From NCBI RefSeq assembly GCF_000341345.1, contig NC_020302.1:1530075-1594074 (forward strand): 64,000 nt of DNA, in the 5' to 3' direction. A program made the translations under genes and the position numbers. This stretch comes from Corynebacterium halotolerans YIM 70093 = DSM 44683. GTDB lineage: Bacteria > Actinomycetota > Actinomycetes > Mycobacteriales > Mycobacteriaceae. Each line of letters begins with the position of its first letter. Position 1 is the stretch's first letter. The notes beneath the pieces were generated by a model. That model was not told the origin of the DNA. It was given only the letters and a program-made list of their open reading frames with translations, and did not search any database. This document shows positions 1 through 64,000 of this stretch, in pieces.

Positions 1-449
1 GCGAGGACCTGACGCTGGCGGTGCCGGGCGCCACCGACGAACAGCTGCTCGACGCGCTGCGGCGGGTGCACGCGGACTGGTTCGATGAGCTGGCCGACGG
101 CCTCGACACGGAGGTCGGCGCCCGCGGGCTGCAACTGGAGCCCGTTGCCGCGCAGCAGCTCGCACTCGCGCGCATCCTCCTGCTCGACCCGGCCGTGGTG
201 GTCATGGACGAGGCGACCGCCGAGGCCGGTACCGCCGGTGCGGGCGCGCTGGAGGACGCCGCGGACGAGGTCACCCGCGGCCGGGCCGCGCTCGTCGTCG
301 CCCACCGCCTCGACCAGGCCGCGCGCGCGGACCGGGTGATGGTCATGGAGGCCGGGCGCATCGTCGAGGAGGGACCCCACGATGAGCTGGTGGCCGCCGG
401 CGGGCGCTACACCGAACTCTGGACGGCCTGGTCGCGGGGGCGCGTGTGA
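1..449 (+). CDS. ABC exporter ATP-binding domain, C-terminal part
   Basis: This is the end of an ABC transporter nucleotide-binding domain; the 5' part lies outside the window and the reading frame is open from base 3. The Walker B stretch VVVMDEATA and the switch histidine in VVAHRL are visible, followed by the exporter-type tail (GRIVEEGPHDELVAAGG). The signature is not LSGGQ but LEPVAAQQ, and the usual DEATSALD is DEATAEAG. From memory this variant recurs in an actinobacterial exporter subfamily, so it need not mean loss of function. The stop overlaps the next start by 4 bases (GTGA), so the two are probably co-transcribed. Substrate unknown. Confidence 0.85.
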   Translation, partial: EDLTLAVPGATDEQLLDALRRVHADWFDELADGLDTEVGARGLQLEPVAAQQLALARILLLDPAVVVMDEATAEAGTAGAGALEDAADEVTRGRAALVVAHRLDQAARADRVMVMEAGRIVEEGPHDELVAAGGRYTELWTAWSRGRV

Positions 450-1399
450 GAAAGACCGTTCCTGCGCCGCTGACCGTACTCCTCGCCGCGGTGCTGGCAC
501 TGGGCGGATGCACCATCGGGCACACGGAGGAAGCGCCCCGGGTCACCGGGTCGGTGACGGTGGACCCGCCCTCCCCGCTGGACAACGGGGCGCCTGTCCT
601 CGACGGCCCGGCACCGGGGGAGCACCGGCAGATGTTCATCTCCTCCCAGGGGCGTGACCGCAGCTTCCTGCTCTCCGTGCCGGAGGGCTACACCGACGAG
701 GTCTCCTGGCCGGTCATCTTCGTCTTCCACGGCTGGCAGGAATCGAGCCGGGCCACGCACGACTACACGGGTTTCGACGCCGCGAACGCGATCGTCGTCT
801 ACCCGCAGGGCGTGGCCAACGCCTGGGAGCCCGCCCCCTACGCCAGGACGGCGGCAGGGGAGGATCAGGCCTTCGTCCGGCAGATCCTGGATTCCCTCCG
901 GGCCACCTACCCGGTCGACCGGACACGTGTCTTCGCGGCCGGTTTCTCGAATGGCGGTGGCTTCGCGGCCCTGCTCGGCTGCCGCATGCCGGATGTCTTC
1001 GCCGGTGTGGCCTCAGTTTCAGCGGCCTACTACCGCGCCATCCACGACAACTGCTCCGACGATCCGATCGCGCTGCTGGACATCCACGGCACCGTCGATC
1101 CGGTGATCAACTACTACGGCGGTACCCGGCACGGCACCCCCTACGATCCGGTGCCGGATGTCCTCGCCGTCGACGCCGAGCGCAACCGCTGCACCGGCGA
1201 CGTCGCCACCACCCGGGTCAGCGAGGCGGTCATCGAGCAGCACTGGCAGGGCTGCGTCCTGCCGCTGACCCACATCCGCCTCGGCGGGGGCGGGCATGTG
1301 TGGCCCGGCGGCACCGCCGATCCGAACATGCCGGTGCCGCGGGGCTTCGCCACCCGGGAGATCCTGGAGTTCTTCGGGATCCCCCGGTCGACGCTCTGA
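446..1399 (+). CDS. Secreted esterase lipoprotein, PHB-depolymerase/LpqC family
   Basis: A 317-residue alpha/beta hydrolase. The N-terminus is a lipoprotein signal peptide with lipobox LGGC and the lipidated Cys near residue 22. The nucleophile motif is GFSNGG, with a likely acid in DIHGTVDPV and a catalytic His in GGGHVWPG, the polyhydroxybutyrate depolymerase/feruloyl-esterase (LpqC-like) pattern. It is expected to sit on the outer face of the membrane and cleave ester substrates; the real substrate cannot be told from sequence. The start GTG overlaps the stop of the upstream ABC gene, which suggests translational coupling. Confidence 0.85.
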   Translation: MRKTVPAPLTVLLAAVLALGGCTIGHTEEAPRVTGSVTVDPPSPLDNGAPVLDGPAPGEHRQMFISSQGRDRSFLLSVPEGYTDEVSWPVIFVFHGWQESSRATHDYTGFDAANAIVVYPQGVANAWEPAPYARTAAGEDQAFVRQILDSLRATYPVDRTRVFAAGFSNGGGFAALLGCRMPDVFAGVASVSAAYYRAIHDNCSDDPIALLDIHGTVDPVINYYGGTRHGTPYDPVPDVLAVDAERNRCTGDVATTRVSEAVIEQHWQGCVLPLTHIRLGGGGHVWPGGTADPNMPVPRGFATREILEFFGIPRSTL

Positions 1400-1653
1400 G
1401 CCCGTGATGCGAGGCAAGCCCCCTGGGAACAGCCCCGAGCCCCGGAAAAGGGAACAGCTCCATCCGGACTGGTGGCTGTGCCGGACCATCCGTGCAGCCC
1501 CCGTTGCCCCCGTCCGGTTCAGTCTCGGCGGCACCGAGCCCACGGTACTGCCGCACTCGTCCTTCGGCTCACGTGACGACGTCCGGCAGCTGAGGGATTA
1601 CCGGGAGCTGTTCTCGATCGGCAGCTCCGCGACCGGCATCAGGTAGGCGCCGA
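1400..1653. other. Intergenic, no confident gene
   Basis: About 250 bases between the esterase and the convergent GntP permease. A plus-strand reading frame stays open to 1646 but has no recognisable motif or ribosome binding site. I see no clear terminator hairpin. Confidence 0.5.
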
Positions 1654-3045
1654 CTAGCTCACTGCCCGGCTGATGACGTAGAGCACCACCACGAGGATGA
1701 AGCCGATCACGCCGATCATGGTCTGGTTGACCGTCCAGGTCCGCAACGTGGTGGACACGTCCACGCCCATGAGGCGGCCGACCAGCCAGAAGCCGGAGTC
1801 GTTGACGTGACTGACGACGACCGAGCCGGCGGCCGCGGCAATGACCATCAGGGCGGTCTCGAAGGCGTTGAAGTCCCCGCCCACGACGGCCGGGGTCATC
1901 AGGGCCGCGGCGGTGGTCAGCGCGACCGTCGCCGAACCCTGCGCGATGCGCAGCACCGCGGCGACGAGGAAGACGGCACCGATGACGGGGATACCCAGAT
2001 TCGCCATCGAATCGGCCAGGGCGTCACCGATGCCGGAGGCGCGCAGCACCCCGCCGAACATACCGCCGGCGCCGGTGATCAGGACGACGGAGCAGATCGG
2101 CCCCAGCGCCCCGTCGACGCTCTTCTCGATCGCCGTGCCGGACTCGCCGCGGCGCAGGCCGAGCAGCCAGATCGCCACGAGCAGGGTGATCAGCAGGGCG
2201 ATGGGGGTGTTGCCGAAGAACTGGATGACCTGGACCCAGGTGGCGTCCGGATCGACCCAGCCGGCGGTGCCGGCCATGTTCAGGCCCGTGTTGCCGAAGA
2301 TCAGGATCATGGGGATCAGCAGGATGGCGATGACGGTGCCCGGCCCCGCCGGGTTCCTCAGCTGCTCCCGGTTGGTCTCACCCAACAGCACGGTGGTGCC
2401 GGCGTCGGGGAACTTCCGCCCGACGAACTTGCCCCACAGATAACCGGAGACGTACCAGGTGGGCAGGGCCACGACCAGGCCGATGAGCAGCACCAGGCCG
2501 ATGTCGGCGTCGAAGAACTCGGAGGCCGCGATCGGCCCGGGGTGCGGCGGCACGAACACGTGCATCACGGAGAACGCACCCGCGGCCGGGATGCCGTAAG
2601 CCAGCACCGGGCCGTTCAGGCGGCGCGCGACGGCGAAGATCACCGGCAGCATGATCACCAGGCCGGCGTCGAAGAAGATGGGGAAGCCGACGATCAGCGA
2701 GGCGATGCCGAGCGCGAACGGGGCGCGGTGATCACCGAAGGCACGCACGAGGGTGTCGGCGAGCGCCTGGGCGCCGCCGGACTGCTCGACGAGCCGGCCG
2801 AGCATCGCGCCCAGACCGACCAACAGGGCCACGGAGGCGAGCGTGCCGCCGAACCCGTCGAGCATGACGTCGACGACGGAATTGATCGGGATGCCGGCGA
2901 CGATCGCCGTCAGCGCGGAGACGATGATGAGGGTGAGGAAGGCGTGGATGCGGAATCCGATGATCAGGATCAGGATCACCGCGATCGCGGCGGCGGCGAT
3001 GCCCAGCAGTGGGCCGGCCCCGAGTGTCTGTTCCCAGGTATCCAT
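1654..3045 (-). CDS. GntP-family gluconate/sugar-acid permease
   Basis: A 463-residue, very hydrophobic protein with about 12 membrane segments. The central GAGGMFGGVLRASGIG and the C-terminal VSHVNDSGFWLVGRLMGV are typical of GntP family proton symporters that import gluconate or related sugar acids. The ATG at 3045 is chosen because AGGAG lies 8 bases upstream; the longer open frame starting at 3105 has no such signal. The gene stands alone, with no gluconate kinase beside it, so the exact substrate is inferred from family only. Confidence 0.9.
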   Translation of the reverse strand: MDTWEQTLGAGPLLGIAAAAIAVILILIIGFRIHAFLTLIIVSALTAIVAGIPINSVVDVMLDGFGGTLASVALLVGLGAMLGRLVEQSGGAQALADTLVRAFGDHRAPFALGIASLIVGFPIFFDAGLVIMLPVIFAVARRLNGPVLAYGIPAAGAFSVMHVFVPPHPGPIAASEFFDADIGLVLLIGLVVALPTWYVSGYLWGKFVGRKFPDAGTTVLLGETNREQLRNPAGPGTVIAILLIPMILIFGNTGLNMAGTAGWVDPDATWVQVIQFFGNTPIALLITLLVAIWLLGLRRGESGTAIEKSVDGALGPICSVVLITGAGGMFGGVLRASGIGDALADSMANLGIPVIGAVFLVAAVLRIAQGSATVALTTAAALMTPAVVGGDFNAFETALMVIAAAAGSVVVSHVNDSGFWLVGRLMGVDVSTTLRTWTVNQTMIGVIGFILVVVLYVISRAVS

Positions 3046-3209
3046 GACGGAGACTCCTAGTGGGTGAGGCGATGGTGGACTACGGCATTGTAGTGCCCGT
3101 CTCAATTATCCAGGTCGGCGGCACCCGGGGGTAGCCCCCGCGGCGAGGGTGGACGTCTCCCACCGACACCCGGAACGGTGCCGGGGTCCGGGGGGTGGAG
3201 GCGGCCCGG

Positions 3210-3215
3210 TAGCCT
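3210..3215 (+). promoter_or_regulatory. Leaderless -10 (TAGCCT) of the ABC1 kinase gene
   Basis: TAGCCT followed by 7 bases and ATG at 3223, with no Shine-Dalgarno. The transcript is predicted to start at or very near the A of the start codon. This supports 3223 over the upstream in-frame start. Confidence 0.55.
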
Positions 3216-3222
3216 GGCACCC

Positions 3223-5304
3223 ATGGATCAGTTCCTCGAACAGTTCGGGACGGTGGGCTCCTGGGTGACCTCCGCCCTCCTCCTCGTCCTCGGGATCCTC
3301 CTGCTCCTCGGCGTGACCTGGATACTGGCGAGTGTCATGCGACGCCTGCTGGGAGTCCCCGTCGGCTGGCCGCGCACCACCGTCATCTCCCTGCTGGTCG
3401 TACTGCTCACGGCCGGATTGTTCAACACCGTCATCAACCAGTTCCACACCGCCGAGGGCGGCGCCCTGTCCGGCATCTCACCGACCGCCGGGCTGATACT
3501 CCTGCTCATCGCCCTGCTCTGGATGCTCGGCTTCGGCGCCGCCACCCTCATGATCCTCGAACTGATCGCCCCCACCGGCTCCTGGCCCAACGTATTCGCC
3601 TGGGTGGCCGACGCCGGCGACCGCCGCGCCCGCAACCGCCGCTACCGCCAGGTCCTGACCATCTTCGTCCGCAACGGCCTGACCTCCGGCGTCCCCGGCT
3701 TCGGACGCCACCGGACCCGGGGAGGGGAATCCACCGACGACCGCGAGTCGCTGCGCCGCACAGCCCGCTCCCTGCGCGTCGCCCTCGAGGAGGCAGGCAC
3801 CACCTTCGTCAAACTCGGCCAGAACCTGTCCACCCGCACCGACGTGCTGCCCCCGGAATTCATCTCCGAACTCTCCCGGCTGCAGACCCAGGCCGCACCC
3901 GAACCCTGGGGACCCATCCACGCCGCCCTGACCGAATCCCTCGGCCGCGACCCCGCAGAGGTCTACGCCTGGATCGACCACGAACCACTCGCCAGCGCCT
4001 CCGTCGCCCAGGTGCACCGCGCCCGCCTGACCGACGGCACCGAGGTCGTGCTCAAAATCCAGCGCCCCGGCACCCGCGAGGAAGTCACCCGCGACTCCGA
4101 CATCGTCATGCGGCTGTGCGGGTGGCTCGACCGCAACACCGGCTGGGGCCGCAACCTCGGCATCCGCCAACTCGCCGCCCGCTTCACCGAATCCCTCGCC
4201 GAGGAACTCGACTACCGCATCGAGGCCGCCAACATGAAGGATCTCGAACACGCCCTCGCGGACGGCCCCGTCACCATGCCCCGGGTCCACCCGGAACACT
4301 CCTCAACCCGCCTGCTGGTGATGGACCTGATGGACGGCACCACGGTCGGACGCGCCGGGCGCGAGCTCTCGCACCTCCCCGAGAGAACGCGTATCCGGCT
4401 GGGGGAGGAGCTGCTGGTGTCGGTGATGCACCAGATCATGCGCCACGGCGTCTTCCACGCCGACGTCCACCCCGGCAACGTGCTCCTCCTCGAAACCGAC
4501 GACGGCCCCCTCCTGGGCCTGCTGGACTTCGGGGCCGTCGGGCATCTCGACGCAGGCGCCCAGCAGCAGCTGGCGATCGTCTTCGCGGCCCTTGAGCAGG
4601 GCGACGCCCGTGTCCTCACCGACGCCCTCATCGAGTTGCTCGGCCGCCCCCGGGACCTGGATGACCGCGCCCTGGAACGGCAGGTCGGGGAACTGATGAT
4701 CCGCTACCGCAACGGGCTGCGCGGTGGTTCCGCCTCGGAGCTGTTCGGCCGGTTGATGGCGATGATCGTGGCCAACCGTTTCGAGGTGCCCGCCGGGGTC
4801 GCCGCCGCCTTCCGCGCCCTGGGCGGGGCGGAAGGCACCCTCGCGCTGATCACCCCGGACCTCGACATCGTGGAGACGGCCCGCACGGTCGGCTCGGACA
4901 TGACCAGATCGCAGTTCCGCCCCGACAACCTCAAGGACGCGGCGAACGCGGTGATGCTCGAGACGATCCCCCTGCTCCGGAAACTTCCGCGCCGGATCAG
5001 CCACATCACCGAGGACCTGCACGACGGCCGCCTCTCCGTCAACGTCCGCGTGCTGGCCCACGCCGAGGACCGCAACTTCATCACCCGGCTGTTCCAGCAG
5101 TTCACCATCGCGGTGCTCGCCGGCTTCTGCGTCCTCGGCGGCATCGTGCTCATCGCCTTCGGCGAGGGCGGCCCCGCGCTGACGGACTACCTGAGCTGGC
5201 AGGCCGCGCTCGGCTACATCGTCCTGTTCGCCGGCTTCCTGCTCTCCCTGCGGATTGTCACGCTGGTGCTCTACCACGGCAACCGGGACTCGTTGGCGGG
5301 GTGA
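3223..5304 (+). CDS. ABC1/AarF/UbiB-family kinase-like membrane protein
   Basis: A 693-residue member of the UbiB/AarF atypical kinase family. The KxGQ motif (FVKLGQNLSTR, about residue 197), the ExD motif (EELDYRIEAANM), the catalytic-loop equivalent FHADVHPGN (about 410) and LDFGAVG (about 433) are all present. Three hydrophobic segments precede the kinase-like domain and two follow it, so the protein is membrane-bound at both ends. Family members assist quinone synthesis or lipid handling by an ATPase activity; which applies here is unknown. The start is set by the leaderless promoter at 3210. Confidence 0.88.
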   Translation: MDQFLEQFGTVGSWVTSALLLVLGILLLLGVTWILASVMRRLLGVPVGWPRTTVISLLVVLLTAGLFNTVINQFHTAEGGALSGISPTAGLILLLIALLWMLGFGAATLMILELIAPTGSWPNVFAWVADAGDRRARNRRYRQVLTIFVRNGLTSGVPGFGRHRTRGGESTDDRESLRRTARSLRVALEEAGTTFVKLGQNLSTRTDVLPPEFISELSRLQTQAAPEPWGPIHAALTESLGRDPAEVYAWIDHEPLASASVAQVHRARLTDGTEVVLKIQRPGTREEVTRDSDIVMRLCGWLDRNTGWGRNLGIRQLAARFTESLAEELDYRIEAANMKDLEHALADGPVTMPRVHPEHSSTRLLVMDLMDGTTVGRAGRELSHLPERTRIRLGEELLVSVMHQIMRHGVFHADVHPGNVLLLETDDGPLLGLLDFGAVGHLDAGAQQQLAIVFAALEQGDARVLTDALIELLGRPRDLDDRALERQVGELMIRYRNGLRGGSASELFGRLMAMIVANRFEVPAGVAAAFRALGGAEGTLALITPDLDIVETARTVGSDMTRSQFRPDNLKDAANAVMLETIPLLRKLPRRISHITEDLHDGRLSVNVRVLAHAEDRNFITRLFQQFTIAVLAGFCVLGGIVLIAFGEGGPALTDYLSWQAALGYIVLFAGFLLSLRIVTLVLYHGNRDSLAG

Positions 5305-5444
5305 GCCGGGGCTCCAGGGACACCCGGGGCGGCAGATAGTTACCGATTCCCCGGTGGCTGCGGGTGCGAGCAAGTAGGTTCAGGAGTGAGCCAGCGCACA
5401 CGCGCTGATGTCTTCACTCCCCGTGACACCGAAAGCGAACAGCG

Positions 5445-6437
5445 ATGTTTCCTTCCCGTTTCAAGCTCCTGGCCAGTGTCTTCACCGCAGGTGCCCTCGC
5501 CCTCGTCGCCTGCGGCGAGACCTCCGATACCGACACCGGCACCGACGCCGCCGGGGGCGGTGAGTCCTACGCCATCGGCATCAACCAACTCGTCCAGCAT
5601 CCGGCCCTGGACGCCGCCACCGCAGGCTTCAGGGAGGCGCTCGAGGAATCCGGGGTCGAGGTGACCTTCGAGGAGCAGAACGCCAACGGTGAGCAGGCGA
5701 CCGCGCTGACCATCGCGCAGTCCTTCGCCAACGACGATCTGGACCTGGTCCTGGCCGTGGCCACCCCGGCCGCCCAGGCCACCGCCCAGAACATCACCGA
5801 CGCCCCCGTGCTGTTCACCGCCGTCACGGACGCGGAGTCCGCGGACCTGGTCGACTCGAACGACTCTCCCGGCGGCAACGTCACCGGCACCTCCGACGTC
5901 GCCCCGATCGAGGAGCAGCTCGACCTGCTCACCCAACTGGTGCCCGACGCCGAGAACATCGGCATCGTCTACAGCTCCGGGGAGGTCAACTCGGAGGTGC
6001 AGGTCGCCGCCGTGGAGGAGGCCGCTGCGCCGTTGGGAATCGACGTCACCACCCAGACGGTGACCACCGTCAACGAGATCCAGCAGGCCGTCGAGGCGCT
6101 CGGCGACGTCGACGCCATCTACGTGCCCACCGACAACATGGTTGTCTCCGGTATCGCCTCCCTCATCCAGGTGGCCGAGCAACGTCAGATTCCGGTGATC
6201 GGCGCGGAGTCCGGCACCGTCGAGGGTGGGGCAGTGGCCACCCTCGGCATCGACTACACCGAACTGGGCCGCCAGACCGGGGAGATGGCCCTGCGCATCC
6301 TGCGCGACGGCGAGGATCCGGCCACGATGCCGGTGGAGACGGCCGATGAGTTCACCTACGTGATCAACGAGGACGCCGCGCAGCGCCAGGGTGTGGAGAT
6401 CCCGCAGGAGATCCTGGACGAAGCCGAGCGGGTATGA
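5445..6437 (+). CDS. ABC importer substrate-binding lipoprotein (PF04392-type)
   Basis: A 330-residue binding protein with a lipoprotein signal (LVAC, Cys near residue 23). The body reads like the ABC_sub_bind/TrpX family (GINQLVQHPALDAATAGF, PAAQATAQNITDAPVLFTAV). In other bacteria these proteins bind aromatic amino acids or similar small molecules; no substrate can be assigned here. It is the first gene of a three-gene operon. Its stop overlaps the permease start (ATGA). Confidence 0.9.
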   Translation: MFPSRFKLLASVFTAGALALVACGETSDTDTGTDAAGGGESYAIGINQLVQHPALDAATAGFREALEESGVEVTFEEQNANGEQATALTIAQSFANDDLDLVLAVATPAAQATAQNITDAPVLFTAVTDAESADLVDSNDSPGGNVTGTSDVAPIEEQLDLLTQLVPDAENIGIVYSSGEVNSEVQVAAVEEAAAPLGIDVTTQTVTTVNEIQQAVEALGDVDAIYVPTDNMVVSGIASLIQVAEQRQIPVIGAESGTVEGGAVATLGIDYTELGRQTGEMALRILRDGEDPATMPVETADEFTYVINEDAAQRQGVEIPQEILDEAERV

Positions 6438-7381
6438 TCGGCGCGCTTGAACTCGGCCTGATCTACGGGGTGATGGCCCTGGGTGTCTACCTGACATTCC
6501 GGGTCCTCAACTTCGCGGACCTGACCGTCGACGGTTCCTTCACCACCGGTGGCGCCACCGCGGCCATCGCCATCCTCGCGGGCTGGAATCCGCTGCTGGC
6601 CACGTTGGCGGGCTTCGCCACCGGCTTCGCCGCGGGGGTCATCACCGGCCTGTTGCACACCAAGGGCCGGATCGACGGCCTGCTGGCCGGAATTCTCACC
6701 CAGATCGGCCTGTGGTCGGTCAACCTGCGCATCATGGACGGGGCCAATGTCCCGCTGCTGCGGCAGGACACCCTGTTCACCCCGCTGCGCGAGCTCGGGT
6801 GGCTGGGCACCTGGGCGGGCGTGGCCGTCCTGGCCGTGATCGTCGCGGTGTTCGGAGTGGTCACCGTCTGGTTCCTCACCACGGATCTGGGCATGTCGTT
6901 GCGCGCCACCGGTGACAACGGTCCGATGATCACCTCGTTCGGTGTCTCGACCGACTTCACCAAGACACTGACCCTGGCGCTGTCCAACGGTCTGGTCGGC
7001 ATGTGCGGCGCCCTGGTGGCCCAGTACCAGGGCTTCGCCGACATCAGTATGGGTATCGGCCTCATCCTCGTCGGTCTGGCCTCGGTGATCCTGGGGCAGG
7101 CGATCCTCGGCCAGCGCTGGCTGTGGCTCGCCGTTTTCGCCGTCACCGTCGGTGCCGTGATCTACCGGTTGATCATCTTCGCCGCGTTGGAAGTCGGGCT
7201 GAACCCCAACGACATGAAACTGGTCACGGCTGTGCTCGTTGTCGCCGCGCTGCTGATTCCACGGTGGAAGGGGATTGCGGGCCGCTTCAACCGACGCCCA
7301 GCCGAACGCGAACGCGACCGTTCCCCGGAGCCGGCGGAGATCAGCGTCGGTGTCGGTGCCGGAACCCAGAGGGAGGTCTGA
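6434..7381 (+). CDS. ABC importer permease (LivH-like)
   Basis: A 315-residue polytopic membrane protein with eight or more hydrophobic segments, starting GALELGLIYGVMALGVYLTF as in the permeases that partner PF04392 binding proteins. The C-terminal 30 residues are hydrophilic and charged (RRPAERERDRSPEPAE), an uncommon cytoplasmic tail. It overlaps the binding-protein gene by 4 bases and is followed 7 bases later by the ATPase gene. Confidence 0.9.
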   Translation: MIGALELGLIYGVMALGVYLTFRVLNFADLTVDGSFTTGGATAAIAILAGWNPLLATLAGFATGFAAGVITGLLHTKGRIDGLLAGILTQIGLWSVNLRIMDGANVPLLRQDTLFTPLRELGWLGTWAGVAVLAVIVAVFGVVTVWFLTTDLGMSLRATGDNGPMITSFGVSTDFTKTLTLALSNGLVGMCGALVAQYQGFADISMGIGLILVGLASVILGQAILGQRWLWLAVFAVTVGAVIYRLIIFAALEVGLNPNDMKLVTAVLVVAALLIPRWKGIAGRFNRRPAERERDRSPEPAEISVGVGAGTQREV

Positions 7382-7388
7382 GCGGATC

Positions 7389-8180
7389 ATGCTGAAAATC
7401 GACCACGTCTCCAAGACCTTCTTCGCCGGCACGGTCAATGAACGCCGCGCGCTGGTCGAGGTGGACCTCTCGCTGGCCGAAGGCGACTTCGTGACCGTCA
7501 TCGGTTCCAACGGCGCCGGAAAATCCACCCTGCTCAATGCGGTCTCGGGCCGGCTTCCCGTCGACTCGGGCACCGTCGAGATCGACGGCGCGAAGGTCAA
7601 TCGCCTGCCCGAGCACAAGCGGGCCCGCTACATCGGCCGCGTTTTCCAGGACCCCCTGGCCGGCACCGCCCCGAACCTGACGATCGAGGAGAACCTCTCG
7701 CTGGCGCTGTTGCGCGGAAAGCGCCGCGGGCTGCGGCCGGGACTGACGGGCAGCCGCAGAGCCCGCTTCGTCGAGGAACTGGCGACCCTGGAGCTCGGCC
7801 TGGAGGACCGCCTGACCGCGAAGGTGGGGCTGCTCTCCGGCGGCCAGCGCCAGGCCCTGTCACTGCTGATGACCGGGTTCACCCAGCCGAAGATCATGCT
7901 GCTCGACGAGCACACCGCCGCCCTCGACCCCCAGCGGGCGGAACTGGTGACCACCCTGACCGAGCGGATCGTCGAACGGGGCGGGTTGACCACGCTGATG
8001 GTCACCCACAACATGGAACAGGCCATCCGGCTGGGTAACCGGCTGATCATGATGCACGAAGGGCGCATCGTCTACGAGGCGGACCAGGCCGCCAAGACGA
8101 AGCTGACAGTGAAGGATCTGCTCAGTGAGTTCACGAAGATCAAGGGCGCGACCCTGTCGGACAAGGCGTTCCTGGGGTAG
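7389..8180 (+). CDS. ABC importer ATP-binding protein
   Basis: A 263-residue ATPase with Walker A GSNGAGKST (39-47), signature LLSGGQRQALSLL, Walker B IMLLDEHTA and switch VTHNM. It energises uptake by the permease and lipoprotein encoded just upstream. The ATG at 7389 is chosen because the protein then begins with the usual LKIDHVSKTF strand; the open frame extends upstream only as a shadow of the permease gene. Confidence 0.92.
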   Translation: MLKIDHVSKTFFAGTVNERRALVEVDLSLAEGDFVTVIGSNGAGKSTLLNAVSGRLPVDSGTVEIDGAKVNRLPEHKRARYIGRVFQDPLAGTAPNLTIEENLSLALLRGKRRGLRPGLTGSRRARFVEELATLELGLEDRLTAKVGLLSGGQRQALSLLMTGFTQPKIMLLDEHTAALDPQRAELVTTLTERIVERGGLTTLMVTHNMEQAIRLGNRLIMMHEGRIVYEADQAAKTKLTVKDLLSEFTKIKGATLSDKAFLG

Positions 8181-8379
8181 GGAACGGGCCTGTCCTGGCC
8201 GACGGCTGCACGAACGCAGCTGCCGGCCTCCTTCTGTTACGGCAGGACGCGAACGAAACCCTGGCCTTCACAACTCCGGCTTCCTGGCGGACTGCTCGGA
8301 CAATCTTCCCTGCTTCACGTTCTACTGCTCGGGTGCCTGAGCCCGTTCCGCGTCATCCTGCAGTCCAATAATGTGGACA

Positions 8380-8412
8380 CAAAAAATCCCCGATCTTTGC
8401 GATCAGGGATTC
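8380..8412 (-). terminator. Rho-independent terminator after tRNA-Pro
   Basis: On the minus strand AATCCCTGATC, a short loop and GATCGGGGATT form a stem with one mismatch, followed by TTTTTTG. It lies 10 bases beyond the tRNA 3' end. Confidence 0.85.
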
Positions 8413-8422
8413 CATGGCTCTG

Positions 8423-8496
8423 TCGGACTGACAGGATTTGAACCTGCGACCCCTACACCCCCAGTGTAGTGCGCTACCAAGCTGCGCCACAGTCCG
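8423..8496 (-). tRNA. tRNA-Pro (anticodon GGG)
   Basis: A 74-base cloverleaf on the minus strand. The acceptor arms CGGACTG and CAGTCCG pair perfectly with discriminator A. The D-loop contains AGCTTGGTAGCGC, the anticodon stem is CTACA/TGTAG around the loop CTGGGGG (anticodon GGG, reading CCC and CCU), and the T-arm holds GGTTCAAATCC. The 3' CCA is not encoded. Confidence 0.95.
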
Positions 8497-8584
8497 CCGT
8501 CACATCTCTCAATGCGACTGGTTCAGGTTACAACAGTGTGATCCGTTTACGCTAATCGGCAGGTCAGTAGGGGTGGGGAACTGG

Positions 8585-8980
8585 TTATGACACGTCGCCC
8601 TCACTGTAGACCCAGGCACCGTCCACGCGGCGGAAGGTCGAGCGCTCCCGCTGGGAGCCGGAGACGTCACCCTTGTAGAAGGCCTCGAACTCCACCACGC
8701 CCGTCTGATCCAGCGGCCCGCCGGCCACCGTGTCCAGGATGTCCAGCCGGTAGAAGCGGACGGGCATGTCGGCCAGCGTCAGCTCGGCCGGGCGGGTCGC
8801 CGGATCCCAGGTGCGCAGCAGGTACCCCACGTCCTCCGTCACAAACGCCGTGAACCGGGAGCGCATGAGCGTCTCCGCGGTTGGGGCGGGGGTTCCGCCG
8901 TGGTATTTTCCGCAGCACTCGCCGTAGCTCAGGCCAGTGCCGCAGGGGCAGCGCCTCTCCGCCGGGATCGCCGCACTCAT
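8585..8980 (-). CDS. YchJ-like SEC-C motif protein
   Basis: A 131-residue protein with an N-terminal SEC-C metal-binding motif (CPCGTGLSYGECCGKYH, four Cys and a His for zinc) and a small alpha/beta domain like E. coli YchJ. Its biochemical role is unknown. The start ATG overlaps the stop of the hydrolase-OsmC gene (ATGA), so both are translated from one message running away from secA2. Confidence 0.85.
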   Translation of the reverse strand: MSAAIPAERRCPCGTGLSYGECCGKYHGGTPAPTAETLMRSRFTAFVTEDVGYLLRTWDPATRPAELTLADMPVRFYRLDILDTVAGGPLDQTGVVEFEAFYKGDVSGSQRERSTFRRVDGAWVYSEGDVS

Positions 8981-10131
8981 GCCTGCACGTCCATGATGTT
9001 CGCACCTTCCAGCATCGCCTCGATGTCCGTCTTCTTCGCGGCGTCGAGGAGCACCCGGCGCTGCTCAACGCTCAGATCCCCCACCAGGTGGATCCTGCGC
9101 TCGAAGGTCGAGTCGAGCACGTTGACCACGGACACCTCGACGTCGTCGAGCGGCATGCCCTTGGCGGCCTCGCGGACGGCCTGCGACGTCGCCGACGCGA
9201 GCGCGGACATGAGCAGGCCCATCGCGCTGAAGCCCTGGTTCTTGCCGCCGGCGGCCTTGGGGCGGTCGGTGACGAGCTCGCGGTCGTCGGTACGCACGAC
9301 CGCGCCGAAGCGGGTGCCGGCGGCCGGGCGCGCGACGGCGGTGTCGGCGTTGGTCGGCTCGGGGGTGAACTCGGGCTCGAGGTACTGCTGGACCCAGTTG
9401 CCGATGATGTGCCCCGCGTGCTGGGCCACCCCCTGACGGGTGCACAGGTGGTCGGCCTTGTCGAGGGAGACCAGCGACTTCGGGTAGCGCGTGGTGCGGA
9501 AGATGTTCTGCGCGTTGTCCACGCCGACGGTCTGGTCGATGGGGGAGTGCACGATCATCAACGGCTTGCGCATCCTCGGCAGGTAGGCCTCCGGGTCGGT
9601 GTCGGCCAGGTCCTCGAGGAAGGGCCGCGAGATGACGATGTCGCGCCCGCCGAGGACGACGGTGACCGCCCCGTGGTCGTCGACCTCCTTGATGCGGTCG
9701 GCGAAGTGCAGCACCGCGTGCGCCGGGTCGAAGGGCGCGCCGATGGTGGCCACGGCGCGCAGATTCCGGATCCGCGTGGCGGCCCGCAGGGAGGCTGCGC
9801 CGCCCAGGGAGTGTCCGACCAGCAGCTGCGGGGCCGAGTATTGCCTGGTCATCCACTCGTTGGCGGCGATGATGTCCTCGACGTTCGAGCTGAAGCAGGT
9901 GTCCTCGAAGTTGCCCTCCGACTGCCCGAGGCCGGGGAAGTCGAACCGCAGCGAGGCGATCCCGTACTCTGCGAGTGTCTTGCATACCCGGGCCGCTGCG
10001 GGGGTGAACCGGGAGCCGGTGAAGCAGTGCGCGAACATCGCGTACGCCACCGGGGGAGAGTCGGGGAAGTCGATGGTGCCTGTCATCGTCGTCCCCTGAC
10101 TCGAGGGAAGCTTGACGCTCACGGAATGCAA
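8977..10131 (-). CDS. Alpha/beta hydrolase fused to a cysteine-less OsmC-like domain
   Basis: A 384-residue two-domain protein. Residues 1 to about 250 form an alpha/beta hydrolase (GHSLGG nucleophile elbow, AHCFTGSRF oxyanion region, a His in KADHLC). Residues 260-384 follow the OsmC fold, but both positions that normally hold the peroxidatic and resolving Cys are changed (ALASATSQ and AAKKTDIEAM). The OsmC half therefore probably cannot reduce peroxides. The listed start is TTG, 11 bases after AAAGG; a GTG at 10122 and an ATG at 10086 (after AGGGG) are alternatives, but family N-termini favour the longer form. It is divergent from secA2. Confidence 0.85.
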   Translation of the reverse strand: MHSVSVKLPSSQGTTMTGTIDFPDSPPVAYAMFAHCFTGSRFTPAAARVCKTLAEYGIASLRFDFPGLGQSEGNFEDTCFSSNVEDIIAANEWMTRQYSAPQLLVGHSLGGAASLRAATRIRNLRAVATIGAPFDPAHAVLHFADRIKEVDDHGAVTVVLGGRDIVISRPFLEDLADTDPEAYLPRMRKPLMIVHSPIDQTVGVDNAQNIFRTTRYPKSLVSLDKADHLCTRQGVAQHAGHIIGNWVQQYLEPEFTPEPTNADTAVARPAAGTRFGAVVRTDDRELVTDRPKAAGGKNQGFSAMGLLMSALASATSQAVREAAKGMPLDDVEVSVVNVLDSTFERRIHLVGDLSVEQRRVLLDAAKKTDIEAMLEGANIMDVQA

Positions 10132-10255
10132 GGCTCAGTACACCTTTCAGTCGGACGGATGGTCTTTCCAAGGATAAGGCAGTGCCAGCACCGGGGGGAC
10201 CCGCCGCTCCATTAGGGTGGACGGGACACACCCACACGAACAACGGAGGTGGACC

Positions 10256-12547
10256 GTGGGCGCATTCGACTGGTTCTGGAAGGCGATGGGGGCACAGTCC
10301 GGACGCAACCAGAAGCGCAGTCGCGCCATCGTCGACGCCGCGGGCGACCGGGCGTCGGAACTCGGGGCGCTCGACGACGCCGAGCTGGCCGGGCGGGCGC
10401 GGCAACTGACCGCCTCGGGGGAGGTGCGCGACCCGGCGGCCTTCCTCGCGGTGCTCGCCGCGGCGTCGAAACGCACCCTGGGCCTGGAGCCGTTCCCCGT
10501 GCAGTCGCAGGCCGTGCTGCGCCTGCTCGAGGGCGACGTCATCCAGATGGCCACCGGCGAGGGCAAGACCCTCGTCGGTGCGATGGCCGCCACCGGCTTC
10601 GCCCTGGGCGGCAGGCGCGTCCACGTGGTCACCGTCAACGACTACCTCGCCGCCCGTGACGCCGAGTGGATGCGCCCGCTGGTGGAATTCTTCGGCCTGA
10701 CGGTCGCCTCCGTCACCGAGAAGCTCACCCCCGGAGAGCGCCGCGAGGCCTACGCCGCGGACGTCATCTACGGCCCGGTCAACGAGATCGGCTTCGACGT
10801 GCTGCGGGACCAGCAGATCACCAGCCGCGAACAGGCCGTGCAGGCACCGGCCGACGTCGCGCTCGTGGACGAGGCGGACTCCGTGCTCGTCGACGAGGCG
10901 CTGGTGCCGCTCGTGCTCGCCGGCAGCCAGCCCGGGGTCGAGGCGACCGGCCAGATCACCGACATCGTGCGCCACCTGCGGGAGAACGAGCACTACACGA
11001 TCGACGACGACCGCCGGAACGCCTTCCTCACCGAGGCCGGCGCGAAGCGTGTCGAGCAGGCGCTCGGCATCGGCTCCCTCTACGACGACGGGCACATCGG
11101 CACCACCCTGGTGAAGGTCAACCTGGCGCTGCACGCCCGCGCCCTGCTGATCCGCGACATCCACTACCTCGTCGTCGACGGCAAGGTGCAGCTGATCGAC
11201 GCCTCCCGGGGACGGGTGGCCGACCTGCAACGCTGGCCCGACGGGCTCCAGGCGGCCGTCGAGGCGAAGGAGGGACTCGACGTCACCGAGGGCGGGCGCA
11301 TCCTGGACACCATCACCCTCCAGGCGCTCATGGGCCGCTACCCGATGGTCTGCGGCATGACCGGCACCGCCGTCGAGGCCACCGACCAGCTACGCCAGTT
11401 CTACGGCCTGCAGGTCTCCGTCATCGACCGGAACAAGGAGCTGCGCCGCTTCGACGAGGCCGACCGGATCTTCGCCACCGCCGAGGAGAAGAACCGTGCG
11501 ATCGTCGCCGAGATCGCCGCCCTCCACGCCACCGGCCAACCGGTGCTGGTGGGCACCCATGACGTCGCCGAGTCGGAGATGCTCGCCGAGGCACTCGAGG
11601 AGCTGGGCATCGAGGTCAACGTCCTCAACGCCAAGAACGACGCCGAGGAGGCCCGCATCATCGCCGAGGCCGGCGACCTGGGGCGGGTGACCGTCTCCAC
11701 GCAGATGGCCGGCCGTGGCACGGACATCCGGCTCGGCGGCGCGGACGAGTCCGACCACGGGGAGGTCGTCGAACTGGGCGGGCTGGCCGTGATCGGCACG
11801 TCCCGCCACCGCAGCTCCCGTCTGGACAACCAGCTGCGCGGTCGCGCCGGACGCCAGGGGGATCCGGGCCTGTCCCTGTTCTTCGTCTCGCTGGAGGACG
11901 ACGTGGTCGCCGCCGGCGGCGCGGGGGAGCAGATCACCGCCCAGCCGGATGCCGACGGCCGCATCGACTCGAAGCGGGTGGCCGACTTCATCGGCCACTG
12001 TCAGCGTGTGACCGAGGGGCAGCTGCTGGAGATCCACGCCCAGTCCTGGAAGTACAACCAGCTGCTGGCCGACCAGCGCGTGATCATCGACGAGCGGCGG
12101 GCGAAGCTGCTGGACACCGGACAGGCGTGGGGGGAACTGGCCGAGCGGGCGCCGGAGCGGGCGGAGGAGTTGTCCGGCCTGCCGCGCGAGGTGCTCGAGC
12201 GGGCGGCGCGCGAGATCATGCTCTTCCACCTGGACGACTCCTGGGCCGAGCATCTGGCGCACATGGACGACGTGCGCGAGTCGATCCACCTGCGTGCCAT
12301 CGCACGGGAGACCCCCATCGACGAGTACCACCGCATCGCCGTGCGCGAGTTCAGGGACCTGGCCCAACGCGCCGTCGATGACGCCGTCGCGACCTTCCGG
12401 ACGGTTCCGATTGATGCCGAGGGTGCCCACCTGGAGGACCAGGGCCTGTCCCGCCCGTCCGCCACCTGGACCTACATGGTCTCTGACAACCCCCTGGCGG
12501 GCTCGGGCAATTCGGTCATCTCCGGCCTCGGAAACCTCTTCCGGTGA
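10256..12547 (+). CDS. secA2: Accessory preprotein translocase ATPase SecA2
   Basis: A 763-residue SecA paralogue that drives export of a subset of proteins through SecYEG. Visible features are Walker A (MATGEGKTL, about residue 98), the DEAD-like ALVDEADSVLVDEA, and the nucleotide-binding-fold 2 stretch STQMAGRGTDIRLGG with LRGRAGRQGDPG. It is shorter than housekeeping SecA and ends without the C-terminal Cys-rich SEC-C tail, as actinobacterial SecA2 proteins do. The GTG at 10256 is chosen because GGAGG lies 6 bases upstream. Confidence 0.92.
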   Translation: MGAFDWFWKAMGAQSGRNQKRSRAIVDAAGDRASELGALDDAELAGRARQLTASGEVRDPAAFLAVLAAASKRTLGLEPFPVQSQAVLRLLEGDVIQMATGEGKTLVGAMAATGFALGGRRVHVVTVNDYLAARDAEWMRPLVEFFGLTVASVTEKLTPGERREAYAADVIYGPVNEIGFDVLRDQQITSREQAVQAPADVALVDEADSVLVDEALVPLVLAGSQPGVEATGQITDIVRHLRENEHYTIDDDRRNAFLTEAGAKRVEQALGIGSLYDDGHIGTTLVKVNLALHARALLIRDIHYLVVDGKVQLIDASRGRVADLQRWPDGLQAAVEAKEGLDVTEGGRILDTITLQALMGRYPMVCGMTGTAVEATDQLRQFYGLQVSVIDRNKELRRFDEADRIFATAEEKNRAIVAEIAALHATGQPVLVGTHDVAESEMLAEALEELGIEVNVLNAKNDAEEARIIAEAGDLGRVTVSTQMAGRGTDIRLGGADESDHGEVVELGGLAVIGTSRHRSSRLDNQLRGRAGRQGDPGLSLFFVSLEDDVVAAGGAGEQITAQPDADGRIDSKRVADFIGHCQRVTEGQLLEIHAQSWKYNQLLADQRVIIDERRAKLLDTGQAWGELAERAPERAEELSGLPREVLERAAREIMLFHLDDSWAEHLAHMDDVRESIHLRAIARETPIDEYHRIAVREFRDLAQRAVDDAVATFRTVPIDAEGAHLEDQGLSRPSATWTYMVSDNPLAGSGNSVISGLGNLFR

Positions 12548-12690
12548 AGGGCTTCGCCTGTTTGCCGGCAGGGTATTTTGTTTCCGCCACCCTCGTATCC
12601 GCCCACGAAACCGCAGGCGACGGGGGACGGTGGGTGCGCTTTTCCCGCAATCTGCGGCGGGGTACGCCCTCGCCGCCCGCGCACAGCGGC

Positions 12691-12696
12691 TATGAT
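12691..12696 (+). promoter_or_regulatory. Probable -10 (TATGAT) for odhI
   Basis: TATGAT lies about 40 bases before the odhI ATG and is followed by a leader with GGAGG 8 bases before the start. No good -35 is visible, which is normal for corynebacterial sigma-A promoters. Confidence 0.5.
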
Positions 12697-12737
12697 GGCT
12701 TTCAGTCCACAGATCCGACGAACCGGAGGTTATTGAA

Positions 12738-13172
12738 ATGAGCGAGAATACCGGTACTCCAGAGGCACAGGTCGAGACGACGTCGGTCTTCCGTGCCGAT
12801 CTTCTCAAGGAAATGGAGTCCGGCGCTGGCACCACCCCGGCCGCCTCCGGTGCGGACAACCTGCCCGAGGGGGCAGGTCTGCTCGTGGTCAAGCGCGGCC
12901 CGAACGCTGGTGCCCGATTCCTTCTGGATCAGACCACCACCACGGCCGGCCGCCACCCGGATTCCGACATCTTCCTCGACGATGTCACGGTCTCCCGGCG
13001 CCATGCCGAGTTCCGCATCAACGACGGCGAGTTCGAGGTCGTCGACGTCGGATCCCTCAACGGCACCTACGTCAACCGCGAGCCGCGCAACGCTCAGGTG
13101 CTCTCCACCGGCGACGAGATCCAGATCGGCAAGTTCCGCCTGGTCTTCCTCGCCGCCCCGAAGAAGGACTAG
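12738..13172 (+). CDS. odhI: FHA-domain 2-oxoglutarate dehydrogenase inhibitor OdhI
   Basis: A 144-residue protein of the OdhI/GarA family. The N-terminal phosphosite ETTSVF is intact, with Thr14 and Thr15 at the positions phosphorylated by PknG/PknA-type kinases in C. glutamicum. The FHA domain covers about 48-140 (AGRHPDSDIFLDDVTVSRRHAEF, DVGSLNGTYVN). In the family the unphosphorylated protein binds OdhA and blocks the 2-oxoglutarate dehydrogenase complex, steering carbon to glutamate; phosphorylation makes FHA bind its own tail and releases the enzyme. It is followed directly by ftsR. Confidence 0.97.
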   Translation: MSENTGTPEAQVETTSVFRADLLKEMESGAGTTPAASGADNLPEGAGLLVVKRGPNAGARFLLDQTTTTAGRHPDSDIFLDDVTVSRRHAEFRINDGEFEVVDVGSLNGTYVNREPRNAQVLSTGDEIQIGKFRLVFLAAPKKD

Positions 13173-13228
13173 CTCCTTCCTCATTTCCCTGCCCACCCCT
13201 TCCCAAGAAAAGCGATCCAGTACCAGCA

Positions 13229-13969
13229 GTGAGTGCAGTCCGTAAGTCGGCGGCGGTCCGTTCCACCTCGGCAAAAAGTTCCTCCAAAACCATGTCCATC
13301 GGAGTGGTGCTGGAGCGACTCCGCGCGGAATTTCCCGACGTGACCGTCTCGAAAATCCGGTTCCTCGAGTCCGAGGGGCTGATCTCACCCCAGCGCACCG
13401 CCTCCGGATACCGCCGGTTCACCGGCGACGACGTCGAGCGGCTGCGCTACATCCTGGTGACCCAGCGCGACAATTACCTGCCGCTGAAGGTCATCCGGGA
13501 GCAGCTGGAGGCGATGGACTCGGGGGCGGTCACCGCCATCCTCACCGCCGGCGAGGCGGAGCCGATGGTCGCGCCGGAGAACTTCCGCGCGCCCGTCGCC
13601 ACGCGGCTGACCGACACCGACGTCGCGGAGCAGGCGGGCGTCGGGGAGGACAGTGTCGCCGAGCTGATCTCGGCGGGACTGATCCGGCCGGACGGGGCGG
13701 GTTTCTTCACCGCCGACGATGTGCGCATCGTCACGACCGCCGAGGCGCTCAAGGGCTTCGGCTTCGACATCCGGCACCTGAAGTCGCTGCGCAACACCGC
13801 CAACCGGCAGGCCGACCTCATCGGCCGGGTGGCCGGACCCGTCGCGAAGTCGAACAGCGACACCGCGCGCCCGCGGGCGGAGGAGATGGGCCTGCAGATG
13901 ACGGCGCTGGTGGTCTCCCTCCACGCCAATCTGGTCAAGAACGCACTGCGTGACGAGTTGGATTCATGA
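13229..13969 (+). CDS. ftsR: MerR-family regulator FtsR
   Basis: A 246-residue MerR-type DNA-binding protein (SIGVVLERLRAEFPDVTVSKIRFLE, then SGYRRFTGDDVERLRYI). In C. glutamicum the gene directly after odhI is ftsR, an activator of ftsZ, and position and sequence agree. The N-terminus before residue 22 is low-complexity Ser/Lys. GTG at 13229 is used because the extension resembles FtsR; ATG at 13292 is an alternative and neither has a strong Shine-Dalgarno. The stop overlaps the next ATG by 4 bases. Confidence 0.88.
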   Translation: MSAVRKSAAVRSTSAKSSSKTMSIGVVLERLRAEFPDVTVSKIRFLESEGLISPQRTASGYRRFTGDDVERLRYILVTQRDNYLPLKVIREQLEAMDSGAVTAILTAGEAEPMVAPENFRAPVATRLTDTDVAEQAGVGEDSVAELISAGLIRPDGAGFFTADDVRIVTTAEALKGFGFDIRHLKSLRNTANRQADLIGRVAGPVAKSNSDTARPRAEEMGLQMTALVVSLHANLVKNALRDELDS

Positions 13970-14622
13970 CTTTCATTCCTGTCGAGTACCACGGTGTGCA
14001 CACCACCGGCCCCGAGCAGTTCGCCTGTGTGGTGCTGCGTTGGGCCGAGCAGAAGCGCATCCTCCCGATCTGGCTCTCGCCGCTCGCGGCCGCGGAGCTC
14101 GAGATCCGTGACAAGGGCTACAGCCCCCGGCGGCCGGGCAGCCACGAGCTGCTGGCCGAGACGCTGACCCGGCTGACCAGCGGAGTCTCCGGCATCAACA
14201 TCGTCAGCCACTACGAAGGCGTGTTCATCGCCTCGATCGTGCTCAACGACGGCCAGGAGATCGACGCGCGGGCCTCCGACGCGGTGATCCTGGCCCGGAT
14301 GTTCGAGATGGACATCCACGTCGACGAGGACGTGCTGCTCCAGGCCTCCGTCTTCGTCTCCGACGAGGATCTGGCGGACTACCTCCAGGTGCAGGTCAAG
14401 GGCGCCACCGTGACCGAGGGTGATTCCTCGGCCTCGGGCGATGCCCAGGCGGACAAGGACTTCGAGGAGATGATGCGCTCGCTCGGCATGTCGGAGGAGG
14501 ACCTGTTCGGTCGCGGCGCGGGCCCGGGGGACGGGGACGGGCCGGGTGACTCCGATGACGGGTCTGAAGATGTGGACGGCGATGACCGGGGCTCCGGGGA
14601 CGACGGGGATTCACGGGATTAG
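13966..14622 (+). CDS. Bifunctional nuclease family protein (DUF151)
   Basis: A 218-residue protein whose first 140 residues are a DUF151 domain (FACVVLRWAEQKRILPIWLSP, then INDGQEIDARASDAVILA-type core). Members have been described as DNase/RNase in plants and as stand-alone conserved genes in actinobacteria. The last 50 residues are an Asp/Gly-rich acidic tail with no fold. It is translationally coupled to ftsR and conserved in this neighbourhood, suggesting a link to division or central control that is not yet defined. Confidence 0.85.
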   Translation: MTFIPVEYHGVHTTGPEQFACVVLRWAEQKRILPIWLSPLAAAELEIRDKGYSPRRPGSHELLAETLTRLTSGVSGINIVSHYEGVFIASIVLNDGQEIDARASDAVILARMFEMDIHVDEDVLLQASVFVSDEDLADYLQVQVKGATVTEGDSSASGDAQADKDFEEMMRSLGMSEEDLFGRGAGPGDGDGPGDSDDGSEDVDGDDRGSGDDGDSRD

Positions 14623-14624
14623 GC

Positions 14625-14646
14625 GTTAACTTCGGCTTAACTTTTT
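14625..14646 (+). terminator. Weak terminator-like hairpin after the DUF151 gene
   Basis: GTTAA, loop CTTCGGC and TTAAC, followed by five T. The stem is only 5 base pairs, so termination would be partial. Confidence 0.4.
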
Positions 14647-14738
14647 GGGCGTGTCGGGCGGTCAAGGCTTGACGCTGGTCTAACCTTGCTCTTGAATGGT
14701 GCATAACGCTTTAATCTAAACCCCATCGGAGTAATTAC

Positions 14739-15290
14739 GTGAGCAGTAATCAGCAGCCCGTCCAGGAGTCACTCTTCGACCTCGGTCCCGACGAGGAGGT
14801 CGGCTACCGCGTGCCCATCGCCTGTCAAGTGGCCGGTATCACCTACCGCCAGCTCGACTACTGGGCGCGCACCAATCTGGTCAAGCCCTCCATCCGGAAT
14901 GCGCGCGGCTCGGGATCCCAGCGCCTGTACTCCTTCCGCGACGTCCTCGTCCTGAAGATCGTCAAGCGTCTGCTCGACACCGGCATCTCCCTGCAGAACA
15001 TCCGCCTGGCGGTGGAGAAGCTGCGCGACCGCGGCGTCAACGACATCGCCGAGATCACGCTGGTCTCCGACGGCACCACCGTCTACGAGTGCCGCTCCAA
15101 CGACGAGGTCATCGACCTGCTCGGCGGGGGACAGGGCGTGTTCGGCATCGCCGTGCCGGGCATCATGAAGGAACTGAGCGGAACCATCTCCGCCTTCCCC
15201 TCCGAGCGTGTCGATTCGGAGGACGACTTTCGCGACAACGTGATCACCACCGACGAGCTCGCCGCCCGTCGCCAGCGCAAGTCCTCCTAG
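14739..15290 (+). CDS. MerR-family transcriptional regulator
   Basis: A 183-residue regulator with a MerR/HspR-like helix-turn-helix (YRVPIACQVAGITYRQLDYWARTNLV, then GSGSQRLYSFRDVLVLKIVKRLLD). There is no cysteine-rich effector domain, so it is not a metal sensor. It ends the odhI-ftsR-DUF151-merR cluster and is followed by a strong terminator. The GTG start has GGAG 8 bases upstream. Confidence 0.88.
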   Translation: MSSNQQPVQESLFDLGPDEEVGYRVPIACQVAGITYRQLDYWARTNLVKPSIRNARGSGSQRLYSFRDVLVLKIVKRLLDTGISLQNIRLAVEKLRDRGVNDIAEITLVSDGTTVYECRSNDEVIDLLGGGQGVFGIAVPGIMKELSGTISAFPSERVDSEDDFRDNVITTDELAARRQRKSS

Positions 15291-15307
15291 GAGGCGCGCG
15301 CCACGTC

Positions 15308-15368
15308 ATCACCGAATCCCCGGTCCCGTCTGCTCACGTGCGGGCCGGGGATTCGGTGATTCTTTGTT
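15308..15368 (+). terminator. Strong intrinsic terminator after merR
   Basis: A perfect 16-base-pair stem (ATCACCGAATCCCCGG pairing with 15345-15360), a 21-base loop and a T-rich tail TCTTTGTT. It separates this operon from the convergent VWA gene. Confidence 0.88.
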
Positions 15369-15416
15369 CCGGGCGGTTGTCGCCGACCTGTCTTCCGGCT
15401 GCGGGGCGGGGGCGGC

Positions 15417-16892
15417 CTAGAGCCCCACGGTCCCGCGCACCAGGGCGGTGAGCTCCTCCGGCGTGTTCGCCCGGGTGTGGCTGTCCGCCAGTTCGGCCAG
15501 CAGCGGGTCGATACCCTCGGTCCCGACGTGGACCACGTCCAGGATCACGTTCCCGTGGCGGGAGCGCTGGAGAGCGTCCCGGAAGGTGGGATCGTCCATG
15601 TCCTGGGCGGTGGCGGAGGTGACCAGCAGTACGCGGACCGGGGCGCCGATCTCGTTGGACCGGTCGGAGGCGTTGGCGACGGCCGCGACGACCGCGGAAC
15701 GGGTCTGCGGGACACCGCCGGTGCCGAAGCGCTGGATGGCGTCGGCGGCCGCCTGGCCGCCGGAGAAGTTGACGTTGCGGCGCCAGCCGTCGGTGACACC
15801 CGGGTTGATCGGGGAGGAGTAGTTCCACAGGGCGACCCCGTGTCCCTGACCACCCAGGTCCAGCGCCACGGCGGAGAGGACGTCGGCGGCGGTGGAGTAG
15901 AGGCTGCCCCCGCCGAAGGGTGCGCTCATGTTCCGGGAGGTGTCGAGCAGCAGCAGCGTGTCCGTCGCTGGCACCGGGGCCGGGGCGGGATCCTCGGCCG
16001 GCGGCTGGGTCTCCTCCGGGGCGGCCTCGGTGGTGGTCTCACTCTCGGTCCCGGGGGTCTGTTCACCTGCGGCGGCCGCCCACACGGCGGACAGGTCCGG
16101 CTGCTCGCCGGCCGGGTCCTCCGCGCTGACCCCGGAGTTCTCCTCGGCGTGGCGGGCGAACTCGGCCCCGGCTCGGGACTGCTCCTCGGAGACCTCGCCG
16201 GCCGGGTTCAGGGGGATGGCGGAGTAGAGGATCCGCGCATCGGGCAGCGCGGTGAACTCGTAGCCCTCCGGCACCGTGTTCTCCGTCACGGCGATCAGCG
16301 GGGCCTCGTCGCCGACGGCCTGCCCGACGCTGAGTTCCCGGTCGCGGGCGACCAGCTCCGGGGCGGCGTCGGCTCCCGCGAGCGCCGCGGAGGCGGTGAC
16401 CGCGGCGCCGGTCTGGTCGGCGACGGGGTAGGCGACCTCGGCGGCGTCGATGTCCTCGATCGTCGGCGCCTGGCCGCGGCCGGCGACGCCCACGGTGCCT
16501 TCGGCGACAACGGGGTGTTCGGAGGAGGCGGCGGTGCGTCCGGCCTCCTCGAGGACCGCGGTGGTGGCCGGGGAGTCGGCGGCGACGTAGACGGCCGCCT
16601 CCGCCGGGTCGTCGACGAGCTGCGGGGTCACGCAGTGGTCGCGCACCACCGGGTCGGTGCCGGACCAGTCGGCCATCAGGTCCTCGGCGACCGTGGGGGA
16701 GGAGGCGGCCACGGGGAGGATCAGCTCGCCCTCGATGCACTCGCCCTCGGCCTGTGTCTGTCCCGGTTCGGCGGCGTCGCGCACCCAGAACCACCACACG
16801 AGGCCGGCGATGAGGGCGAGGATCACCACAATGGCGATGATGACGTTGGTGGAGACGGCGTAGTTGTTCTTGCCGTTGGAGTGACGACCCAC
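15417..16892 (-). CDS. Membrane-anchored substrate-binding-like and VWA-domain protein
   Basis: A 491-residue protein with one N-terminal membrane anchor (NVIIAIVVILALIAGLVWWFWV), a periplasmic-binding-like segment at about 55-240, an acidic Thr/Glu/Pro-rich linker, and a C-terminal von Willebrand factor A domain from about residue 305. The VWA metal site is imperfect: LLLDTSRNMS has Asn where the DxSxS motif needs its second Ser. It is probably a cell-surface protein of unknown task. The GTG start follows GGAAGGA. It lies upstream of the glycosylase gene by strand but runs into the terminator at 15.3 kb. Confidence 0.8.
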   Translation of the reverse strand: MGRHSNGKNNYAVSTNVIIAIVVILALIAGLVWWFWVRDAAEPGQTQAEGECIEGELILPVAASSPTVAEDLMADWSGTDPVVRDHCVTPQLVDDPAEAAVYVAADSPATTAVLEEAGRTAASSEHPVVAEGTVGVAGRGQAPTIEDIDAAEVAYPVADQTGAAVTASAALAGADAAPELVARDRELSVGQAVGDEAPLIAVTENTVPEGYEFTALPDARILYSAIPLNPAGEVSEEQSRAGAEFARHAEENSGVSAEDPAGEQPDLSAVWAAAAGEQTPGTESETTTEAAPEETQPPAEDPAPAPVPATDTLLLLDTSRNMSAPFGGGSLYSTAADVLSAVALDLGGQGHGVALWNYSSPINPGVTDGWRRNVNFSGGQAAADAIQRFGTGGVPQTRSAVVAAVANASDRSNEIGAPVRVLLVTSATAQDMDDPTFRDALQRSRHGNVILDVVHVGTEGIDPLLAELADSHTRANTPEELTALVRGTVGL

Positions 16893-16916
16893 GAGCGCGA
16901 TCCTTCCGGTCAGTGA

Positions 16917-17777
16917 CTAGCTTCGCAGTGTAGTGCGCTCGGCGGCGTCGATGAGTCCGACAAGCCGGTCGCGCAGCGGACGGGCGCGTTCGGCCAGCCC
17001 GCGCTGTCGTTCAACGTACTCGGCCTTGCCCTCCGGTGTCTCGATGGCCACCACGTCGAAGCCGTGGTCCCGGCAGTCGTAGGGGGAGGCCTCCATGTCC
17101 AGGATGCGGGCGTCGACCGCCAGCTCGAAGGTGTCCAGGAACAGCTCCCCGGGCACCAGCGGGCCCAGCTTGGACGCCCACTTGTACAGGTCCATGGTCG
17201 CGTGCACGCAGCCGGCCTGGTCGTTGTCGGGCTGGTCCTCGCGGGTGAGCACGGTCAGGTTCAGCGGGCGTGCGGGGGTGGTGAAGAAGCGGTAGGCGTC
17301 GAAGTGGGTGCAGCGGATCCGGTGCTGCTCGACGACCGCGTCGGTGCCCGCCGCGCCCAGCCGCAGGGGGAGGTCGTGGCGGGGGTGGTCGGACCGGTAG
17401 ACCATCGCCCACTCGTGCAGGCCGAAGCAGTCGAAGCGGGACGGGTTGAGGTTGGTGCGCCGCAGCAGGCCGCGGATGTAGATCATCGAGTCCCCCCGGC
17501 GGGCCCAGAAGGCGTCGACGTCGACGGTGACGCGGTCGTCGTGACGCGTGTAGTCCCGCCAGTCCTCGTGCGGCGGCTCGCCGAGCAGCTCCACGCCGAC
17601 GCCGGGGTGCCAGCGGCGCAGGTGGGCCGGGCGCACGGGGTAGTACTCGAAGAGGAAGTCGAAGACGGGGTGCTTCTCGTGCCGGCGGCGCCGCTCCAGG
17701 TGGTCGCGGGTATGGGCGTCGGCGCGGTGTTCGTGGGCGGTCATGCGCTCGCGCCAGTGGTCGGGTGTCAGCTCCAT
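16917..17777 (-). CDS. Putative 3-methyladenine DNA glycosylase-annotated protein
   Basis: A 286-residue soluble protein of a family commonly named 3-methyladenine DNA glycosylase in actinobacteria (MELTPDHWRERMTAHEHRAD start; FDFLFEYYPVRPAHLRRWHPG; NMDLYKWA-like DLYKWASKLGPLVPGE). I see no classical glycosylase helix-hairpin-helix motif, so the enzymatic name rests on family habit only. The ATG lies directly after the stop of the CNNM gene, which indicates one transcript with the two CBS-domain proteins. Confidence 0.7.
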   Translation of the reverse strand: MELTPDHWRERMTAHEHRADAHTRDHLERRRRHEKHPVFDFLFEYYPVRPAHLRRWHPGVGVELLGEPPHEDWRDYTRHDDRVTVDVDAFWARRGDSMIYIRGLLRRTNLNPSRFDCFGLHEWAMVYRSDHPRHDLPLRLGAAGTDAVVEQHRIRCTHFDAYRFFTTPARPLNLTVLTREDQPDNDQAGCVHATMDLYKWASKLGPLVPGELFLDTFELAVDARILDMEASPYDCRDHGFDVVAIETPEGKAEYVERQRGLAERARPLRDRLVGLIDAAERTTLRS

Positions 17778-18830
17778 CTACCGGTCCTCGTGGGTCCAGT
17801 CGTTGACGGTGCCCACGTACTCCTCGATGAGGTCCTCGAGGGTGATCACGCCGAGGAGTTCGCCGCGGTCGCGGACCTGGGCCATGTGGGCGAAGCGGCG
17901 GTGCAGTTTGCGCAGCGCCTCGTCCATGCTGCCGGCACCGTCGACGATGGTCAGCGGGCGGATCTCGGAGCGGGGGATGACCTCGTCGCCGGTGGCGGTG
18001 GCCAGGCGGTCGAGGACGTCCTTGACGTGGAGGTAGCCGAGGAAGGCGCCGTCGCGGCCGACGACCGGGAAGCGGGAGTAGCCCGTCTCGACGACCGCCG
18101 CCTCCAGGTCTCCGACGGTGGGGCCGCGGCGGCCGAAGTCCAGGGAGCGGACCTTCTCGAGCGGGATCATGACCTCCTTGAGGCTGCGCTGCTCGGAGCG
18201 CAGGGCCTTGGCCAGGCGGGCGTGCTCCTCGGCGTCGAGCAGCCCCTCGTCGCGGGACTCCTTGATCATCGTCGCCAGCTGCGCCTGGTCCACGGTGGAG
18301 TCGAGCTCGTCCTTCTGCTCGATGCCGAAGGCGCGCAGCGTCAGGCGCGCGATCCAGTTCATGAACTCGATCAGCGGGCGGGTGATGCGCACCCACCAGA
18401 GCATTGCCGGGGTCAGCCACATCGCCAGGGTCTCGGGGCCGGCGATGGCGATGTTCTTGGGCACCATCTCGCCGAAGAGGATGTGCAGGAACGTGATCAA
18501 GCTCAGGGCGATGACGAAGGCGATGGGGTGCAGCAGGTTCTCCGGCACCCCGAGCGCCAGGAAGGGGCCCTCGATGAAGTGGGCGACCGCCGGTTCGGCG
18601 ACCTTGCCCAGGATCAGCGAGGCGATGGTGATGCCGAACTGGGCGCCGGCGAGCATGATGGACAGGTGCTCGGTGGCGTGGAGGACCTTCCGGGCCGCCG
18701 GCCTGCCCTGCGCGATCAGGGACTCGATGCGGTCGCGGCGCGAGGAGATCAGCGCGAACTCGCTGGCGACGAAGAAGGCGTTGGCCGCGAGCAGGGCGAC
18801 GATCAGGAGGATCGTGGTGAAGATGTTCAC
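17778..18830 (-). CDS. CNNM/CBS-domain membrane protein (hemolysin C family), second copy
   Basis: A 350-residue protein: an N-terminal CNNM transmembrane domain with four hydrophobic stretches (residues 1-190) and a pair of CBS domains (about 205-335; ending ITLEDLIEEYVGTVNDW). CNNM proteins are linked to magnesium or cobalt export. The usual C-terminal CorC/HlyC domain is missing, unlike the neighbouring copy. The GTG start overlaps the upstream stop (GTGA). Confidence 0.88.
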   Translation of the reverse strand: MNIFTTILLIVALLAANAFFVASEFALISSRRDRIESLIAQGRPAARKVLHATEHLSIMLAGAQFGITIASLILGKVAEPAVAHFIEGPFLALGVPENLLHPIAFVIALSLITFLHILFGEMVPKNIAIAGPETLAMWLTPAMLWWVRITRPLIEFMNWIARLTLRAFGIEQKDELDSTVDQAQLATMIKESRDEGLLDAEEHARLAKALRSEQRSLKEVMIPLEKVRSLDFGRRGPTVGDLEAAVVETGYSRFPVVGRDGAFLGYLHVKDVLDRLATATGDEVIPRSEIRPLTIVDGAGSMDEALRKLHRRFAHMAQVRDRGELLGVITLEDLIEEYVGTVNDWTHEDR

Positions 18831-20209
18831 TGCTGGTAGGCCTCGGCTTCCTCGTCGGTGATCGGGGTCAGCGTCGCCTTGTCGATGCGGCGGTCCTCCA
18901 TCACGGTCACGCGGGCGACCCAGCGCCCGCCGATGCCGGTCTCGAACTCGGCGCGGCCGGGGGAATCCGCCTGCGGGAGCAGGACGATGTCGCCGACCGC
19001 GGGCACCTTGCCCATGGCGGACATGATCAGCCCGCCCAGGGTCTCGTACGGCCCGTCGGGGGCGGTGTAGCCGATGTGCTTGTCGAGGTCGTCGACGCGC
19101 ACCAGGCCGGCGACCTCCCAGGAGGAGCCGAACTGCTGGAAGTCGCGCTCGGCGTCGGCGTCGTCGTGCTCGTCGTAGACCTCGCCGAGGATCTCCTCGA
19201 CGACGTCTTCGATGGTGACCAGCCCGGCGGTGCCACCGTACTCGTCGGCGATGAGCACGACCTGGGAGCCGGCCGAGCGCACGGCGTTGAGCACGGCGTC
19301 GCCGTCGAGGGTGTCCGGCAGCACCGGCACCTTCTTGGCCAGCGGCCCCAGGGTGGTGGTGGAACGGTCCTGACGCGGCACCGAGAAGGCGTCTTTGACG
19401 TGGACCACGCCGAGGGTGTCGTCCAGGTCGCCGTCGACGACGGGGAAGCGGGAGTGGCCGGTCTCCAGGGCGAGTGCGATGAGGTCGTCGACGGTGTCGT
19501 CCGCGCCGAGTGAGTCGATCGTCGAGCGCGGGGTCATGAACTCCCCGGCGGTGGCGTCGCCGAACTGCAGGGAGCGGTCGATGACCTTCGCGGTGTCCAC
19601 GTCGAGGCCGCCGGATTCCGCGGAGTTGCGCACCAGGGAGCCCAGTTCCTGCGCGGAGCGGGCGGAGGCGAGCTCATCCGCGGGTTCGATGCCGAGCTTG
19701 CGGACGACGAAGTTCGCCGAGCGGTTCATGGCGTTGATGAACCACCTGAAGACCACGTTGAAGGCGTGGACCGGGTGGACCACCACGCGGGCGGTCTGCA
19801 GGGGCAGGGTGATCGCCATGTTCTTGGGCACCAGCTCGCCGAAGACCATTGACAGGAACGTCGCGACGATCAGGGCGAGGACCAGGGCGACCGCGCCGGA
19901 GGCGGAGGCCGGCAGGCCCACCAGCTCCAGGGCCGGGGTGAAGAACCGGGCGAGCACCGGCTCCGCGAGGAAGCCGGTGGCCAGGGTGGTCACGGTGATG
20001 CCCAGCTGGGCGCCGGAGAGCACGAAGGAGAGATTCTGATGGTCCCTCTGCACCGCCAGGGCGCTCCTGTCGCCCCGGTCCTTGACGTGGTTGTCCACGG
20101 TGGACCGTTCCATGCCGGTCAACGCGAACTCGATGGCCACGAACAGGCCCGTCGAGCCCGTCAACGCGACGAAGCCGAGCAGTGCGAGGATGCTTATGAG
20201 TATGTCCAT
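18827..20209 (-). CDS. CNNM/CBS/CorC_HlyC membrane protein, first copy
   Basis: A 460-residue member of the same family as its downstream neighbour, with a CNNM domain (GATFLSMVFGELVPKNMAI-type core), two CBS domains (HSRFPVVDGDLDDTLGVVHVKDAF; GLVTIEDVVEEILGEVYDE) and a C-terminal CorC_HlyC domain (about 370-450, GGRWVARVTVMEDRRI). The two genes are tandem and coupled, a common arrangement in actinobacteria. A role in divalent-cation homeostasis is inferred from the family. Confidence 0.9.
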   Translation of the reverse strand: MDILISILALLGFVALTGSTGLFVAIEFALTGMERSTVDNHVKDRGDRSALAVQRDHQNLSFVLSGAQLGITVTTLATGFLAEPVLARFFTPALELVGLPASASGAVALVLALIVATFLSMVFGELVPKNMAITLPLQTARVVVHPVHAFNVVFRWFINAMNRSANFVVRKLGIEPADELASARSAQELGSLVRNSAESGGLDVDTAKVIDRSLQFGDATAGEFMTPRSTIDSLGADDTVDDLIALALETGHSRFPVVDGDLDDTLGVVHVKDAFSVPRQDRSTTTLGPLAKKVPVLPDTLDGDAVLNAVRSAGSQVVLIADEYGGTAGLVTIEDVVEEILGEVYDEHDDADAERDFQQFGSSWEVAGLVRVDDLDKHIGYTAPDGPYETLGGLIMSAMGKVPAVGDIVLLPQADSPGRAEFETGIGGRWVARVTVMEDRRIDKATLTPITDEEAEAYQQ

Positions 20210-20254
20210 TAGAATCGGCCCGCGTCACGGGGCCGGGGAATCAACTTTCTGCGT

Positions 20255-21616
20255 CTAGGACTGGCTGCGACGTCCGCCTGCCGAACGCCGGTTGCCCCGT
20301 CCCGGGTTTCCGTGGCCGCCACGGCCACCCTGACCGCTCTGGCCACTGCGACCCTTCTGACCGCCGCGGGAGCCACGGGATCCGCGCTGCTGGCGGCCCT
20401 GCGGGGACTGCGGGGTCTTCGACTGGGAGCCGGGAGGGGCGATCGGGATGCCCGAGGGCACCCGTGCCCCCGTGATTTTAGCCAAGGAACCGCTGTCCGG
20501 GGTGACGGAGACCTCCTCGGCGTCCACACCGGCCTTGCGCATCAGCTGCTGGACCTCCTTGCGCTGGTCGTCCATCACGAGCGTGACGACGGTGCCCTCG
20601 GTGCCGGCGCGGGCGGTGCGCCCGGCGCGGTGCAGGTAGGCCTTGTGCTCGGCGGGCGGGTCAACGTGGACGACGAGCGAGACGTCGTCGATGTCGATGC
20701 CGCGGGCGGCGATGTCGGTGGCCACGAGCACCGGCACGGAACCGTCGGTGAAGCCGGCCAGCGCGTTGGTGCGGGTGGTCTGGCCCTTGTCGCCGTGCAG
20801 GCCGAGGGCGTTGACGCCCACGCGGCGCAGCTTCTTGACCTGGCGGTCCACGCCGTGCTTGGTGCGCATGAACATGATGGTCTTACCCTCGCGGGCGCCG
20901 ATGCGCAGGACGATCTCGTTGCGGGCATCGCGGTCGCCGACGAGCAGCCGGTAGTGGGTCATCGTGTCGACGCTCGCCTCCACCGGGGCGGTCGAGTGCG
21001 TGACCGGGTCGGTGAGGTAGCGGTCGACGAGTTTCTGCACGTCACCGTCGAGGGTGGCGGAGAACAACAGGCGCTGGCCGTTTTTCGGGGTCTTGTCGAG
21101 CAGGCGGCGGACCTGGGGGAGAAAGCCCATGTCGGCCATGTGGTCGGCCTCGTCGAGGGCGGTGACCGCGACGTCGTCGAAGGAGAGCTTGCCCTGATCC
21201 ACGAGGTCCTGGGCGCGGCCCGGGGTGGCCACCAGCAGGTCGACGGGTGCGGCCAGCGACCGGATGTGGCGGTTGATGTTCACGCCGCCGACGACATCGA
21301 GGGTGCGCAGGCCCACCGCGGCGGCCGCCGGGTCGAGGCGCTCGCGCACCTGGGCAGCGAGCTCACGGGTGGGCACGAGCACCAGGCCACGCGGGCGGCC
21401 GGGTTTCGACGCCCCGGACTCGGCCAGGCGGGTGAGCATCGGCAGGCCGAAGGTGAAGGTCTTGCCGGAGCCGGTCGGGCCGCGCCCGAGGACGTCGCGG
21501 CCGGCGAGTGCGTCCGGGATGGCGGCGGCCTGGATGGGGAAGGGCTCGGTGATGCCCTCGCGCTGGAGCTCACGCACGATGGGAATGGGCAGGCCGAGAT
21601 CCTTGAAGGTTGTCAT
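20255..21616 (-). CDS. DEAD-box RNA helicase
   Basis: A 453-residue helicase: Q-motif region (TFKDLGLPIPIVRELQREGI), Walker A GPTGSGKT, DEAD at VTALDEADHMADMG, motif III LLFSATLDG and motif VI HRAGRTARAG. The last 70 residues are a low-complexity Gly/Gln/Ser/Arg tail (QRGSRGSRGGQKG...) that likely binds RNA. Family members unwind structured RNA in ribosome assembly or decay. The start ATG at 21616 is preceded by a -10 at the leaderless distance and no Shine-Dalgarno; the longer frame to 21700 is not supported. Confidence 0.9.
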   Translation of the reverse strand: MTTFKDLGLPIPIVRELQREGITEPFPIQAAAIPDALAGRDVLGRGPTGSGKTFTFGLPMLTRLAESGASKPGRPRGLVLVPTRELAAQVRERLDPAAAAVGLRTLDVVGGVNINRHIRSLAAPVDLLVATPGRAQDLVDQGKLSFDDVAVTALDEADHMADMGFLPQVRRLLDKTPKNGQRLLFSATLDGDVQKLVDRYLTDPVTHSTAPVEASVDTMTHYRLLVGDRDARNEIVLRIGAREGKTIMFMRTKHGVDRQVKKLRRVGVNALGLHGDKGQTTRTNALAGFTDGSVPVLVATDIAARGIDIDDVSLVVHVDPPAEHKAYLHRAGRTARAGTEGTVVTLVMDDQRKEVQQLMRKAGVDAEEVSVTPDSGSLAKITGARVPSGIPIAPPGSQSKTPQSPQGRQQRGSRGSRGGQKGRSGQSGQGGRGGHGNPGRGNRRSAGGRRSQS

Positions 21617-21623
21617 TGGGGGA

Positions 21624-21629
21624 AGTGTA
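21624..21629 (-). promoter_or_regulatory. Leaderless -10 (TACACT) of the DEAD helicase gene
   Basis: TACACT, then 7 bases (TCCCCCA), then ATG on the minus strand. Confidence 0.55.
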
Positions 21630-21728
21630 GTCCCTTGCCCGTGAAAGTCCGTGGTCGCCATGGTTGCGGCTGGTGGCCACCGACGCCCGTCCGAGCCCAC
21701 CCCTTATGCCGGGGACTGGCCCTCCGGC

Positions 21729-22073
21729 TCATCCCGGGTCCCGTTGTCCTCGGCCGGTGACGCGCCGAACAGGCGGTCCACCCAGGTACCGGAGAGAGAC
21801 CAGTGCGGCAATGGATGCGGTGATCGCCCCGCTGAGCAGTGACGGCCAGTGCCCGTCGAGCAGCGGCGGGGCCACGATCGCCGCCACCGAGATGGTGCAG
21901 GTCCACGGCAGCAGCCAGGAGGGGCGACGGGTGCGGAACACTACTGCCCACACCGCGAGCCCGGCCAGGATGACCCAGCCGACGGTTGGGCCGTGGCGCC
22001 CGGAGTGCCCGGTGAGCTCCTGCCCGGCACCGAGGACAAACAGGGCGGCGGTGGCGGAGTCCACGTCTCGCAC
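21729..22073 (-). CDS. Small membrane protein, unknown function
   Basis: Predicted 114-residue protein from GTG 22073 (RDVDSATAALFVLGAG). It has three hydrophobic segments (VGWVILAGLAVWAVVF; LPWTCTISVAAIVAPPLL; SLLSGAITASIAALVSL) and a basic C-terminus. I do not recognise a family. The frame is open further upstream, but that part reads like a shadow. It sits alone between the helicase and gnd. Confidence 0.5.
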   Translation of the reverse strand: MRDVDSATAALFVLGAGQELTGHSGRHGPTVGWVILAGLAVWAVVFRTRRPSWLLPWTCTISVAAIVAPPLLDGHWPSLLSGAITASIAALVSLRYLGGPPVRRVTGRGQRDPG

Positions 22074-22127
22074 GGTGCCCGTACACTTTCTGCGCCACGG
22101 GCGCGTACCGCCGGTGAACGACGCTCC

Positions 22128-22159
22128 GCCCCTGCCGCTTGATTCGGTGCGGCAGGGGC
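22128..22159 (-). terminator. Hairpin downstream of gnd
   Basis: An 11-base-pair perfect GC-rich inverted repeat (GCCCCTGCCGC / GCGGCAGGGGC) with a 10-base loop, 30 bases past the gnd stop. There is no T-run, as is common in actinobacterial terminators. Confidence 0.6.
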
Positions 22160-22189
22160 GGGCGTCGGTGAGCGGGAGGCCCGGGAGGC

Positions 22190-23644
22190 CTAGGACGGGA
22201 TCTCGGTGCGGTCGCCGGACCACAGGGTGTGGAAGGCGCCCGGCTTGTCCACGCGCTCGTAGGTGTGGGCGCCGAAGAAGTCGCGCTGGCCCTGGATCAG
22301 GGCGGCGGGCAGGCGCTCGGCGCGCAGCGAGTCGTAGTAGGACAGCGAGGAGGCGAAGACCGGGACCGGCAGGCCCAGCTGGGTGGCCAGGATGACCACC
22401 CGGCGCCAGGAGTCGACCAGATCGCCCATCTCACCCTTGAAGTAGGGGTCGAGCAGCAGGGACTCGACACCCGGGTTGGTGTCGTAGGCCTCCTTGATGC
22501 GGTCGAGGAACTTCGCGCGGATGATGCAGCCGCCGCGCCAGATGGTGGCCAGGTCGCGCGGATCGATGTCCCAGTTGTTCTCGTCGGAGCCGGCCTTGAT
22601 CTCGTCGAAGCCCTGGGCGTAGGCCACCAGCTTGGAGGCGTAGAGGGCGCGGCGGACGTCCTCGACGAACTGTCCACGGTCGACGCCGAGGGCCTCCAGG
22701 GTGGTCAGTTCGCCGCCGGGCAGGTTGCCGATGGTGGCGTTGCGCTGTTCGCGGGCCCCGGACAGGCCGCGGGCGAAGACGGCCTCGCCGATGCCGGTGA
22801 CGGGGATGCCCAGGTCGAGGGCGGCCTTGACGGTCCAGCGTCCGGTGCCCTTCTGGCCGGCGGCGTCGACGATGACGTCGATGAGCGGCTTGCCGGTCTC
22901 GGCGTCGACCTGGGAGAGCACCTCGGCGGTGATCTCGATGAGGTAGGAGTCCAGGTCGCCTTCGTTCCAGTTCTTGAAGACCTCGGCGATCTCGGCCGGT
23001 TCCATGCCGGCGGCGTAGCGCAGCAGCTGGTAGGCCTCGCCGATGACCTGCATGTCGGCGTACTCGATGCCGTTGTGGACCATCTTGACGAAGTGGCCGG
23101 CGCCGTCCGGGCCGATGTGGGTCACGCACGGCACGCCGTCGACCTCGGCGGCGATGGACTCGAGCAGCGGGCCGAGGGACTCGTACGACTCGGCAGGACC
23201 ACCCGGCATGATGGACGGGCCGTTGAGCGCGCCCTCCTCGCCGCCGGAGATGCCGGCGCCGACGAAGTGGATTCCCTTGGCGGACATCTCGGCCTCGCGG
23301 CGGATGGTGTCGGTGTAGAGGGCGTTGCCGCCGTCGATGATGATGTCGCCCTCGTCCATCTCGTTGGCCAGCTCGTTGATCACCGCGTCGGTGGCGGGGC
23401 CGGCCTTGACCATGATGATCGCCCGGCGGGGGCGCTCGAGGGTGGCGACGAAGTCCTTGACGGTCTTCGAGGGGAGGAAGTTGCCGGTCGTGCCGAAGTC
23501 GCTGATGAGTTGGTCGGTGCGGGCCGTGCTGCGGTTGTAGACGGCGACCGTGTGGCCGTTGCGGGCGAAGTTGCGGGCGAGGTTGGAGCCCATGACGGCC
23601 AGTCCAACCACACCGATCTGCGCGAGGGAATCAGGTTTGCTCAT
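22190..23644 (-). CDS. gnd: 6-phosphogluconate dehydrogenase (decarboxylating)
   Basis: A 484-residue full-length enzyme of the oxidative pentose phosphate pathway, converting 6-phosphogluconate and NADP+ to ribulose 5-phosphate, CO2 and NADPH in the cytosol. The Rossmann motif GLAVMGSNLARN with NRS (NADP preference) opens the protein; GISGGEEGA and the catalytic Lys in HFVKMVHNGIEY follow; the C-terminus has FGAHTYERVD. The ATG has a leaderless -10 rather than a Shine-Dalgarno. The divergent thioesterase gene begins 89 bases away, as in other corynebacteria. Confidence 0.97.
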   Translation of the reverse strand: MSKPDSLAQIGVVGLAVMGSNLARNFARNGHTVAVYNRSTARTDQLISDFGTTGNFLPSKTVKDFVATLERPRRAIIMVKAGPATDAVINELANEMDEGDIIIDGGNALYTDTIRREAEMSAKGIHFVGAGISGGEEGALNGPSIMPGGPAESYESLGPLLESIAAEVDGVPCVTHIGPDGAGHFVKMVHNGIEYADMQVIGEAYQLLRYAAGMEPAEIAEVFKNWNEGDLDSYLIEITAEVLSQVDAETGKPLIDVIVDAAGQKGTGRWTVKAALDLGIPVTGIGEAVFARGLSGAREQRNATIGNLPGGELTTLEALGVDRGQFVEDVRRALYASKLVAYAQGFDEIKAGSDENNWDIDPRDLATIWRGGCIIRAKFLDRIKEAYDTNPGVESLLLDPYFKGEMGDLVDSWRRVVILATQLGLPVPVFASSLSYYDSLRAERLPAALIQGQRDFFGAHTYERVDKPGAFHTLWSGDRTEIPS

Positions 23645-23652
23645 GTGTTCTG

Positions 23653-23658
23653 AGTCTA
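23653..23658 (-). promoter_or_regulatory. Leaderless -10 (TAGACT) of gnd
   Basis: TAGACT, 8 bases, then ATG on the minus strand, with no Shine-Dalgarno. Confidence 0.55.
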
Positions 23659-23719
23659 CGCGGGCGCGCGGGAGGTTGTCAGCGGAAATGCCGAAAAGAT
23701 CATATCATTTGGGCGGCGG

Positions 23720-23725
23720 TACCCT
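23720..23725 (+). promoter_or_regulatory. Leaderless -10 (TACCCT) of the thioesterase gene
   Basis: TACCCT, 7 bases (CAGCCCC), then ATG 23733. This fixes the start in an otherwise longer open frame. Confidence 0.6.
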
Positions 23726-23732
23726 CAGCCCC

Positions 23733-24173
23733 ATGGAACTGATGGACCTGATCACCCGCGCGGCCTCCTCGGAGCAGGGCCTCGACGCCGCCGGCCTCGC
23801 CGACTTCAACGCCGCCAACACCGGCCTCGACGCACACCTGGGCATCCGCTACACCCACCTCGCCGCCGACCGCGTGACCGCCGAACTCCCCGTCACCGAG
23901 CAGCTCCTGCAACCGGTCGGACTGGTCAACGGGGGAGTGTACTGCTCCCTGGCCGAATCCCTCGGCTCCATGGCCGGGGTGGCCGCCGCGGGAGGCCGGC
24001 CGGTCGTCGGGGTCAACAACAACACCGACTTCATCGCCTCCGTGCGTGCCGGGATCATCGAGGCGGAGGCCACCCCCGTTCAGGTCGGCCGCCGCACCCA
24101 GATCTGGCAGATCCGCATGACCCACCGCGGCAAGCTCGTCGCCCGCTCGACACTGCGGACCATGGTGCTCTAG
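23733..24173 (+). CDS. PaaI-family hotdog thioesterase
   Basis: A 146-residue hotdog-fold acyl-CoA thioesterase of the PaaI/YdiI type. The motif QPVGLVNGGVYCSLAESLGSMAG carries the Asn-Gly-Gly and the Glu on the central helix used for hydrolysis, and VVGVNNNTDFIASVRAG forms the next strand. Substrates in this family are short or aromatic acyl-CoAs (for example DHNA-CoA); the exact one is unknown. It is divergent from gnd and leaderless. Confidence 0.88.
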   Translation: MELMDLITRAASSEQGLDAAGLADFNAANTGLDAHLGIRYTHLAADRVTAELPVTEQLLQPVGLVNGGVYCSLAESLGSMAGVAAAGGRPVVGVNNNTDFIASVRAGIIEAEATPVQVGRRTQIWQIRMTHRGKLVARSTLRTMVL

Positions 24174-24289
24174 TCCGCCACGGGCACTTCACGGGCCTCG
24201 ACAGCCGCGTCGCCGCGCACCCGTGCCACGAAGGCGAGGCGGGCGGAAACTCGTCGGGGTGCATTTTCCCACGACAGGTGACATGTCAT
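24170..24289 (-). pseudogene. Possible 3' gene fragment (RVSARLAFVARVRG...)
   Basis: A 39-residue open frame on the minus strand ends VRGDAAVEAREVPVAD and overlaps the thioesterase stop. Its GC-rich 3' half has coding-like third-position bias, while the 90 bases upstream do not, so it looks like the surviving tail of a lost gene. The tail resembles the VEAREV end of the adjacent reductase (same strand). Function not recognised. Confidence 0.25.
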
Positions 24290-24352
24290 GCTTCTCGGAA
24301 CAGGCATTATGCACCCGCCGGATTCAGGAAATACACCTCCCGGACAAGACAG

Positions 24353-25564
24353 CTACACCTCACGGGCCTCGACACGCATCCCACCCGCACGCAACCGCGC
24401 CAGGTACGGCCCGCCCAGCCCCGTGGCGGGCGTGAGCACCCCGGCACGCTCAGGAAGCGCCTCAACGTCACGGACCAGGGTGAGCGCGGCCTGCGCCAGC
24501 ATCATCGCGGTCACCTCGTAACCCGGGTCCCCCTGCGCGGAGACCGTGCACTCGAACACCCGCCCGTCAACGGTCTTCCCACGGTGGACCACGGTGAACC
24601 GCCCGTTACGGCGGGCCTCCTCGTCCGGCCCCTCGCCCGGCTCCGGGATCCAGCGCGAGAGCAGCGGACGCAGGCGCTTGTTCCGGATGGCCTTGAACAG
24701 CGCCGCGGTCGCCACGCCCAGAGCGTAGGCCTTCAGCCGACCTGCCCACCCCGGGCCCGTCGCCCAGCCCTCCTTGTAGATCAGACGCTCACCCCAGGCA
24801 TGCCCCAACAGCGAATTCGACCGCCGTACCACGCGGGTGTTGTACATCGCCATGAAGAACGGACCGGACCACCCACGCTCGCCGAGGTCACGGATCTCGA
24901 AGTCCTTCTCCAGGCCCTCGATACGCGGCTCCTCCTCCGGCACCGGCGACAGCGTGTACGGATGATGCAGGATCCGCCCCTTCGCCCGGGAACTACGCGC
25001 CTCCGCCGAAACCGCCCGCATCGAATCGACCGTGCCACCGGACAGACCACCCTTCAGGTCCGTGACGAGCATGGTCACCTCTTCAAACGGCGTGCCCGCC
25101 GCCGCGTGGAGGGCGAACATCCCCATGTCCGAGGGCACCGAGTCAAAGCCACAGGAATGCACGATGCGCGCCCCCGTCCGCTCTGCGACGTCGTGGTGGG
25201 CGTCGACGGAATCCCGCACGAACAACGCCTCACCCGCCAGATCCACGTAGTGCGTGCCCGCCGCGGCACACAACCCCACCAACGGCTCACCGAGCCGGGT
25301 ATAGGGCCCCACGCACGAGATGACCACGCGCGTGCGCTCCACCATCGCCCGCAGCTGCCCCTCATCCTTCGCATCCGCGGCAATAACCGGCCAATCCACC
25401 CCCAACTCGTCCCGGAGGGCCGCCAGGCGCGCCGGGCTACGGCCGGACAAGGCGACCGCGGCGTCGGGATGGTGCTCGGCCAGGTAGGCGGCGGTGAGCC
25501 GGCCGATAAAGCCGGTGGCGCCGTGGACGGTGATGTCGGTGATGTCAATGTCACGTTCGGTCAT
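24353..25564 (-). CDS. Saccharopine dehydrogenase-like trans-acting enoyl reductase
   Basis: A 403-residue NAD(P)-binding protein: ITVHGATGFIGRLTAAYLAEHH Rossmann start, VVISCVGPYTRLGEPLVGLCAAAGTHYVDLAGE, and HSCGFDSVPSDMG. This is the actinobacterial family around M. tuberculosis Rv2449c/Rv2953, in which Rv2953 is a trans-acting enoyl reductase for phthiocerol and phenolphthiocerol lipids. Here a role in lipid modification is only inferred. It is not a lysine-pathway enzyme. A leaderless -10 precedes the ATG. CorA lies 30 bases upstream on the same strand. Confidence 0.85.
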   Translation of the reverse strand: MTERDIDITDITVHGATGFIGRLTAAYLAEHHPDAAVALSGRSPARLAALRDELGVDWPVIAADAKDEGQLRAMVERTRVVISCVGPYTRLGEPLVGLCAAAGTHYVDLAGEALFVRDSVDAHHDVAERTGARIVHSCGFDSVPSDMGMFALHAAAGTPFEEVTMLVTDLKGGLSGGTVDSMRAVSAEARSSRAKGRILHHPYTLSPVPEEEPRIEGLEKDFEIRDLGERGWSGPFFMAMYNTRVVRRSNSLLGHAWGERLIYKEGWATGPGWAGRLKAYALGVATAALFKAIRNKRLRPLLSRWIPEPGEGPDEEARRNGRFTVVHRGKTVDGRVFECTVSAQGDPGYEVTAMMLAQAALTLVRDVEALPERAGVLTPATGLGGPYLARLRAGGMRVEAREV

Positions 25565-25572
25565 GGAGCCTC

Positions 25573-25578
25573 ACCGTA
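25573..25578 (-). promoter_or_regulatory. Leaderless -10 (TACGGT) of the reductase gene
   Basis: TACGGT, 8 bases, then ATG 25564 on the minus strand. The spacer contains GAGG, so weak Shine-Dalgarno use is not excluded. Confidence 0.45.
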
Positions 25579-25594
25579 CCGGCAGACGGAGTGG

Positions 25595-26683
25595 CTAGAG
25601 CCAGTTCTTGCGGCGGAACCACCACCACAGCAAGCCGACGATGAGCACGATGACACCGAGGACGACGTAATAGCCGTACTCCCAGTGCAACTCCGGCATG
25701 TGATCGAAGTTCATGCCGTAGATACCCGCGATCAGCGTCGGCGCCGCGGCCATGCCCACCACCGCCGAGATGGTGCGCATGTCCGAGTTCTGCTGCAGAG
25801 TGATCTTCGCGACCGACGCGTCAATCAGCGAGGACAGACGCTCGTCGAAACCCGCGACCTGGTCGGCGGCGATACTGCCGTTGTCCATGACATCACGGAA
25901 GTAGGAGCGCAACTGCTTGCCCAGCAGATCCTTGTTGTCCGTGGTCAGCGACCTCAATGCGGGCACCAGGGGAGCGATCGCATGCCGCATCTCCAGGATC
26001 TCCCGCTTGAGCGTGTAGATCTGCTCAATGTTGAACCGCGAGCCCGGGGTGAAGACCTCCTCCTCCAGGCGGTCGACCTCCTCCGAGAGCAGCGTGCTGA
26101 TCCGCCCGTACTCCTCCACGAGATGATCCGCGACCGCCCACACCATCGCCGAGGGGCCCATCGCACACAGCTCCGGATCCTCCTCCAACCGGAGATCAAG
26201 CCGGGGCAGGACCGTGCCGTGCCGGATGGTGATGATGAAATCCGGCCCCAGCACCATCTGCACCTCACCCGTCTCGATGATCTGCCGGGTGTTGGACACC
26301 GTCTCCTTGTCCGCATACGTCACCGAACGCACGACGATGAACAACTGATCGTCGTAGCGCTCCACCTTCGGCCGCTGATGGGCGGAGACGACGTCCTCCA
26401 CGATCAGCTCGTGGATGCCGAACTGCGCGGCGATCTTCTGCATCTGATCCTCATCCGGACCCTGCAGCCCCAACCACACGAAACCCTCGCCACGCCCCGA
26501 GGTCTCCGCCAGCGCCGAACCCGGCGTGAACTCACCCGGCAGCCGACGACCGCCGACGAACACCCGGCAGTGGTCGATGGCGCGTTCCACCGGGACGCGC
26601 AGCCGACCCGGGGGACGACCGGTGGAACGGACAGCGGGACGCCGACCCAGCGGGAGACGGGCGCGCTCGAAGGGCGTCGGCAT
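25595..26683 (-). CDS. corA: CorA-family magnesium/cobalt channel
   Basis: A 362-residue CorA channel that lets Mg2+ (or Co2+/Ni2+) into the cell. The cytoplasmic N-terminal domain and long stalk helix are followed by two C-terminal membrane helices separated by the signature loop YGMNFDHMPE, and the protein ends with the basic WWWFRRKNWL. The ATG at 26683 is chosen because AGAGAGG lies 11 bases upstream; an ATG at 26704 is possible but has no signal. The methyltransferase gene is divergent. Confidence 0.92.
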   Translation of the reverse strand: MPTPFERARLPLGRRPAVRSTGRPPGRLRVPVERAIDHCRVFVGGRRLPGEFTPGSALAETSGRGEGFVWLGLQGPDEDQMQKIAAQFGIHELIVEDVVSAHQRPKVERYDDQLFIVVRSVTYADKETVSNTRQIIETGEVQMVLGPDFIITIRHGTVLPRLDLRLEEDPELCAMGPSAMVWAVADHLVEEYGRISTLLSEEVDRLEEEVFTPGSRFNIEQIYTLKREILEMRHAIAPLVPALRSLTTDNKDLLGKQLRSYFRDVMDNGSIAADQVAGFDERLSSLIDASVAKITLQQNSDMRTISAVVGMAAAPTLIAGIYGMNFDHMPELHWEYGYYVVLGVIVLIVGLLWWWFRRKNWL

Positions 26684-26757
26684 CGGCGCGACCACCTCTC
26701 TCATTGACTCGGCACAGGGGCTTGAGAACGCCCCCAAGCATAACCACCGCCTACTCC

Positions 26758-26763
26758 TATACT
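26758..26763 (+). promoter_or_regulatory. Leaderless -10 (TATACT) of the methyltransferase gene
   Basis: TATACT, 6 bases (GGTCCC), then ATG 26770. This is the best-matching -10 hexamer among the leaderless candidates. Confidence 0.6.
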
Positions 26764-26769
26764 GGTCCC

Positions 26770-27354
26770 ATGGCCACCTGGAGAGAAGTTACCGCCGCAA
26801 ACCCCGACCACTCGGAGAACTACGCACGCCGCTGGAAGACGATGGAGGCTCAGGGCCACGACATCCACGGCGAGGCCCGGCTCATCGACGCCATGGCCGA
26901 ACGCGGCTCCCGCATCCTCGACGCCGGCTGCGGCACCGGCCGACTCGGCGGCTACCTCATCCGCCAGGGCCACACGGTCGTGGGCACCGACCTCGACCCC
27001 GTGCTCATCGACCACGCACGGGCCGACCACCCTGACGGACGCTGGGAGGTCGGGGACCTCAGCGCCGACGAGATCCCCGAGGGCAACTTCGACCTCGCCG
27101 TCTCCGCCGGCAACGTCATGGGCTTCCTCGCCGAAGAAGGACGCAAGCCCGCCCTGGCGAACATCACCCGCTCCCTGTCCCACGGCGGCCGCTTCGTCGT
27201 CGGCTTCGGCGCCGGCCGCGGCTGGGGCTTCGACAACTTCATCGCCACCGCCCGGGAAGCCGGCCTCGAGCTGGAAAACGTCTTCGAGTCCTGGGACCTC
27301 AAGCCCTTCACCGAGGACTCCAACTTCCTCGTCGCGGTGTTCCACCGGCCGTAG
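26770..27354 (+). CDS. Class I SAM-dependent methyltransferase
   Basis: A 194-residue methyltransferase with motif I ILDAGCGTGRLGGYL, an acidic loop VVGTDLDPVLIDHARAD, motif II-like NFDLAVSAGNVMGF and a C-terminal strand ending NFLVAVFHRP. The acceptor substrate is not evident. The start is set by the leaderless promoter. It is the last core gene before the decayed accessory island, whose transposase relic begins 7 bases after the stop. Confidence 0.9.
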   Translation: MATWREVTAANPDHSENYARRWKTMEAQGHDIHGEARLIDAMAERGSRILDAGCGTGRLGGYLIRQGHTVVGTDLDPVLIDHARADHPDGRWEVGDLSADEIPEGNFDLAVSAGNVMGFLAEEGRKPALANITRSLSHGGRFVVGFGAGRGWGFDNFIATAREAGLELENVFESWDLKPFTEDSNFLVAVFHRP

Positions 27355-27360
27355 GTCCTG

Positions 27361-27860
27361 TTACGAAAGCCGTTTGAGACATCGGTCGATGTTGGCGACC
27401 CGGATGGTTGTCCGAAACCGGACGGTGGGTTTGTCGTAGGGGACCACGCCTCGTTTGTGTCTGAGCGCGTTGGAACACCGCTCCACGACGTTGCGTCCCT
27501 TGTGAGCCTCTGCGTCGAAGAACGGTGGTCGGCCACCCCGGCGACCCCGGGCTCTACGGTATCTGACCTGGTCGTCTTTGACCGGGATCGTGGCCTTGAT
27601 GCCTCGGCAGCGCAAATACGCCGGTTCGCCCGTGAGAACCACGCCTTGTCTGCCGGCACCCGCTCCGGTCTCGTACGTGGCCTGCCCCGGCCCGGACGGG
27701 CCGCCCGGATCCGCCTCAGTACCGGAATCAGCCGCGCGCTGTCACCGGCTTGGCCGGCGGTGAGCGTAAATGAACACTGACTGCAGGCGCCGGGCGCAGG
27801 CCAGATGGATCTTGGTTGAGAAGCCTTCCCCAGGGACGACCCAGCACGTGATCGTCAGGT
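27361..27860 (-). mobile_element. IS5-family transposase relic with frameshifts
   Basis: On the minus strand, pieces of one DDE transposase appear in order but in different frames: GEGFSTKIHLAC; LTAGQAGDSARLIPVLRRIR then PADKAWFSRANRR; and finally YLRCRGIKATIPVKDDQ, RRGGRPPFFDAEAHKGRN, VVERCSNALRHKRGV. These match the C-terminal two-thirds of IS5-family (ISL-type actinobacterial) transposases, with the last catalytic Glu in VVER. At least two frameshifts and a missing N-terminus make it inactive. I could not define terminal inverted repeats. Confidence 0.8.
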
Positions 27861-28527
27861 TAATCGTTGATTCGTTGCACCGACTCCCGGCGGGCACCGG
27901 CGGTGTGGACATGAGCGCGTGCAGTGCGGAGCCCACTGTGAGGCATCCCTGGCTTGGGTGGAGAAGTAGGTACCTCGCTCCGGGCAGGTAGCAGCTGATA
28001 AGCACCACCGCATCCGAACGGACTCACCTGCCACCACCGGGGTGCTGGTGAAGTGGGGGGAGCCTGTCAGCGACGTCGAACCCGTCGAGGTCACCGGCTC
28101 CACCACGGGCGGGAGGGCGACGGCGTCGACAGGGGCGTCCGCTTCCCACCATCGCCCACGCTCTCACCCTGCGGGTGCTGCTCAACAAGACCGGGCAGCT
28201 CGCGGAGATCTTCACCGTCAAGATGCTAAGCAGGCTGGCGGCAGGTGCTCGAGGACCACCTCTACGACGGCCTTGATCTCGAACCGCTCTACGCGTCTGA
28301 TTCCCATGTCAGTAACGGTCGGCACCATCCGAAGGCCGGGGTAGCGATGGACTTCGTCTCCTGGTTCACGCCCCTTAATCCGCGGCAGCGGCTGACCCCC
28401 TTTGCCACAACCTGAAGTTCAGTACAGCAGTCCCACCTCCTTTCATGGCACGTATCCCTCCAGGGTGAGGGGTGATGCACCTCATTTTTGCGAGACATAA
28501 AATAGTTTTTATGTTTGGCTTGGAAAC
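27861..28527. other. Decayed accessory DNA, no intact gene
   Basis: About 670 bases of non-coding or relic sequence between the transposase relic and the cueP relic. A plus-strand stretch at about 28140-28360 has coding-like texture in two frames (LPTIAHALTLRVLLNKTGQL; WRQVLEDHLYDGLDLEPLY) but no gene can be named. GC content falls sharply near 28490-28530. Confidence 0.6.
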
Positions 28528-29040
28528 GTGAATCAAGGACAAGCAAAGAACAAGCTCGCTGCTATCGTCGCTGCCCGTTCCCTTGCTCTGGCCAGCTGTT
28601 CTGTCCCGCAGGCAGACACAGAGGAGGGGGAGGAGGAATTTTAGCGGCGGTGGACCTTTCCTGCAGGAACGTGGCCGAAACCACCGGCTACCTGGAGGCG
28701 CTTCCCGCCGCAGCACGAACTCAGAACCTGATGATCCCCGTGTACTCCACTGAGGTGGTGCTCGCCGAGCCTGACGAGGAAATACCTGCTGGCTTCGTCT
28801 ACTTCTCGGTGGATCGTTTATCAACCAGACCCGTGAGTGCTTCTACCACGGCCTGACCACCTGCCCGGGCGAGCTGCGCGCCGCTGCGGTTAAGGTGGAT
28901 ATCACCGACGCGGGCAACGGGGAAGTGCTCGTGTCGGCATCGGCGACCACCTTTGACGACGGTTTCGGGGACATCCCCGACCGTCTTGAACAAGGGTCGA
29001 CACGGACGACGAGACTGATTTCCTCACGTGTCTTCCCTTG
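28528..29040 (+). pseudogene. cueP-like copper-binding lipoprotein pseudogene
   Basis: A GTG start at 28528 opens a lipoprotein-like signal (LAAIVAARSLALASCSVPQ) that stops at 28644. The rest of the protein continues in other frames: RTQNLMIPVYSTEVVLAEPDEEIPAGFVYFSV, then FINQTRECFYHGLTTCPGEL, VDITDAGNGEVLVSASATTFDDGF and a Cys-containing end. The QTxxCFYHSLTTCxGEL block is the hallmark of CueP periplasmic copper-binding proteins. Stops and at least two frameshifts break the gene, so it is a relic of a metal-resistance cargo. Confidence 0.75.
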
Positions 29041-29286
29041 GAGGCCAACGTCGCAGACATGATGGAACAGTGGACAGCGCTTCCCGACGGCGACGGGCAT
29101 GAACCGAAATCGTGGTTGATGTTGTCTGAACCTTACGGGGCGACTGCCGCAGCAGCACGCACTGCCGCAACAAAGATGCAGCTGGGATTACCAGCCGCCG
29201 CTCGCGGAGCGCGTGGGGTATGAGCGAAGGTCAGGCAAGTGGCCTCACAACCACATGGTGAACAGTTGGTTTAACCGGTGGTGTGG
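29041..29286. other. Intergenic tail of the accessory island
   Basis: One frame stays open (MMEQWTALPDGDGHEPKSW...) to 29223 in continuation of the cueP relic, but I cannot match it to CueP or another family. No other feature is visible. Confidence 0.4.
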
Positions 29287-30126
29287 TTACAGGATCGGAC
29301 TGCCGCCGGTGACGGCGACCCGGGCTCCGGAGACGTAGCTGCCGTCGTCGGAGGCGAGCAGCACGTAGACCGGGGCGAGCTCGGCGGGCTGGCCCGCCCG
29401 GCCCAGCGGCGCCTGCTGGCCGAAGGACGTCACCTGTTCCGGAGGCAGGGTGGACGGGATCAGTGGCGTCCAGATGGGTCCAGGGGCCACGCTGTTGACC
29501 CGGATGCCCTTCTCGCCGAGCAGCTGGGCGAGGCTGGCGGAGAAGTTGGCGATTGCCGCCTTGGTTGCCGCATAGGGGGCCAGCGTCGGGGTCGGTGAGT
29601 CTGAGTTGACCGAGGAGCTGCCGATGACCGATGAGCCTGGGGCCATGTGTGGCAGGGCCGCCTTCACGAGGTAGAAATAGGCGCCGACGTTGAGCCGAAA
29701 CGTGTAGTCCCATTCCTCGTCGGAGATATCCTCGAGGTTCTCGTGGGTCATCTGATAGGCGGCGTTGGAGACGAGCACGTCGATCTTGCCGAACTCCTGA
29801 ACGGCCTTCTCGATGACCGACCGGCAGTGGGCGGGGTCGGACAGGTCGCCCGGGACGAGCACAGCCTTCCGTCCGGCTTCCTCGACGAGCCGGGCGACCT
29901 CCTGGGCGTCCTCCTCCTCGTTGAGATAGGAGATGAGGACGTCGGCGCCCTCACGTGCGAACGCGATGGCGACGGCGCGGCCGATGCCGCTGTCACCGCC
30001 TGTAACAATTGTGGCCTTGCCTTCCAGCTTTCCCGACCCGCGGTAGCTCTGCTCGCCGCAATCCGGGACGGGGGTCATCTCCGACTGGACGCCGGGGACT
30101 TTCTGCTGCTGTTCGGGATAACTCAT
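29287..30126 (-). CDS. SDR-family oxidoreductase (YhdF/general-stress type)
   Basis: A 279-residue short-chain dehydrogenase: cofactor motif TIVTGGDSGIGRAVA, NAAY, catalytic Ser in VIGSSSVNSD and YAATKAAIANF. The N-terminal 40-residue extension (YPEQQQKVPGVQSEMTPVPDCGEQSYRGSGKLEGK) is typical of the YhdF/YdaD stress-linked branch. Substrate unknown. ATG 30126 is chosen because AAGGAG lies 7 bases upstream, within GAAGGAGCACGTC. It is the only intact gene between 27.4 and 32.0 kb, flanked by relics on both sides. Confidence 0.88.
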   Translation of the reverse strand: MSYPEQQQKVPGVQSEMTPVPDCGEQSYRGSGKLEGKATIVTGGDSGIGRAVAIAFAREGADVLISYLNEEEDAQEVARLVEEAGRKAVLVPGDLSDPAHCRSVIEKAVQEFGKIDVLVSNAAYQMTHENLEDISDEEWDYTFRLNVGAYFYLVKAALPHMAPGSSVIGSSSVNSDSPTPTLAPYAATKAAIANFSASLAQLLGEKGIRVNSVAPGPIWTPLIPSTLPPEQVTSFGQQAPLGRAGQPAELAPVYVLLASDDGSYVSGARVAVTGGSPIL

Positions 30127-30183
30127 GACGTGCTCCTTCGACGGTCCTGGTTCCTGACAGTGCACGTGCCGGTCGACAGGCTC

Positions 30184-30216
30184 GGCCGATAATCGGCACG
30201 CTACCTACTATACGAG
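30184..30216 (-). promoter_or_regulatory. Possible promoter and operator of the SDR gene
   Basis: On the minus strand TATAGT (30211-30216) can act as -10. Fifteen bases downstream lies the palindrome CCGATTATCGG (30186-30196), placed where a repressor would block transcription. No regulator gene is adjacent. Confidence 0.35.
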
Positions 30217-30775
30217 ATGCGACTTACAGAAGTAGTGGAACTTATCTGTGAGCGGCAAGCAGAAGCCAACAGCAAAGCTCATCTGGTCCGGATCAGCCCC
30301 GACGGCAAGAATGCATCGCGGTGCAGACCAGTGACCTGGGAACCATCCGCTTTTGGTGTCCCCAGGTAACCGATTAACGTCACTATATTCTCCCGCCGCC
30401 GATACCGCGGTTATCCATACGTAAAAGGCATCGAATAAGTAGTCTCGACTCATCCATGGGAACATGTACTTTCGAGATGAGTGCTTCGACGACGGTCGCC
30501 GACTTCTCAGGTGAGTCTTCCCGGCGGGGTTTCCCTGTCTTCAAACGGTCATCAGGAGAGCATCATGGCACTCTTGATCGTCCTCGAATCCCGGTCCACC
30601 GGCTTGTCAGCGTCCAGGCTTTCGGGGCCCACGTGCATCGGACCGTCAGGATCGTCGATGAGACCGGGTCCCGGCCCGGAAGGGCAGGGCGAGGGTGCAG
30701 CCCGGTAGGTCGACGATGCTGAGGTGGTCGACCGGTTCACCGGGCAACACTGACGATGATGGGGAGGGCTGAACT
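30217..30775. other. Intergenic, no confident gene
   Basis: About 560 bases of mixed GC between the SDR gene and the ybdK relic. Short open frames exist on both strands, but none has a ribosome binding site plus a recognisable motif. Confidence 0.5.
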
Positions 30776-31692
30776 GCGCGTACATTCGGTGTGGAGGAAG
30801 AACTGCTGTTGGTTGACGCGGCCACCCTGTCTCCGCTGCCCACCGCCCCTGGTCCGGTTACCCCACACCTGGTGCAAAGTCCCCGCTTCCGCAGAGTCAG
30901 GGAACTGTTCGGACTCACCGCCGCCGAGCAGCTCACCTGTGCTTTCCACGTCCACGTGACGGTGGGGTCACGGGAGGAAGGCGTGGCCGTACTCGACCGG
31001 GACGGGTATGACTGCCGGTGCTACTGGCGTTGAGCGCCAACTCCCCGTTCTGGCGTGGGACCGATACGGGATTCGCCTCCTACCGTTACCAGGCCTGGAA
31101 CCGGTGGCCCATGACCGGGCCGACCGATTTTTTCGGCTCGGCCGACGCCCACGACCGCCAGCAGGCCGTCCTGCTGGACACTCAGGTGCCCCTGGATGCG
31201 GGCATGCTCTACTTCGACGCGCGCCTGTGCGAACACCAGCCCACTCTCGAGGTGCGGGTGGCCGACGTGAGTCTGGAGGCGGAGCACGCCGCCGTAATCG
31301 CCACGATGATCCGCGCCCTGGCCGAGGCCGCCGCCCGTGCCTGGCAAGCCGGTGTCCCATCGCCCCGCACACCGACGTCCGCGATACGGGCCTGGTCGTG
31401 GCAGGCCAGCTGTTACGGGATCGAGGAGCAGCTGATCGATCCTGCCACCGGCACCCCGGCCCCGGCCGCTGATGTGGTCGCCGGTCTCCTGGACAACCTC
31501 CGTCCGGTCCTGGCCGAGTACGGGGAGGACACGGCCGTGGAATCAGTGGGGGAGGACATACTGCGGGGCGGCTCCGGGGCGCGGCGCCAGCGCGAGACAT
31601 ACGCGCTCCGCCACGACCTGCGCGATGTCGTGTCCTTCGCCCTGGAGACGACCCACCGCGACGGGCCTGCCGGGAGTACCCGACGTGAGTAG
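30776..31692 (+). pseudogene. ybdK-type carboxylate-amine ligase pseudogene
   Basis: Remains of a glutamate-cysteine ligase 2/YbdK family gene. The start reads [21 protein letters not shown] and then jumps to [17 protein letters not shown], so roughly 80 residues of the usual core are deleted. [18 protein letters not shown] is followed by a stop, and the protein continues in another frame ([40 protein letters not shown]) to 31692. The usual start codon also seems lost. Not functional. Confidence 0.85.
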
Positions 31693-31694
31693 CG

Positions 31695-31725
31695 TGCAGG
31701 GGTCAGGCCGGGGAGGACCCCTGCA
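31695..31725 (+). terminator. Hairpin after the ybdK relic
   Basis: A perfect 10-base-pair stem (TGCAGGGGTC / GACCCCTGCA) with an 11-base loop and no T-run, directly after the stop. It probably is the old terminator. Confidence 0.5.
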
Positions 31726-32076
31726 TTCCGAACCGGAAATTCCTCTTCAAGAAGCCGGCGTACCCCGGATCCTCCAGGCTGTAGGGCAGCTCAGCGGGAA
31801 CGAGAGGAGCAACAGCCTCACACCGGCTCCCAAAGAACTTCTTCCTGCATCCTGTCGCCACGCCTTCCCCAGTGTTTCCCTGATACTACCGGGGGAAGGG
31901 CGAGCGAGGCCTTTCCGAGAGCGTCACACGTAGCTAGTGACGATATCTTGCACGGCAGGTTCAGAGGCCATTCCGACCGTCATCTGAAGCTACGAAACAG
32001 TCACCAAACGAAGCTGCAAGCCACACACCCGCCCGCAGAATCGACCCGGCGAAACCGGGCTAAACCGCCCATGCCA
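31726..32076. other. Intergenic, contains one copy of a dispersed repeat
   Basis: About 350 bases at the right edge of the first accessory island with no supportable gene. It holds the 40-base repeat listed at 31977. Confidence 0.5.
31977..32016 (+). repeat. Dispersed repeat, copy A
   Basis: Forty bases starting CCGTCATCTGAAGCT match 33 of 40 positions of 58814-58853, including a 15-base exact core. Both copies lie in gene-poor sequence at accessory-island edges and in the same orientation. Confidence 0.5.
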
Positions 32077-33699
32077 CTACCAGGCCCGGTCCGCCTGGGC
32101 GAAGAACTCCCGCTCATGCACACACGCACTCAGATACGCCTCCGCGGCCTGCACCCGCTCCACCACAGTCGCCCCGACCAGCCCCTGTTCCACCCGGGCG
32201 ATGGCGCGCCGGGTTCCGTCGAGGAACTCCTGGCTGCTGTACATGTCGAGCCAGGCCCGGTAGGGGTGCCCGGCGTGATTGTGCGCGGCCAGTTCCAGGC
32301 CGATCTCGGCGTAGAGCCAGTAGCAGGGAAGCACCGTCGCGGTGCCAACCACGTAGGGGTTGATGTGGCAGGAGGCGACGAGGAAGTCGGTGTAGGCCAG
32401 CGTCACGGGGGAGGTGCCGGTCTCCGGCAGATCGCGGTGCGCCAGCCAGCTGTTGTGCAGCTCCTTCTCCGCGACGATGCAGTCGGTGGCGCCGCGGGCC
32501 CAGTCGACCTGGGCCTCGGCGTCGGGTGCGATCGTCGACAGGTGCGCCTGGGCGCGTGAGTACCGGTTGAGGTACGCCGCATCCTGCGCGAGGTAGAAGT
32601 TGAAGTCCTCCTCCGGCAGGGTGCCGTCGCGCAGACCCCGGATGAACGGCAGGTCCATGATCTCGGCCCACAGGCCGCCGGTGGCCTCCCAGAGCGCGGC
32701 CGTGTACGGGCCGGCAGGGGCAATCCGCGCCCTGGGGGAGGGAGTGGGGGACGGTGCGACCAGCTGTCCGGGACCGGAGCCGTCGAGTGCGGGCCGGGCC
32801 AGGTGCTCCCAGGCCCGGGTGGAGGCCGCGGCGGCCAGGCGGCGGTCCCGGTGGAAGTGGTCCACAGGGCCGGTTCCGGTGCCCACGTTGAGTTCCGCGG
32901 CGTGACGGATGGCCTCGTGCAGCCAGCGGGTGGACCAGGCCAGGGCCTTGTCCACCGGTTCGCCGGCGGCCAGGCGGGTGGCCAGCGCCGAGGACAGGGA
33001 ACATCCGGTGCCATGGGTGTGGGGGGTGTCCACCCGTGGGCTGGCCACGTGGTGGATGGTGCCGTCCGGGGTGACCACCGCGTTGTCGGCCTGCGGCCCG
33101 GTCAGGTGCCCGCCCTTGACGATCACCGTGGTGGAATGCGTCGCGGCGAAGCCGGCCGCCTGTCGGAGAGCCTCGTCGAGGTCGGTGGCCATGGGCTGGC
33201 CGACCAGCACGCCGAGCTCGCGGAGGTTCGGGGTGACCACGTCGGCCCGGGTCGCCAGGTCGCGGACGGCGATTTCGGCGTCCTCGGCCAGCAGCCGGTC
33301 ACCGCTGGTGGCGATCATCACCGGGTCGAGCACCACGACCGGCACCGGGTGCTCCTCCAGCCAGCGGGAGATGAGGGCAACGGTGCGTGCGTCGCCGAGC
33401 ATGCCGATCTTGACGGCGTCGACGGTCACATCGTCGAAGACGGACTCCAGCTGCTCGGTCAGGAACTGAAGCGGCGGGGTGTGCACGGAACGCACGCCGT
33501 GGGTGTTCTGGGCGACGAGCGAGGTGACCACGCTCATCCCGAATCCGCCGGCCGCGCCGATGGACTTCAGGTCGGCCTGGATTCCGGCGCCGCCGGTGGG
33601 GTCGGTGCCGGCGATGGACAGCACCCGGGGGACGGCCACCCCGGGAAACTCCGTGTGGGCCGGGCGGGCATCGAGTACGGGCAGGCGTGAGGAAGCCAA
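32077..33699 (-). CDS. thiD: ThiD-TenA fusion, HMP kinase/HMP-P kinase and aminopyrimidine salvage
   Basis: A 540-residue two-domain thiamine protein. The N-terminal half is ThiD (VLSIAGTDPTGGAGIQADLKS, then DTPHTHGTGCSLSSALA), phosphorylating hydroxymethylpyrimidine to its diphosphate. The C-terminal half is TenA (LPFIRGLRDGTLPEEDFNFYLAQDA; active-site Cys in VASCHINPY; CYWLYAEIG; YSSQEF), which hydrolyses aminopyrimidine breakdown products for salvage. The TTG at 33699 is chosen because GAAGGGA, 5 bases upstream, is the end of the TPP riboswitch; the longer open frame runs through the riboswitch itself. Confidence 0.93.
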   Translation of the reverse strand: MASSRLPVLDARPAHTEFPGVAVPRVLSIAGTDPTGGAGIQADLKSIGAAGGFGMSVVTSLVAQNTHGVRSVHTPPLQFLTEQLESVFDDVTVDAVKIGMLGDARTVALISRWLEEHPVPVVVLDPVMIATSGDRLLAEDAEIAVRDLATRADVVTPNLRELGVLVGQPMATDLDEALRQAAGFAATHSTTVIVKGGHLTGPQADNAVVTPDGTIHHVASPRVDTPHTHGTGCSLSSALATRLAAGEPVDKALAWSTRWLHEAIRHAAELNVGTGTGPVDHFHRDRRLAAAASTRAWEHLARPALDGSGPGQLVAPSPTPSPRARIAPAGPYTAALWEATGGLWAEIMDLPFIRGLRDGTLPEEDFNFYLAQDAAYLNRYSRAQAHLSTIAPDAEAQVDWARGATDCIVAEKELHNSWLAHRDLPETGTSPVTLAYTDFLVASCHINPYVVGTATVLPCYWLYAEIGLELAAHNHAGHPYRAWLDMYSSQEFLDGTRRAIARVEQGLVGATVVERVQAAEAYLSACVHEREFFAQADRAW

Positions 33700-33703
33700 G
33701 ACA

Positions 33704-33780
33704 ATCCCTTCGCTAGTACGAGCTAGAGCAGGTTCAGTGGGTCTGATCTCAGCGCGCCGGCGGCGCGCACCCCAATGTCG
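33704..33780 (-). promoter_or_regulatory. TPP riboswitch (THI element)
   Basis: On the minus strand the conserved blocks appear in order: GGGGTGC, GCTGAGAT, ACCC, GAACCTG, then CTAGCTCGTACTAGCGAAGGGA. The 3' AAGGGA is also the Shine-Dalgarno of the ThiD-TenA gene, so ligand binding should hide the ribosome site and repress translation when TPP is plentiful. Confidence 0.93.
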
Positions 33781-33859
33781 TTGGCTCGACCGTAGCAGAA
33801 GGCGATTGCGCGGGGTGGGGGGGATGGGGGAGGAGGACCGGACAAGGCTCAAACAGTGC

Positions 33860-33898
33860 TTGAGGCACAAGATCAACTGAAGTGATCTTGTGCCTCAA
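33860..33898 (-). terminator. Perfect 16-bp hairpin between riboswitch and phosphoesterase
   Basis: TTGAGGCACAAGATCA, a 7-base loop and its exact complement. There is no T-run on either side. It lies 88 bases past the phosphoesterase stop and upstream of the riboswitch, so it most likely ends the phosphoesterase transcript. It could also be a protein-binding site. Confidence 0.6.
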
Positions 33899-33985
33899 TG
33901 GTGGAACGGCGGATCGGCCGAAGCGGTCGTCCTGTTTCTCCCGGCTCCGGCGAAAAGACCGGGGCCAGTGCGGGGAGTCGAGAAA

Positions 33986-35893
33986 TTAGAAGAGGGAACC
34001 GGCGCTCGACAGGTTGCTCGAGAGGCTGGACAGCCCGGAGGAGGGGGCCTCGGTGTCGTCGTCACCGTTATCGTCGCCGCCCTCCACGGGGCTGACGGTG
34101 AAGGTGAGGGTTTCGGTGTACTCGTGGCCGTGGACGTCGGTGGCGGTCACCTCGGCGGTGTGCTCACCGGCCCCGAGATCGGCCGGCAGCGGCAGGCGCC
34201 AGATGTGTGCCGCCCGGTCGGCCACGCTGCCCCCGTGGACCAGCTGCTGCTGGACCGCCGCCGGGTCGGACCACTCGGCGCCCACGTTCGGCACCTCGCC
34301 GTCCATCTGCTGGGTGCGCTCGGCGGCGACTGCCTCGCCGCCGTCGATGGAGACCTCGACGGTGGAGCCGGTGGAGCCCATCCAGAAGTTGGTGGTCAGC
34401 CAGGTCTCGGCCACCTCGTCCTCCGGGACGACCAGCGGATCGGCGAACTCCTCGGCCTCACCGGCGTTGTCGATGTTGTCCTCGTACCAGTCCCGGTAGG
34501 CCGGGGTGTTCAGGGACAGGGCCATCTGGGTGGACTGATCCTCGCCACGGACGGTGTAGAACTCGGAGACCTCGGAACCGTCGATGTCAAGGGTCAGCAC
34601 GCCGGGCAGGGAGCCGTCGCGGCCCACGGCCTGGGGGTATCCGTTCTCGGTCGTCTCTCCGCTGTACCAGTCCCCCGAGATGGCGCCGGCCACGATGTGG
34701 GTGAACGGCAGCTCCTCGACGCCGTACAGCTCGTTCCAGCCCTCGAGGCTGTCTCCCTCGCGCATGTTCGCCAGCGCATGCGTGTGACCGCTGACGGCGA
34801 TCGCCTCACGGTCGCCGATGATCTCGTAGATCTCCTGGACCTGATCGATCTGGTGCACGTCCGAGCCCTGGTCCGCGAAGGACATCAGCGGGACGTGGGT
34901 GGCGAGGACGATCAGCTTGTCCTCGGGGGTGTGGGCGATGTCCTGACGCAGCCACTCGAGCTGTTCATCGTCGATGGCCCCGTTGTAGCCGTCTCCGTCC
35001 TCCAGCGGGTACTGCACCGACTCCAGCGCGACCACGTGGGCGTTACCGACATCGAAGGAGTAGTACTCCGGGCCGAAGTGGGAACGGTAGGTGTCGAACT
35101 TGTGGTCCTCATCGGAGGCGTCGAAGTCCAGGTCGTGATTGCCGGGCAGGAAGCGGGCCGGACCGTTGAGCATGCCGGTCAGCTCCTTGACGTCCGGGTA
35201 CAGGGACAGATCATCGCCCACGACGTCGCCGATGAACAGGGCGCCGCAGTTGGCGTAGTCATCGCGGGCGGCCAGGTCGGCGAAGGCGCCGTTGCGGGCG
35301 TACTCGACCTCTTCTGCGGTGTAGGTCTGGATGTCCCCGCCGATCACGCAGTTCTGCTCGGGCGAGGCCGTCCCCTCCGACGGGGAGAGCGGGAAGTTCA
35401 CCGCGTCGGGCAGCGGCCCGGTGGGTTCGATGCCGCTGTAGCGCAGGTCGGGGGACCCTTCGGGGACGTGGTTGTAGAAGAACTGGGCGACGTTGTTCTC
35501 GTCCACCGGGACCTGGTACCCGGCCGGCTGGGTGATGAACACGGTCGTGTTGTCGTCGACCTGCAACTCGTAGCGGCCCTCGGCGTCCGTGGTGACGATG
35601 GTGCGGCCGTTCGAGACCGAGACCCCCGGGATGCCGGGCTCGCCCTCGTCCCGCTGGGAGTTCTTGTTCGTGTCCTCGAACACGACACCCTCCAGGGTGT
35701 TCTCGTCGTCCTGCTCATCGACGACCTCGACGGAGCCGCGGTAGGCGGTCTCCTCCCAGGCCGTGGTGGCTGTGTCCTCCTGGGCGGTGACGGTCGGGGC
35801 GAGGACGCCGGTGGCGGCCAGTGTCAGACCGGACATCAGGGCTGCCGTACGGTGAAAGGGGGTGCGCTTGGTGGGGCTGGGATTAGATTTCAA
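33986..35893 (-). CDS. Secreted calcineurin-like phosphoesterase with SdrD B-like domain
   Basis: A 635-residue exported protein. A signal peptide (hydrophobic ALMSGLTLAATGVLAP, cleavage near TVTAQE) is followed by an SdrD B-like domain (about 65-130: LEGVVFEDTNKNSQRDEGEPG), then a metallophosphoesterase domain with the metal ligands in GGDIQTY, IGDVVGD, PGNHDLD, ATHVPL and SGHTHAL, and a C-terminal Ig-like beta domain. The tail is Asp- then Ser-rich with no sorting signal. Probably a cell-wall-associated phosphatase; substrate unknown. The listed start is TTG with GGAAG about 11 bases upstream. Confidence 0.88.
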   Translation of the reverse strand: MKSNPSPTKRTPFHRTAALMSGLTLAATGVLAPTVTAQEDTATTAWEETAYRGSVEVVDEQDDENTLEGVVFEDTNKNSQRDEGEPGIPGVSVSNGRTIVTTDAEGRYELQVDDNTTVFITQPAGYQVPVDENNVAQFFYNHVPEGSPDLRYSGIEPTGPLPDAVNFPLSPSEGTASPEQNCVIGGDIQTYTAEEVEYARNGAFADLAARDDYANCGALFIGDVVGDDLSLYPDVKELTGMLNGPARFLPGNHDLDFDASDEDHKFDTYRSHFGPEYYSFDVGNAHVVALESVQYPLEDGDGYNGAIDDEQLEWLRQDIAHTPEDKLIVLATHVPLMSFADQGSDVHQIDQVQEIYEIIGDREAIAVSGHTHALANMREGDSLEGWNELYGVEELPFTHIVAGAISGDWYSGETTENGYPQAVGRDGSLPGVLTLDIDGSEVSEFYTVRGEDQSTQMALSLNTPAYRDWYEDNIDNAGEAEEFADPLVVPEDEVAETWLTTNFWMGSTGSTVEVSIDGGEAVAAERTQQMDGEVPNVGAEWSDPAAVQQQLVHGGSVADRAAHIWRLPLPADLGAGEHTAEVTATDVHGHEYTETLTFTVSPVEGGDDNGDDDTEAPSSGLSSLSSNLSSAGSLF

Positions 35894-36412
35894 GGTGGGT
35901 TCGACTTCCGATCATGGTGTTGGCCTCTGGCCTTTCCTACTGGGAACACCCGACGTCTTCCCTGCAGGACAACGACTGCGGACGTCGGGTTGCACCCGGA
36001 GCCGCGTCACAGGCGGGCCGGGTGCCGGATGTGAGGTTAGGACGCTGACTTGTCCTCAGCGGTAAAACAGAGTGAACGGTCGGACAATCCCGGTTGACCC
36101 TGGGGTTACCCTCCGGGCAGTGGCCCTTGATGCACTGCCAGGCACGCGGCAACGGGTCCGCCGGATCGACGAGGACGCCGCCCGTTGCCGTCGTAGGAGG
36201 TAGTTGTGCCGGATGGCGCCCGTCCGGGAGCTTTCAGTGAAGCCCTGCCCGGTGCCATCTCCCGCGCACGCGCCCGGATGTCGGCGGGATTCCGCCGGTC
36301 GGACGGTGCAGACACGTTTACCCCCGTTATATCGGAGTGCTCCACCCGGAAATGCCCGAGCAGGATGGGTTTTTCCGCGCAACCGGACAGATTCGCCGAA
36401 GGTGCGGGAATG
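35894..36412. other. Long intergenic region
   Basis: About 520 bases between the phosphoesterase and the ndh terminator. It contains a long-spaced inverted repeat (36147-36190) and no convincing gene; open frames through it have no motif. Confidence 0.5.
36147..36190. repeat. Inverted repeat CGGCAACGGG ... CCCGTTGCCG
   Basis: Two perfect 10-base arms separated by 24 bases, in the middle of a 520-base gene-free stretch. It could be a terminator-like stem or a bipartite regulator site. Confidence 0.45.
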
Positions 36413-36443
36413 AAAAACCCGATGGGGAGCATCCCCACCGGGT
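36413..36443 (-). terminator. Intrinsic terminator of ndh
   Basis: On the minus strand a CCGG-TGGGGA / TCCCCA-CGGG stem with a 3-base loop is followed by TTTTT, 20 bases past the ndh stop. Confidence 0.85.
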
Positions 36444-36462
36444 CCGTGCCTGTCTGACCGGC

Positions 36463-37887
36463 CTAGCGCTTCTTGTTGCTGACCTTGCCGCTGAACTTGC
36501 GGGTGTCCCGCAGCTCGATCGGGGTGTCGCCCTCGATCTCGCTGGTCAGCTGCTGCAGCTTCAGCAGGGCCGTGCGCGCGTGGAGCTGCTGGCGGGTGGT
36601 CGCCAGGTTGTAGCGGGTGCGCGACGCCACGTTCAGGCCCCAGTTGAGCATGGAGATGAAGCGGTTGCGGAAACCGACGAGGAACATCATGTGGACCACC
36701 AGCCACAGGACCCAGCCGATGAAGCCGGTGACCTCGACCTTGCCCATCTTCACCACGGCACTGAAACGGGAGACGATCGCCATGGAGCCCTTGTCGAAGT
36801 AGTCGAACGGCTCGCGGGCGTCGACGCTGCGGCCTCCGACCTCCTCGGCGATCTGCTCGGCGGCGTACTCGCCGCCCTGGATGGCGGTCTGCGCCACACC
36901 CGGCAGGTTGTCCAGGGCGATCATGTCCCCGACGACGAACACGTTCTTGTGCTCACCCACGGACAGATCCGGGTTGACCTTCACCCGGCCGGCGCGGTCG
37001 ACCTCGGCGCCGGCCTGGTCGGCGACCAGCTTGCCCAGCGGAGAGGCGGCCACACCGGCCGACCAGATCTTGGTGAAGGCGTTGATGGTGTGCTCGGAGT
37101 CGTCGATGGTGGACTTGTAGGTCACGGCCTTCTCGTCGACATCGGTGACCAGAGCGTTGAGCTTGACGGTGACCCCGAGCTTCTCCAGCTGGCGCTGGGC
37201 GTTGCGGCCCAGGCGCTTGCCGAACGGCGGCAGCACCTGCGGGGCGCCGTCGAGGAGGATGATCTTCGCGGCGGAGGGGGAGAAGTTGCTGTACTCCCCG
37301 GCGAGGGTGCGGTTGGCGAGCTCGGCCAGCTGGCCGGCCAGCTCCACACCGGTCGGGCCGGCGCCGACGATGACGAAGGTCAGCAGACGTTCCCGCTCGG
37401 CCGGATCCTGGGTCAGCTCGGCGCGCTCGAAGGCACCGACGATACGGGCGCGCAGCTCGAGGGCGTCGTCGATGGACTTCATGCCCGGCGCGTACTGGGA
37501 GAAGTGGTCGTTGCCGAAGTAGGACTGGCTGGCGCCCGCGGCGAGGATCAGCGAGTCGTACTCAAAGGCGCGGGTGTAGGTGCCCAGGCTCGTGGTGACG
37601 GTGCGGGAATCCACGTTGATGTCGGTGACCTCGCCCTTGACCACACTGACGTTGTCCTGGTCCTTCAGGATCTGACGGGTCGCCGGGGCGATCTCGCCGG
37701 AGGAGAGGATACCGGTGGCCACCTGGTAGAGCAGGGGCTGGAACAGGTGGTGGTTCGTGCGGTCGATGATGGTGACGTCGACGTCGGCGTTCTTGAGTTC
37801 CTTGGCGGCGAACAGGCCACCGAATCCGGAGCCGATGATGACGACGTGGTGTCGGCCGCCCTCGGGGCGGAAAGGAGTGTCAGACAT
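36463..37887 (-). CDS. ndh: Type II NADH dehydrogenase
   Basis: A 474-residue monotopic flavoprotein that passes electrons from NADH to menaquinone without pumping protons. The FAD motif VIIGSGFGGLFAAKEL, the second GxGxxG VIVGAGPTGVELAGQLAELA for NADH, and the FVVGDMIAL flavin motif are present. A C-terminal hydrophobic hairpin (FIGWVLWLVVHMMFLVGF) anchors it to the membrane. In corynebacteria, which lack complex I, this is the main NADH entry to the respiratory chain. The divergent CFA-synthase homologue matches the usual corynebacterial order. Confidence 0.96.
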   Translation of the reverse strand: MSDTPFRPEGGRHHVVIIGSGFGGLFAAKELKNADVDVTIIDRTNHHLFQPLLYQVATGILSSGEIAPATRQILKDQDNVSVVKGEVTDINVDSRTVTTSLGTYTRAFEYDSLILAAGASQSYFGNDHFSQYAPGMKSIDDALELRARIVGAFERAELTQDPAERERLLTFVIVGAGPTGVELAGQLAELANRTLAGEYSNFSPSAAKIILLDGAPQVLPPFGKRLGRNAQRQLEKLGVTVKLNALVTDVDEKAVTYKSTIDDSEHTINAFTKIWSAGVAASPLGKLVADQAGAEVDRAGRVKVNPDLSVGEHKNVFVVGDMIALDNLPGVAQTAIQGGEYAAEQIAEEVGGRSVDAREPFDYFDKGSMAIVSRFSAVVKMGKVEVTGFIGWVLWLVVHMMFLVGFRNRFISMLNWGLNVASRTRYNLATTRQQLHARTALLKLQQLTSEIEGDTPIELRDTRKFSGKVSNKKR

Positions 37888-38112
37888 AGGGGTGTGTCTC
37901 CTCAGCGTTGGTTTGCGGGGTCCCGGTCAGGGGCCAATGGCCACAATCCTAGTCAAGTCGGAAGTGCCCGACAGCCTAGGGATTGCCCGTCTTTTCCGAT
38001 TGCCCCCGGTATTGCGGTTTTGATTCGACGCGCCTGCGGGATTGCCGGCGAAAACGGGGCTAGGCTGTGGTCCTGTCCGAACAGCCGGTCGGTGAGAAGG
38101 AGTTTTCCACCC

Positions 38113-39411
38113 GTGACGCATCCCCACCTGGAGGCCATCGACGCCGCGGCCTGGCCGGGCGTCGCCGCAGTCCCGGAGGGTCGCCTCACCGAGTTCCGCG
38201 CCCGCCGGGCCGAGGCCGCCTTCGCCCGTGCCTGCGAGAAGGCCGGCCTTGTCCTTGACCCGGACGCCGACCCGGATCTGATCGTCGACCACGAGGAGCT
38301 GTTCTCCCGGCTGGCCACCTCCGGCTGGCTCGGGCTCGCGGAGGGCTACCTGGCCGCGGAGTGGCGCACCGACCGGCTCGTCAAGGTGCTCACGGCACTG
38401 CTGGAGGTGGACTTCCAGCCCAAGCGCACCCGCGCCGAGGTGCCCGCCGGCCGTTACACGGGCGGGGAGCTGCCCGCGGAGCTGGTCAGCCTGTCCTCCG
38501 GCGACGGCATGAGCTCCTTCGGCGGGGTCTTCGCCACCGGCGTGCCGACGACCGTCCGCACCGCAGTGCCCAGCCACGTGCCCGGTGCCGGCCGCGGCGC
38601 GGAACCGGCCACCCACTTCGTGGACCTGACCACCTACTCCGCGCCGACCGCCGTCGAGCGTGCCGACCTCGGCGACGCCCAGGCCCGCACCGTCGACATG
38701 CTTCTCGACGCCGCGCAGGTCACCGCCGGCACGCACCTGCTCGAGTATCCGAGCGTGGGCGGGGCGTTGGCCATCCGTGCCGCGCACCGGCGGGCGACCG
38801 TCGACACGCTCACCGCGGACCCGGCACAGGCGCAGGCCGTGCGGGAGCGGCTGACCCTGGCCGGGGTGACCGACTCGGTGCACACCGAGGTGATCGAGCG
38901 GCCGGTGCCCGGGTCCCGGGACTGGCGGGGGCGTTACGATGCGATCGTCAGCGTCGAGAAGCTCGAGGTGCTCTCCCGCCCGGACCGGCCACGCTTCATC
39001 CAGTCGCTGGACCGCCTGTTGGCCATCGGTGGGCGCGTGAGCCTCCAGTCGGTCGTTGCCACGGACACGCTGAGCGACGCGGCGAAGGCGGCGTTGGGGG
39101 TGTTGCGCGCCTACATCTGGCCCGGTCTGGAGTTTCCGCGCAGCGACGACATCCACCGACTGGCGGACCGGGACTCGGGCCTGCGCGTCATCGCGCAGAC
39201 GCATCTGGGCGTCCACTACGCCCAGACGCTGAGGATTCAGCAGTCCGTGTTCGAGGGCCAGTCCCGTGAGGCGGCCGCCGACGGCTTCGACGCCGTCTAC
39301 CGCCGCCTGTGGACTTACCAGTACGCGCTGCGGGAGGCGCTGTTCAACCTCGGCATGCTCGACGCGGTGCAGTTCACGCTGACCCACCGCAACCGGCGGG
39401 GGCGTCGATGA
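38113..39411 (+). CDS. Cyclopropane-fatty-acyl-phospholipid synthase homologue, divergent SAM motif
   Basis: A 432-residue member of the CFA synthase/UfaA1 methyltransferase group, by overall layout and by FWRGRYDAIVSVEKLEVL-like and YAQTLRIQQSVFEGQ stretches. The SAM-binding motif I, normally LEIGCGWGGLA, reads LEYPSVGGALAIRAA, and the following catalytic-loop residues are also changed. It may have lost methyltransfer or bind SAM differently. GTG 38113 is chosen because AAGGAG lies 10 bases upstream; the frame is open for 1.8 kb before it only as a shadow of ndh. In mycobacteria UfaA1 makes tuberculostearic acid. Confidence 0.8.
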   Translation: MTHPHLEAIDAAAWPGVAAVPEGRLTEFRARRAEAAFARACEKAGLVLDPDADPDLIVDHEELFSRLATSGWLGLAEGYLAAEWRTDRLVKVLTALLEVDFQPKRTRAEVPAGRYTGGELPAELVSLSSGDGMSSFGGVFATGVPTTVRTAVPSHVPGAGRGAEPATHFVDLTTYSAPTAVERADLGDAQARTVDMLLDAAQVTAGTHLLEYPSVGGALAIRAAHRRATVDTLTADPAQAQAVRERLTLAGVTDSVHTEVIERPVPGSRDWRGRYDAIVSVEKLEVLSRPDRPRFIQSLDRLLAIGGRVSLQSVVATDTLSDAAKAALGVLRAYIWPGLEFPRSDDIHRLADRDSGLRVIAQTHLGVHYAQTLRIQQSVFEGQSREAAADGFDAVYRRLWTYQYALREALFNLGMLDAVQFTLTHRNRRGRR

Positions 39412-39418
39412 GCGTGAC

Positions 39419-39853
39419 TCACTCCCCGGCGATATTGAACATCCAGATTGTGCCGAAACGGTCCAGGAGCTGACCGAAGGTCGCTCCCCACGAAACGGTC
39501 TCCAGTGGTATCTGGATGGTGCCGTCTGCGGCGAGCTTCTCCCAGTAGCCCTCGATCTCCGTGCGCTGCCCCGGACCGCCGGTGATGGACAGGGGAGTGT
39601 CCTCGCCCTTCGTGGCCTGCATCCCCTTCGGGATATCGGAGGCGAAGATAACCTTCGCTCCGCCGATGATCAGCTCCGCGTGCATGATCTTGTCGCCCTG
39701 TCCATCGAACTCCTCTGCGGAGTGGACGGAGGAGAAGGGCATCATCTGCAGCTCGCCGCCGAAGATCGACTGGTAGGTCTCCATCGCCTCCTGCGCGTTG
39801 CCTGGGAACCGTCGGTAAGGGGTGATGTCCGCGGTCATGTTCGTGGTTGCCAT
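39419..39853 (-). CDS. VOC-family protein (PhnB-like)
   Basis: A 144-residue vicinal-oxygen-chelate protein similar to PhnB/3-demethylubiquinone-type glyoxalase folds (ITPYRRFPGNAQEAMETYQSIFGGEL; HAELIIGGAKVIFASDIP; WGATFGQLLDRFGTIWMFNI). Members vary in function and often have none assigned. It converges with the CFA-synthase homologue, with stops 7 bases apart. A -10 at leaderless spacing precedes the ATG. Confidence 0.85.
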   Translation of the reverse strand: MATTNMTADITPYRRFPGNAQEAMETYQSIFGGELQMMPFSSVHSAEEFDGQGDKIMHAELIIGGAKVIFASDIPKGMQATKGEDTPLSITGGPGQRTEIEGYWEKLAADGTIQIPLETVSWGATFGQLLDRFGTIWMFNIAGE

Positions 39854-39860
39854 GGCCCTG

Positions 39861-39866
39861 AAGATA
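39861..39866 (-). promoter_or_regulatory. Leaderless -10 (TATCTT) of the VOC gene
   Basis: TATCTT, 7 bases (CAGGGCC), then ATG on the minus strand. Confidence 0.5.
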
Positions 39867-39954
39867 CGTACTTGAAAGTGCCCGCCTGCCCAGATGTGCG
39901 CCTAGAGTGGTGCGTGACACATGTTGCCGATCATGCGAGGGCGGTGCAGCGACC

Positions 39955-41163
39955 GTGTCCGACCTGAAGCAGAGCTACGATCACGTCATTGTCGGCGGAG
40001 GGGTGGCCGCCGACAAGGCCGCCCGCGCCATCCGGGAGGAGGACCCGGACGCCTCGGTGGTGATCCTCTCCGACGTCGGGGACGGCCCGCTCTACCGCCC
40101 CGGGCTGTCCAAGGATCTGTGGCTCAAGGACGGCGCCACACTCGAGGGGCTCTACCTGGGCACCACCGACACGGGCGTCCAGCTGGCCCTGAACACCACG
40201 GTGACCGCGATTCACCCGGGCCGCCACGCCATCACCACGGCGGACGGTGAGGACATCGGGTACCGCCGGCTCCTGCTGGCCACCGGTGCCGCCCCACGGA
40301 GGTTCGACACCCCGGACGATGAACGCATCATCTACTACCGCAGTGCCGACGACTACCGGCACCTGCGGTCCCTGGTCTCCGAGGGCACCCGGGTCGCCGT
40401 CGTGGGCGGCGGCTACATCGCCTCCGAACTCGCGGCCGGCCTGGCGACCGCGGGGGCCAGGGTGAGCGTCCACTTCCCGGGCCGACGACTACTGGAGCAC
40501 ATGTTCCCGGACTCGATCACCGGGCATCTGACGGAGGTCTACGAGTCCAGGGGTGTTGAGCTCGACGGCGGCTTCCGCCTGGCCTCGGTCCGGACCGGGG
40601 AGCGGCTGGTCCTCGTCCCGGAATCGGGCGAGCAGGTCGAGGCGGACGTCGTGGTGCTCGGACTGGGCGCCGTGCCCGATATCCGGTTGGCGGAAGCGGC
40701 CGGCCTGGAGATCGCCGATGGCGGAGTGCTTGTCGACACCGTCCTGGCCACCAGTGCCCCGGACGTCTACGCCGCCGGGGACATCGCCACCTTCACCGAC
40801 CCACTGCTGGGGCGCCGCCGCGTGGAGCACATCGCCAACGCGGAGCGATCCGGCGAGACCGCCGGCCGCACCATGGCCGGCACCTGCACGGAGTACCGCT
40901 ACACCCCGCTGTTCTACTCCGACCTCTTCGACGACGGCTATGAGGCGGTCGGGGAGGCGCGCACCGACCACGAGGTGGTGGAGGTCTGGAACGACGCCGG
41001 CGACGCCGCAGTCCTGTACTACCTGCGTGACGACGTCGTCCGGGGCGTGCTGCTGTGGAACACCTGGGACAGTGTGCCGAAGGCCCGCGAGATCATGGCG
41101 GCCTCCCGGGAGGGGATGCTGCCCACCACGGAACTCACCGGGCAGATCACGCCGGGCGGGTAG
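39955..41163 (+). CDS. FAD-dependent ferredoxin/rubredoxin reductase-like oxidoreductase
   Basis: A 402-residue pyridine nucleotide-disulfide oxidoreductase of the BphA4/rhodocoxin-reductase type: FAD motif VIVGGGVAADKAARAI, NAD motif VAVVGGGYIASELAAGL, flavin-pyrophosphate motif VYAAGDIATF, and a C-terminal Reductase_C domain (PLFYSDLFDDGYEAVGE). It lacks a redox-active disulfide, fitting transfer from NAD(P)H to a small iron-sulfur partner, but no ferredoxin gene is adjacent. The start GTG 39955 directly precedes the conserved region; the frame opens 48 bases earlier. Confidence 0.88.
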   Translation: MSDLKQSYDHVIVGGGVAADKAARAIREEDPDASVVILSDVGDGPLYRPGLSKDLWLKDGATLEGLYLGTTDTGVQLALNTTVTAIHPGRHAITTADGEDIGYRRLLLATGAAPRRFDTPDDERIIYYRSADDYRHLRSLVSEGTRVAVVGGGYIASELAAGLATAGARVSVHFPGRRLLEHMFPDSITGHLTEVYESRGVELDGGFRLASVRTGERLVLVPESGEQVEADVVVLGLGAVPDIRLAEAAGLEIADGGVLVDTVLATSAPDVYAAGDIATFTDPLLGRRRVEHIANAERSGETAGRTMAGTCTEYRYTPLFYSDLFDDGYEAVGEARTDHEVVEVWNDAGDAAVLYYLRDDVVRGVLLWNTWDSVPKAREIMAASREGMLPTTELTGQITPGG

Positions 41164-41193
41164 GGAGTCGTTTTCCCGGGTGGCCCATGGCGA

Positions 41194-41231
41194 AAGCCCC
41201 GGTGCCGGTTCAGTGATCGGCGCCGGGGCTT
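41194..41231 (+). terminator. Bidirectional terminator between oxidoreductase and MFS gene
   Basis: AAGCCCCGG-GCCG pairs with CGGC-CCGGGGCTT across a 10-base loop, with one bulged position per arm. Both genes run into it and short T or A runs flank it. Confidence 0.8.
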
Positions 41232-41251
41232 CAAGCGGTGTCGGGGTGGGA

Positions 41252-42613
41252 CTAGATCTCGGTCAGGTCCTGCTCGCGGGTCTCACGCATCATGATGATC
41301 GCGATCAGGGAGATGGCGGCGACGACGATCAGGTACCAGCCGACGGCCTGCACGCCGAACTCGGCGTTCAGGGCGGTGGCGATGAACGGGGCGATGGCCG
41401 CGCCCAGGATGGACGAGACGTTGTAGGAGATGCCCGAGCCGGTGTAGCGCACGTTGGTGGGGAACAGTTCCGGCAGGACCGCGGACATGGGGCCGAAGAT
41501 CAGGCCCATGAGGAACATGCCGATGGTCAGGAAGGCCAGCACCGAGCCCTCGGTGGCGGTGGCCGGGTCCAGGAAGAAGCGGAAGGAGAAGCCGAAGGCG
41601 ATGATCGCGATCGTGGTCCAGAACAGGGTGGGTTTGCGGCCCTTCCGGTCCGCCAGGTAACCGGAGACCGGGATGCCGATCATGAAGGCGAAGATGGAGA
41701 CCAGCTGGATGACCAGGAAGTCGGTGTAGGGGATGCCGAGGCCGACGCCCTGCTCGCGGTCGCCGATGCCGTAGGACAGGATCCAGGTGGTCACCAGGTA
41801 GAAGATGGTGTAGCAGCCGACCATGATGAAGGTGCCGGAGATCAGCGGGCGCCAGGCGGTGCGGAAGACCTCGCTGAGCGGGGAGGAGACCTTCTTTCCC
41901 GAGTCGACGGCCTGCTGGAAGACCGGGGTCTCCTCAAGGCGCAGACGGACGTACAGGCCGATGGTGACCATCACGGCGGAGGCCAGGAACGGGATGCGCC
42001 AGCCCCACTCCATGAACGCGCCCTGGGTGTCACCGTTGGTGTGGCCGAGGACGGTGACCAGGATCAGGAAGAAGCCGTTGGCCAGGAAGAATCCGAAGGG
42101 GGCGCCGAACTGCGGCCACATCGCCGCGCGTGCGCGCCTGCCCTCCGCGGCGGTCTCGCTGGCCAGCAGGGCGGCACCGGACCACTCGCCGCCCAGCCCC
42201 AGGCCCTGGCAGAAGCGCATGAGCGCGAGCAGGGCCGGGGCGATGATGCCGACCTGATCGTAGGTGGGCAGCAGGCCGATGATGAAGGTGGCGATGCCCA
42301 TCGTCAGCAGGGCCCCGACGAGGGTGGCCTTGCGGCCGACACGGTCGCCGAAGTGACCGAAGATGACGGAGCCGAGCGGGCGGGCCACGAAGGCGAGACC
42401 AAAGGTGGCGAAAGAGGCCAGGAGGCCGACGGTGGGGTTGTCGGACTCCGGGAAGAAGAGGAACGGGAACACGGCGACGGCGGCGGTGGCGTACGCGTAG
42501 AAGTCGTAGAACTCGATCGTCGTGCCGATTGTCGACGCGAATTTGACGCGGCGGCGCTCCTGGGGTGTCAGCTCCTTCGATGCTGACCGAGACTGGTCGA
42601 TGGTGGTCGACAT
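41252..42613 (-). CDS. MFS transporter, metabolite:H+ symporter (MHS) type
   Basis: A 453-residue 12-helix major facilitator. The motif GHFGDRVGRKATLVGALLTMG between helices 2 and 3, RFCQGLGLGGEWSGAAL, and the second-half GYLADRKGRKPTL place it in the MHS family with ProP, ShiA and KgtP. Substrates there are osmolytes, shikimate or dicarboxylates; none can be chosen here. About 290 bases of upstream sequence, AT-richer than average, separate it from the next gene. Confidence 0.9.
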   Translation of the reverse strand: MSTTIDQSRSASKELTPQERRRVKFASTIGTTIEFYDFYAYATAAVAVFPFLFFPESDNPTVGLLASFATFGLAFVARPLGSVIFGHFGDRVGRKATLVGALLTMGIATFIIGLLPTYDQVGIIAPALLALMRFCQGLGLGGEWSGAALLASETAAEGRRARAAMWPQFGAPFGFFLANGFFLILVTVLGHTNGDTQGAFMEWGWRIPFLASAVMVTIGLYVRLRLEETPVFQQAVDSGKKVSSPLSEVFRTAWRPLISGTFIMVGCYTIFYLVTTWILSYGIGDREQGVGLGIPYTDFLVIQLVSIFAFMIGIPVSGYLADRKGRKPTLFWTTIAIIAFGFSFRFFLDPATATEGSVLAFLTIGMFLMGLIFGPMSAVLPELFPTNVRYTGSGISYNVSSILGAAIAPFIATALNAEFGVQAVGWYLIVVAAISLIAIIMMRETREQDLTEI

Positions 42614-42904
42614 GCTGGCCCACTTTCTGCGTAGGTCTTATTGGACTCTTCGAGATTACGTTCCCATATCGTGAGAGTCAATTCTCATTTCTTGAGAATA
42701 TCTCACGGAGTGGGAATTTCTGACGGAAGGGCCGAGTCTAGGCCCCGAGAATTCGGAAACCCTTTCCCAAAATATGGGACAGTCTCCTGAGTTCCGCCCC
42801 GAAAGGGTGGACAATATCCGAGGGGGAAAGGGAGGAGCATCCAGAATGGAGACCATGAACCCCGCCGCAGCGCTCGTCTGAGGACCCGCGGCCGTCATCT
42901 GCTG

Positions 42905-43462
42905 TTGAACCTCATCGAGGACGCGGTTGCCGTCACCGCCGGCCCGAGCGAGAGGACGCCGCTTGACCGCCTCCTGGGGAATCTGGCCAGCGAGATCTAC
43001 CACGCCAGTGGCCTCTGGTGGTTGGAGGACTCCTTCGGCTGGAGGTGTGCCGAGCTGTTCACGGTCGACGTCGATCCGGATACTCGCGTCTTTGAGATCG
43101 GCAGCGCAATGGACTGGACCAATCTGTGCCGGGACTACCCGCTGGAGGTGACGTGGGGCATACAGAACACTTGGCATGCATGCACGGGCCGCCACGGCAA
43201 ATGGTTGATACCGGACTGGTCTCAGGTATCCCGCGACTTCGACGCCGTACACCCGACCGTGCCGGGTTGCCTGGGGACGGCGGGGAAGGTGCTCGACCTC
43301 GGAGACGGCTTCGCCACCCTGCTCGCCGGCTGGGATCCCGACGAAGCCTACTGGCTGAGAGGAGGATCCCGGCCCTCGGAGGAATCGACGAGCTGGCACC
43401 AGCGGGAAGAAGACAACCTGTGGGTGCGGGGGACGGGGAAACTGCCGGATCCACAGGTCTGA
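42905..43462 (+). CDS. Uncharacterised protein of a tandem actinobacterial family
   Basis: A 185-residue soluble protein with no domain I can name. Notable blocks are SGLWWLEDSFGWRCAELFTVDVD, DWTNLCRDYPLEVTWG, WLIPDWSQVSRDFDAVHPTV and GFATLLAGWDPDEAYWLRG, Trp-rich and apparently conserved among corynebacterial hypothetical proteins. The TTG at 42905 lacks a clear Shine-Dalgarno; upstream, an out-of-frame ATG 42846 with GGAGG opens an 11-codon frame, so the 5' end may be damaged. The degraded remains of a paralogue lie 450 bases downstream. Confidence 0.55.
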   Translation: MNLIEDAVAVTAGPSERTPLDRLLGNLASEIYHASGLWWLEDSFGWRCAELFTVDVDPDTRVFEIGSAMDWTNLCRDYPLEVTWGIQNTWHACTGRHGKWLIPDWSQVSRDFDAVHPTVPGCLGTAGKVLDLGDGFATLLAGWDPDEAYWLRGGSRPSEESTSWHQREEDNLWVRGTGKLPDPQV

Positions 43463-43889
43463 CAGGCAGGCCACCCCGCGCCGGGCAGGAGGCCGGCAAG
43501 GTGCGTGTCGACGCCCGCGGCCTCACTGTGAGCGCAAGGACGGCAAACGACGGGTCGCTCGCGATCACTTGGGCGCGTTCATGAACGACGAGCTTGCCGC
43601 ACAGTTGGGCGGCGTGCTGGAGCGGCACCCCTACCCGTACCCGGGAACCCGGGATGCGGGGGAGGGGCAATCCTCTGCCCGGGCGGACGGCGAGGATACC
43701 CTGCGCACAGAGTCGGAAACCCTGCTGTGGGGCCGGTACCGGGCGCATGGGCCGCTGGCGGGACACGTGGAAGATCTACGCGGCGGGAGGGGCTGAGCGG
43801 CCTAGTATCGACGATAGGCTTGACTTATTCGCTGGCACAGGGGGCACCACGCCTCGCCAGCCGTCTCGAAGCGCCGTGTGGATATGAAT
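43463..43889. other. Decayed stretch between the paralogues
   Basis: Contains a short frame GTG 43501 to TGA 43584 (VRVDARGLTVSARTANDG) overlapping by ATGA a 71-codon frame 43581-43796 (NDELAAQLGGVLERHPYPYPG). Neither has a convincing ribosome site. They may be broken parts of small genes that once paired with the uncharacterised family. Confidence 0.35.
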
Positions 43890-44050
43890 ATGAGCAGGAC
43901 GACTCCGGGCGGGCGCTCAAGGTTGGAAACCGGACCGGTGCCATGGTCGCGGGGTGGAATCCCGGGGAGACCCGCTGGTTGCGCAGCTGTGTGCAGCTGG
44001 CTGGCCGGGCCGCCCGGGGGCGGGGAGTGGTACGACCGGTGGGGAAGTGA
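43890..44050 (+). pseudogene. Remnant of a second copy of the 42.9 kb gene
   Basis: The frame ending at 44050 reads ALKVGNRTGAMVAGWNPGETRWLRSC, which aligns without gaps to VLDLGDGFATLLAGWDPDEAYWLRGG of the intact upstream gene. The sequence before it (43727-43890) shows no similarity, so only the 3' end of a tandem duplicate survives. Confidence 0.6.
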
Positions 44051-44164
44051 CATGAGACACGACTGGCCCCGAATCTTGAGCGAGCCCTGACATCAGCCAG
44101 GACAAGGGTCCTGGCATGGGGGTTGACTGTGTAGCTCTGCGTGTTCTATTTCGCTGATCATGGA

Positions 44165-44491
44165 TCAGGCTGAGGCCAGCTTCTGGTTGATCAGGGCATT
44201 CAGGGAAATCCCTTCGGACTCGGCCATCATCACGAGACGGCGGTGCAGGGATCGCGAGGTCCGCACGTTGAACTTTCCGGAGTAGGAGCGCTCACCCAGC
44301 GGGGTAGGGGCGGCCTCTCCGGTCTTTTCCATGTCGTCGAGGATCTCGGCCACGAGGTCAACCAGGCCGTTTTCCGCTTCCTGGCGATCCTGGGCAAGCC
44401 AGGAGAGGGAAGGGAACTCCAGTACGGTTGCGACGTGCTCCTGGTCTTCCTCCGACCATGAGACCTGATAGGTGTACCTGTTGGCGTCCAT
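44165..44491 (-). CDS. hicB: HicB-family antitoxin
   Basis: A 108-residue antitoxin. The N-terminal half is the partially degraded RNase-H-like HicB fold (YQVSWSEEDQEHVATVLEFPSLSWLAQDRQEA) and the C-terminal half a ribbon-helix-helix DNA-binding segment (SGKFNVRTSRSLHRRLVMMAESEGISLNALINQKL). It should bind HicA and repress the operon. The ATG at 44491 is chosen because AGGAGG lies at a normal distance; a GTG at 44500 would be too close to it. It follows hicA, with the hicA stop inside its ribosome site. Confidence 0.88.
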   Translation of the reverse strand: MDANRYTYQVSWSEEDQEHVATVLEFPSLSWLAQDRQEAENGLVDLVAEILDDMEKTGEAAPTPLGERSYSGKFNVRTSRSLHRRLVMMAESEGISLNALINQKLASA

Positions 44492-44505
44492 TGTCTGCAC
44501 TCCTC

Positions 44506-44778
44506 CTACGAGCTTCTATGCTTCAGCTTTTCCACGGCCTCCAAAACCTGGTTGACCTGGTAGGCCTTTGCTTTCCCTCCGGCGTTTTGGATGTTGACGC
44601 GGGGGTTACCGGGCCAGGGGGTTTTATAGGTTTGGTGGGAGGTCTTCTTCGACGGGCGTTTCTCGAAAAAGTGATCACACACCTTTTCCAATTCTGCGAA
44701 CCGAATATTCGCCGAAGAGTGCCGCATCTTCTCCAGGATCTCCTCGACGCTTTTACCCATGCTTTTATGGTACCGCAT
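44506..44778 (-). CDS. hicA: HicA-family mRNA interferase toxin
   Basis: A 90-residue toxin (or 84 residues from the second ATG at 44760). The dsRBD-like core SANIRFAELEKVCDHFF and the catalytic His in SHQTYKTPWPGNPRVNIQ are intact, so the protein should be an active ribosome-independent mRNA-cleaving enzyme. The order toxin then antitoxin on one transcript is the standard hicAB layout. The pair is lower in GC than its surroundings, in keeping with transfer. Confidence 0.88.
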   Translation of the reverse strand: MRYHKSMGKSVEEILEKMRHSSANIRFAELEKVCDHFFEKRPSKKTSHQTYKTPWPGNPRVNIQNAGGKAKAYQVNQVLEAVEKLKHRSS

Positions 44779-45717
44779 GTGGTACTAAAATCCAGCTCTT
44801 GATGATGGCCGCTCCGGGGGTTGCGAGGATCTGCCAACCATTCAGGGAGTATGGCGCTCAGTAACAGTCAAGGCGAGGAGGCCTGATTTTTCGGCAGCTG
44901 AACGGCAGACGTTATGTCACCGGAGTCGGCGGGGTGAAACCTCGGTTGTGGCCGCGTCTTCCATGCGCGCGAAGGACTGCTGAGGCGCTGCACATTCAGG
45001 GCCGGTAGGCATACCCGGCCGAGGAAAGCTTCATGGGAGATGTACGGGCTGGGCTCGGCAAGGCAGGCGAGCGTGTTGGCGGCAGGAACCGGAAGCTAAT
45101 GCGCTCACACGAAGGCGAAACGGTTTGAAGATATCGGGGCGTCTGATGTCGACGGCGGTTGCAGAAGCGGCCCGGGCGGGAGGTGTCCGGCCGACCGGCC
45201 CGGAGGGTGGATGAGAAGTTCCGGGTCGGCCGAGGGGAGAGCTACATCCATCCAAAATGACATAATGTACATTATCGGACAATTACCGATATCGGGACGT
45301 GGAGGCGTTTTCCGGCTCCGGGCTTCATGAACCGCCGCATCACGTACCGGCCGTGTCTGCGTTCCGGCGTCGGCTCCCCGCGTTCTCCGCAGCGAGCTCT
45401 GGCCGCTCGGCCACTCGGCCGCGTTGACTTTCGACGGGCGTCGACGTTCGGCTCTCCGGCCGCTCCGCCGGTGGCCGGTCCGCTGAACCGGCCCGGACGG
45501 CTCGAGGCCGGTTGCCTGCACCTGGATTCGGGCCCACGGCCGGCTCCGCGCGACGGACCTCCGGATCGCACAACCAGAGGGACGACTGCCGGCCAGGCGG
45601 ATACGTCGACTCATTCACGGGATACGGATGCGTGACTGGGCCCGAAAACGCGAAATCCCGGCTATCCCCGCTCTCACGCGAGGACCTCCGGGCTTCCGTT
45701 ATTTAGTCACTGTGACG
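44779..45717. other. About 940 bases without a supportable gene
   Basis: Reading frames run through a very GC-rich block (45310-45620) on both strands but lack motifs and ribosome sites. The region holds two adjacent palindromes at 45262-45295. I see no RNA gene. Confidence 0.5.
45262..45295. promoter_or_regulatory. Two adjacent palindromes, operator-like
   Basis: ATAATGTACATTAT (14 bases, perfect, 45262-45275) and CCGATATCGG (10 bases, perfect, 45286-45295), in a local AT-rich island. The arrangement looks like binding sites for dimeric regulators, but no gene starts nearby. Confidence 0.35.
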
Positions 45718-45897
45718 TTATTTACCGCGATCTCCGGCCCGTTGCCGATACGCATTCACCAGCTGTGCGGCGCTCAGAATCGCCAGCACGGCCGCGATGG
45801 CCGCCAGCGCCCACATCCCCTCGTACACCATGAAGGCTCCGAAGCCCAGGATGACGAGGAGACGGATCCAGATCACCGGAATCATGCGCTGCGCCAT
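45718..45897 (-). CDS. 59-residue membrane protein downstream of yceI
   Basis: A small protein easily missed because of its length. It begins MAQRMIPVIWIRLLVILG and has two hydrophobic segments (IRLLVILGFGAFMVYEG; LAAIAAVLAILSAAQL) and a basic end (RQRAGDRGK). The ATG is two bases after the yceI stop, so translation is almost certainly coupled. Function unknown; the coupling suggests a partner role for the YceI protein at the membrane. Confidence 0.7.
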   Translation of the reverse strand: MAQRMIPVIWIRLLVILGFGAFMVYEGMWALAAIAAVLAILSAAQLVNAYRQRAGDRGK

Positions 45898-45899
45898 GA

Positions 45900-46604
45900 T
45901 CAGTTCTTCTCCAGGGTGACGCGGATGTTCAACTCGCCCATCTCATCGATCGTGGCCGCGATGAAGTCCGGCGTCTCGACACCGTAGTCCAGACGGTTGA
46001 TCGGCACGTCGCCCGCGATGACCAGCTGGTCGCCGTCGCGCAGGGCGTCGAACTCGTGGGTGACTTCGTTCGGGGTGCCGTGGATGGTCAGATCGCCCGT
46101 GAGGGTGACCTTTCCGGCGGTTCCGTCCTCCGGCAGAGTCGACAGATCGGCCGGTTCCGTCACCACGAAGGTGGATGTCGGATATTCGTCGGTGTGCAGG
46201 ATCTTTCGGCGCACGTTGACGTCGCGACGCTGATTGTCGGTCTCGAGATTGGTCATGTCGACGGTGATCTCGCCGGCGGTGAGCTGCCCGTCGGCGACGG
46301 ACGCGTTACCCGTCACGTCGTGGGTCGTTCCCGACGTGTTCTTGCGCTCGGCGGGCAGGATCTCGAAGAACGTGAAGCCCACGGCCGTCGCGTTGCTGCC
46401 CTGCCCCTCGACCACCTGCCACTCGCCGTTGACGTCGGTGGTCGCCGGCTCGGCGTTGTCGGCCGACAGCCCCTCGGTGCGGATACCGGTTCCCATGACC
46501 GCCGAGTACACCACCGGGGCGACGGCGAACAGTCCGAGGCCGACGATCAGCACGACGAAGATCGTGACCACGAGCTTGCGGTTATAGAACAGCTTCTGGA
46601 GCAA
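45900..46604 (-). CDS. Membrane-anchored YceI-family protein
   Basis: A 234-residue protein with one N-terminal anchor (LVVTIFVVLIVGLGLFAVAPV) and a YceI lipocalin-like beta barrel (GNGEWQ-like VNGEWQVVEGQGSNATAVGFTFFEI; LTGDLTIHGTPNEVTHEFDA). YceI proteins bind polyprenyl or other isoprenoid chains. The start is TTG with GAGG 6 bases upstream, lying in the end of the preceding zinc-finger gene; 4 bases separate the two genes. Confidence 0.88.
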   Translation of the reverse strand: MLQKLFYNRKLVVTIFVVLIVGLGLFAVAPVVYSAVMGTGIRTEGLSADNAEPATTDVNGEWQVVEGQGSNATAVGFTFFEILPAERKNTSGTTHDVTGNASVADGQLTAGEITVDMTNLETDNQRRDVNVRRKILHTDEYPTSTFVVTEPADLSTLPEDGTAGKVTLTGDLTIHGTPNEVTHEFDALRDGDQLVIAGDVPINRLDYGVETPDFIAATIDEMGELNIRVTLEKN

Positions 46605-46608
46605 CCCG

Positions 46609-46944
46609 TTACCTCAACTTCTCTATTGTCCGGGCCAGTGCGACCAGTTCAGTGCACAGGTCGTGGATTTCCTCTGGCTCGGCGCCTTCCGCTGATGCGG
46701 TGGCGATGTCCTCCGCAGCGCACCGGAGCTCAAACAGGGAGTCCCGTAGAGCGGCCGCACGGTTCGGATGAATAATAACCGCTTCCTTGGGGATACTGGT
46801 ACCCGCGATGTTATGGCGTTGCTCATAGGCCCGCTGCTTGCAGGACTGGCTGCAGTATTTACGCGGTCGGCCACGGCCGGAACTGTGCAGCTCCTTTCCG
46901 CACCATGCGCACGCCGCCGCGGGCGCGGTCGACGAGAATGTCAC
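46609..46944 (-). CDS. Small zinc-finger protein, unknown function
   Basis: A 111-residue protein with an N-terminal treble-clef-like Cys motif (CAWCGKELHSSGRGRPRKYCSQSCKQRAYEQR) and a helical C-terminal half (LRDSLFELRCAAEDIA; LCTELVALARTIEKL). The motif is of the kind found in DNA- or RNA-binding small proteins of actinobacteria. GTG 46944 is chosen because both GGAGG and a TAGGGT at leaderless distance precede it. First gene of the operon with yceI, divergent from rbpA. Confidence 0.7.
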   Translation of the reverse strand: MTFSSTAPAAACAWCGKELHSSGRGRPRKYCSQSCKQRAYEQRHNIAGTSIPKEAVIIHPNRAAALRDSLFELRCAAEDIATASAEGAEPEEIHDLCTELVALARTIEKLR

Positions 46945-46951
46945 GGCCTCC

Positions 46952-46957
46952 ACCCTA
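46952..46957 (-). promoter_or_regulatory. -10 (TAGGGT) of the zinc-finger gene
   Basis: TAGGGT, 7 bases (GGAGGCC), then GTG on the minus strand. The spacer itself contains GGAGG, so the gene could be leaderless or use a Shine-Dalgarno from an upstream start site. Confidence 0.4.
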
Positions 46958-46984
46958 GCGCATTTACCGGACATGATATCCACC

Positions 46985-47016
46985 GGGAACAATTCGGTCC
47001 ATTCGTCCGTTATACT
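46985..47016 (+). promoter_or_regulatory. Overlapping SigH-type and SigA-type promoter of rbpA
   Basis: GGGAAC (46985-46990) and CGTT (47008-47011) fit the stress sigma factor SigH consensus GGAA(T/C)-N18-GTT. The same place carries TATACT (47011-47016), a good housekeeping -10. The transcript has a leader of about 100 bases before rbpA. Confidence 0.55.
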
Positions 47017-47119
47017 GGTACGTCTACTAGAGAGCTCCGTCGGCCGTTCCGTTCTCCTGGACCGGAATCGGGCGGCGGGCCTCATTTCCCGGGAACGCAA
47101 CGAAAAGGATGATGCCTCA

Positions 47120-47503
47120 ATGGCAGATCGCGTACTTCGCGGCAGCCGCATGGGCGCCGTCAGCTATGAGACGGACCGCGACCACGACCTTGCGCCGCGC
47201 CAGATGACCAAGTACCGCACCCCCAGTGGTGAGATCTTCGAGGTCCCCTTCGCCGACGACGCCGAGATCCCCGAGGAGTGGCTGTGCAAGAACGGTGAGG
47301 TCGGCATCCTCATCGAGGGTGAGGGCGTGGAGTCCAAGCCCACCAAGCCGCCGCGCACTCACTGGGACATGCTGCGCGAGCGCCGCTCTCTGGAGGAGCT
47401 CGACGCCCTCCTCGAGGAGCGCATCGAGCACCTGCGCAAGCGCCGCCGCTCCGCCGCCCGCCTGCTCAAGGAGCAGCAGCAACAGGCCGAGGCCGAGGGA
47501 TAG
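47120..47503 (+). CDS. rbpA: RNA polymerase-binding protein RbpA
   Basis: A 127-residue actinobacterial transcription factor that binds sigma domain 2 and stabilises the open promoter complex. The start MADRVLRGSRMGAVSYETDRDHDLAPRQ is the N-terminal tail and core entry; EVPFADDAEIPEEWLCKNG is the core; and THWDMLRERRSLEELDALLEERIEHL is the sigma-interacting helix. The C-terminus is Gln/Glu-rich. AAAGGA lies 10 bases before the ATG. It follows a dual SigH/SigA promoter and ends at a strong terminator. Confidence 0.97.
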   Translation: MADRVLRGSRMGAVSYETDRDHDLAPRQMTKYRTPSGEIFEVPFADDAEIPEEWLCKNGEVGILIEGEGVESKPTKPPRTHWDMLRERRSLEELDALLEERIEHLRKRRRSAARLLKEQQQQAEAEG

Positions 47504-47551
47504 CAGGTACTACTCCCCCGCCGATGTCGGGCCGTTCGGTCCCGACGACGA

Positions 47552-47587
47552 ACGCGCCCCGCACCAGAATCCTGGTGCGGGGCGCGT
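47552..47587 (+). terminator. Bidirectional terminator after rbpA
   Basis: ACGCGCCCCGCACCAG and its complement form a perfect stem of about 15 base pairs with a short loop, ending in TTT on the plus strand. It lies between convergent rbpA and ppm. Confidence 0.85.
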
Positions 47588-47612
47588 TTCGCTGCGCGAC
47601 GTCGACAGGCGG

Positions 47613-48431
47613 CTAGAAGTTGTAGCGCTTGCGCATGCCCTTGAACTCGTAGGCGGCCAGTTTGCCCAGCTCCTTGCTCAGCTCCCTGACCTGTCCGCCA
47701 CGGTGCCTGAGACCCCACTTGGTGACCTCGAACAGGGAATCCTTGACGAAGCTGCCGTCGAGCTTGGACTCGCCGATCTCACGCTCGGTGAAGGTGACCG
47801 GCACCTCCCGGACGTCGAAACCGCCCTGCACGGCACGCCAGGCCAGATCCACCTGGAAGATGTAGCCTGCGTTCGACAGCTCATCCAGGTCGAGGGACTC
47901 CAGCAGCTCGCGACGGTAGGCGCGGTAGCCGGCGGTCATGTCGGACAGGTCGGCACCCAGGGCCAGGGAGATGTAGAGGTTGCCGCCCTTGGACAGCGCC
48001 CAACGCTTCTTCGGCCAGTTGACCACCTTGCCGCCGTCGACGTAGCGGGAACCGATCACCAGATCCGCGCCCTGGTCGATCTCGTCGAGCAGCAGCTGCA
48101 GCTGCTCCGGGGCGTGGGAGCCGTCGGCGTCCATCTCGCACAGGACGGTGTACTCGCGCTCCAGGCCCCACCGGAAACCGGCGATGTAGGCGCCGCAGAG
48201 GCCGCCCTTGCCCTCGCGGTGGAGGACGTGGATGCGCCCGTCGTCGGCGGCCATCTCGTCGGCCTTCGCGCCGGTGCCGTCGGGGCTGTTGTCGTCGACC
48301 ACCAGGACGTCCACCTCCGGCACGGCGGAGCGCACGCGCCCGACGATCAACGGGAGGTTCTCCAGTTCGTTGTACGTCGGGATGATCACGAGGGTCGCGT
48401 CACTGGGCTTGTTCAACGGGGTCTCCTTCAC
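47613..48431 (-). CDS. Polyprenol monophosphomannose synthase (Ppm synthase domain)
   Basis: A 272-residue GT2 glycosyltransferase that moves mannose from GDP-mannose to polyprenyl phosphate, the donor for lipoarabinomannan and for protein mannosylation. [24 protein letters not shown], the DxD equivalent CEMDADGSH and the [15 protein letters not shown] acceptor loop are present. In mycobacteria this domain is fused to Lnt; here, as in C. glutamicum, it is separate but coupled. GTG 48431 overlaps the lnt stop; a TTG at 48416, 6 bases after AAGGAG, is a credible alternative. Confidence 0.92.
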
Positions 48432-50074
48432 TGGCCACGCGTACGGGCGGTCTGGGGTGAGCGACGATGCTCGCGACTCGGGGAGGAACGGGTGGTCCAG
48501 AGGGCCGCGACAACGACTACCGCACCTATCATAACGATCACCAGCTGGACCAGGAAACCATGGCGGGCGGCGAAGGTGACCGAATCCCGCAGCGGGAGCG
48601 TCTCCACCAGCTGCGCCGGTTCGAAGATTCCCGAATGCTGGGACACGGAGCCGTCCGGGTGGACCATCGCCGAGACCCCCGACGTCGCAGCGACCACCAC
48701 GGCGCGGTCGAGCTCGATGGCCCGCATCCGGCTCATCGCCAGCTGCTGGTAGGTCATGTCGGTGAAGCCGAAGGTGGCGTTGTTGGTCGGGGTGGTCAGG
48801 ATCTGCGCCCCGTTGAGCACGGCGTCGCGGTATGCGGAGTCGAAGGCGACCTCATAGCAGGTGGCCACGCCCACGGTGACGTCCCGGCCCCCGGCCCGCA
48901 TGTCCACGGTGCCGGTGCCGTCGCCCGGCTGGAAGTCGCCGGCCTGGTCCACGTACGGGGAGAAGATGCGGAAGAAGTCGCGCATCGGCATGTATTCGCC
49001 GAAGGGCTGCAGGTGGATCTTGTGGTGGTGGTCGCCGACACCGGTCTCCGGGTCGAAGACGACCATCGTGTTGCGGTCGCCGACCTCGTCGTGGGTGATG
49101 GTTCCCACCAGCACGGGCGCGTCGACGGCCGCGACAGCGTCGTCGATCAGTTCGCGGGCCCGGGCGTCGGCGAAGGGGTTGACGTCCGAGGAGTTCTCCG
49201 GCCAGATGACCAGGTCGACCTCTTCCCCGCTCGCGGCCAGCTCCTCGGTGACACGGGCGTGGTTGGCCAGCACGGCGCGGCGCTGGGCGTTGAAGTCCAG
49301 CCCCATGCGCGGGACGTTGCCCTGGATGGCGGCGATATCGACCTCCCCGACCGTGTGGCGGGGGCCGTTGACCCCGAGCCCGGCGACCAGCCCGGCCACC
49401 AGCGGGAGAATGACCGCCGCCGCGCCGGCGAGCCGGACGTGGTGGTTGCGGACCGCCAACGCCGCCAGGCCGCAGCCGACGAGCGCGGTGGCCAGGGTGA
49501 CCAGGGCCGGCCCGCCCCAGGGCGCGAGATCGGCCAACGGGCCGTTGATCTGGCCCCAGGCCAGGCGCACCCAGGAGAACCCGCCGAAGGGCCAGGAACT
49601 GCGGGCGAACTCGACGAGGGCGTAGAGGAAGGGGAAGGCCAGGAAACCGTAGCGCCAGCGGGCGATCGCCACGCCCCCGGCGCCGGTGGCCAGGGCGTAG
49701 ACGGCGCAGACCACGGCCAGCGCCACATAGGGCAGGTTGCCCACGAACTCGCCCACCCACGGCAGCAGGAGCAGATAGAGCACCAGGGCGTGGACGAAGC
49801 CGAGCAGCGCCCCGAGCCGCAGACGCGGGTTGTCGCTTCTGACCGGCCAGGGGGCCAGTGACAGGTACAGCAGTCCGATGCCGATAACGCCGGCTACCCA
49901 CCAACCGAGCGGTTCATAGGAGGCGTAGACCAGCAGGCCTGAGACGGCGGCCAGGAGCAGCCGCAGCACGAGGGGCACCCAGGATCCACGTCCGCCCGCC
50001 GTCCGGGCTGCGCCGGACGCCGGTCGTGAGCGGGCTGACCGGTCCCGCCCGCGTCGGGGACGTACGAGGGTCAC
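48428..50074 (-). CDS. lnt: Apolipoprotein N-acyltransferase
   Basis: A 548-residue membrane enzyme that N-acylates lipoproteins. An N-terminal block of six or more membrane helices is followed by a nitrilase-like domain ([33 protein letters not shown] with the catalytic Glu; [15 protein letters not shown] with the catalytic Cys) and a last C-terminal helix. The several lipoproteins in this window are potential clients. The start GTG overlaps the fxsA stop and its stop overlaps the ppm start, giving a tight fxsA-lnt-ppm operon. Confidence 0.93.
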
Positions 50075-50637
50075 TTCCGGTCGCCGTCCTCTCCCCCACC
50101 GAAGTTCTCGGGCCGCACGTCCCGGGTCCAGTCCCTGATCTCATCCTCGTCGATGACGACCGAATCCGGCCGCTCCGGGCCGGCACCGGATGCCCCGGTG
50201 CCGTCGCCACCGGCGCCGAAGCCGCCGAAGGTGCCGTACTCGGTGCGGGGACGGTAGGCGCTGGTGGCCTCGAAGCTGCGGACACCGAGATCCTCGACCA
50301 TCGACTTCAGTTTGGCGGCCAGCCCGGCGCGGACGAGGGCGCGGGTCGGCGGGAGGATGAGCAGCAGGCCCAGGACGGAGGTGGCGAAGCCGGGGATCCC
50401 GGAGAGGATGCCGCCGGCGGTGAGCAGTCCGTAGTCTCCGGCGACGCGGCCGGGGCTGAGGCGTTTGGCGGCGGCGAGGCGTCCCACGCGGCGCATTTCG
50501 ACGCCCGTGAGTGCGGCTCCGAGGATCATGGCGCCGAACAGGGCGAGCAACGCCCAGCCCACGCCGATCCATGAGGCGACGGCCCAGAACGTGAGCGCCT
50601 CGATCAGCAGATACGGGAGAGCAAGGAGGAAAGGCAC
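50071..50637 (-). CDS. FxsA-family membrane protein
   Basis: A 188-residue protein whose first 125 residues are an FxsA domain with four hydrophobic stretches (ALLALFGAMILGAALTG; LLTAGGILSGIPGFATSVLGLLLILPPTR). E. coli FxsA limits exclusion of phage T7 by the F plasmid; the cellular role is unknown. The C-terminal third is hydrophilic and Gly-rich. A leaderless -10 precedes the GTG start. First gene of fxsA-lnt-ppm. Confidence 0.88.
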   Translation of the reverse strand: MPFLLALPYLLIEALTFWAVASWIGVGWALLALFGAMILGAALTGVEMRRVGRLAAAKRLSPGRVAGDYGLLTAGGILSGIPGFATSVLGLLLILPPTRALVRAGLAAKLKSMVEDLGVRSFEATSAYRPRTEYGTFGGFGAGGDGTGASGAGPERPDSVVIDEDEIRDWTRDVRPENFGGGEDGDRK

Positions 50638-50643
50638 GTGGTC

Positions 50644-50649
50644 AGTCTA
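50644..50649 (-). promoter_or_regulatory. Leaderless -10 (TAGACT) of fxsA
   Basis: TAGACT, 6 bases, then GTG 50637 on the minus strand. The hexamer overlaps the stop of the upstream lipase gene. Confidence 0.5.
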
Positions 50650-51966
50650 CCTGTGCAGGTGGTCGAGCAACCAGCCGGCGTCGCCGGAAAGGCGCTGGAA
50701 GTACGGGAGGAAGTGGTTCATTCCGGTGCGGCCCGGCAGGCGGGGTGTCCGGTTCTCGCGCCAGATGACGCGGGCGCCGCCGCGCAGCCAGTCGTCGCGG
50801 AGTCGGCGCACGGGTTCGAAGGGGACGACGTCGTCGTGGCGGGAGCCCCACAGCAGCACGGGGGTCTGTGGGGCGGATTGTCCGAGGCGTCGGCGGGCGA
50901 ATTCCTCGTTGACGGCCGGGAGGTCGTCGAGGAGGGCGCCGAGGGTCATGTGGGAGCGGGTCCAGTGGGCGGTGGAGCGCCATCCGGAGGCGAGGGCGGA
51001 TCCGCCGGTGCAGGTGGTGAGGTTGGCGATGAGTGCGTCGAGTCCCTCCTCGGTGAACACGGAGAGGATCTCGTGTCGGATCTCGGGTGAGCTGACCATG
51101 AGTCCGGCGGTGGCGTAGGCGACCACGCCGGTGGCGAGGGTGCCGTCGACGTGGTGGAGGACCTGGTCGAGTTGGGCGGGTGGGGAGCCGACGACGGCGG
51201 CGAGTGGGGTGAGGTCGGGGGCGTAGTCGGGGGATTCGAGGGCGGTGGCGACGGTGCCGCCGCCCTGGGAGAAGCCCCACAGGCCGAGTGGGGCGTCGTC
51301 GGCCACGCCGAGTTGTCGGGCGGCGCGGACGGCGTCGGCGAGGGCGCGGGCTCCTGCGGGGTGGTCGCAGTAGAGCTGCAGGCCCAGGTCGGGGTCGCGG
51401 GGGTAGTCGGTGATGACGACGTCGCAGCCGGCGGCGAGGAAGATGTTGATGGCGGGCAGTTCGTAGGCGGCGATCAGGTCGCGTGGGGGGCGGTGGAAGA
51501 CGTTGAGGCCGACGGTGCAGGTGTAGGAGGGGTCGCAGTGCGGGGCCACTCCCTGGGTGGAGGGTGCGAAGGCGATGACGGGGCGGGGCCCGCCGCGCCA
51601 GGGGCGGTGGGAGCGGAAGACGGCGCCGGTGGCGGTGATGGTGCGGTCGCGGCCGTCGGTGGTGACGTACTCGATGTGGTGTGTCCAGGCCGGGTTCAGT
51701 CCGCCGGTGGTGCCCAGCAGCCGCATGGGGCGGTGGCGCAGCAGGGTGCCGGGGGTGCGGCCGATAACCCAGGTCGCCCCGGCGAAGCCGGGTTCGGTGT
51801 CCCACCGGGGGTGCTCCCCGTGGCGGGCGGGTGGCCGGGAGGAGCCGGTCAGCCGCCGGGTCACGCCGCGGGCGGTCTCCAGCGCCAGGGGGACGAGGGC
51901 GCGGGTGACGGCGGCCCACTCGCCTGAGCGGTGGACGTCGGGTTCGGCCTCTGCTTTCGGGATCAC
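50647..51966 (-). CDS. Secretory-lipase (LIP) family alpha/beta hydrolase
   Basis: A 439-residue alpha/beta hydrolase of the LIP lipase family: VIAFAPSTQGVAPHCDPS oxyanion region, the nucleophile elbow GFSQGGG, acid in LWGSRHDDVVPF and His in TGMNHFLPYF. Relatives are triacylglycerol lipases, usually exported, but no signal peptide is visible from the chosen start GTG 51966 or from the alternative ATG 51996. Substrate unknown. It is divergent from the cobG-like gene, whose leaderless promoter lies in the short gap. Confidence 0.85.
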   Translation of the reverse strand: MIPKAEAEPDVHRSGEWAAVTRALVPLALETARGVTRRLTGSSRPPARHGEHPRWDTEPGFAGATWVIGRTPGTLLRHRPMRLLGTTGGLNPAWTHHIEYVTTDGRDRTITATGAVFRSHRPWRGGPRPVIAFAPSTQGVAPHCDPSYTCTVGLNVFHRPPRDLIAAYELPAINIFLAAGCDVVITDYPRDPDLGLQLYCDHPAGARALADAVRAARQLGVADDAPLGLWGFSQGGGTVATALESPDYAPDLTPLAAVVGSPPAQLDQVLHHVDGTLATGVVAYATAGLMVSSPEIRHEILSVFTEEGLDALIANLTTCTGGSALASGWRSTAHWTRSHMTLGALLDDLPAVNEEFARRRLGQSAPQTPVLLWGSRHDDVVPFEPVRRLRDDWLRGGARVIWRENRTPRLPGRTGMNHFLPYFQRLSGDAGWLLDHLHR

Positions 51967-51980
51967 ACCCCCACTCTTAC

Positions 51981-51986
51981 TAGACT
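51981..51986 (+). promoter_or_regulatory. Leaderless -10 (TAGACT) of the cobG-like gene
   Basis: TAGACT, 8 bases (CACACCCC), then ATG 51995. Confidence 0.55.
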
Positions 51987-51994
51987 CACACCCC

Positions 51995-52999
51995 ATGATC
52001 GCCCCTTTTGAACTCTTTGACGCCGCCGACGGAACGGTGGCCCGCCTGCGGCTGCCCGGTGGTGTGGTCGCCCCCGGCACCTGGACACGGTTGGCGGAGG
52101 TGGCCGAGAAACTGGGTGACGGCCGGCTGCACCTGTCCTCCCGTGGCGGTATCCGGCTGCGCGGCATCGGCGACGCGGAGGCGCTGCCCGGGGCGCTGGC
52201 GGGTGCCGCGGTGGGCGGGCGCCATGACGTGGTCGCCTCTCCCCTGTCGCCGGAGGCCCGTCGGTTGGCCGGGGTGCTCCACGACGCCCTGGCGGAGGTG
52301 GACCTGCCCCGGCGCACGCTGATCGGGATCGACGGCGGGGACGGCGACGTCCTCGGCCGGCACCCGGATCTGGGCTACAGCCTCCACGACGGTGAGGCCG
52401 AGCTGATCGTGGATGGGCGGGCCTCCGGCCTGCGGGTGGAGGCGGATGAGCTGGCCGAGGTGCTGGTCCGGGTCGCGGGTGGCCGGGTGCCGGGCCATCT
52501 GACGTCGAGCGTGTCTGCCGCGCCGGCCCCGACCACCGGGCCGCCCATCGGCTGGTTGGAGCAGGACAACGGTCTGGTCAGCCTGGGGGCGGGCCTGCGC
52601 TTCGGGATGCTGCCCGGGCAGGTCGCCCGGATGCTGGACGTGATCGGCACGCCGGTGTCGGTCACCCCGTGGGCCTCCCTGGTCATCCACGACCTCGGGG
52701 AGGGGGTGGCCGAGCAGGTGGTCCGTGTGCTCGCGCCCCTGGGGCTGATCTTCGACGAGCGCTCTCCCTGGCTGCGGGTGAGCGCGTGCGTCGGTTCCCC
52801 GGCCTGCGGGCACGGGCTGTCCGACGTGCGTGCCGACGCCCTGCAGGCGGTCTCCGCGGGTCAGCTCGGTGAGGGGCGCGTGCACTTCATCGGCTGTGGG
52901 CGGGGTTGCGGCCGCCCGTCCGCGGCCCACACGGAGTACCGGGCCACCGGCGACGGTGAGTACGAGGTCACGGAGGTGCCCGGGAAGCTGGAGCGGTAG
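51995..52999 (+). CDS. CobG-like precorrin-3B synthase / sulfite-reductase-fold protein
   Basis: A 334-residue protein built from two nitrite/sulfite reductase ferredoxin-like half domains (GRLHLSSRGGIRLRGI; NGLVSLGAGLRFGMLPG). The C-terminal [4Fe-4S]/siroheme ligands are present as ACVGSPACGHG and IGCGRGCGRP. The length fits CobG, which contracts the ring in aerobic cobalamin synthesis. No other cob gene is in this window; the next gene is an unrelated SDR. It may be a leftover of a cob cluster or serve a cluster elsewhere. Confidence 0.8.
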   Translation: MIAPFELFDAADGTVARLRLPGGVVAPGTWTRLAEVAEKLGDGRLHLSSRGGIRLRGIGDAEALPGALAGAAVGGRHDVVASPLSPEARRLAGVLHDALAEVDLPRRTLIGIDGGDGDVLGRHPDLGYSLHDGEAELIVDGRASGLRVEADELAEVLVRVAGGRVPGHLTSSVSAAPAPTTGPPIGWLEQDNGLVSLGAGLRFGMLPGQVARMLDVIGTPVSVTPWASLVIHDLGEGVAEQVVRVLAPLGLIFDERSPWLRVSACVGSPACGHGLSDVRADALQAVSAGQLGEGRVHFIGCGRGCGRPSAAHTEYRATGDGEYEVTEVPGKLER

Positions 53000-53011
53000 C
53001 AGGACCTGCGC

Positions 53012-53746
53012 CTAGCGCGGCATCCGCCGCCAGATGGGCCGGGGCACCAGGCGCATGACCCAGGCCAGCAGGCGCAGGGCGCGCGGGATCCACAGGGTGG
53101 TGCTCCCCTGCCCTGAGCGGATTTCCTCGGCGACGGCTTCGGCGACGACATCCGGGGTCACCGACAGCGGGGCCGGGTTCATGCCCTCGGTCATGGAGCC
53201 GATGACGAACCCGGGGCGGGCGGTGATCAGGCGCAGCCCACTGCCGTGGAGACGGTCGGCCAGTCCCTGGCAGAAGGCGTCGAGGCCGGCCTTGGTGGAG
53301 CCGTAGACGTAGTTGGCGCGCCGGGCCCGCCAGCCGGCGATCGAGGAGAACGCGACGATCTCCCCGGTGGTCATCTCGTCGGCCAGTACAGTGAGCACGT
53401 TCACCTGCGCGGTGTAGTCGATCGAGGCGATCTCGGCGGCGTGGGCCTCATCGTGCTCGGCGCGGGCCTGCTCACCGAGGATGCCGAAGGCGACGATCGC
53501 GGTGGTCACGGGCCCGGCCAGTGCGGCCGCCCGCGTGACGACGTCGCGGTGGGAGGTCAGCTCCCCGGCCTCGAAGGGCAGGGTGTGGACCTCGGTGGCA
53601 CCGGCGGCGCGCATGCGGGCGGCGACGTCGTCAAGCGTCCACTCCCGGCGCGCGGCGAGCACGACTGGGCGTCCCGCGCAGAGTTTCGCGGTCAGGTCGC
53701 CGCCGATGTCGCTGTGTCCGCCGAGGAGGAGTACGCATCCTGTCAT
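53012..53746 (-). CDS. SDR-family oxidoreductase, DprE2-like
   Basis: A 244-residue short-chain dehydrogenase with a shortened cofactor motif (LLLGGHSDIGGDLTAKL), the catalytic Ser-Tyr-Lys as FSSIAGWRARRANYVYGSTKAG, and a C-terminal amphipathic end (LLAWVMRLVPRPIWRRMPR). The GGxSDIG form and the tail recall decaprenylphosphoryl-2-keto-ribose reductases (DprE2) of arabinan synthesis, but the true DprE2 normally sits by DprE1. Function uncertain. The gene converges with cobG and starts just downstream of the dioxygenase stop. Confidence 0.75.
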   Translation of the reverse strand: MTGCVLLLGGHSDIGGDLTAKLCAGRPVVLAARREWTLDDVAARMRAAGATEVHTLPFEAGELTSHRDVVTRAAALAGPVTTAIVAFGILGEQARAEHDEAHAAEIASIDYTAQVNVLTVLADEMTTGEIVAFSSIAGWRARRANYVYGSTKAGLDAFCQGLADRLHGSGLRLITARPGFVIGSMTEGMNPAPLSVTPDVVAEAVAEEIRSGQGSTTLWIPRALRLLAWVMRLVPRPIWRRMPR

Positions 53747-53749
53747 GGG

Positions 53750-54532
53750 TCAGGAGGCTACCTGATATCCCGTCATGGAGAGCGAGCCCATGGTGCGCTG
53801 TTCGTTGAAGGTGGAGACGTCCGTCTCCCCCAGGCCGGCGGTGACGCCGGCGATGTAGGCCAGCGGGAGGAAGTGGTCCGGGGTGGGTACGGCGCGGGTG
53901 AAGCCGTCGTGTTCGGCCAGGGTCTCCACGCGGTCGGGGTCGTCGAGCATGATGGCCTTGGCGGCGTCGTCGAAGCTGTCGGCCCAGTCGAAGCCGGAGT
54001 TGCCCTTGTGCCACTGGACCATGGACAGGTTGTGGACGACGTTGCCGGAGCCGACGATGAGCACGTTGTGCTCCTGCGCCAGCCGGGCCAGGCGGGTGCC
54101 CAGGGCGACGTGCTCGGAGAAGGGCTTGGTGCCGTCGATGGACAGCTGCACGACGGGGATCTTCGCCTCGGGGAACATGTGCTTGAGCACCGACCAGGTG
54201 CCGTGGTCCAGGCCCCAGTTGTAGTCCTCCTGGACCAGGGTCGGCTTGGCGAGGTCGCGGACCAGTTCCGCGACCTCGGGGTCGCCCGGCGCGTCGTACT
54301 GGACGGCGTTGAGCTCGGGCGGGAAGCCCCAGAAGTCGTGGATGGTCTTGGGGTTGGTCATGGCGGTTACGCCGGTGCCGCGGGTGTACCAGTGCGCGGA
54401 GACCGAGAGGATGGCGCGGGGGGCGGACTCGGAGATCGAGGCGCCGAGGTTCTTCCAGGTGTGGGTGAACTCGTTGTCCTCGATGGCGTTCATGGGCGTG
54501 CCGTGGCCGACGAACAGTGCGTTGGTGGTCAT
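53750..54532 (-). CDS. DODA-type extradiol ring-cleavage dioxygenase (YgiD-like)
   Basis: A 260-residue class III extradiol dioxygenase related to E. coli YgiD (4,5-DOPA dioxygenase). Metal-ligand histidines are seen in LFVGHGTPMNAI and SVSAHWYTRG, and further conserved residues in WGLDHGTWSVL and IVGSGNVVHNL. Bacterial members are zinc or iron proteins of uncertain natural substrate. It is 4 bases downstream of pepQ but also has its own leaderless -10. Confidence 0.88.
   Translation of the reverse strand: MTTNALFVGHGTPMNAIEDNEFTHTWKNLGASISESAPRAILSVSAHWYTRGTGVTAMTNPKTIHDFWGFPPELNAVQYDAPGDPEVAELVRDLAKPTLVQEDYNWGLDHGTWSVLKHMFPEAKIPVVQLSIDGTKPFSEHVALGTRLARLAQEHNVLIVGSGNVVHNLSMVQWHKGNSGFDWADSFDDAAKAIMLDDPDRVETLAEHDGFTRAVPTPDHFLPLAYIAGVTAGLGETDVSTFNEQRTMGSLSMTGYQVAS
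53755..53760 (-). promoter_or_regulatory. Leaderless -10 (TAGCCT) of the SDR gene
   Basis: TAGCCT, 8 bases, then ATG 53746. It lies inside the 3' end of the dioxygenase gene. Confidence 0.45.
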
Positions 54533-54536
54533 GGTG

Positions 54537-55673
54537 TCATCGTAGCGCTCTTGGTTGAAAATTCAAGCTTTCGGCGTTGTCCTCCCCCACCACGACGATG
54601 TCCTCGATCCGCATTCCCCACTTCTCCGGCAGATAGATGCCCGGCTCCACGGAAAAGGCCATGCCCGTCTCCAGCGGCAGGTCGTTGCCGGCCATGATGA
54701 ACGGCTCCTCGTGGGTGGACAGGCCGATGCCGTGGCCGGTGCGGTGGAAGAACCACTCGCCGTAGCCGGCCTCCTCGATGGGACCGCGCGCCGCGGCGTC
54801 GATCTCCTCGGCGGTCACACCGGGGTGTACCGCGTCCACGGCCGCCGTCTGGGCCGCCTCGAGCACGGCGTAGGCCTCCCGGAAGTCCTGCGGCGCCCGG
54901 TCGACGTCACCACCGACGACGTAGGTGCGGGTGCAGTCCGAGTGGTAGCCCGTGGACACCGTGCCACCCAGGTCGACGACCACCGGCTCGCCGTCCTCGA
55001 GCACGCGCTGCGAGAAGCTGTGGTGCGGGTTCGCCCCGTTGGGCCCCGAGCCGACGATGATGAAGTCGACCACCTCATGTTCGACGAGGATCAGCTTCTC
55101 CAGGTCGGCGGCGACCTCCGCCTCGGTGCGTCCCGGGCGCAGCAGCTCCGGAACCCGGGCGTGGACGGCGTCGATCGCCCGTCCCGCGCGGCGCAGCTCG
55201 GCGATCTCGGCGTCGTCCTTACGGGTGAACAGCTCGCGCAGGGTGGCCGTGGCCAGGACGCTCTCGCGCCCCGGCAGCAGCGCCTGCAGCGCGAGCACGT
55301 GGTCGGCGGTCAGACTCGAGCCGAGGGCCACGGGTCCGTGGGCGTCGCCGAGCGCCTCGACGGCCAGCCGGTGGGCGCTCTGCCCGTCCGCCCAGCCCTG
55401 CACGCGGATGTCGAGTCGGGGTACGGCCGAGGCGGCCAGGTCCTGCAGATCGGTCGACGGCGCCAGCAGCACCGGCTGCCCCTCGGCGGGTATCACCAGG
55501 GCCGTGAGCCGTTCGTGGGAGCTGAGCCAGGAGCCGGTCAGGTACGCCAGCTCGGCGCCGGTGCCGATGACCAGGCCGGCCAGGCCGCGCTCGCGGCTCA
55601 GACGGGCGGCCTCGGTCAGGCGCCGGGCGTAGACGGCGTCGTCGAAGAGAGAGTTGGATGTTTCAGAAGACAT
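54537..55673 (-). CDS. pepQ: M24-family Xaa-Pro aminopeptidase/dipeptidase
   Basis: A 378-residue metallopeptidase. The C-terminal creatinase fold carries the five metal ligands: the two Asp of VVDLGGTVSTGYHSDCTRTY, the His of FFHRTGHGIGLSTHE, and the Glu residues of FSVEPGIYLP and MRIEDIVVV. It removes or cleaves peptides next to proline in the cytosol. ATG 55673 is chosen because a -10 lies at exactly the leaderless distance; an upstream in-frame ATG at 55682 would overlap that -10. The trypsin-like gene is divergent, with start codons 66 bases apart. Confidence 0.92.
   Translation of the reverse strand: MSSETSNSLFDDAVYARRLTEAARLSRERGLAGLVIGTGAELAYLTGSWLSSHERLTALVIPAEGQPVLLAPSTDLQDLAASAVPRLDIRVQGWADGQSAHRLAVEALGDAHGPVALGSSLTADHVLALQALLPGRESVLATATLRELFTRKDDAEIAELRRAGRAIDAVHARVPELLRPGRTEAEVAADLEKLILVEHEVVDFIIVGSGPNGANPHHSFSQRVLEDGEPVVVDLGGTVSTGYHSDCTRTYVVGGDVDRAPQDFREAYAVLEAAQTAAVDAVHPGVTAEEIDAAARGPIEEAGYGEWFFHRTGHGIGLSTHEEPFIMAGNDLPLETGMAFSVEPGIYLPEKWGMRIEDIVVVGEDNAESLNFQPRALR
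54539..54544 (-). promoter_or_regulatory. Leaderless -10 (TACGAT) of the dioxygenase gene
   Basis: TACGAT, 6 bases, then ATG 54532 on the minus strand. It overlaps the pepQ stop region, so pepQ read-through may also drive the gene. Confidence 0.45.
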
Positions 55674-55680
55674 GCCCACC

Positions 55681-55686
55681 ATGGTA
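55681..55686 (-). promoter_or_regulatory. Leaderless -10 (TACCAT) of pepQ
   Basis: TACCAT, 7 bases (GGTGGGC), then ATG 55673 on the minus strand. Confidence 0.5.
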
Positions 55687-55726
55687 GGTCCGGGGCGGGT
55701 GTCCCCCTCGGACGGGCGTGCGCGGC

Positions 55727-55732
55727 TACCCT
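55727..55732 (+). promoter_or_regulatory. Leaderless -10 (TACCCT) of the trypsin-like protease gene
   Basis: TACCCT, 7 bases (GGGCACC), then GTG 55740. This is the same layout as the thioesterase promoter at 23720. Confidence 0.6.
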
Positions 55733-55739
55733 GGGCACC

Positions 55740-56351
55740 GTGTCACCCACCCACACCCTGCGCATCTCCTCGGGAAAGAGATACTGCTCCGGGGTGCTCA
55801 TCTCCCCGGACCTGTCCGCCGCCGACAATGCCCGCACCGAGTACGCGCTGACCTGCGCCCACTTCCTGCGTGACAGGTCCGGTCCCCTCGACGTCGGCGG
55901 CGCGCACTTCCGCGCCAAGGTGCTCGGCGCCGTCACGGTGCCGTGGACCGACCTGGCGGTGGTGCGCCTGGACACACCCTCCCCGCCGAAGACGCTGCTG
56001 CCCCTGGCCACCCGGCGCGCCCGCTGGTTGGCCCCGGCGCTCACGCAGGGGTTCGGGGGAAGCTGGTACAAGCGGCGGGACCGCGCCGGGCGCGTGGTGG
56101 GCTGGACCCCGGTGGCGGCCTCCCGGGATCTGCGCACGCTCGTGCGCCCCGGGGTGATCCTGCACAATGACCCGAAGGTGGTGCGCGGGGACTCCGGTGG
56201 GCCGATCATCGTCGACGACGAGATCGTCGCCGTGCAGTCGCTGATCATGGATCCCTTCGGCGTCAATCTCGGGATTGCCGCGGGCTCGCAGGTGGCCCCG
56301 CACCTGCCCCGGATCCGGAGCGCGGTGGAGGCGTTGCGGCGGGCCTACTAG
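55740..56351 (+). CDS. Small trypsin-like serine protease without export signal
   Basis: A 203-residue S1-fold protein. The catalytic triad is visible: His in YALTCAHFL, Asp in TDLAVVRL and Ser in VVRGDSGGPIIVDDE. It begins directly with the first beta strand (SPTHTLRISSGKRYCSGVLISP) and has no signal peptide or membrane segment, so it appears cytoplasmic or exported by another route. The leaderless promoter fixes the start and rules out a missed N-terminal signal. Target unknown. Confidence 0.85.
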   Translation: MSPTHTLRISSGKRYCSGVLISPDLSAADNARTEYALTCAHFLRDRSGPLDVGGAHFRAKVLGAVTVPWTDLAVVRLDTPSPPKTLLPLATRRARWLAPALTQGFGGSWYKRRDRAGRVVGWTPVAASRDLRTLVRPGVILHNDPKVVRGDSGGPIIVDDEIVAVQSLIMDPFGVNLGIAAGSQVAPHLPRIRSAVEALRRAY

Positions 56352-56474
56352 ATCAGTGGCTTGAGCGGCCGCGCCCGGACTGCAGCTCCGGTGCCAGGGC
56401 ACGTTCGGCGACCACTCCGGTCACGGCCGCGAGACCGCCTTGTGCGCACCATCAACCACCAGTTCCCGGCGCGG

Positions 56475-56543
56475 TCAGCCGGCGGTGCGGACGAGGGCGC
56501 GGGCGCGGGGGACGGTGGTGGTTGTGCCGGTCACGGTGTTCAT
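56475..56543 (-). CDS. Possible 22-codon frame coupled to ctaG
   Basis: ATG overlaps the ctaG stop (ATGA), with GGAGA 9 bases upstream. The peptide is Thr/Arg-rich (NTVTGTTTTVPRARALVRTAG). It may be a real small peptide or the start of a lost gene; there is no homology to judge by. Confidence 0.25.
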   Translation of the reverse strand: MNTVTGTTTTVPRARALVRTAG

Positions 56544-57382
56544 GTGGGCGTCTCCTGTCTGGATGGGGTTCGGGAACGGATTCCGGAGGGGTTGGCCCGC
56601 AGGAGGGTGCGTGAGGACCGGCTCATCGGGTACCAGCCGGCGAACAACAGGACGAGCAGAATCACGTCGACAACGTCTCCGCCGTAGTACATCAGCTGCG
56701 CGCCGAACCGGGCGTCCGCCGCGTCCACACCCGCCGGCGGGTGGGCGTAGAGCCACTTGCCCAGCACCGAGTGCGCGGCGATGAAGGCCACCATCACCAC
56801 CGCCCGCATCCGCAGCGAGGCCCGGTGCGGATTCGGGTCCGGGCTGACGATCGCGGCGGTGAACACCACCCCGGAGAGGAACACGTGGGCGTGCACCAGT
56901 GCGTGCAGCCACACGGAGGAATGCATCAGGTGGTACAGGTCCGTGGTGTAGAGCAGCCACAGACCCCCGGCGTTGAGGGCGGCCGCGGTCACCGGGTGCG
57001 AGACCACCCGCACCGGAAGGGAGCGCAGCAGACGCGACAGCCGTCGGGCAGCCGTTGCCGGCAGGGTCCGCAACGCCAGGGTGACGGGTGCGGCGAGCAC
57101 CAGCAGCAACGGTCCGACCATGCCCAGCAGCAGGTGGCCGGCCATGTGCTCCGTGAACCCGGTGCGCGACGCCACGGCCAGCGGCCCGACGAGTGCGGCT
57201 CCGGCACAGACCAGCCCGAGATACCACGAGGCGGTGCGGTGCCACGGCCAACGCCCGCGGCTGCGGCTGTGCCACAGCCCTGTGCCGTACGCCACCGCCG
57301 CGGCGAGGAGCAGCATCACGCTCACGAGATCGAAGGCGATCCAGCCTGTCATCGTGGCCTCGGGGTGGTGACCGTCGCGCAT
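56540..57382 (-). CDS. CtaG-type cytochrome c oxidase assembly membrane protein
   Basis: A 280-residue protein with seven or more membrane helices and the conserved histidines of the caa3-type CtaG family (FTEHMAGHLLLGMVGPLLLVLAAPV; LYHLMHSSVWLHALVHAHVFLSG). Such proteins are linked to copper delivery to oxidase CuB. It is 7 bases downstream of the DUF2243 gene. ATG 57382 sits close to GAGGAG; ATG 57352 after GAGG is an alternative start. Confidence 0.88.
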   Translation of the reverse strand: MRDGHHPEATMTGWIAFDLVSVMLLLAAAVAYGTGLWHSRSRGRWPWHRTASWYLGLVCAGAALVGPLAVASRTGFTEHMAGHLLLGMVGPLLLVLAAPVTLALRTLPATAARRLSRLLRSLPVRVVSHPVTAAALNAGGLWLLYTTDLYHLMHSSVWLHALVHAHVFLSGVVFTAAIVSPDPNPHRASLRMRAVVMVAFIAAHSVLGKWLYAHPPAGVDAADARFGAQLMYYGGDVVDVILLVLLFAGWYPMSRSSRTLLRANPSGIRSRTPSRQETPT

Positions 57383-57389
57383 CGGCTCC

Positions 57390-57857
57390 TCACCCCCTGC
57401 GCTTCCGGGTCATCCACAGCACGACGACACCCGCCACCAGCAGCAGGATCGCCGAGCCGATCCACACCAGGTCGTAGAGGAACAGGTCCACCCCATAGCG
57501 GACCTGGTGGATGCGCAGCACCTTGTGGTTGACCACCCCGTCGAAGAGCTGGAAGAACCCGACCCCGGCGACCACCGCTCCAGCCCAACGCCCCCACGGC
57601 ACGGCAATGCGTCGGCGCACATCCGTGAGCATGAACAGCCCCCACACGGTGAGCAGCCAGGTGACCGCGTGGAAAAACCCGTCGGAGGTCAGGGCCACCC
57701 GCGTGGTGGACAGATCGTAGAAGTGGTGCCACTGCAGGCCGAGGTGAAAGATGAACAGGTCGATGACCGCACCGGCGATACCGCAGCCGAACAGCAGCCC
57801 CGAGAGCACCAGGCGACGGTCCAGGCGGGTGAGGTCTGCGGTCTCCGTGGAGGGCAT
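57390..57857 (-). CDS. DUF2243 membrane protein
   Basis: A 155-residue protein with four membrane helices and conserved His residues (LFIFHLGLQWHHFYDL; FFQLFDGVVNHKVLRIHQVR), matching DUF2243. These genes commonly accompany CtaG-type genes, as here, suggesting a shared role in oxidase or copper handling, inferred from context only. ATG 57857 is chosen because AAGGAG lies 10 bases upstream; the frame opens further but without a signal. Confidence 0.87.
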   Translation of the reverse strand: MPSTETADLTRLDRRLVLSGLLFGCGIAGAVIDLFIFHLGLQWHHFYDLSTTRVALTSDGFFHAVTWLLTVWGLFMLTDVRRRIAVPWGRWAGAVVAGVGFFQLFDGVVNHKVLRIHQVRYGVDLFLYDLVWIGSAILLLVAGVVVLWMTRKRRG

Positions 57858-58205
57858 GGGCCGGCGACTCCTTCGGTCGGTGTCCCGGAGGGCTTCGGCG
57901 CAACCACGCCGCGCCGCAGACCCACGCACCCGGGCCGAACAACTGTGATACGGCCCATGCTAGTGACCGCGGCGGTGCGGGGAGCCGTTTTCGGAACCTG
58001 CTCCAGGTTCTGTCGCCAGCACCACCGGGACGAGACTTCGGCATCGTCCATTCGCGCTGACAAGCATCTGGGAGCTGCCGGGGATGTGCAACACCCGCGC
58101 AATATTGCATCTGAAAGCAGCGCTCTTGGCCCTCTGACTGGATCACTCCTTTGATCTGAAACGAAGGTTGATCCTCTCGGAGAACGCGGAGAAATAGCAG
58201 CCCAG

Positions 58206-58643
58206 CTAAGGAAAATCAGTGCAGTCCTCAAGGTTTCGTTCACGCATACCGACTTCAAACTCTGCGGCGTAGGCAAATGTCATGAACCAACTATCTAACG
58301 CGTACCAGAGGCAATCTTGCGCCTGATCAGGTGTTGCGACCTTCCAACTCGAAACAAACGCTACGCCATCCGCAAGACTGAAAGATCCGGGTTCGTGGTC
58401 AAGTAAGTCATCGATGACTGACTCACTGTCAATGAACAACGGCACTCGGATCTGCGACAGTCTCTGGTTTCCTATGTAGATGTCACCGCCTACCGGAACA
58501 GTACAATCCGGGAAAAAGAAGCGGGTGGCGGAGAACTTCATCGCCTCTCCCAGGTGAAAGCCGGACTCGTCCGCGGCAGCCCGCACCCATACGGGAAATG
58601 CTTCGATGAGATGATTCCTGATGCTCTCGGCGTTGTCGGGCAA
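58206..58643 (-). CDS. Orphan protein, 5' end uncertain
   Basis: About 145 residues from a TTG at 58643, but the same frame stays open to 59003 with no good start or ribosome site, so the gene is probably truncated at its 5' end. The visible part (MKFSATRFFFPDC, GGDIYIGNQRLSQIRVPLFID, SLADGVAFVSSWKVATPDQAQDCLWYALDSW) reads as a soluble protein I do not recognise. GC is clearly below the neighbouring genes, indicating foreign origin. Confidence 0.45.
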   Translation of the reverse strand: MPDNAESIRNHLIEAFPVWVRAAADESGFHLGEAMKFSATRFFFPDCTVPVGGDIYIGNQRLSQIRVPLFIDSESVIDDLLDHEPGSFSLADGVAFVSSWKVATPDQAQDCLWYALDSWFMTFAYAAEFEVGMRERNLEDCTDFP

Positions 58644-58813
58644 TTGCTGTCCAATTCTTGGTGCGTCGTGGATTTCCCTGGAAGATGGTTGCCCGTCCCA
58701 ACCTAATGAATGCAGGGGTGCCCCGGCAGGAGGGCACTTCCCTGACCCTCGAAGGAAAAGACGATGAGCTGTCGCGGGTATTCCCGACCACCAATTTTCC
58801 GGCCCATCAACAA

Positions 58814-58853
58814 CCGTCATCTGAAGCTGCGAAGAAGCCACGGAACGAAGCCG
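58814..58853 (+). repeat. Dispersed repeat, copy B
   Basis: Matches 33 of 40 positions of the copy at 31977-32016 in the same orientation, with the exact core CCGTCATCTGAAGCT. It lies at the 5' edge of the orphan gene. Confidence 0.5.
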
Positions 58854-58984
58854 GCGCTGATAGGAGACAGCTCGGACGCGTTGTCTGGCGGGCGGCCCTG
58901 AAGCCGCGCTCTTGTCCCACAGTGACCACCACCGGTCATCCAGCGGGGGGCATCGCGAGGGCGGGGCGCCACGACGGAAAGGAC

Positions 58985-59135
58985 CCCGCCCCCGCGGGGG
59001 CAAAAAGCTGCAGGGCGGCGGGGGCCGTATCCGGAATCGGTTCCCACCGGGTGGTCTACGACATCAACGACGGCGAACTCATCATCCTGGCCCCCACCTC
59101 GGTCACCGCACAGAGATCCACCGGGAGCTCTGCTC
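58985..59135 (+). pseudogene. RelE-family toxin remnant
   Basis: C-terminal RelE blocks are recognisable in two frames: GGKKLQGGGGRIRNR in one, HRVVYDINDGELIIL in another, then GPHLGHRTEIHRE back in the first. They correspond to the kkLkG-RiRvGdYRvvY-I-D and GHR-eiYr parts of RelE/ParE toxins. Two compensating frameshifts and no clear N-terminus or antitoxin gene make it a relic. Confidence 0.65.
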
Positions 59136-59209
59136 CATTTTTGCGGCCGCCAGCCGAGACACAAGACCTTCCTTCGTTGAAGAACATGCCGGAATCGTCC
59201 GGCATACGC

Positions 59210-61987
59210 CTACGCCCCGATCGCCACGACCCCGCGGCGGATCGCGTCGATCGCCTGCCGGGCCGAGCGCCGGATGCCGTCCTCGTAGCCCGTCTTGCCC
59301 ACCTGCTCCAGCAGATCGATGACCTGACGGCACCAGCGCACGAAGTCACCCGGGGTCAGCTCGGCGCCGGACTCGGCCGCCGCGGCCATGCAGTAGCCCA
59401 ACGGGGCGCCCGCGGCCCACTGGTGTACGGCCAGGGCGAAACCGGCCTCCGGTTCCCGGGTCACGGGCAGGCGGTGGCGCTGCTCGTCGGCGGACAGCTC
59501 AGACCAGATGCGCGCCGTCGCGTTCATCGCCTCGGCCATCCGGTCGGTCGCGGCGTCGGGCTCCCCGTGCGTCGCCTTCCGGTTCTCGAAGGTGCACATC
59601 GACACCACCCCGGCCAGCTCCGCCGGATCCAGCTCATTCCAGATACCGCGCTTGAGGCACTGGGCCACCAGCAGATCCGACTCGTTGTGGATCTGGGCCA
59701 GACGCTCGCCCTCCTCGGTGACCACCGGGGTGCGCTCGGCGCCCACGCCCTCGAACTCGACGTAGTCCATCTCCGCCAGCAGGTCGATGAGGCGCTCGAA
59801 GGTGCGTCCCAGGGTGTCGGTGGCGCGCTCGACGGTGTTCTCCAGCTTGGCCAGGTCGCGCTCGCGCCGGGCGAGCTTCTCGCCCACCCGGGCCAGCTGC
59901 TCACGGTCGGTGGCCGGCCAGCTGTGCGCCGGGTGTTCCCGGATCTGCCCGCGCAGCTCGACGACCTGCTTCGAGTCCCGCACCCGCGCCGAGTGCTTCA
60001 TCTTCCGCGGCCGGTCGAAGTGGTTGCGGCGGAAGGAGTCGACGACGAACTTGGTGTTCTTCCGCGGGTGGTGGGAGACGTTGCGCGGCAGCTTCATCCG
60101 CCCCACCGTGATCGGCGGGTTCTCGAACCCGCTCGCGTCGATGCGCCCCGACCAACCCGTCTCCGTGGTCACCCAGGGACGCGGATCGCGGGCCTGGTTC
60201 GCCGGCGTGACGACGACCGCGAGCACCGGGTGCTTGCGCCCCGGCACCGCGATCACGTCGCCGATCTGGAGGCGCGCGAGGATGGTGGTGGTCTCCATCT
60301 CCCGCTGTTCCCGGCTGTGGCGGCGGGACTCCTTCTCCTCTTCGGTCAGCTCCCGGCGCAGCCGCATGTAGTCCAGGAGGAGTTCGGTGGCGTCGTCGCC
60401 GTCGCGCACTGGCGGGTTGAACGTGGCGATGTCGTGCTCCAGCTGGGTGCGCAACTCCTGGACGCGGCGTTCAGCGCGCTCGATCTCGCGGACCTCGCCG
60501 ACCACGGAGCCGTCGGCCTGGTACTGGGCGAAGGATTTCTCCAACAGCCGCAGGGCCTCCTCGAAACCGAGGAGGCCGAGCAGGTTGACGGCCATGTTGT
60601 AGCCGGGGCTGAAGGTGGAGATCAACGGATAGGTGCGCGTCGACGCCAGACCGGCCACGGCGCGCGGATCCATGGCCGGGGCCCACTGCACGACGGCATT
60701 GCCGATGACGTCGATGCCGCGGCGTCCCGCCCGCCCGGTCAGCTGCGTGTACTCACCCGGGGTGAGATCCACGTGCGCCTCGCCGTTGAACTTGACGAGC
60801 TTTTCCAGCACGACCGTGCGCGCCGGCATGTTGATGCCCAGCGCCAGGGTCTCGGTGGCGAAGACCGCGCGCAGCAGACCACGGACGAACAGCTCCTCGA
60901 CGATGTGACGGAAGGCCGGCAGCATGCCCGCGTGGTGGGCGGCGAACCCGCGGGTCAGGGCCGCGCGCCACTGCCGGAAGCGCAGCACCTCCAGGTCCTC
61001 CTCGGGGATGCCCTCCACCCCGGCGTCGATGATGCGGCCGATCTCGTCGGCCTCCTCCTGGCTGGTGAGCACCAGCCTGGAGCGCAGGCACTGCATCAGC
61101 GCGCCGTCGCAGCCGGCGCGGGAGAAGATGAACGTGATCGCCGGCAGCATGTTCAACCCCTGCAGGGCGGTGATGACCTCCGGGCGCCCCACCGGGCGGT
61201 GCCGGTCCTCCGGGCGTTTGACGCCTGAGCGCCGCCCCGCGGCACGGGCCCGGAAGCCGCGCCCGGACTCGTAGTCGGCGCGCCCCTCCGCGGCCTCGGC
61301 CGCCTGGAGGCGCTCGATGCGGCGTTCCAGCTCCCGGTTGACCTCCCCGCCGGAACCGGGCTCGAACAGCGGGTAGGTCTTGCGGCCGACCATCATCCAC
61401 TGCTCCAACGGCACGGGACGGTGCTCGGAGACGATGACCTTCGTGTCGCCGCGCACGGTCGACAACCAGTTGCCGAACTCCTCGGAGTTCGACACCGTCG
61501 CCGACAGGCCGATGATGTTGACCGACTCGTCCAGGTTGAGGATGACCTCCTCCCAGACCGCGCCGCGCGAGCGGTCGGCCAGGTAGTGGATCTCGTCCAT
61601 GACGACGTGGCTGAGCCGGCGCAGCGCACCCGACTCGGCGTAGATCATGTTGCGCAGGACCTCGGTGGTCATCACGACGATCTCGGCCGAGCTGTTGATG
61701 GACACGTCACCGGTCAGCAGGCCGACGGCGTCCTCGCCGTGGGCGTCGACCAGGTCGTGGTACTTCTGGTTGCTCAACGCCTTGATCGGCGTGGTGTAGA
61801 AGCACTTGGTACCCCGGGACAGGGCCAGGGACACCGCGAACTCACCGACGATCGTCTTGCCGGCGCCCGTCGGGGCACACACGAGCACCCCGTGGTCGCC
61901 CTCGACTGCCCGGCAGCCCTCCAGCTGGAAGTCATCCAGGGGAAAATCAAGGTCGGCGGTGAACTGCTCCAGGTGGGTCTCGTTCAT
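59210..61987 (-). CDS. helY: HelY-like Ski2-family DEAD/DEAH RNA helicase
   Basis: A 925-residue superfamily 2 helicase: FQLEGCRAVEGDHGVLVCAPTGAGKTIVGEF (motif I), DEIHYLADRSRG (motif II), GLSATVSNSEEF (III), ETLALGINMPARTVVLE (V) and QLTGRAGRRG (VI), then a KOW/arch-like insert and a C-terminal DSHCT domain (about 740-915). Ski2-type proteins unwind RNA during decay or maturation; the substrate in actinobacteria is not established. It shares strand with the downstream end of tatC-tatA-pafC and has a -10 or Shine-Dalgarno immediately before ATG. Confidence 0.93.
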   Translation of the reverse strand: MNETHLEQFTADLDFPLDDFQLEGCRAVEGDHGVLVCAPTGAGKTIVGEFAVSLALSRGTKCFYTTPIKALSNQKYHDLVDAHGEDAVGLLTGDVSINSSAEIVVMTTEVLRNMIYAESGALRRLSHVVMDEIHYLADRSRGAVWEEVILNLDESVNIIGLSATVSNSEEFGNWLSTVRGDTKVIVSEHRPVPLEQWMMVGRKTYPLFEPGSGGEVNRELERRIERLQAAEAAEGRADYESGRGFRARAAGRRSGVKRPEDRHRPVGRPEVITALQGLNMLPAITFIFSRAGCDGALMQCLRSRLVLTSQEEADEIGRIIDAGVEGIPEEDLEVLRFRQWRAALTRGFAAHHAGMLPAFRHIVEELFVRGLLRAVFATETLALGINMPARTVVLEKLVKFNGEAHVDLTPGEYTQLTGRAGRRGIDVIGNAVVQWAPAMDPRAVAGLASTRTYPLISTFSPGYNMAVNLLGLLGFEEALRLLEKSFAQYQADGSVVGEVREIERAERRVQELRTQLEHDIATFNPPVRDGDDATELLLDYMRLRRELTEEEKESRRHSREQREMETTTILARLQIGDVIAVPGRKHPVLAVVVTPANQARDPRPWVTTETGWSGRIDASGFENPPITVGRMKLPRNVSHHPRKNTKFVVDSFRRNHFDRPRKMKHSARVRDSKQVVELRGQIREHPAHSWPATDREQLARVGEKLARRERDLAKLENTVERATDTLGRTFERLIDLLAEMDYVEFEGVGAERTPVVTEEGERLAQIHNESDLLVAQCLKRGIWNELDPAELAGVVSMCTFENRKATHGEPDAATDRMAEAMNATARIWSELSADEQRHRLPVTREPEAGFALAVHQWAAGAPLGYCMAAAAESGAELTPGDFVRWCRQVIDLLEQVGKTGYEDGIRRSARQAIDAIRRGVVAIGA

Positions 61988-61993
61988 GCCTCC

Positions 61994-61999
61994 AAGCTA
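61994..61999 (-). promoter_or_regulatory. -10 (TAGCTT) directly before helY
   Basis: TAGCTT, 6 bases (GGAGGC), then ATG. The spacer is also a Shine-Dalgarno, so the site could serve a leaderless transcript while read-through from tatC uses GGAGG. Confidence 0.4.
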
Positions 62000-62003
62000 C
62001 CGC

Positions 62004-63017
62004 TTAAAGCACGTCGTCGAAGTACCCGGTTCCCCCGGCGGGTGCCCCACCGGCCCCCGGACGGGATTCCCGGATCGGGGCGGGCGCCTCCACCGGCTGC
62101 GGGGCGTCCACCCCACCGGGACCGGTGCTGAGCGGGGAGGCCGCCTCGTCGTCGAGTTCCATCCACTCCGGACGCTCCCGGTTGCGGCGCTTGTCGTTCC
62201 ACCGGCAGAACTGCAGCGCCAGCTCCACGAGCAGGGAGACCGACAGCGCCAGGGCGATCATCGAGAACGGGTCCTGGCCCGGGGTGATGAACGCGGCGAA
62301 GACGAACACGCCGACGAAGATGAAGCGGCGCTTGTCCTTGATGGACGCGTACTCGAGGACCCCGGCGACATTGAGCATGGCGATGATCAGGGGCACCTCG
62401 AAACTGACGCCGAAGATCGCCAGCAGCGCGAGGAGGAAATTATAGTAGCGCTCACCGGTCAGGGCCGCGATCTGGGTCTCGTCACCGATGGTCAGCAGGA
62501 AGTCCAGGCCGTAGGCCACGATGTAGTAGGCCAGCACGGCACCGGCGACGAAGAGGGTGACCGCGAGGAAGACGAAGGTGAAGGTCCAGCGGCGCTCGGT
62601 CTTGTGCAGACCCGGGGTAATGAAACCCCAGATCTGGTACAGCCACACCGGCGACGACAGCACCAGACCGGCGAGTGCGCCCACCTTCAGGCGCAGCATG
62701 AACATCTCGAAGGGGCCGGTCGCCAACAGGCGGCATTCGCCGTCGCCGGTGAAGTCGGCGCGGTTCTCCGCGGGCAGCGCACAGTAGGGACCGCGCAGGA
62801 TCTCACCGAGCGGCATCGTCCCGAAGGGGGCGTTCTGGTACCAGACGAAACCGATGATCGTCCCGATGATCAGGGCGAGCAGCGAGATGACCACCCGCCG
62901 GCGCAACTCCTTGAGGTGCTCGACGAGTGACATCTCCCCCGTCGGGGACTTTTTACTCCTGCGCTTCCGCTTCCTCAGGGGATTCGGGCGCGCTGACGCC
63001 TGCACGGAATCACTCAT
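62004..63017 (-). CDS. tatC: Twin-arginine translocase subunit TatC
   Basis: A 337-residue TatC, the signal-peptide receptor of the Tat system that exports folded proteins. Six membrane helices and the family motifs MSLVEHLKELRRRVVISLLA, FMLRLKVGALAGLVLSSPVWLYQIWGFITPGL and FGVSFEVPLII are clear. It has a basic N-terminal extension (RKRKRRSKKS) and a 60-residue Pro/Ala-rich C-terminal tail, longer than in E. coli. It lies between tatA and helY on one strand. Confidence 0.96.
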   Translation of the reverse strand: MSDSVQASARPNPLRKRKRRSKKSPTGEMSLVEHLKELRRRVVISLLALIIGTIIGFVWYQNAPFGTMPLGEILRGPYCALPAENRADFTGDGECRLLATGPFEMFMLRLKVGALAGLVLSSPVWLYQIWGFITPGLHKTERRWTFTFVFLAVTLFVAGAVLAYYIVAYGLDFLLTIGDETQIAALTGERYYNFLLALLAIFGVSFEVPLIIAMLNVAGVLEYASIKDKRRFIFVGVFVFAAFITPGQDPFSMIALALSVSLLVELALQFCRWNDKRRNRERPEWMELDDEAASPLSTGPGGVDAPQPVEAPAPIRESRPGAGGAPAGGTGYFDDVL

Positions 63018-63075
63018 GCTGAAACTACCTTCACCCCTACTTCAGGGACACACCGAATGGAACGGGGACGACCTG

Positions 63076-63366
63076 CTAGCTGTTCTGGGGGTGCTGGTTC
63101 GGCTGCTGCGGGCTGTTGACCGGCGGAGCCTGCCGCGGCTGGTTCTGCGGCTGCTCCCAGAAGTCCTGCTCCTGCTGCTGGGCGTTGGCGATCTGCCCCT
63201 GCTGGTTCTGCGGCTGCTGCTCGTCGTTGTTCAGTTCCTTGACCTCAGACTTGAAGATCCGCATGGAACGGCCCACCGAACGGGCCAGGTCGGGAAGCTT
63301 CCGCGCGCCGAAGAGCAGGACGATGACCAGAACGATGGCGGCGATTTCCCAGGGTCCGAGACTCAT
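63076..63366 (-). CDS. tatA: Twin-arginine translocase subunit TatA
   Basis: A 96-residue TatA that oligomerises to form the Tat passage. One N-terminal helix ([39 protein letters not shown]) carries the FGxxKLP hinge and the amphipathic helix. The tail is very Gln/Asn/Pro-rich (about 20 Gln in 45 residues). It is 58 bases upstream of tatC and 35 bases downstream of pafC, and the order matches other actinobacteria. Confidence 0.95.
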
Positions 63367-63401
63367 GATTCCCTTTCATAAAATACTGCGGCGCAGTGAT
63401 G

Positions 63402-64000
63402 TCAGATTTCCCACTGGCCTGTCGGATGATCATACGCGACCAGTGCGGATTCCGCTCGGTGGCGGAGGGCCTCAGACAGTGTGTTTGGCCCCACAACCGT
63501 CAACCGGTCGGCCTGACCGAGCGTGAAACGGATGAACCACTCGCTCGAGCCCACGGGCATGCTCGCGTGCACCCATCCGTCACCGTGATCCTCCCCCAGC
63601 GTAATGGGGTAATAGTCCGCCAACCAAGTCGCGTCGGCCCGGACCAGCAGCTCCGCCCGCTGGGTCACCGATTCGAAACCGAAGGGATCTGAAGCGTCGA
63701 ACCTGAGTTCCGCCCGGTGCGGGTCCGCCGGTTCGGCGAGAATCTCCACCCCGCGCATCCGGTCGGCGCGGAAGTTGCGGTGCCCGCCGGAGGTCTCCTC
63801 CCAGGCCGACAGATAGGTCTCCCCGCCGTGGACGAAGATGCGCTCGGGGTCGACGGTGCGCTCGCGTTCGGTGTCCGAGGAGGCCGAACGGTAGATGAAG
63901 CGCACCCGGCGACCGGTGTCCATGGCCTCGCGCAGCACCGTCTGCGGGCAGGTCTCCTCCGGGTCGTCGTCGGCCAGGGAGTCGTAGATGGCCACCGCCC
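63402..64000 (-). CDS. pafC: PafC-like WYL-domain regulator, C-terminal part
   Basis: The last 199 or so residues of a gene whose start lies beyond the window. It has a WYL domain (RFIYRSASSDTERERTVDPERIFVHGGETYLSAWEETSGGHRNFRADRM) and the conserved WCX end. Its place upstream of tatA-tatC is that of pafC in pafBC-tatAC clusters, where PafBC activates the LexA-independent DNA-damage response. The helix-turn-helix half is not visible, so PafC rests on the WYL sequence and context. Confidence 0.88.
   Translation of the reverse strand, partial: AVAIYDSLADDDPEETCPQTVLREAMDTGRRVRFIYRSASSDTERERTVDPERIFVHGGETYLSAWEETSGGHRNFRADRMRGVEILAEPADPHRAELRFDASDPFGFESVTQRAELLVRADATWLADYYPITLGEDHGDGWVHASMPVGSSEWFIRFTLGQADRLTVVGPNTLSEALRHRAESALVAYDHPTGQWEI

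Follow-up and report, generated by a model that had tools for sequence, protein, structure and literature searches.

The window, meaning the whole stretch of 64,000 nucleotides (64 kb) analyzed here, lies within the 3.2-Mb genome of Corynebacterium halotolerans YIM 70093. Its listing of open reading frames (ORFs) includes a 185-amino-acid ORF at positions 42905 to 43462 (+), which the original prediction described as an intact gene of an uncharacterized family accompanied by a degraded tandem copy. The features of this locus, with the evidence for each, are as follows.

42830 to 42857, plus strand: Shine-Dalgarno-like GGGAGGAG and the original start codons, ATG 42846 and ATG 42855 (sequence; DNA alignment with the relative L008)
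42855 to 42945, plus strand: N-terminal remnant, MNPAAALV ... RGRHLLLNL, spread over two frames; an in-frame stop follows 8 codons (translation in three frames, DNA alignment)
42905 to 43462, plus strand: 185-amino-acid ORF, beginning at a TTG inside the N-terminal remnant and not at the original start
43004 to 43462, plus strand: C-terminal domain, predicted to resemble ADP-ribosyltransferases (ART-like), of the very probably decayed copy (hmmsearch E 5.3e-50, profile positions 222 to 360)
43463 to 43903, plus strand: spacer without a recognizable gene; the ORFs 43569-43793 and 43727-44047 start here
43904 to 44002, plus strand: C-terminal remnant of a second family member (hmmsearch, profile positions 314 to 346)
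44165 to 44500, minus strand: HicB-family antitoxin, an unrelated neighbor (Pfam HicB, E 1.5e-16)
44506 to 44778, minus strand: HicA-like toxin, an unrelated neighbor (tblastn matches to plasmid genes with the annotation "toxin HicA," such as one of Cnuibacter physcomitrellae at 51.2% identity)

A profile of 361 positions was built from 21 full-length homologues and used to search the window in all six frames without filters. Only two matches were significant, one in the frame of the 185-amino-acid ORF (E 5.3e-50) and one at 43904-44002 (E 1.2e-6); the third-best match had an E value of 4.2. The ORF covers only positions 222 to 360 of the profile, and the 21 full-length relatives span 336 to 402 residues, with a GPRGR-type motif at the start and an AGWxPxxTYW block at the end. 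By this alignment, the ORF is the C-terminal domain remaining from a member of a family of 336 to 402 residues; upstream of it, a stretch of about 190 profile positions that makes up most of the N-terminal helical domain is missing.

The region ahead of the ORF retains traces of the original gene. Window DNA at 42831-42945 aligned with the start region of L008 with a score of 76, compared to a best score of 41 in 200 shuffles, and the alignment begins 23 bases before the L008 start codon. The ribosome-binding site at the original start is clear, and the frame opened by that start stops within a few codons; the remaining N-terminus lies in the frame of the 185-amino-acid ORF, which is already open from 42791. 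For reference, the consensus of the family begins LLAGPRGR. With a frame change and an early stop near the start, and with its coverage confined to the end of the profile, the gene is not intact as had been proposed. Conserved residues were compared as well: of the 26 conserved columns in the C-terminal domain, 3 are changed in the window copy, and the 51 distinct members compared depart at 0 to 3 columns (mean, 0.53), with no departure in 30 of them, one in 16, two in 4, and three in a single full-length member, L015. One of the residues replaced in the window copy, Tyr310 (numbering of the Rhodococcus phenolicus member L044), is present in 51 of the 51 distinct members.

The second match corresponds to about 33 residues from near the end of a family member, with an E value of 1.0e-4 when the search is sized to the whole genome. 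The gap-free block that had been noted as common to both copies is present, reading LAGWDPDEAYWLR in the 185-amino-acid ORF and VAGWNPGETRWLR in the 3' remnant, and the remnant aligns with the ORF beyond chance (score of 70, against at most 42 in 1,000 shuffles); its description as a degraded copy holds, as only profile positions 314 to 346 are left. A recent tandem duplication is unsupported. The remnant scored 90 against L008 and 70 against the neighboring ORF, which ranked 14 of 52, and because it thus resembles other members more than the ORF beside it, we do not regard it as a recent duplicate. These alignments are best explained if it is the tail of a paralogue that is older or was acquired independently. 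Family genes stand side by side in a few other genomes as well (G399, G407, and G354, there on contig 89).

Small broken genes had been suggested between the two copies. None of the frames there has a recognizable relative: the overlapping frames 43569-43793 and 43727-44047 had no match in Pfam or NCBIfam, and an 86-amino-acid frame at 43536-43793 gave only noise-level matches (18.4 to 20.4 bits), in 5 of the 241 other genomes searched in the genus, and no match on plasmids. The 185-amino-acid ORF and the remnant frames likewise had no match in Pfam or NCBIfam at E ≤ 5, and the 185-amino-acid protein alone, used as the query, recovered no relative in a first scan of genome contigs. When 42614-44160 was searched as DNA through 242 genomes of the genus, no species-level relative with an intact locus at this site came to light; outside the C. 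halotolerans genome, it returned short or weak matches only, in 21 genomes, the best being 66% over 275 bases.

The family has a patchy distribution in Corynebacterium, Rhodococcus, and other Actinomycetes. At E ≤ 0.001 and with C. halotolerans included, matches were present in 26 of the 201 Corynebacterium genomes searched, in 71 of 251 genomes sampled across the taxonomic family (44 of the 71 with a single match), and in 4 of 246 genomes of a phylum-wide sample. Eighteen loci were confirmed by a pattern scan over named genomes, in Corynebacterium, Rhodococcus, Arthrobacter, Microbacterium, Brevibacterium, Micrococcus, Kocuria, and Propionibacteriaceae. On plasmids, the family was present in 16 of 72,556 records, 14 of them from Rhodococcus. 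A tblastn search of 50,697 phage records with the single member L031 found no relative, none of 31 pattern stretches from viral contigs was one, and the best PHROGs match had an E value of 0.091 in 1 of 18 members; a phage or prophage element is thus unsupported by any of the three sources. The original claim that the family is uncharacterized was upheld. None of the 18 full-length members matched Pfam below E 0.07 or NCBIfam at E ≤ 0.1; in PADLOC, no anti-phage defense profile was met, the best result for the 18 members being a single match (DpdH, E 0.024) in one of them; and a keyword search of the open-access literature turned up no description that we recognized. Judged by these profile libraries, in which Pfam, NCBIfam, PADLOC, and PHROGs hold no convincing match, the family is uncharacterized.

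Intact members are under constraint, with dN/dS values of 0.20 to 0.53 in nine pairs. The best 19-residue hydropathy mean among the 21 members was 1.58, a value below that of a clear membrane span, and the family is probably intracellular. Of the other 25 Corynebacterium genomes in which the family occurs, five (G003, G010, G044, G116, and G186) hold only broken copies, with stops, frame changes, or fragments, so decay is common in this family, bearing in mind that some broken copies may stem from draft contigs and that two (L016 and L018) rest on a single stop. A further genome (G046) carries one intact and two broken copies. On the Prescottella equi plasmid p1-WH99, the family frame is open over its full length (7974-9107 of the stretch L061), and the public gene table lists the 3' part only (8724-9107); the gene start may be miscalled there or the table may be incomplete.

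Structure prediction, which had been proposed as a check, was carried out with the intact Rhodococcus phenolicus member L044, modeled by AlphaFold with 13 other alignment rows; the models overall rest on 14 to 15 rows. The full-length model (pLDDT 79.0, pTM 0.84; two of five models good) consists of a helical domain at about residues 1 to 145 followed by an alpha/beta domain, and the C-terminal domain modeled alone reached a pLDDT of 72.4 and a pTM of 0.74, with one of five models good. Foldseek returned no match at E ≤ 0.001 for either model, and the viral structure library none at that threshold. Among the best 50 Foldseek rows, ARTs made up 2 for the full-length model and 19 for the domain alone, the latter all with E > 1 and drawn from the PARP/tankyrase, RES, LT, and PltA branches. 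A structural second look, whose candidates had been pre-chosen by Foldseek and whose ART rows were mostly PARP entries, placed MbcT first for both the full-length model (Z 4.9, rmsd 4.5, 127 aligned) and the domain (Z 5.2, rmsd 4.0, 128 aligned); the best 50 rows were of the ART fold in 50 of 50 cases for the former and in 49 of 50 for the latter. The domain rows included diphtheria toxin, RES, PARP, and tankyrase, and the sole non-ART entry was a cyanophage ejection protein. Scores of Z under 8 may reflect a common structural arrangement, and the agreement of these weak scores across separate ART branches is suggestive. On these models, we lean toward an ART-like fold for the C-terminal domain of the family.

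The first residue of the ART catalytic triad lies on beta-1. In the 51 distinct members, no conserved His or Arg was found on the predicted beta-1 (residues 151 to 155 of L044), and the usual first catalytic residue is therefore not visible in the family; the triad motifs are H-Y-E or R-S-E (PMC3482391). Several other residues are near-invariant in the same set, namely E229 (51/51), D230 (50/51), T282 (51/51), D292 (49/51), H304 (50/51), and Y310 (51/51) in L044 numbering. By sequence, a profile of 18 members found no PDB chain at E ≤ 10.

Among known systems, the best second-look match of both models, the RES family toxin MbcT of the Mycobacterium tuberculosis MbcT-MbcA pair (PDB 6fkg), is actinobacterial and ART-like. 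The family differs from it in carrying a helical N-terminal domain on the same chain, and the resemblance is recognized at weak Z only. Membership of RES is ruled out by sequence, as none of the 18 full-length members matched RES (PF08808) in Pfam at E ≤ 1, and an hhalign comparison with RES proteins of 25 loci (24 usable) gave a probability of 0.3%. No Xre/DUF2384 antitoxin of the MbcT/RES kind was present among 40 chosen neighbors in a Pfam scan at E ≤ 1e-5, in which 14 of the neighbors matched nothing. The PARP and tankyrase catalytic domains, of the H-Y-E ART clade, supply most second-look rows (Z 3.6 to 4.3), and PARP1 likewise has a helical domain ahead of its ART domain. Sequence similarity to this clade was not detected (the search of PDB chains noted above), and its H-Y-E residues are not evident in the family alignment. 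MbcT acts as an NAD+ phosphorylase, according to a review (PMC8883491). A third point of comparison is the Tne5-type NAD(P) glycohydrolase, a highly divergent ART fold that hydrolyzes NAD(P) and sits at the tip of an Rhs toxin that is secreted and has an immunity partner (PMC13285283); such a context was not seen for the present family.

The surroundings of the family genes were surveyed in 62 stretches, mostly of about 17 kb, with the window included and a few overlapping (e.g., L035 and L080). Genes were predicted with a rough codon-usage script, which missed the family gene itself in 15 of the 62 stretches, and 845 predicted genes were clustered. The widest non-family cluster consisted of generic ABC transporters, in 12 stretches, followed by MFS transporters in 6, including one beside the window gene; all other neighbor clusters spanned at most 5 stretches each, and several of these reflect gene order conserved between closely related species. 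Toxin or immunity genes formed no recurrent cluster in the 62 stretches. Of 40 neighbors that we selected from the called genes, Pfam named 26, with mixed functions that include phosphofructokinase, ribosomal proteins S20 and L19, NUDIX, an epimerase, and a GntR regulator; one (L097) was SUKH-type.

A toxin-antitoxin pair does adjoin the window locus, as had been stated, with HicB identified by Pfam and HicA through annotated relatives. On the minus strand, the HicA-like gene lies just upstream of the HicB gene; it had no Pfam match above the cut-off and none in the PDB search, and gave a weak PADLOC match (PDC-M68A, E 0.00043). Other loci have surroundings of their own. On a plasmid of Rhodococcus sp. 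H-CA8f (L064), an annotated TNT-domain protein at 2771-5455 lies about 2.5 kb from the family gene at 8001-9119, near one of four annotated plasmid loci, and is the sole annotated toxin domain that we noticed in those four regions. R. phenolicus (L044) and a Rhodococcus ruber plasmid (L062) share a block in which a 447-amino-acid predicted ORF precedes the family gene and a DUF6461 protein follows it. In two Corynebacterium stretches (L031 and L032, 8001-9017 in each), an intact family gene stands directly upstream of a dop-like gene, and a third stretch (L084, genome G044) has a broken family gene in the same Pup-proteasome-like surroundings; the neighbors in these three look like genes that, by recognition of their sequences, we take to be arc/mpa, dop, pup, and pafA of the Pup-proteasome cluster.

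We weighed three alternatives against our reading of the locus. The genes could form an array of immunity or accessory genes, as the original prediction proposed, tied to polymorphic toxins or to the adjoining HicAB pair. In keeping with this, two homologous copies stand in tandem in the window, adjacent pairs recur in three other genomes, and the Rhodococcus TNT-domain toxin gene and the SUKH-type gene are neighbors of members. However, 44 of the 71 genomes with the family have a single match, the named neighbors are mixed in function, none of the 50,697 phage records matched the member used as query, and no recurrent toxin or immunity cluster emerged. The only partners that recurred among the 845 genes of the 62 stretches were common transporters, members of small clusters, and genes in synteny between close species. 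Homologues are thus scattered without consistent neighbors, the outcome that the original prediction had itself named as refuting it; the idea of an array fails, and we rule it out as highly improbable. Concerning the window copy itself, the 185-amino-acid ORF could be a functional shortened member, its C-terminal domain still working alone, for its frame is open, 23 of 26 conserved domain columns are kept, L015 departs at three columns as well, and the domain-only model of a relative still matches ART-like structures. Against this, the original start and ribosome-binding site feed a frame that closes within a few codons, and the ORF has only an internal TTG as its start; a Tyr invariant in all 51 members is replaced; and decay is common here, with broken copies alone in 5 of 25 other Corynebacterium genomes. 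We regard a working short form as unlikely and the window copy as very probably decayed. It is the truncation and the frame change, both directly observed, that carry this claim, and residue loss is supporting evidence only because L015, a full-length protein, departs at as many columns. Because the helical domain is absent and the invariant Tyr310 is replaced, the window copy is probably non-functional. The locus itself is ordinary gene decay: it would comprise two decayed members of an uncharacterized Actinomycetes family, the first having kept its ribosome-binding site, start codon, and C-terminal domain and lost the frame near the start and the helical middle, and the second having kept only its roughly 33 residues.

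For intact members, the predicted structure suggests a helical N-terminal domain (residues 1 to 145, with GPRGR and AxYWQxP motifs) before a divergent ART-like domain that would most resemble the RES toxin MbcT and the PARPs. NAD+ could then be bound in the ART cleft, the protein would act on NAD+ or transfer ADP-ribose within the producing cell, and the helical domain might serve as a built-in regulator on the same chain. An NAD-using activity on this model is a tentative proposal that we hold with less than even confidence. About equally plausible is that the family, though related to the ART fold, is catalytically dead or does not bind NAD, or that it has another alpha/beta fold of similar appearance, with a binding or regulatory role. 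This would fit the weak Z scores (≤5.2), the predicted beta-1 without conserved His or Arg, and the absence of a sequence link to RES (by Pfam or profile comparison) or to any PDB chain. On the other side, the leading structural matches are nearly all ARTs, and the near-invariant polar and aromatic residues (E229, D230, T282, D292, H304, and Y310) look like those of an active site. There is also precedent in a highly divergent ART-fold NADase, for which PMC13285283 describes a change of a predicted Glu as having little effect and a Lys as important. Taken as a whole, the account of two decayed copies from a family whose intact members would combine a helical domain with a divergent ART-like, NAD-using domain seems to us evenly balanced.

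A bolder proposal, which we consider rather unlikely, is that intact members are ART-fold enzymes of a new class, with a built-in helical regulator and an active site that departs from the canonical one, for which the six residues above would be candidates; they would act as a one-gene, antitoxin-free, NAD+-consuming switch in Mycobacteriales and Micrococcales, often gained and lost. If so, the frequent broken copies would mark sites where the switch was disarmed. Should the ART-like fold and NAD+ use be confirmed, Corynebacterium, Rhodococcus, and their relatives would gain a chromosome- and plasmid-borne NAD-using family with its regulatory domain built in, in place of a separate antitoxin. 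The locus is ordinary, and the family is mildly interesting and merits a name and an assay.

The one match outside the ARTs in the domain comparison deserves separate mention. Residues 1420 to 1610 of a cyanophage A4 pre-ejectosome protein (PDB 9k3a, chain B) matched the model of the ART-like domain with a Z score of 4.8 and an rmsd of 5.3 over 131 aligned residues. Judging from this comparison with a model, the region may be an unrecognized ART-like domain in an ejected phage protein.
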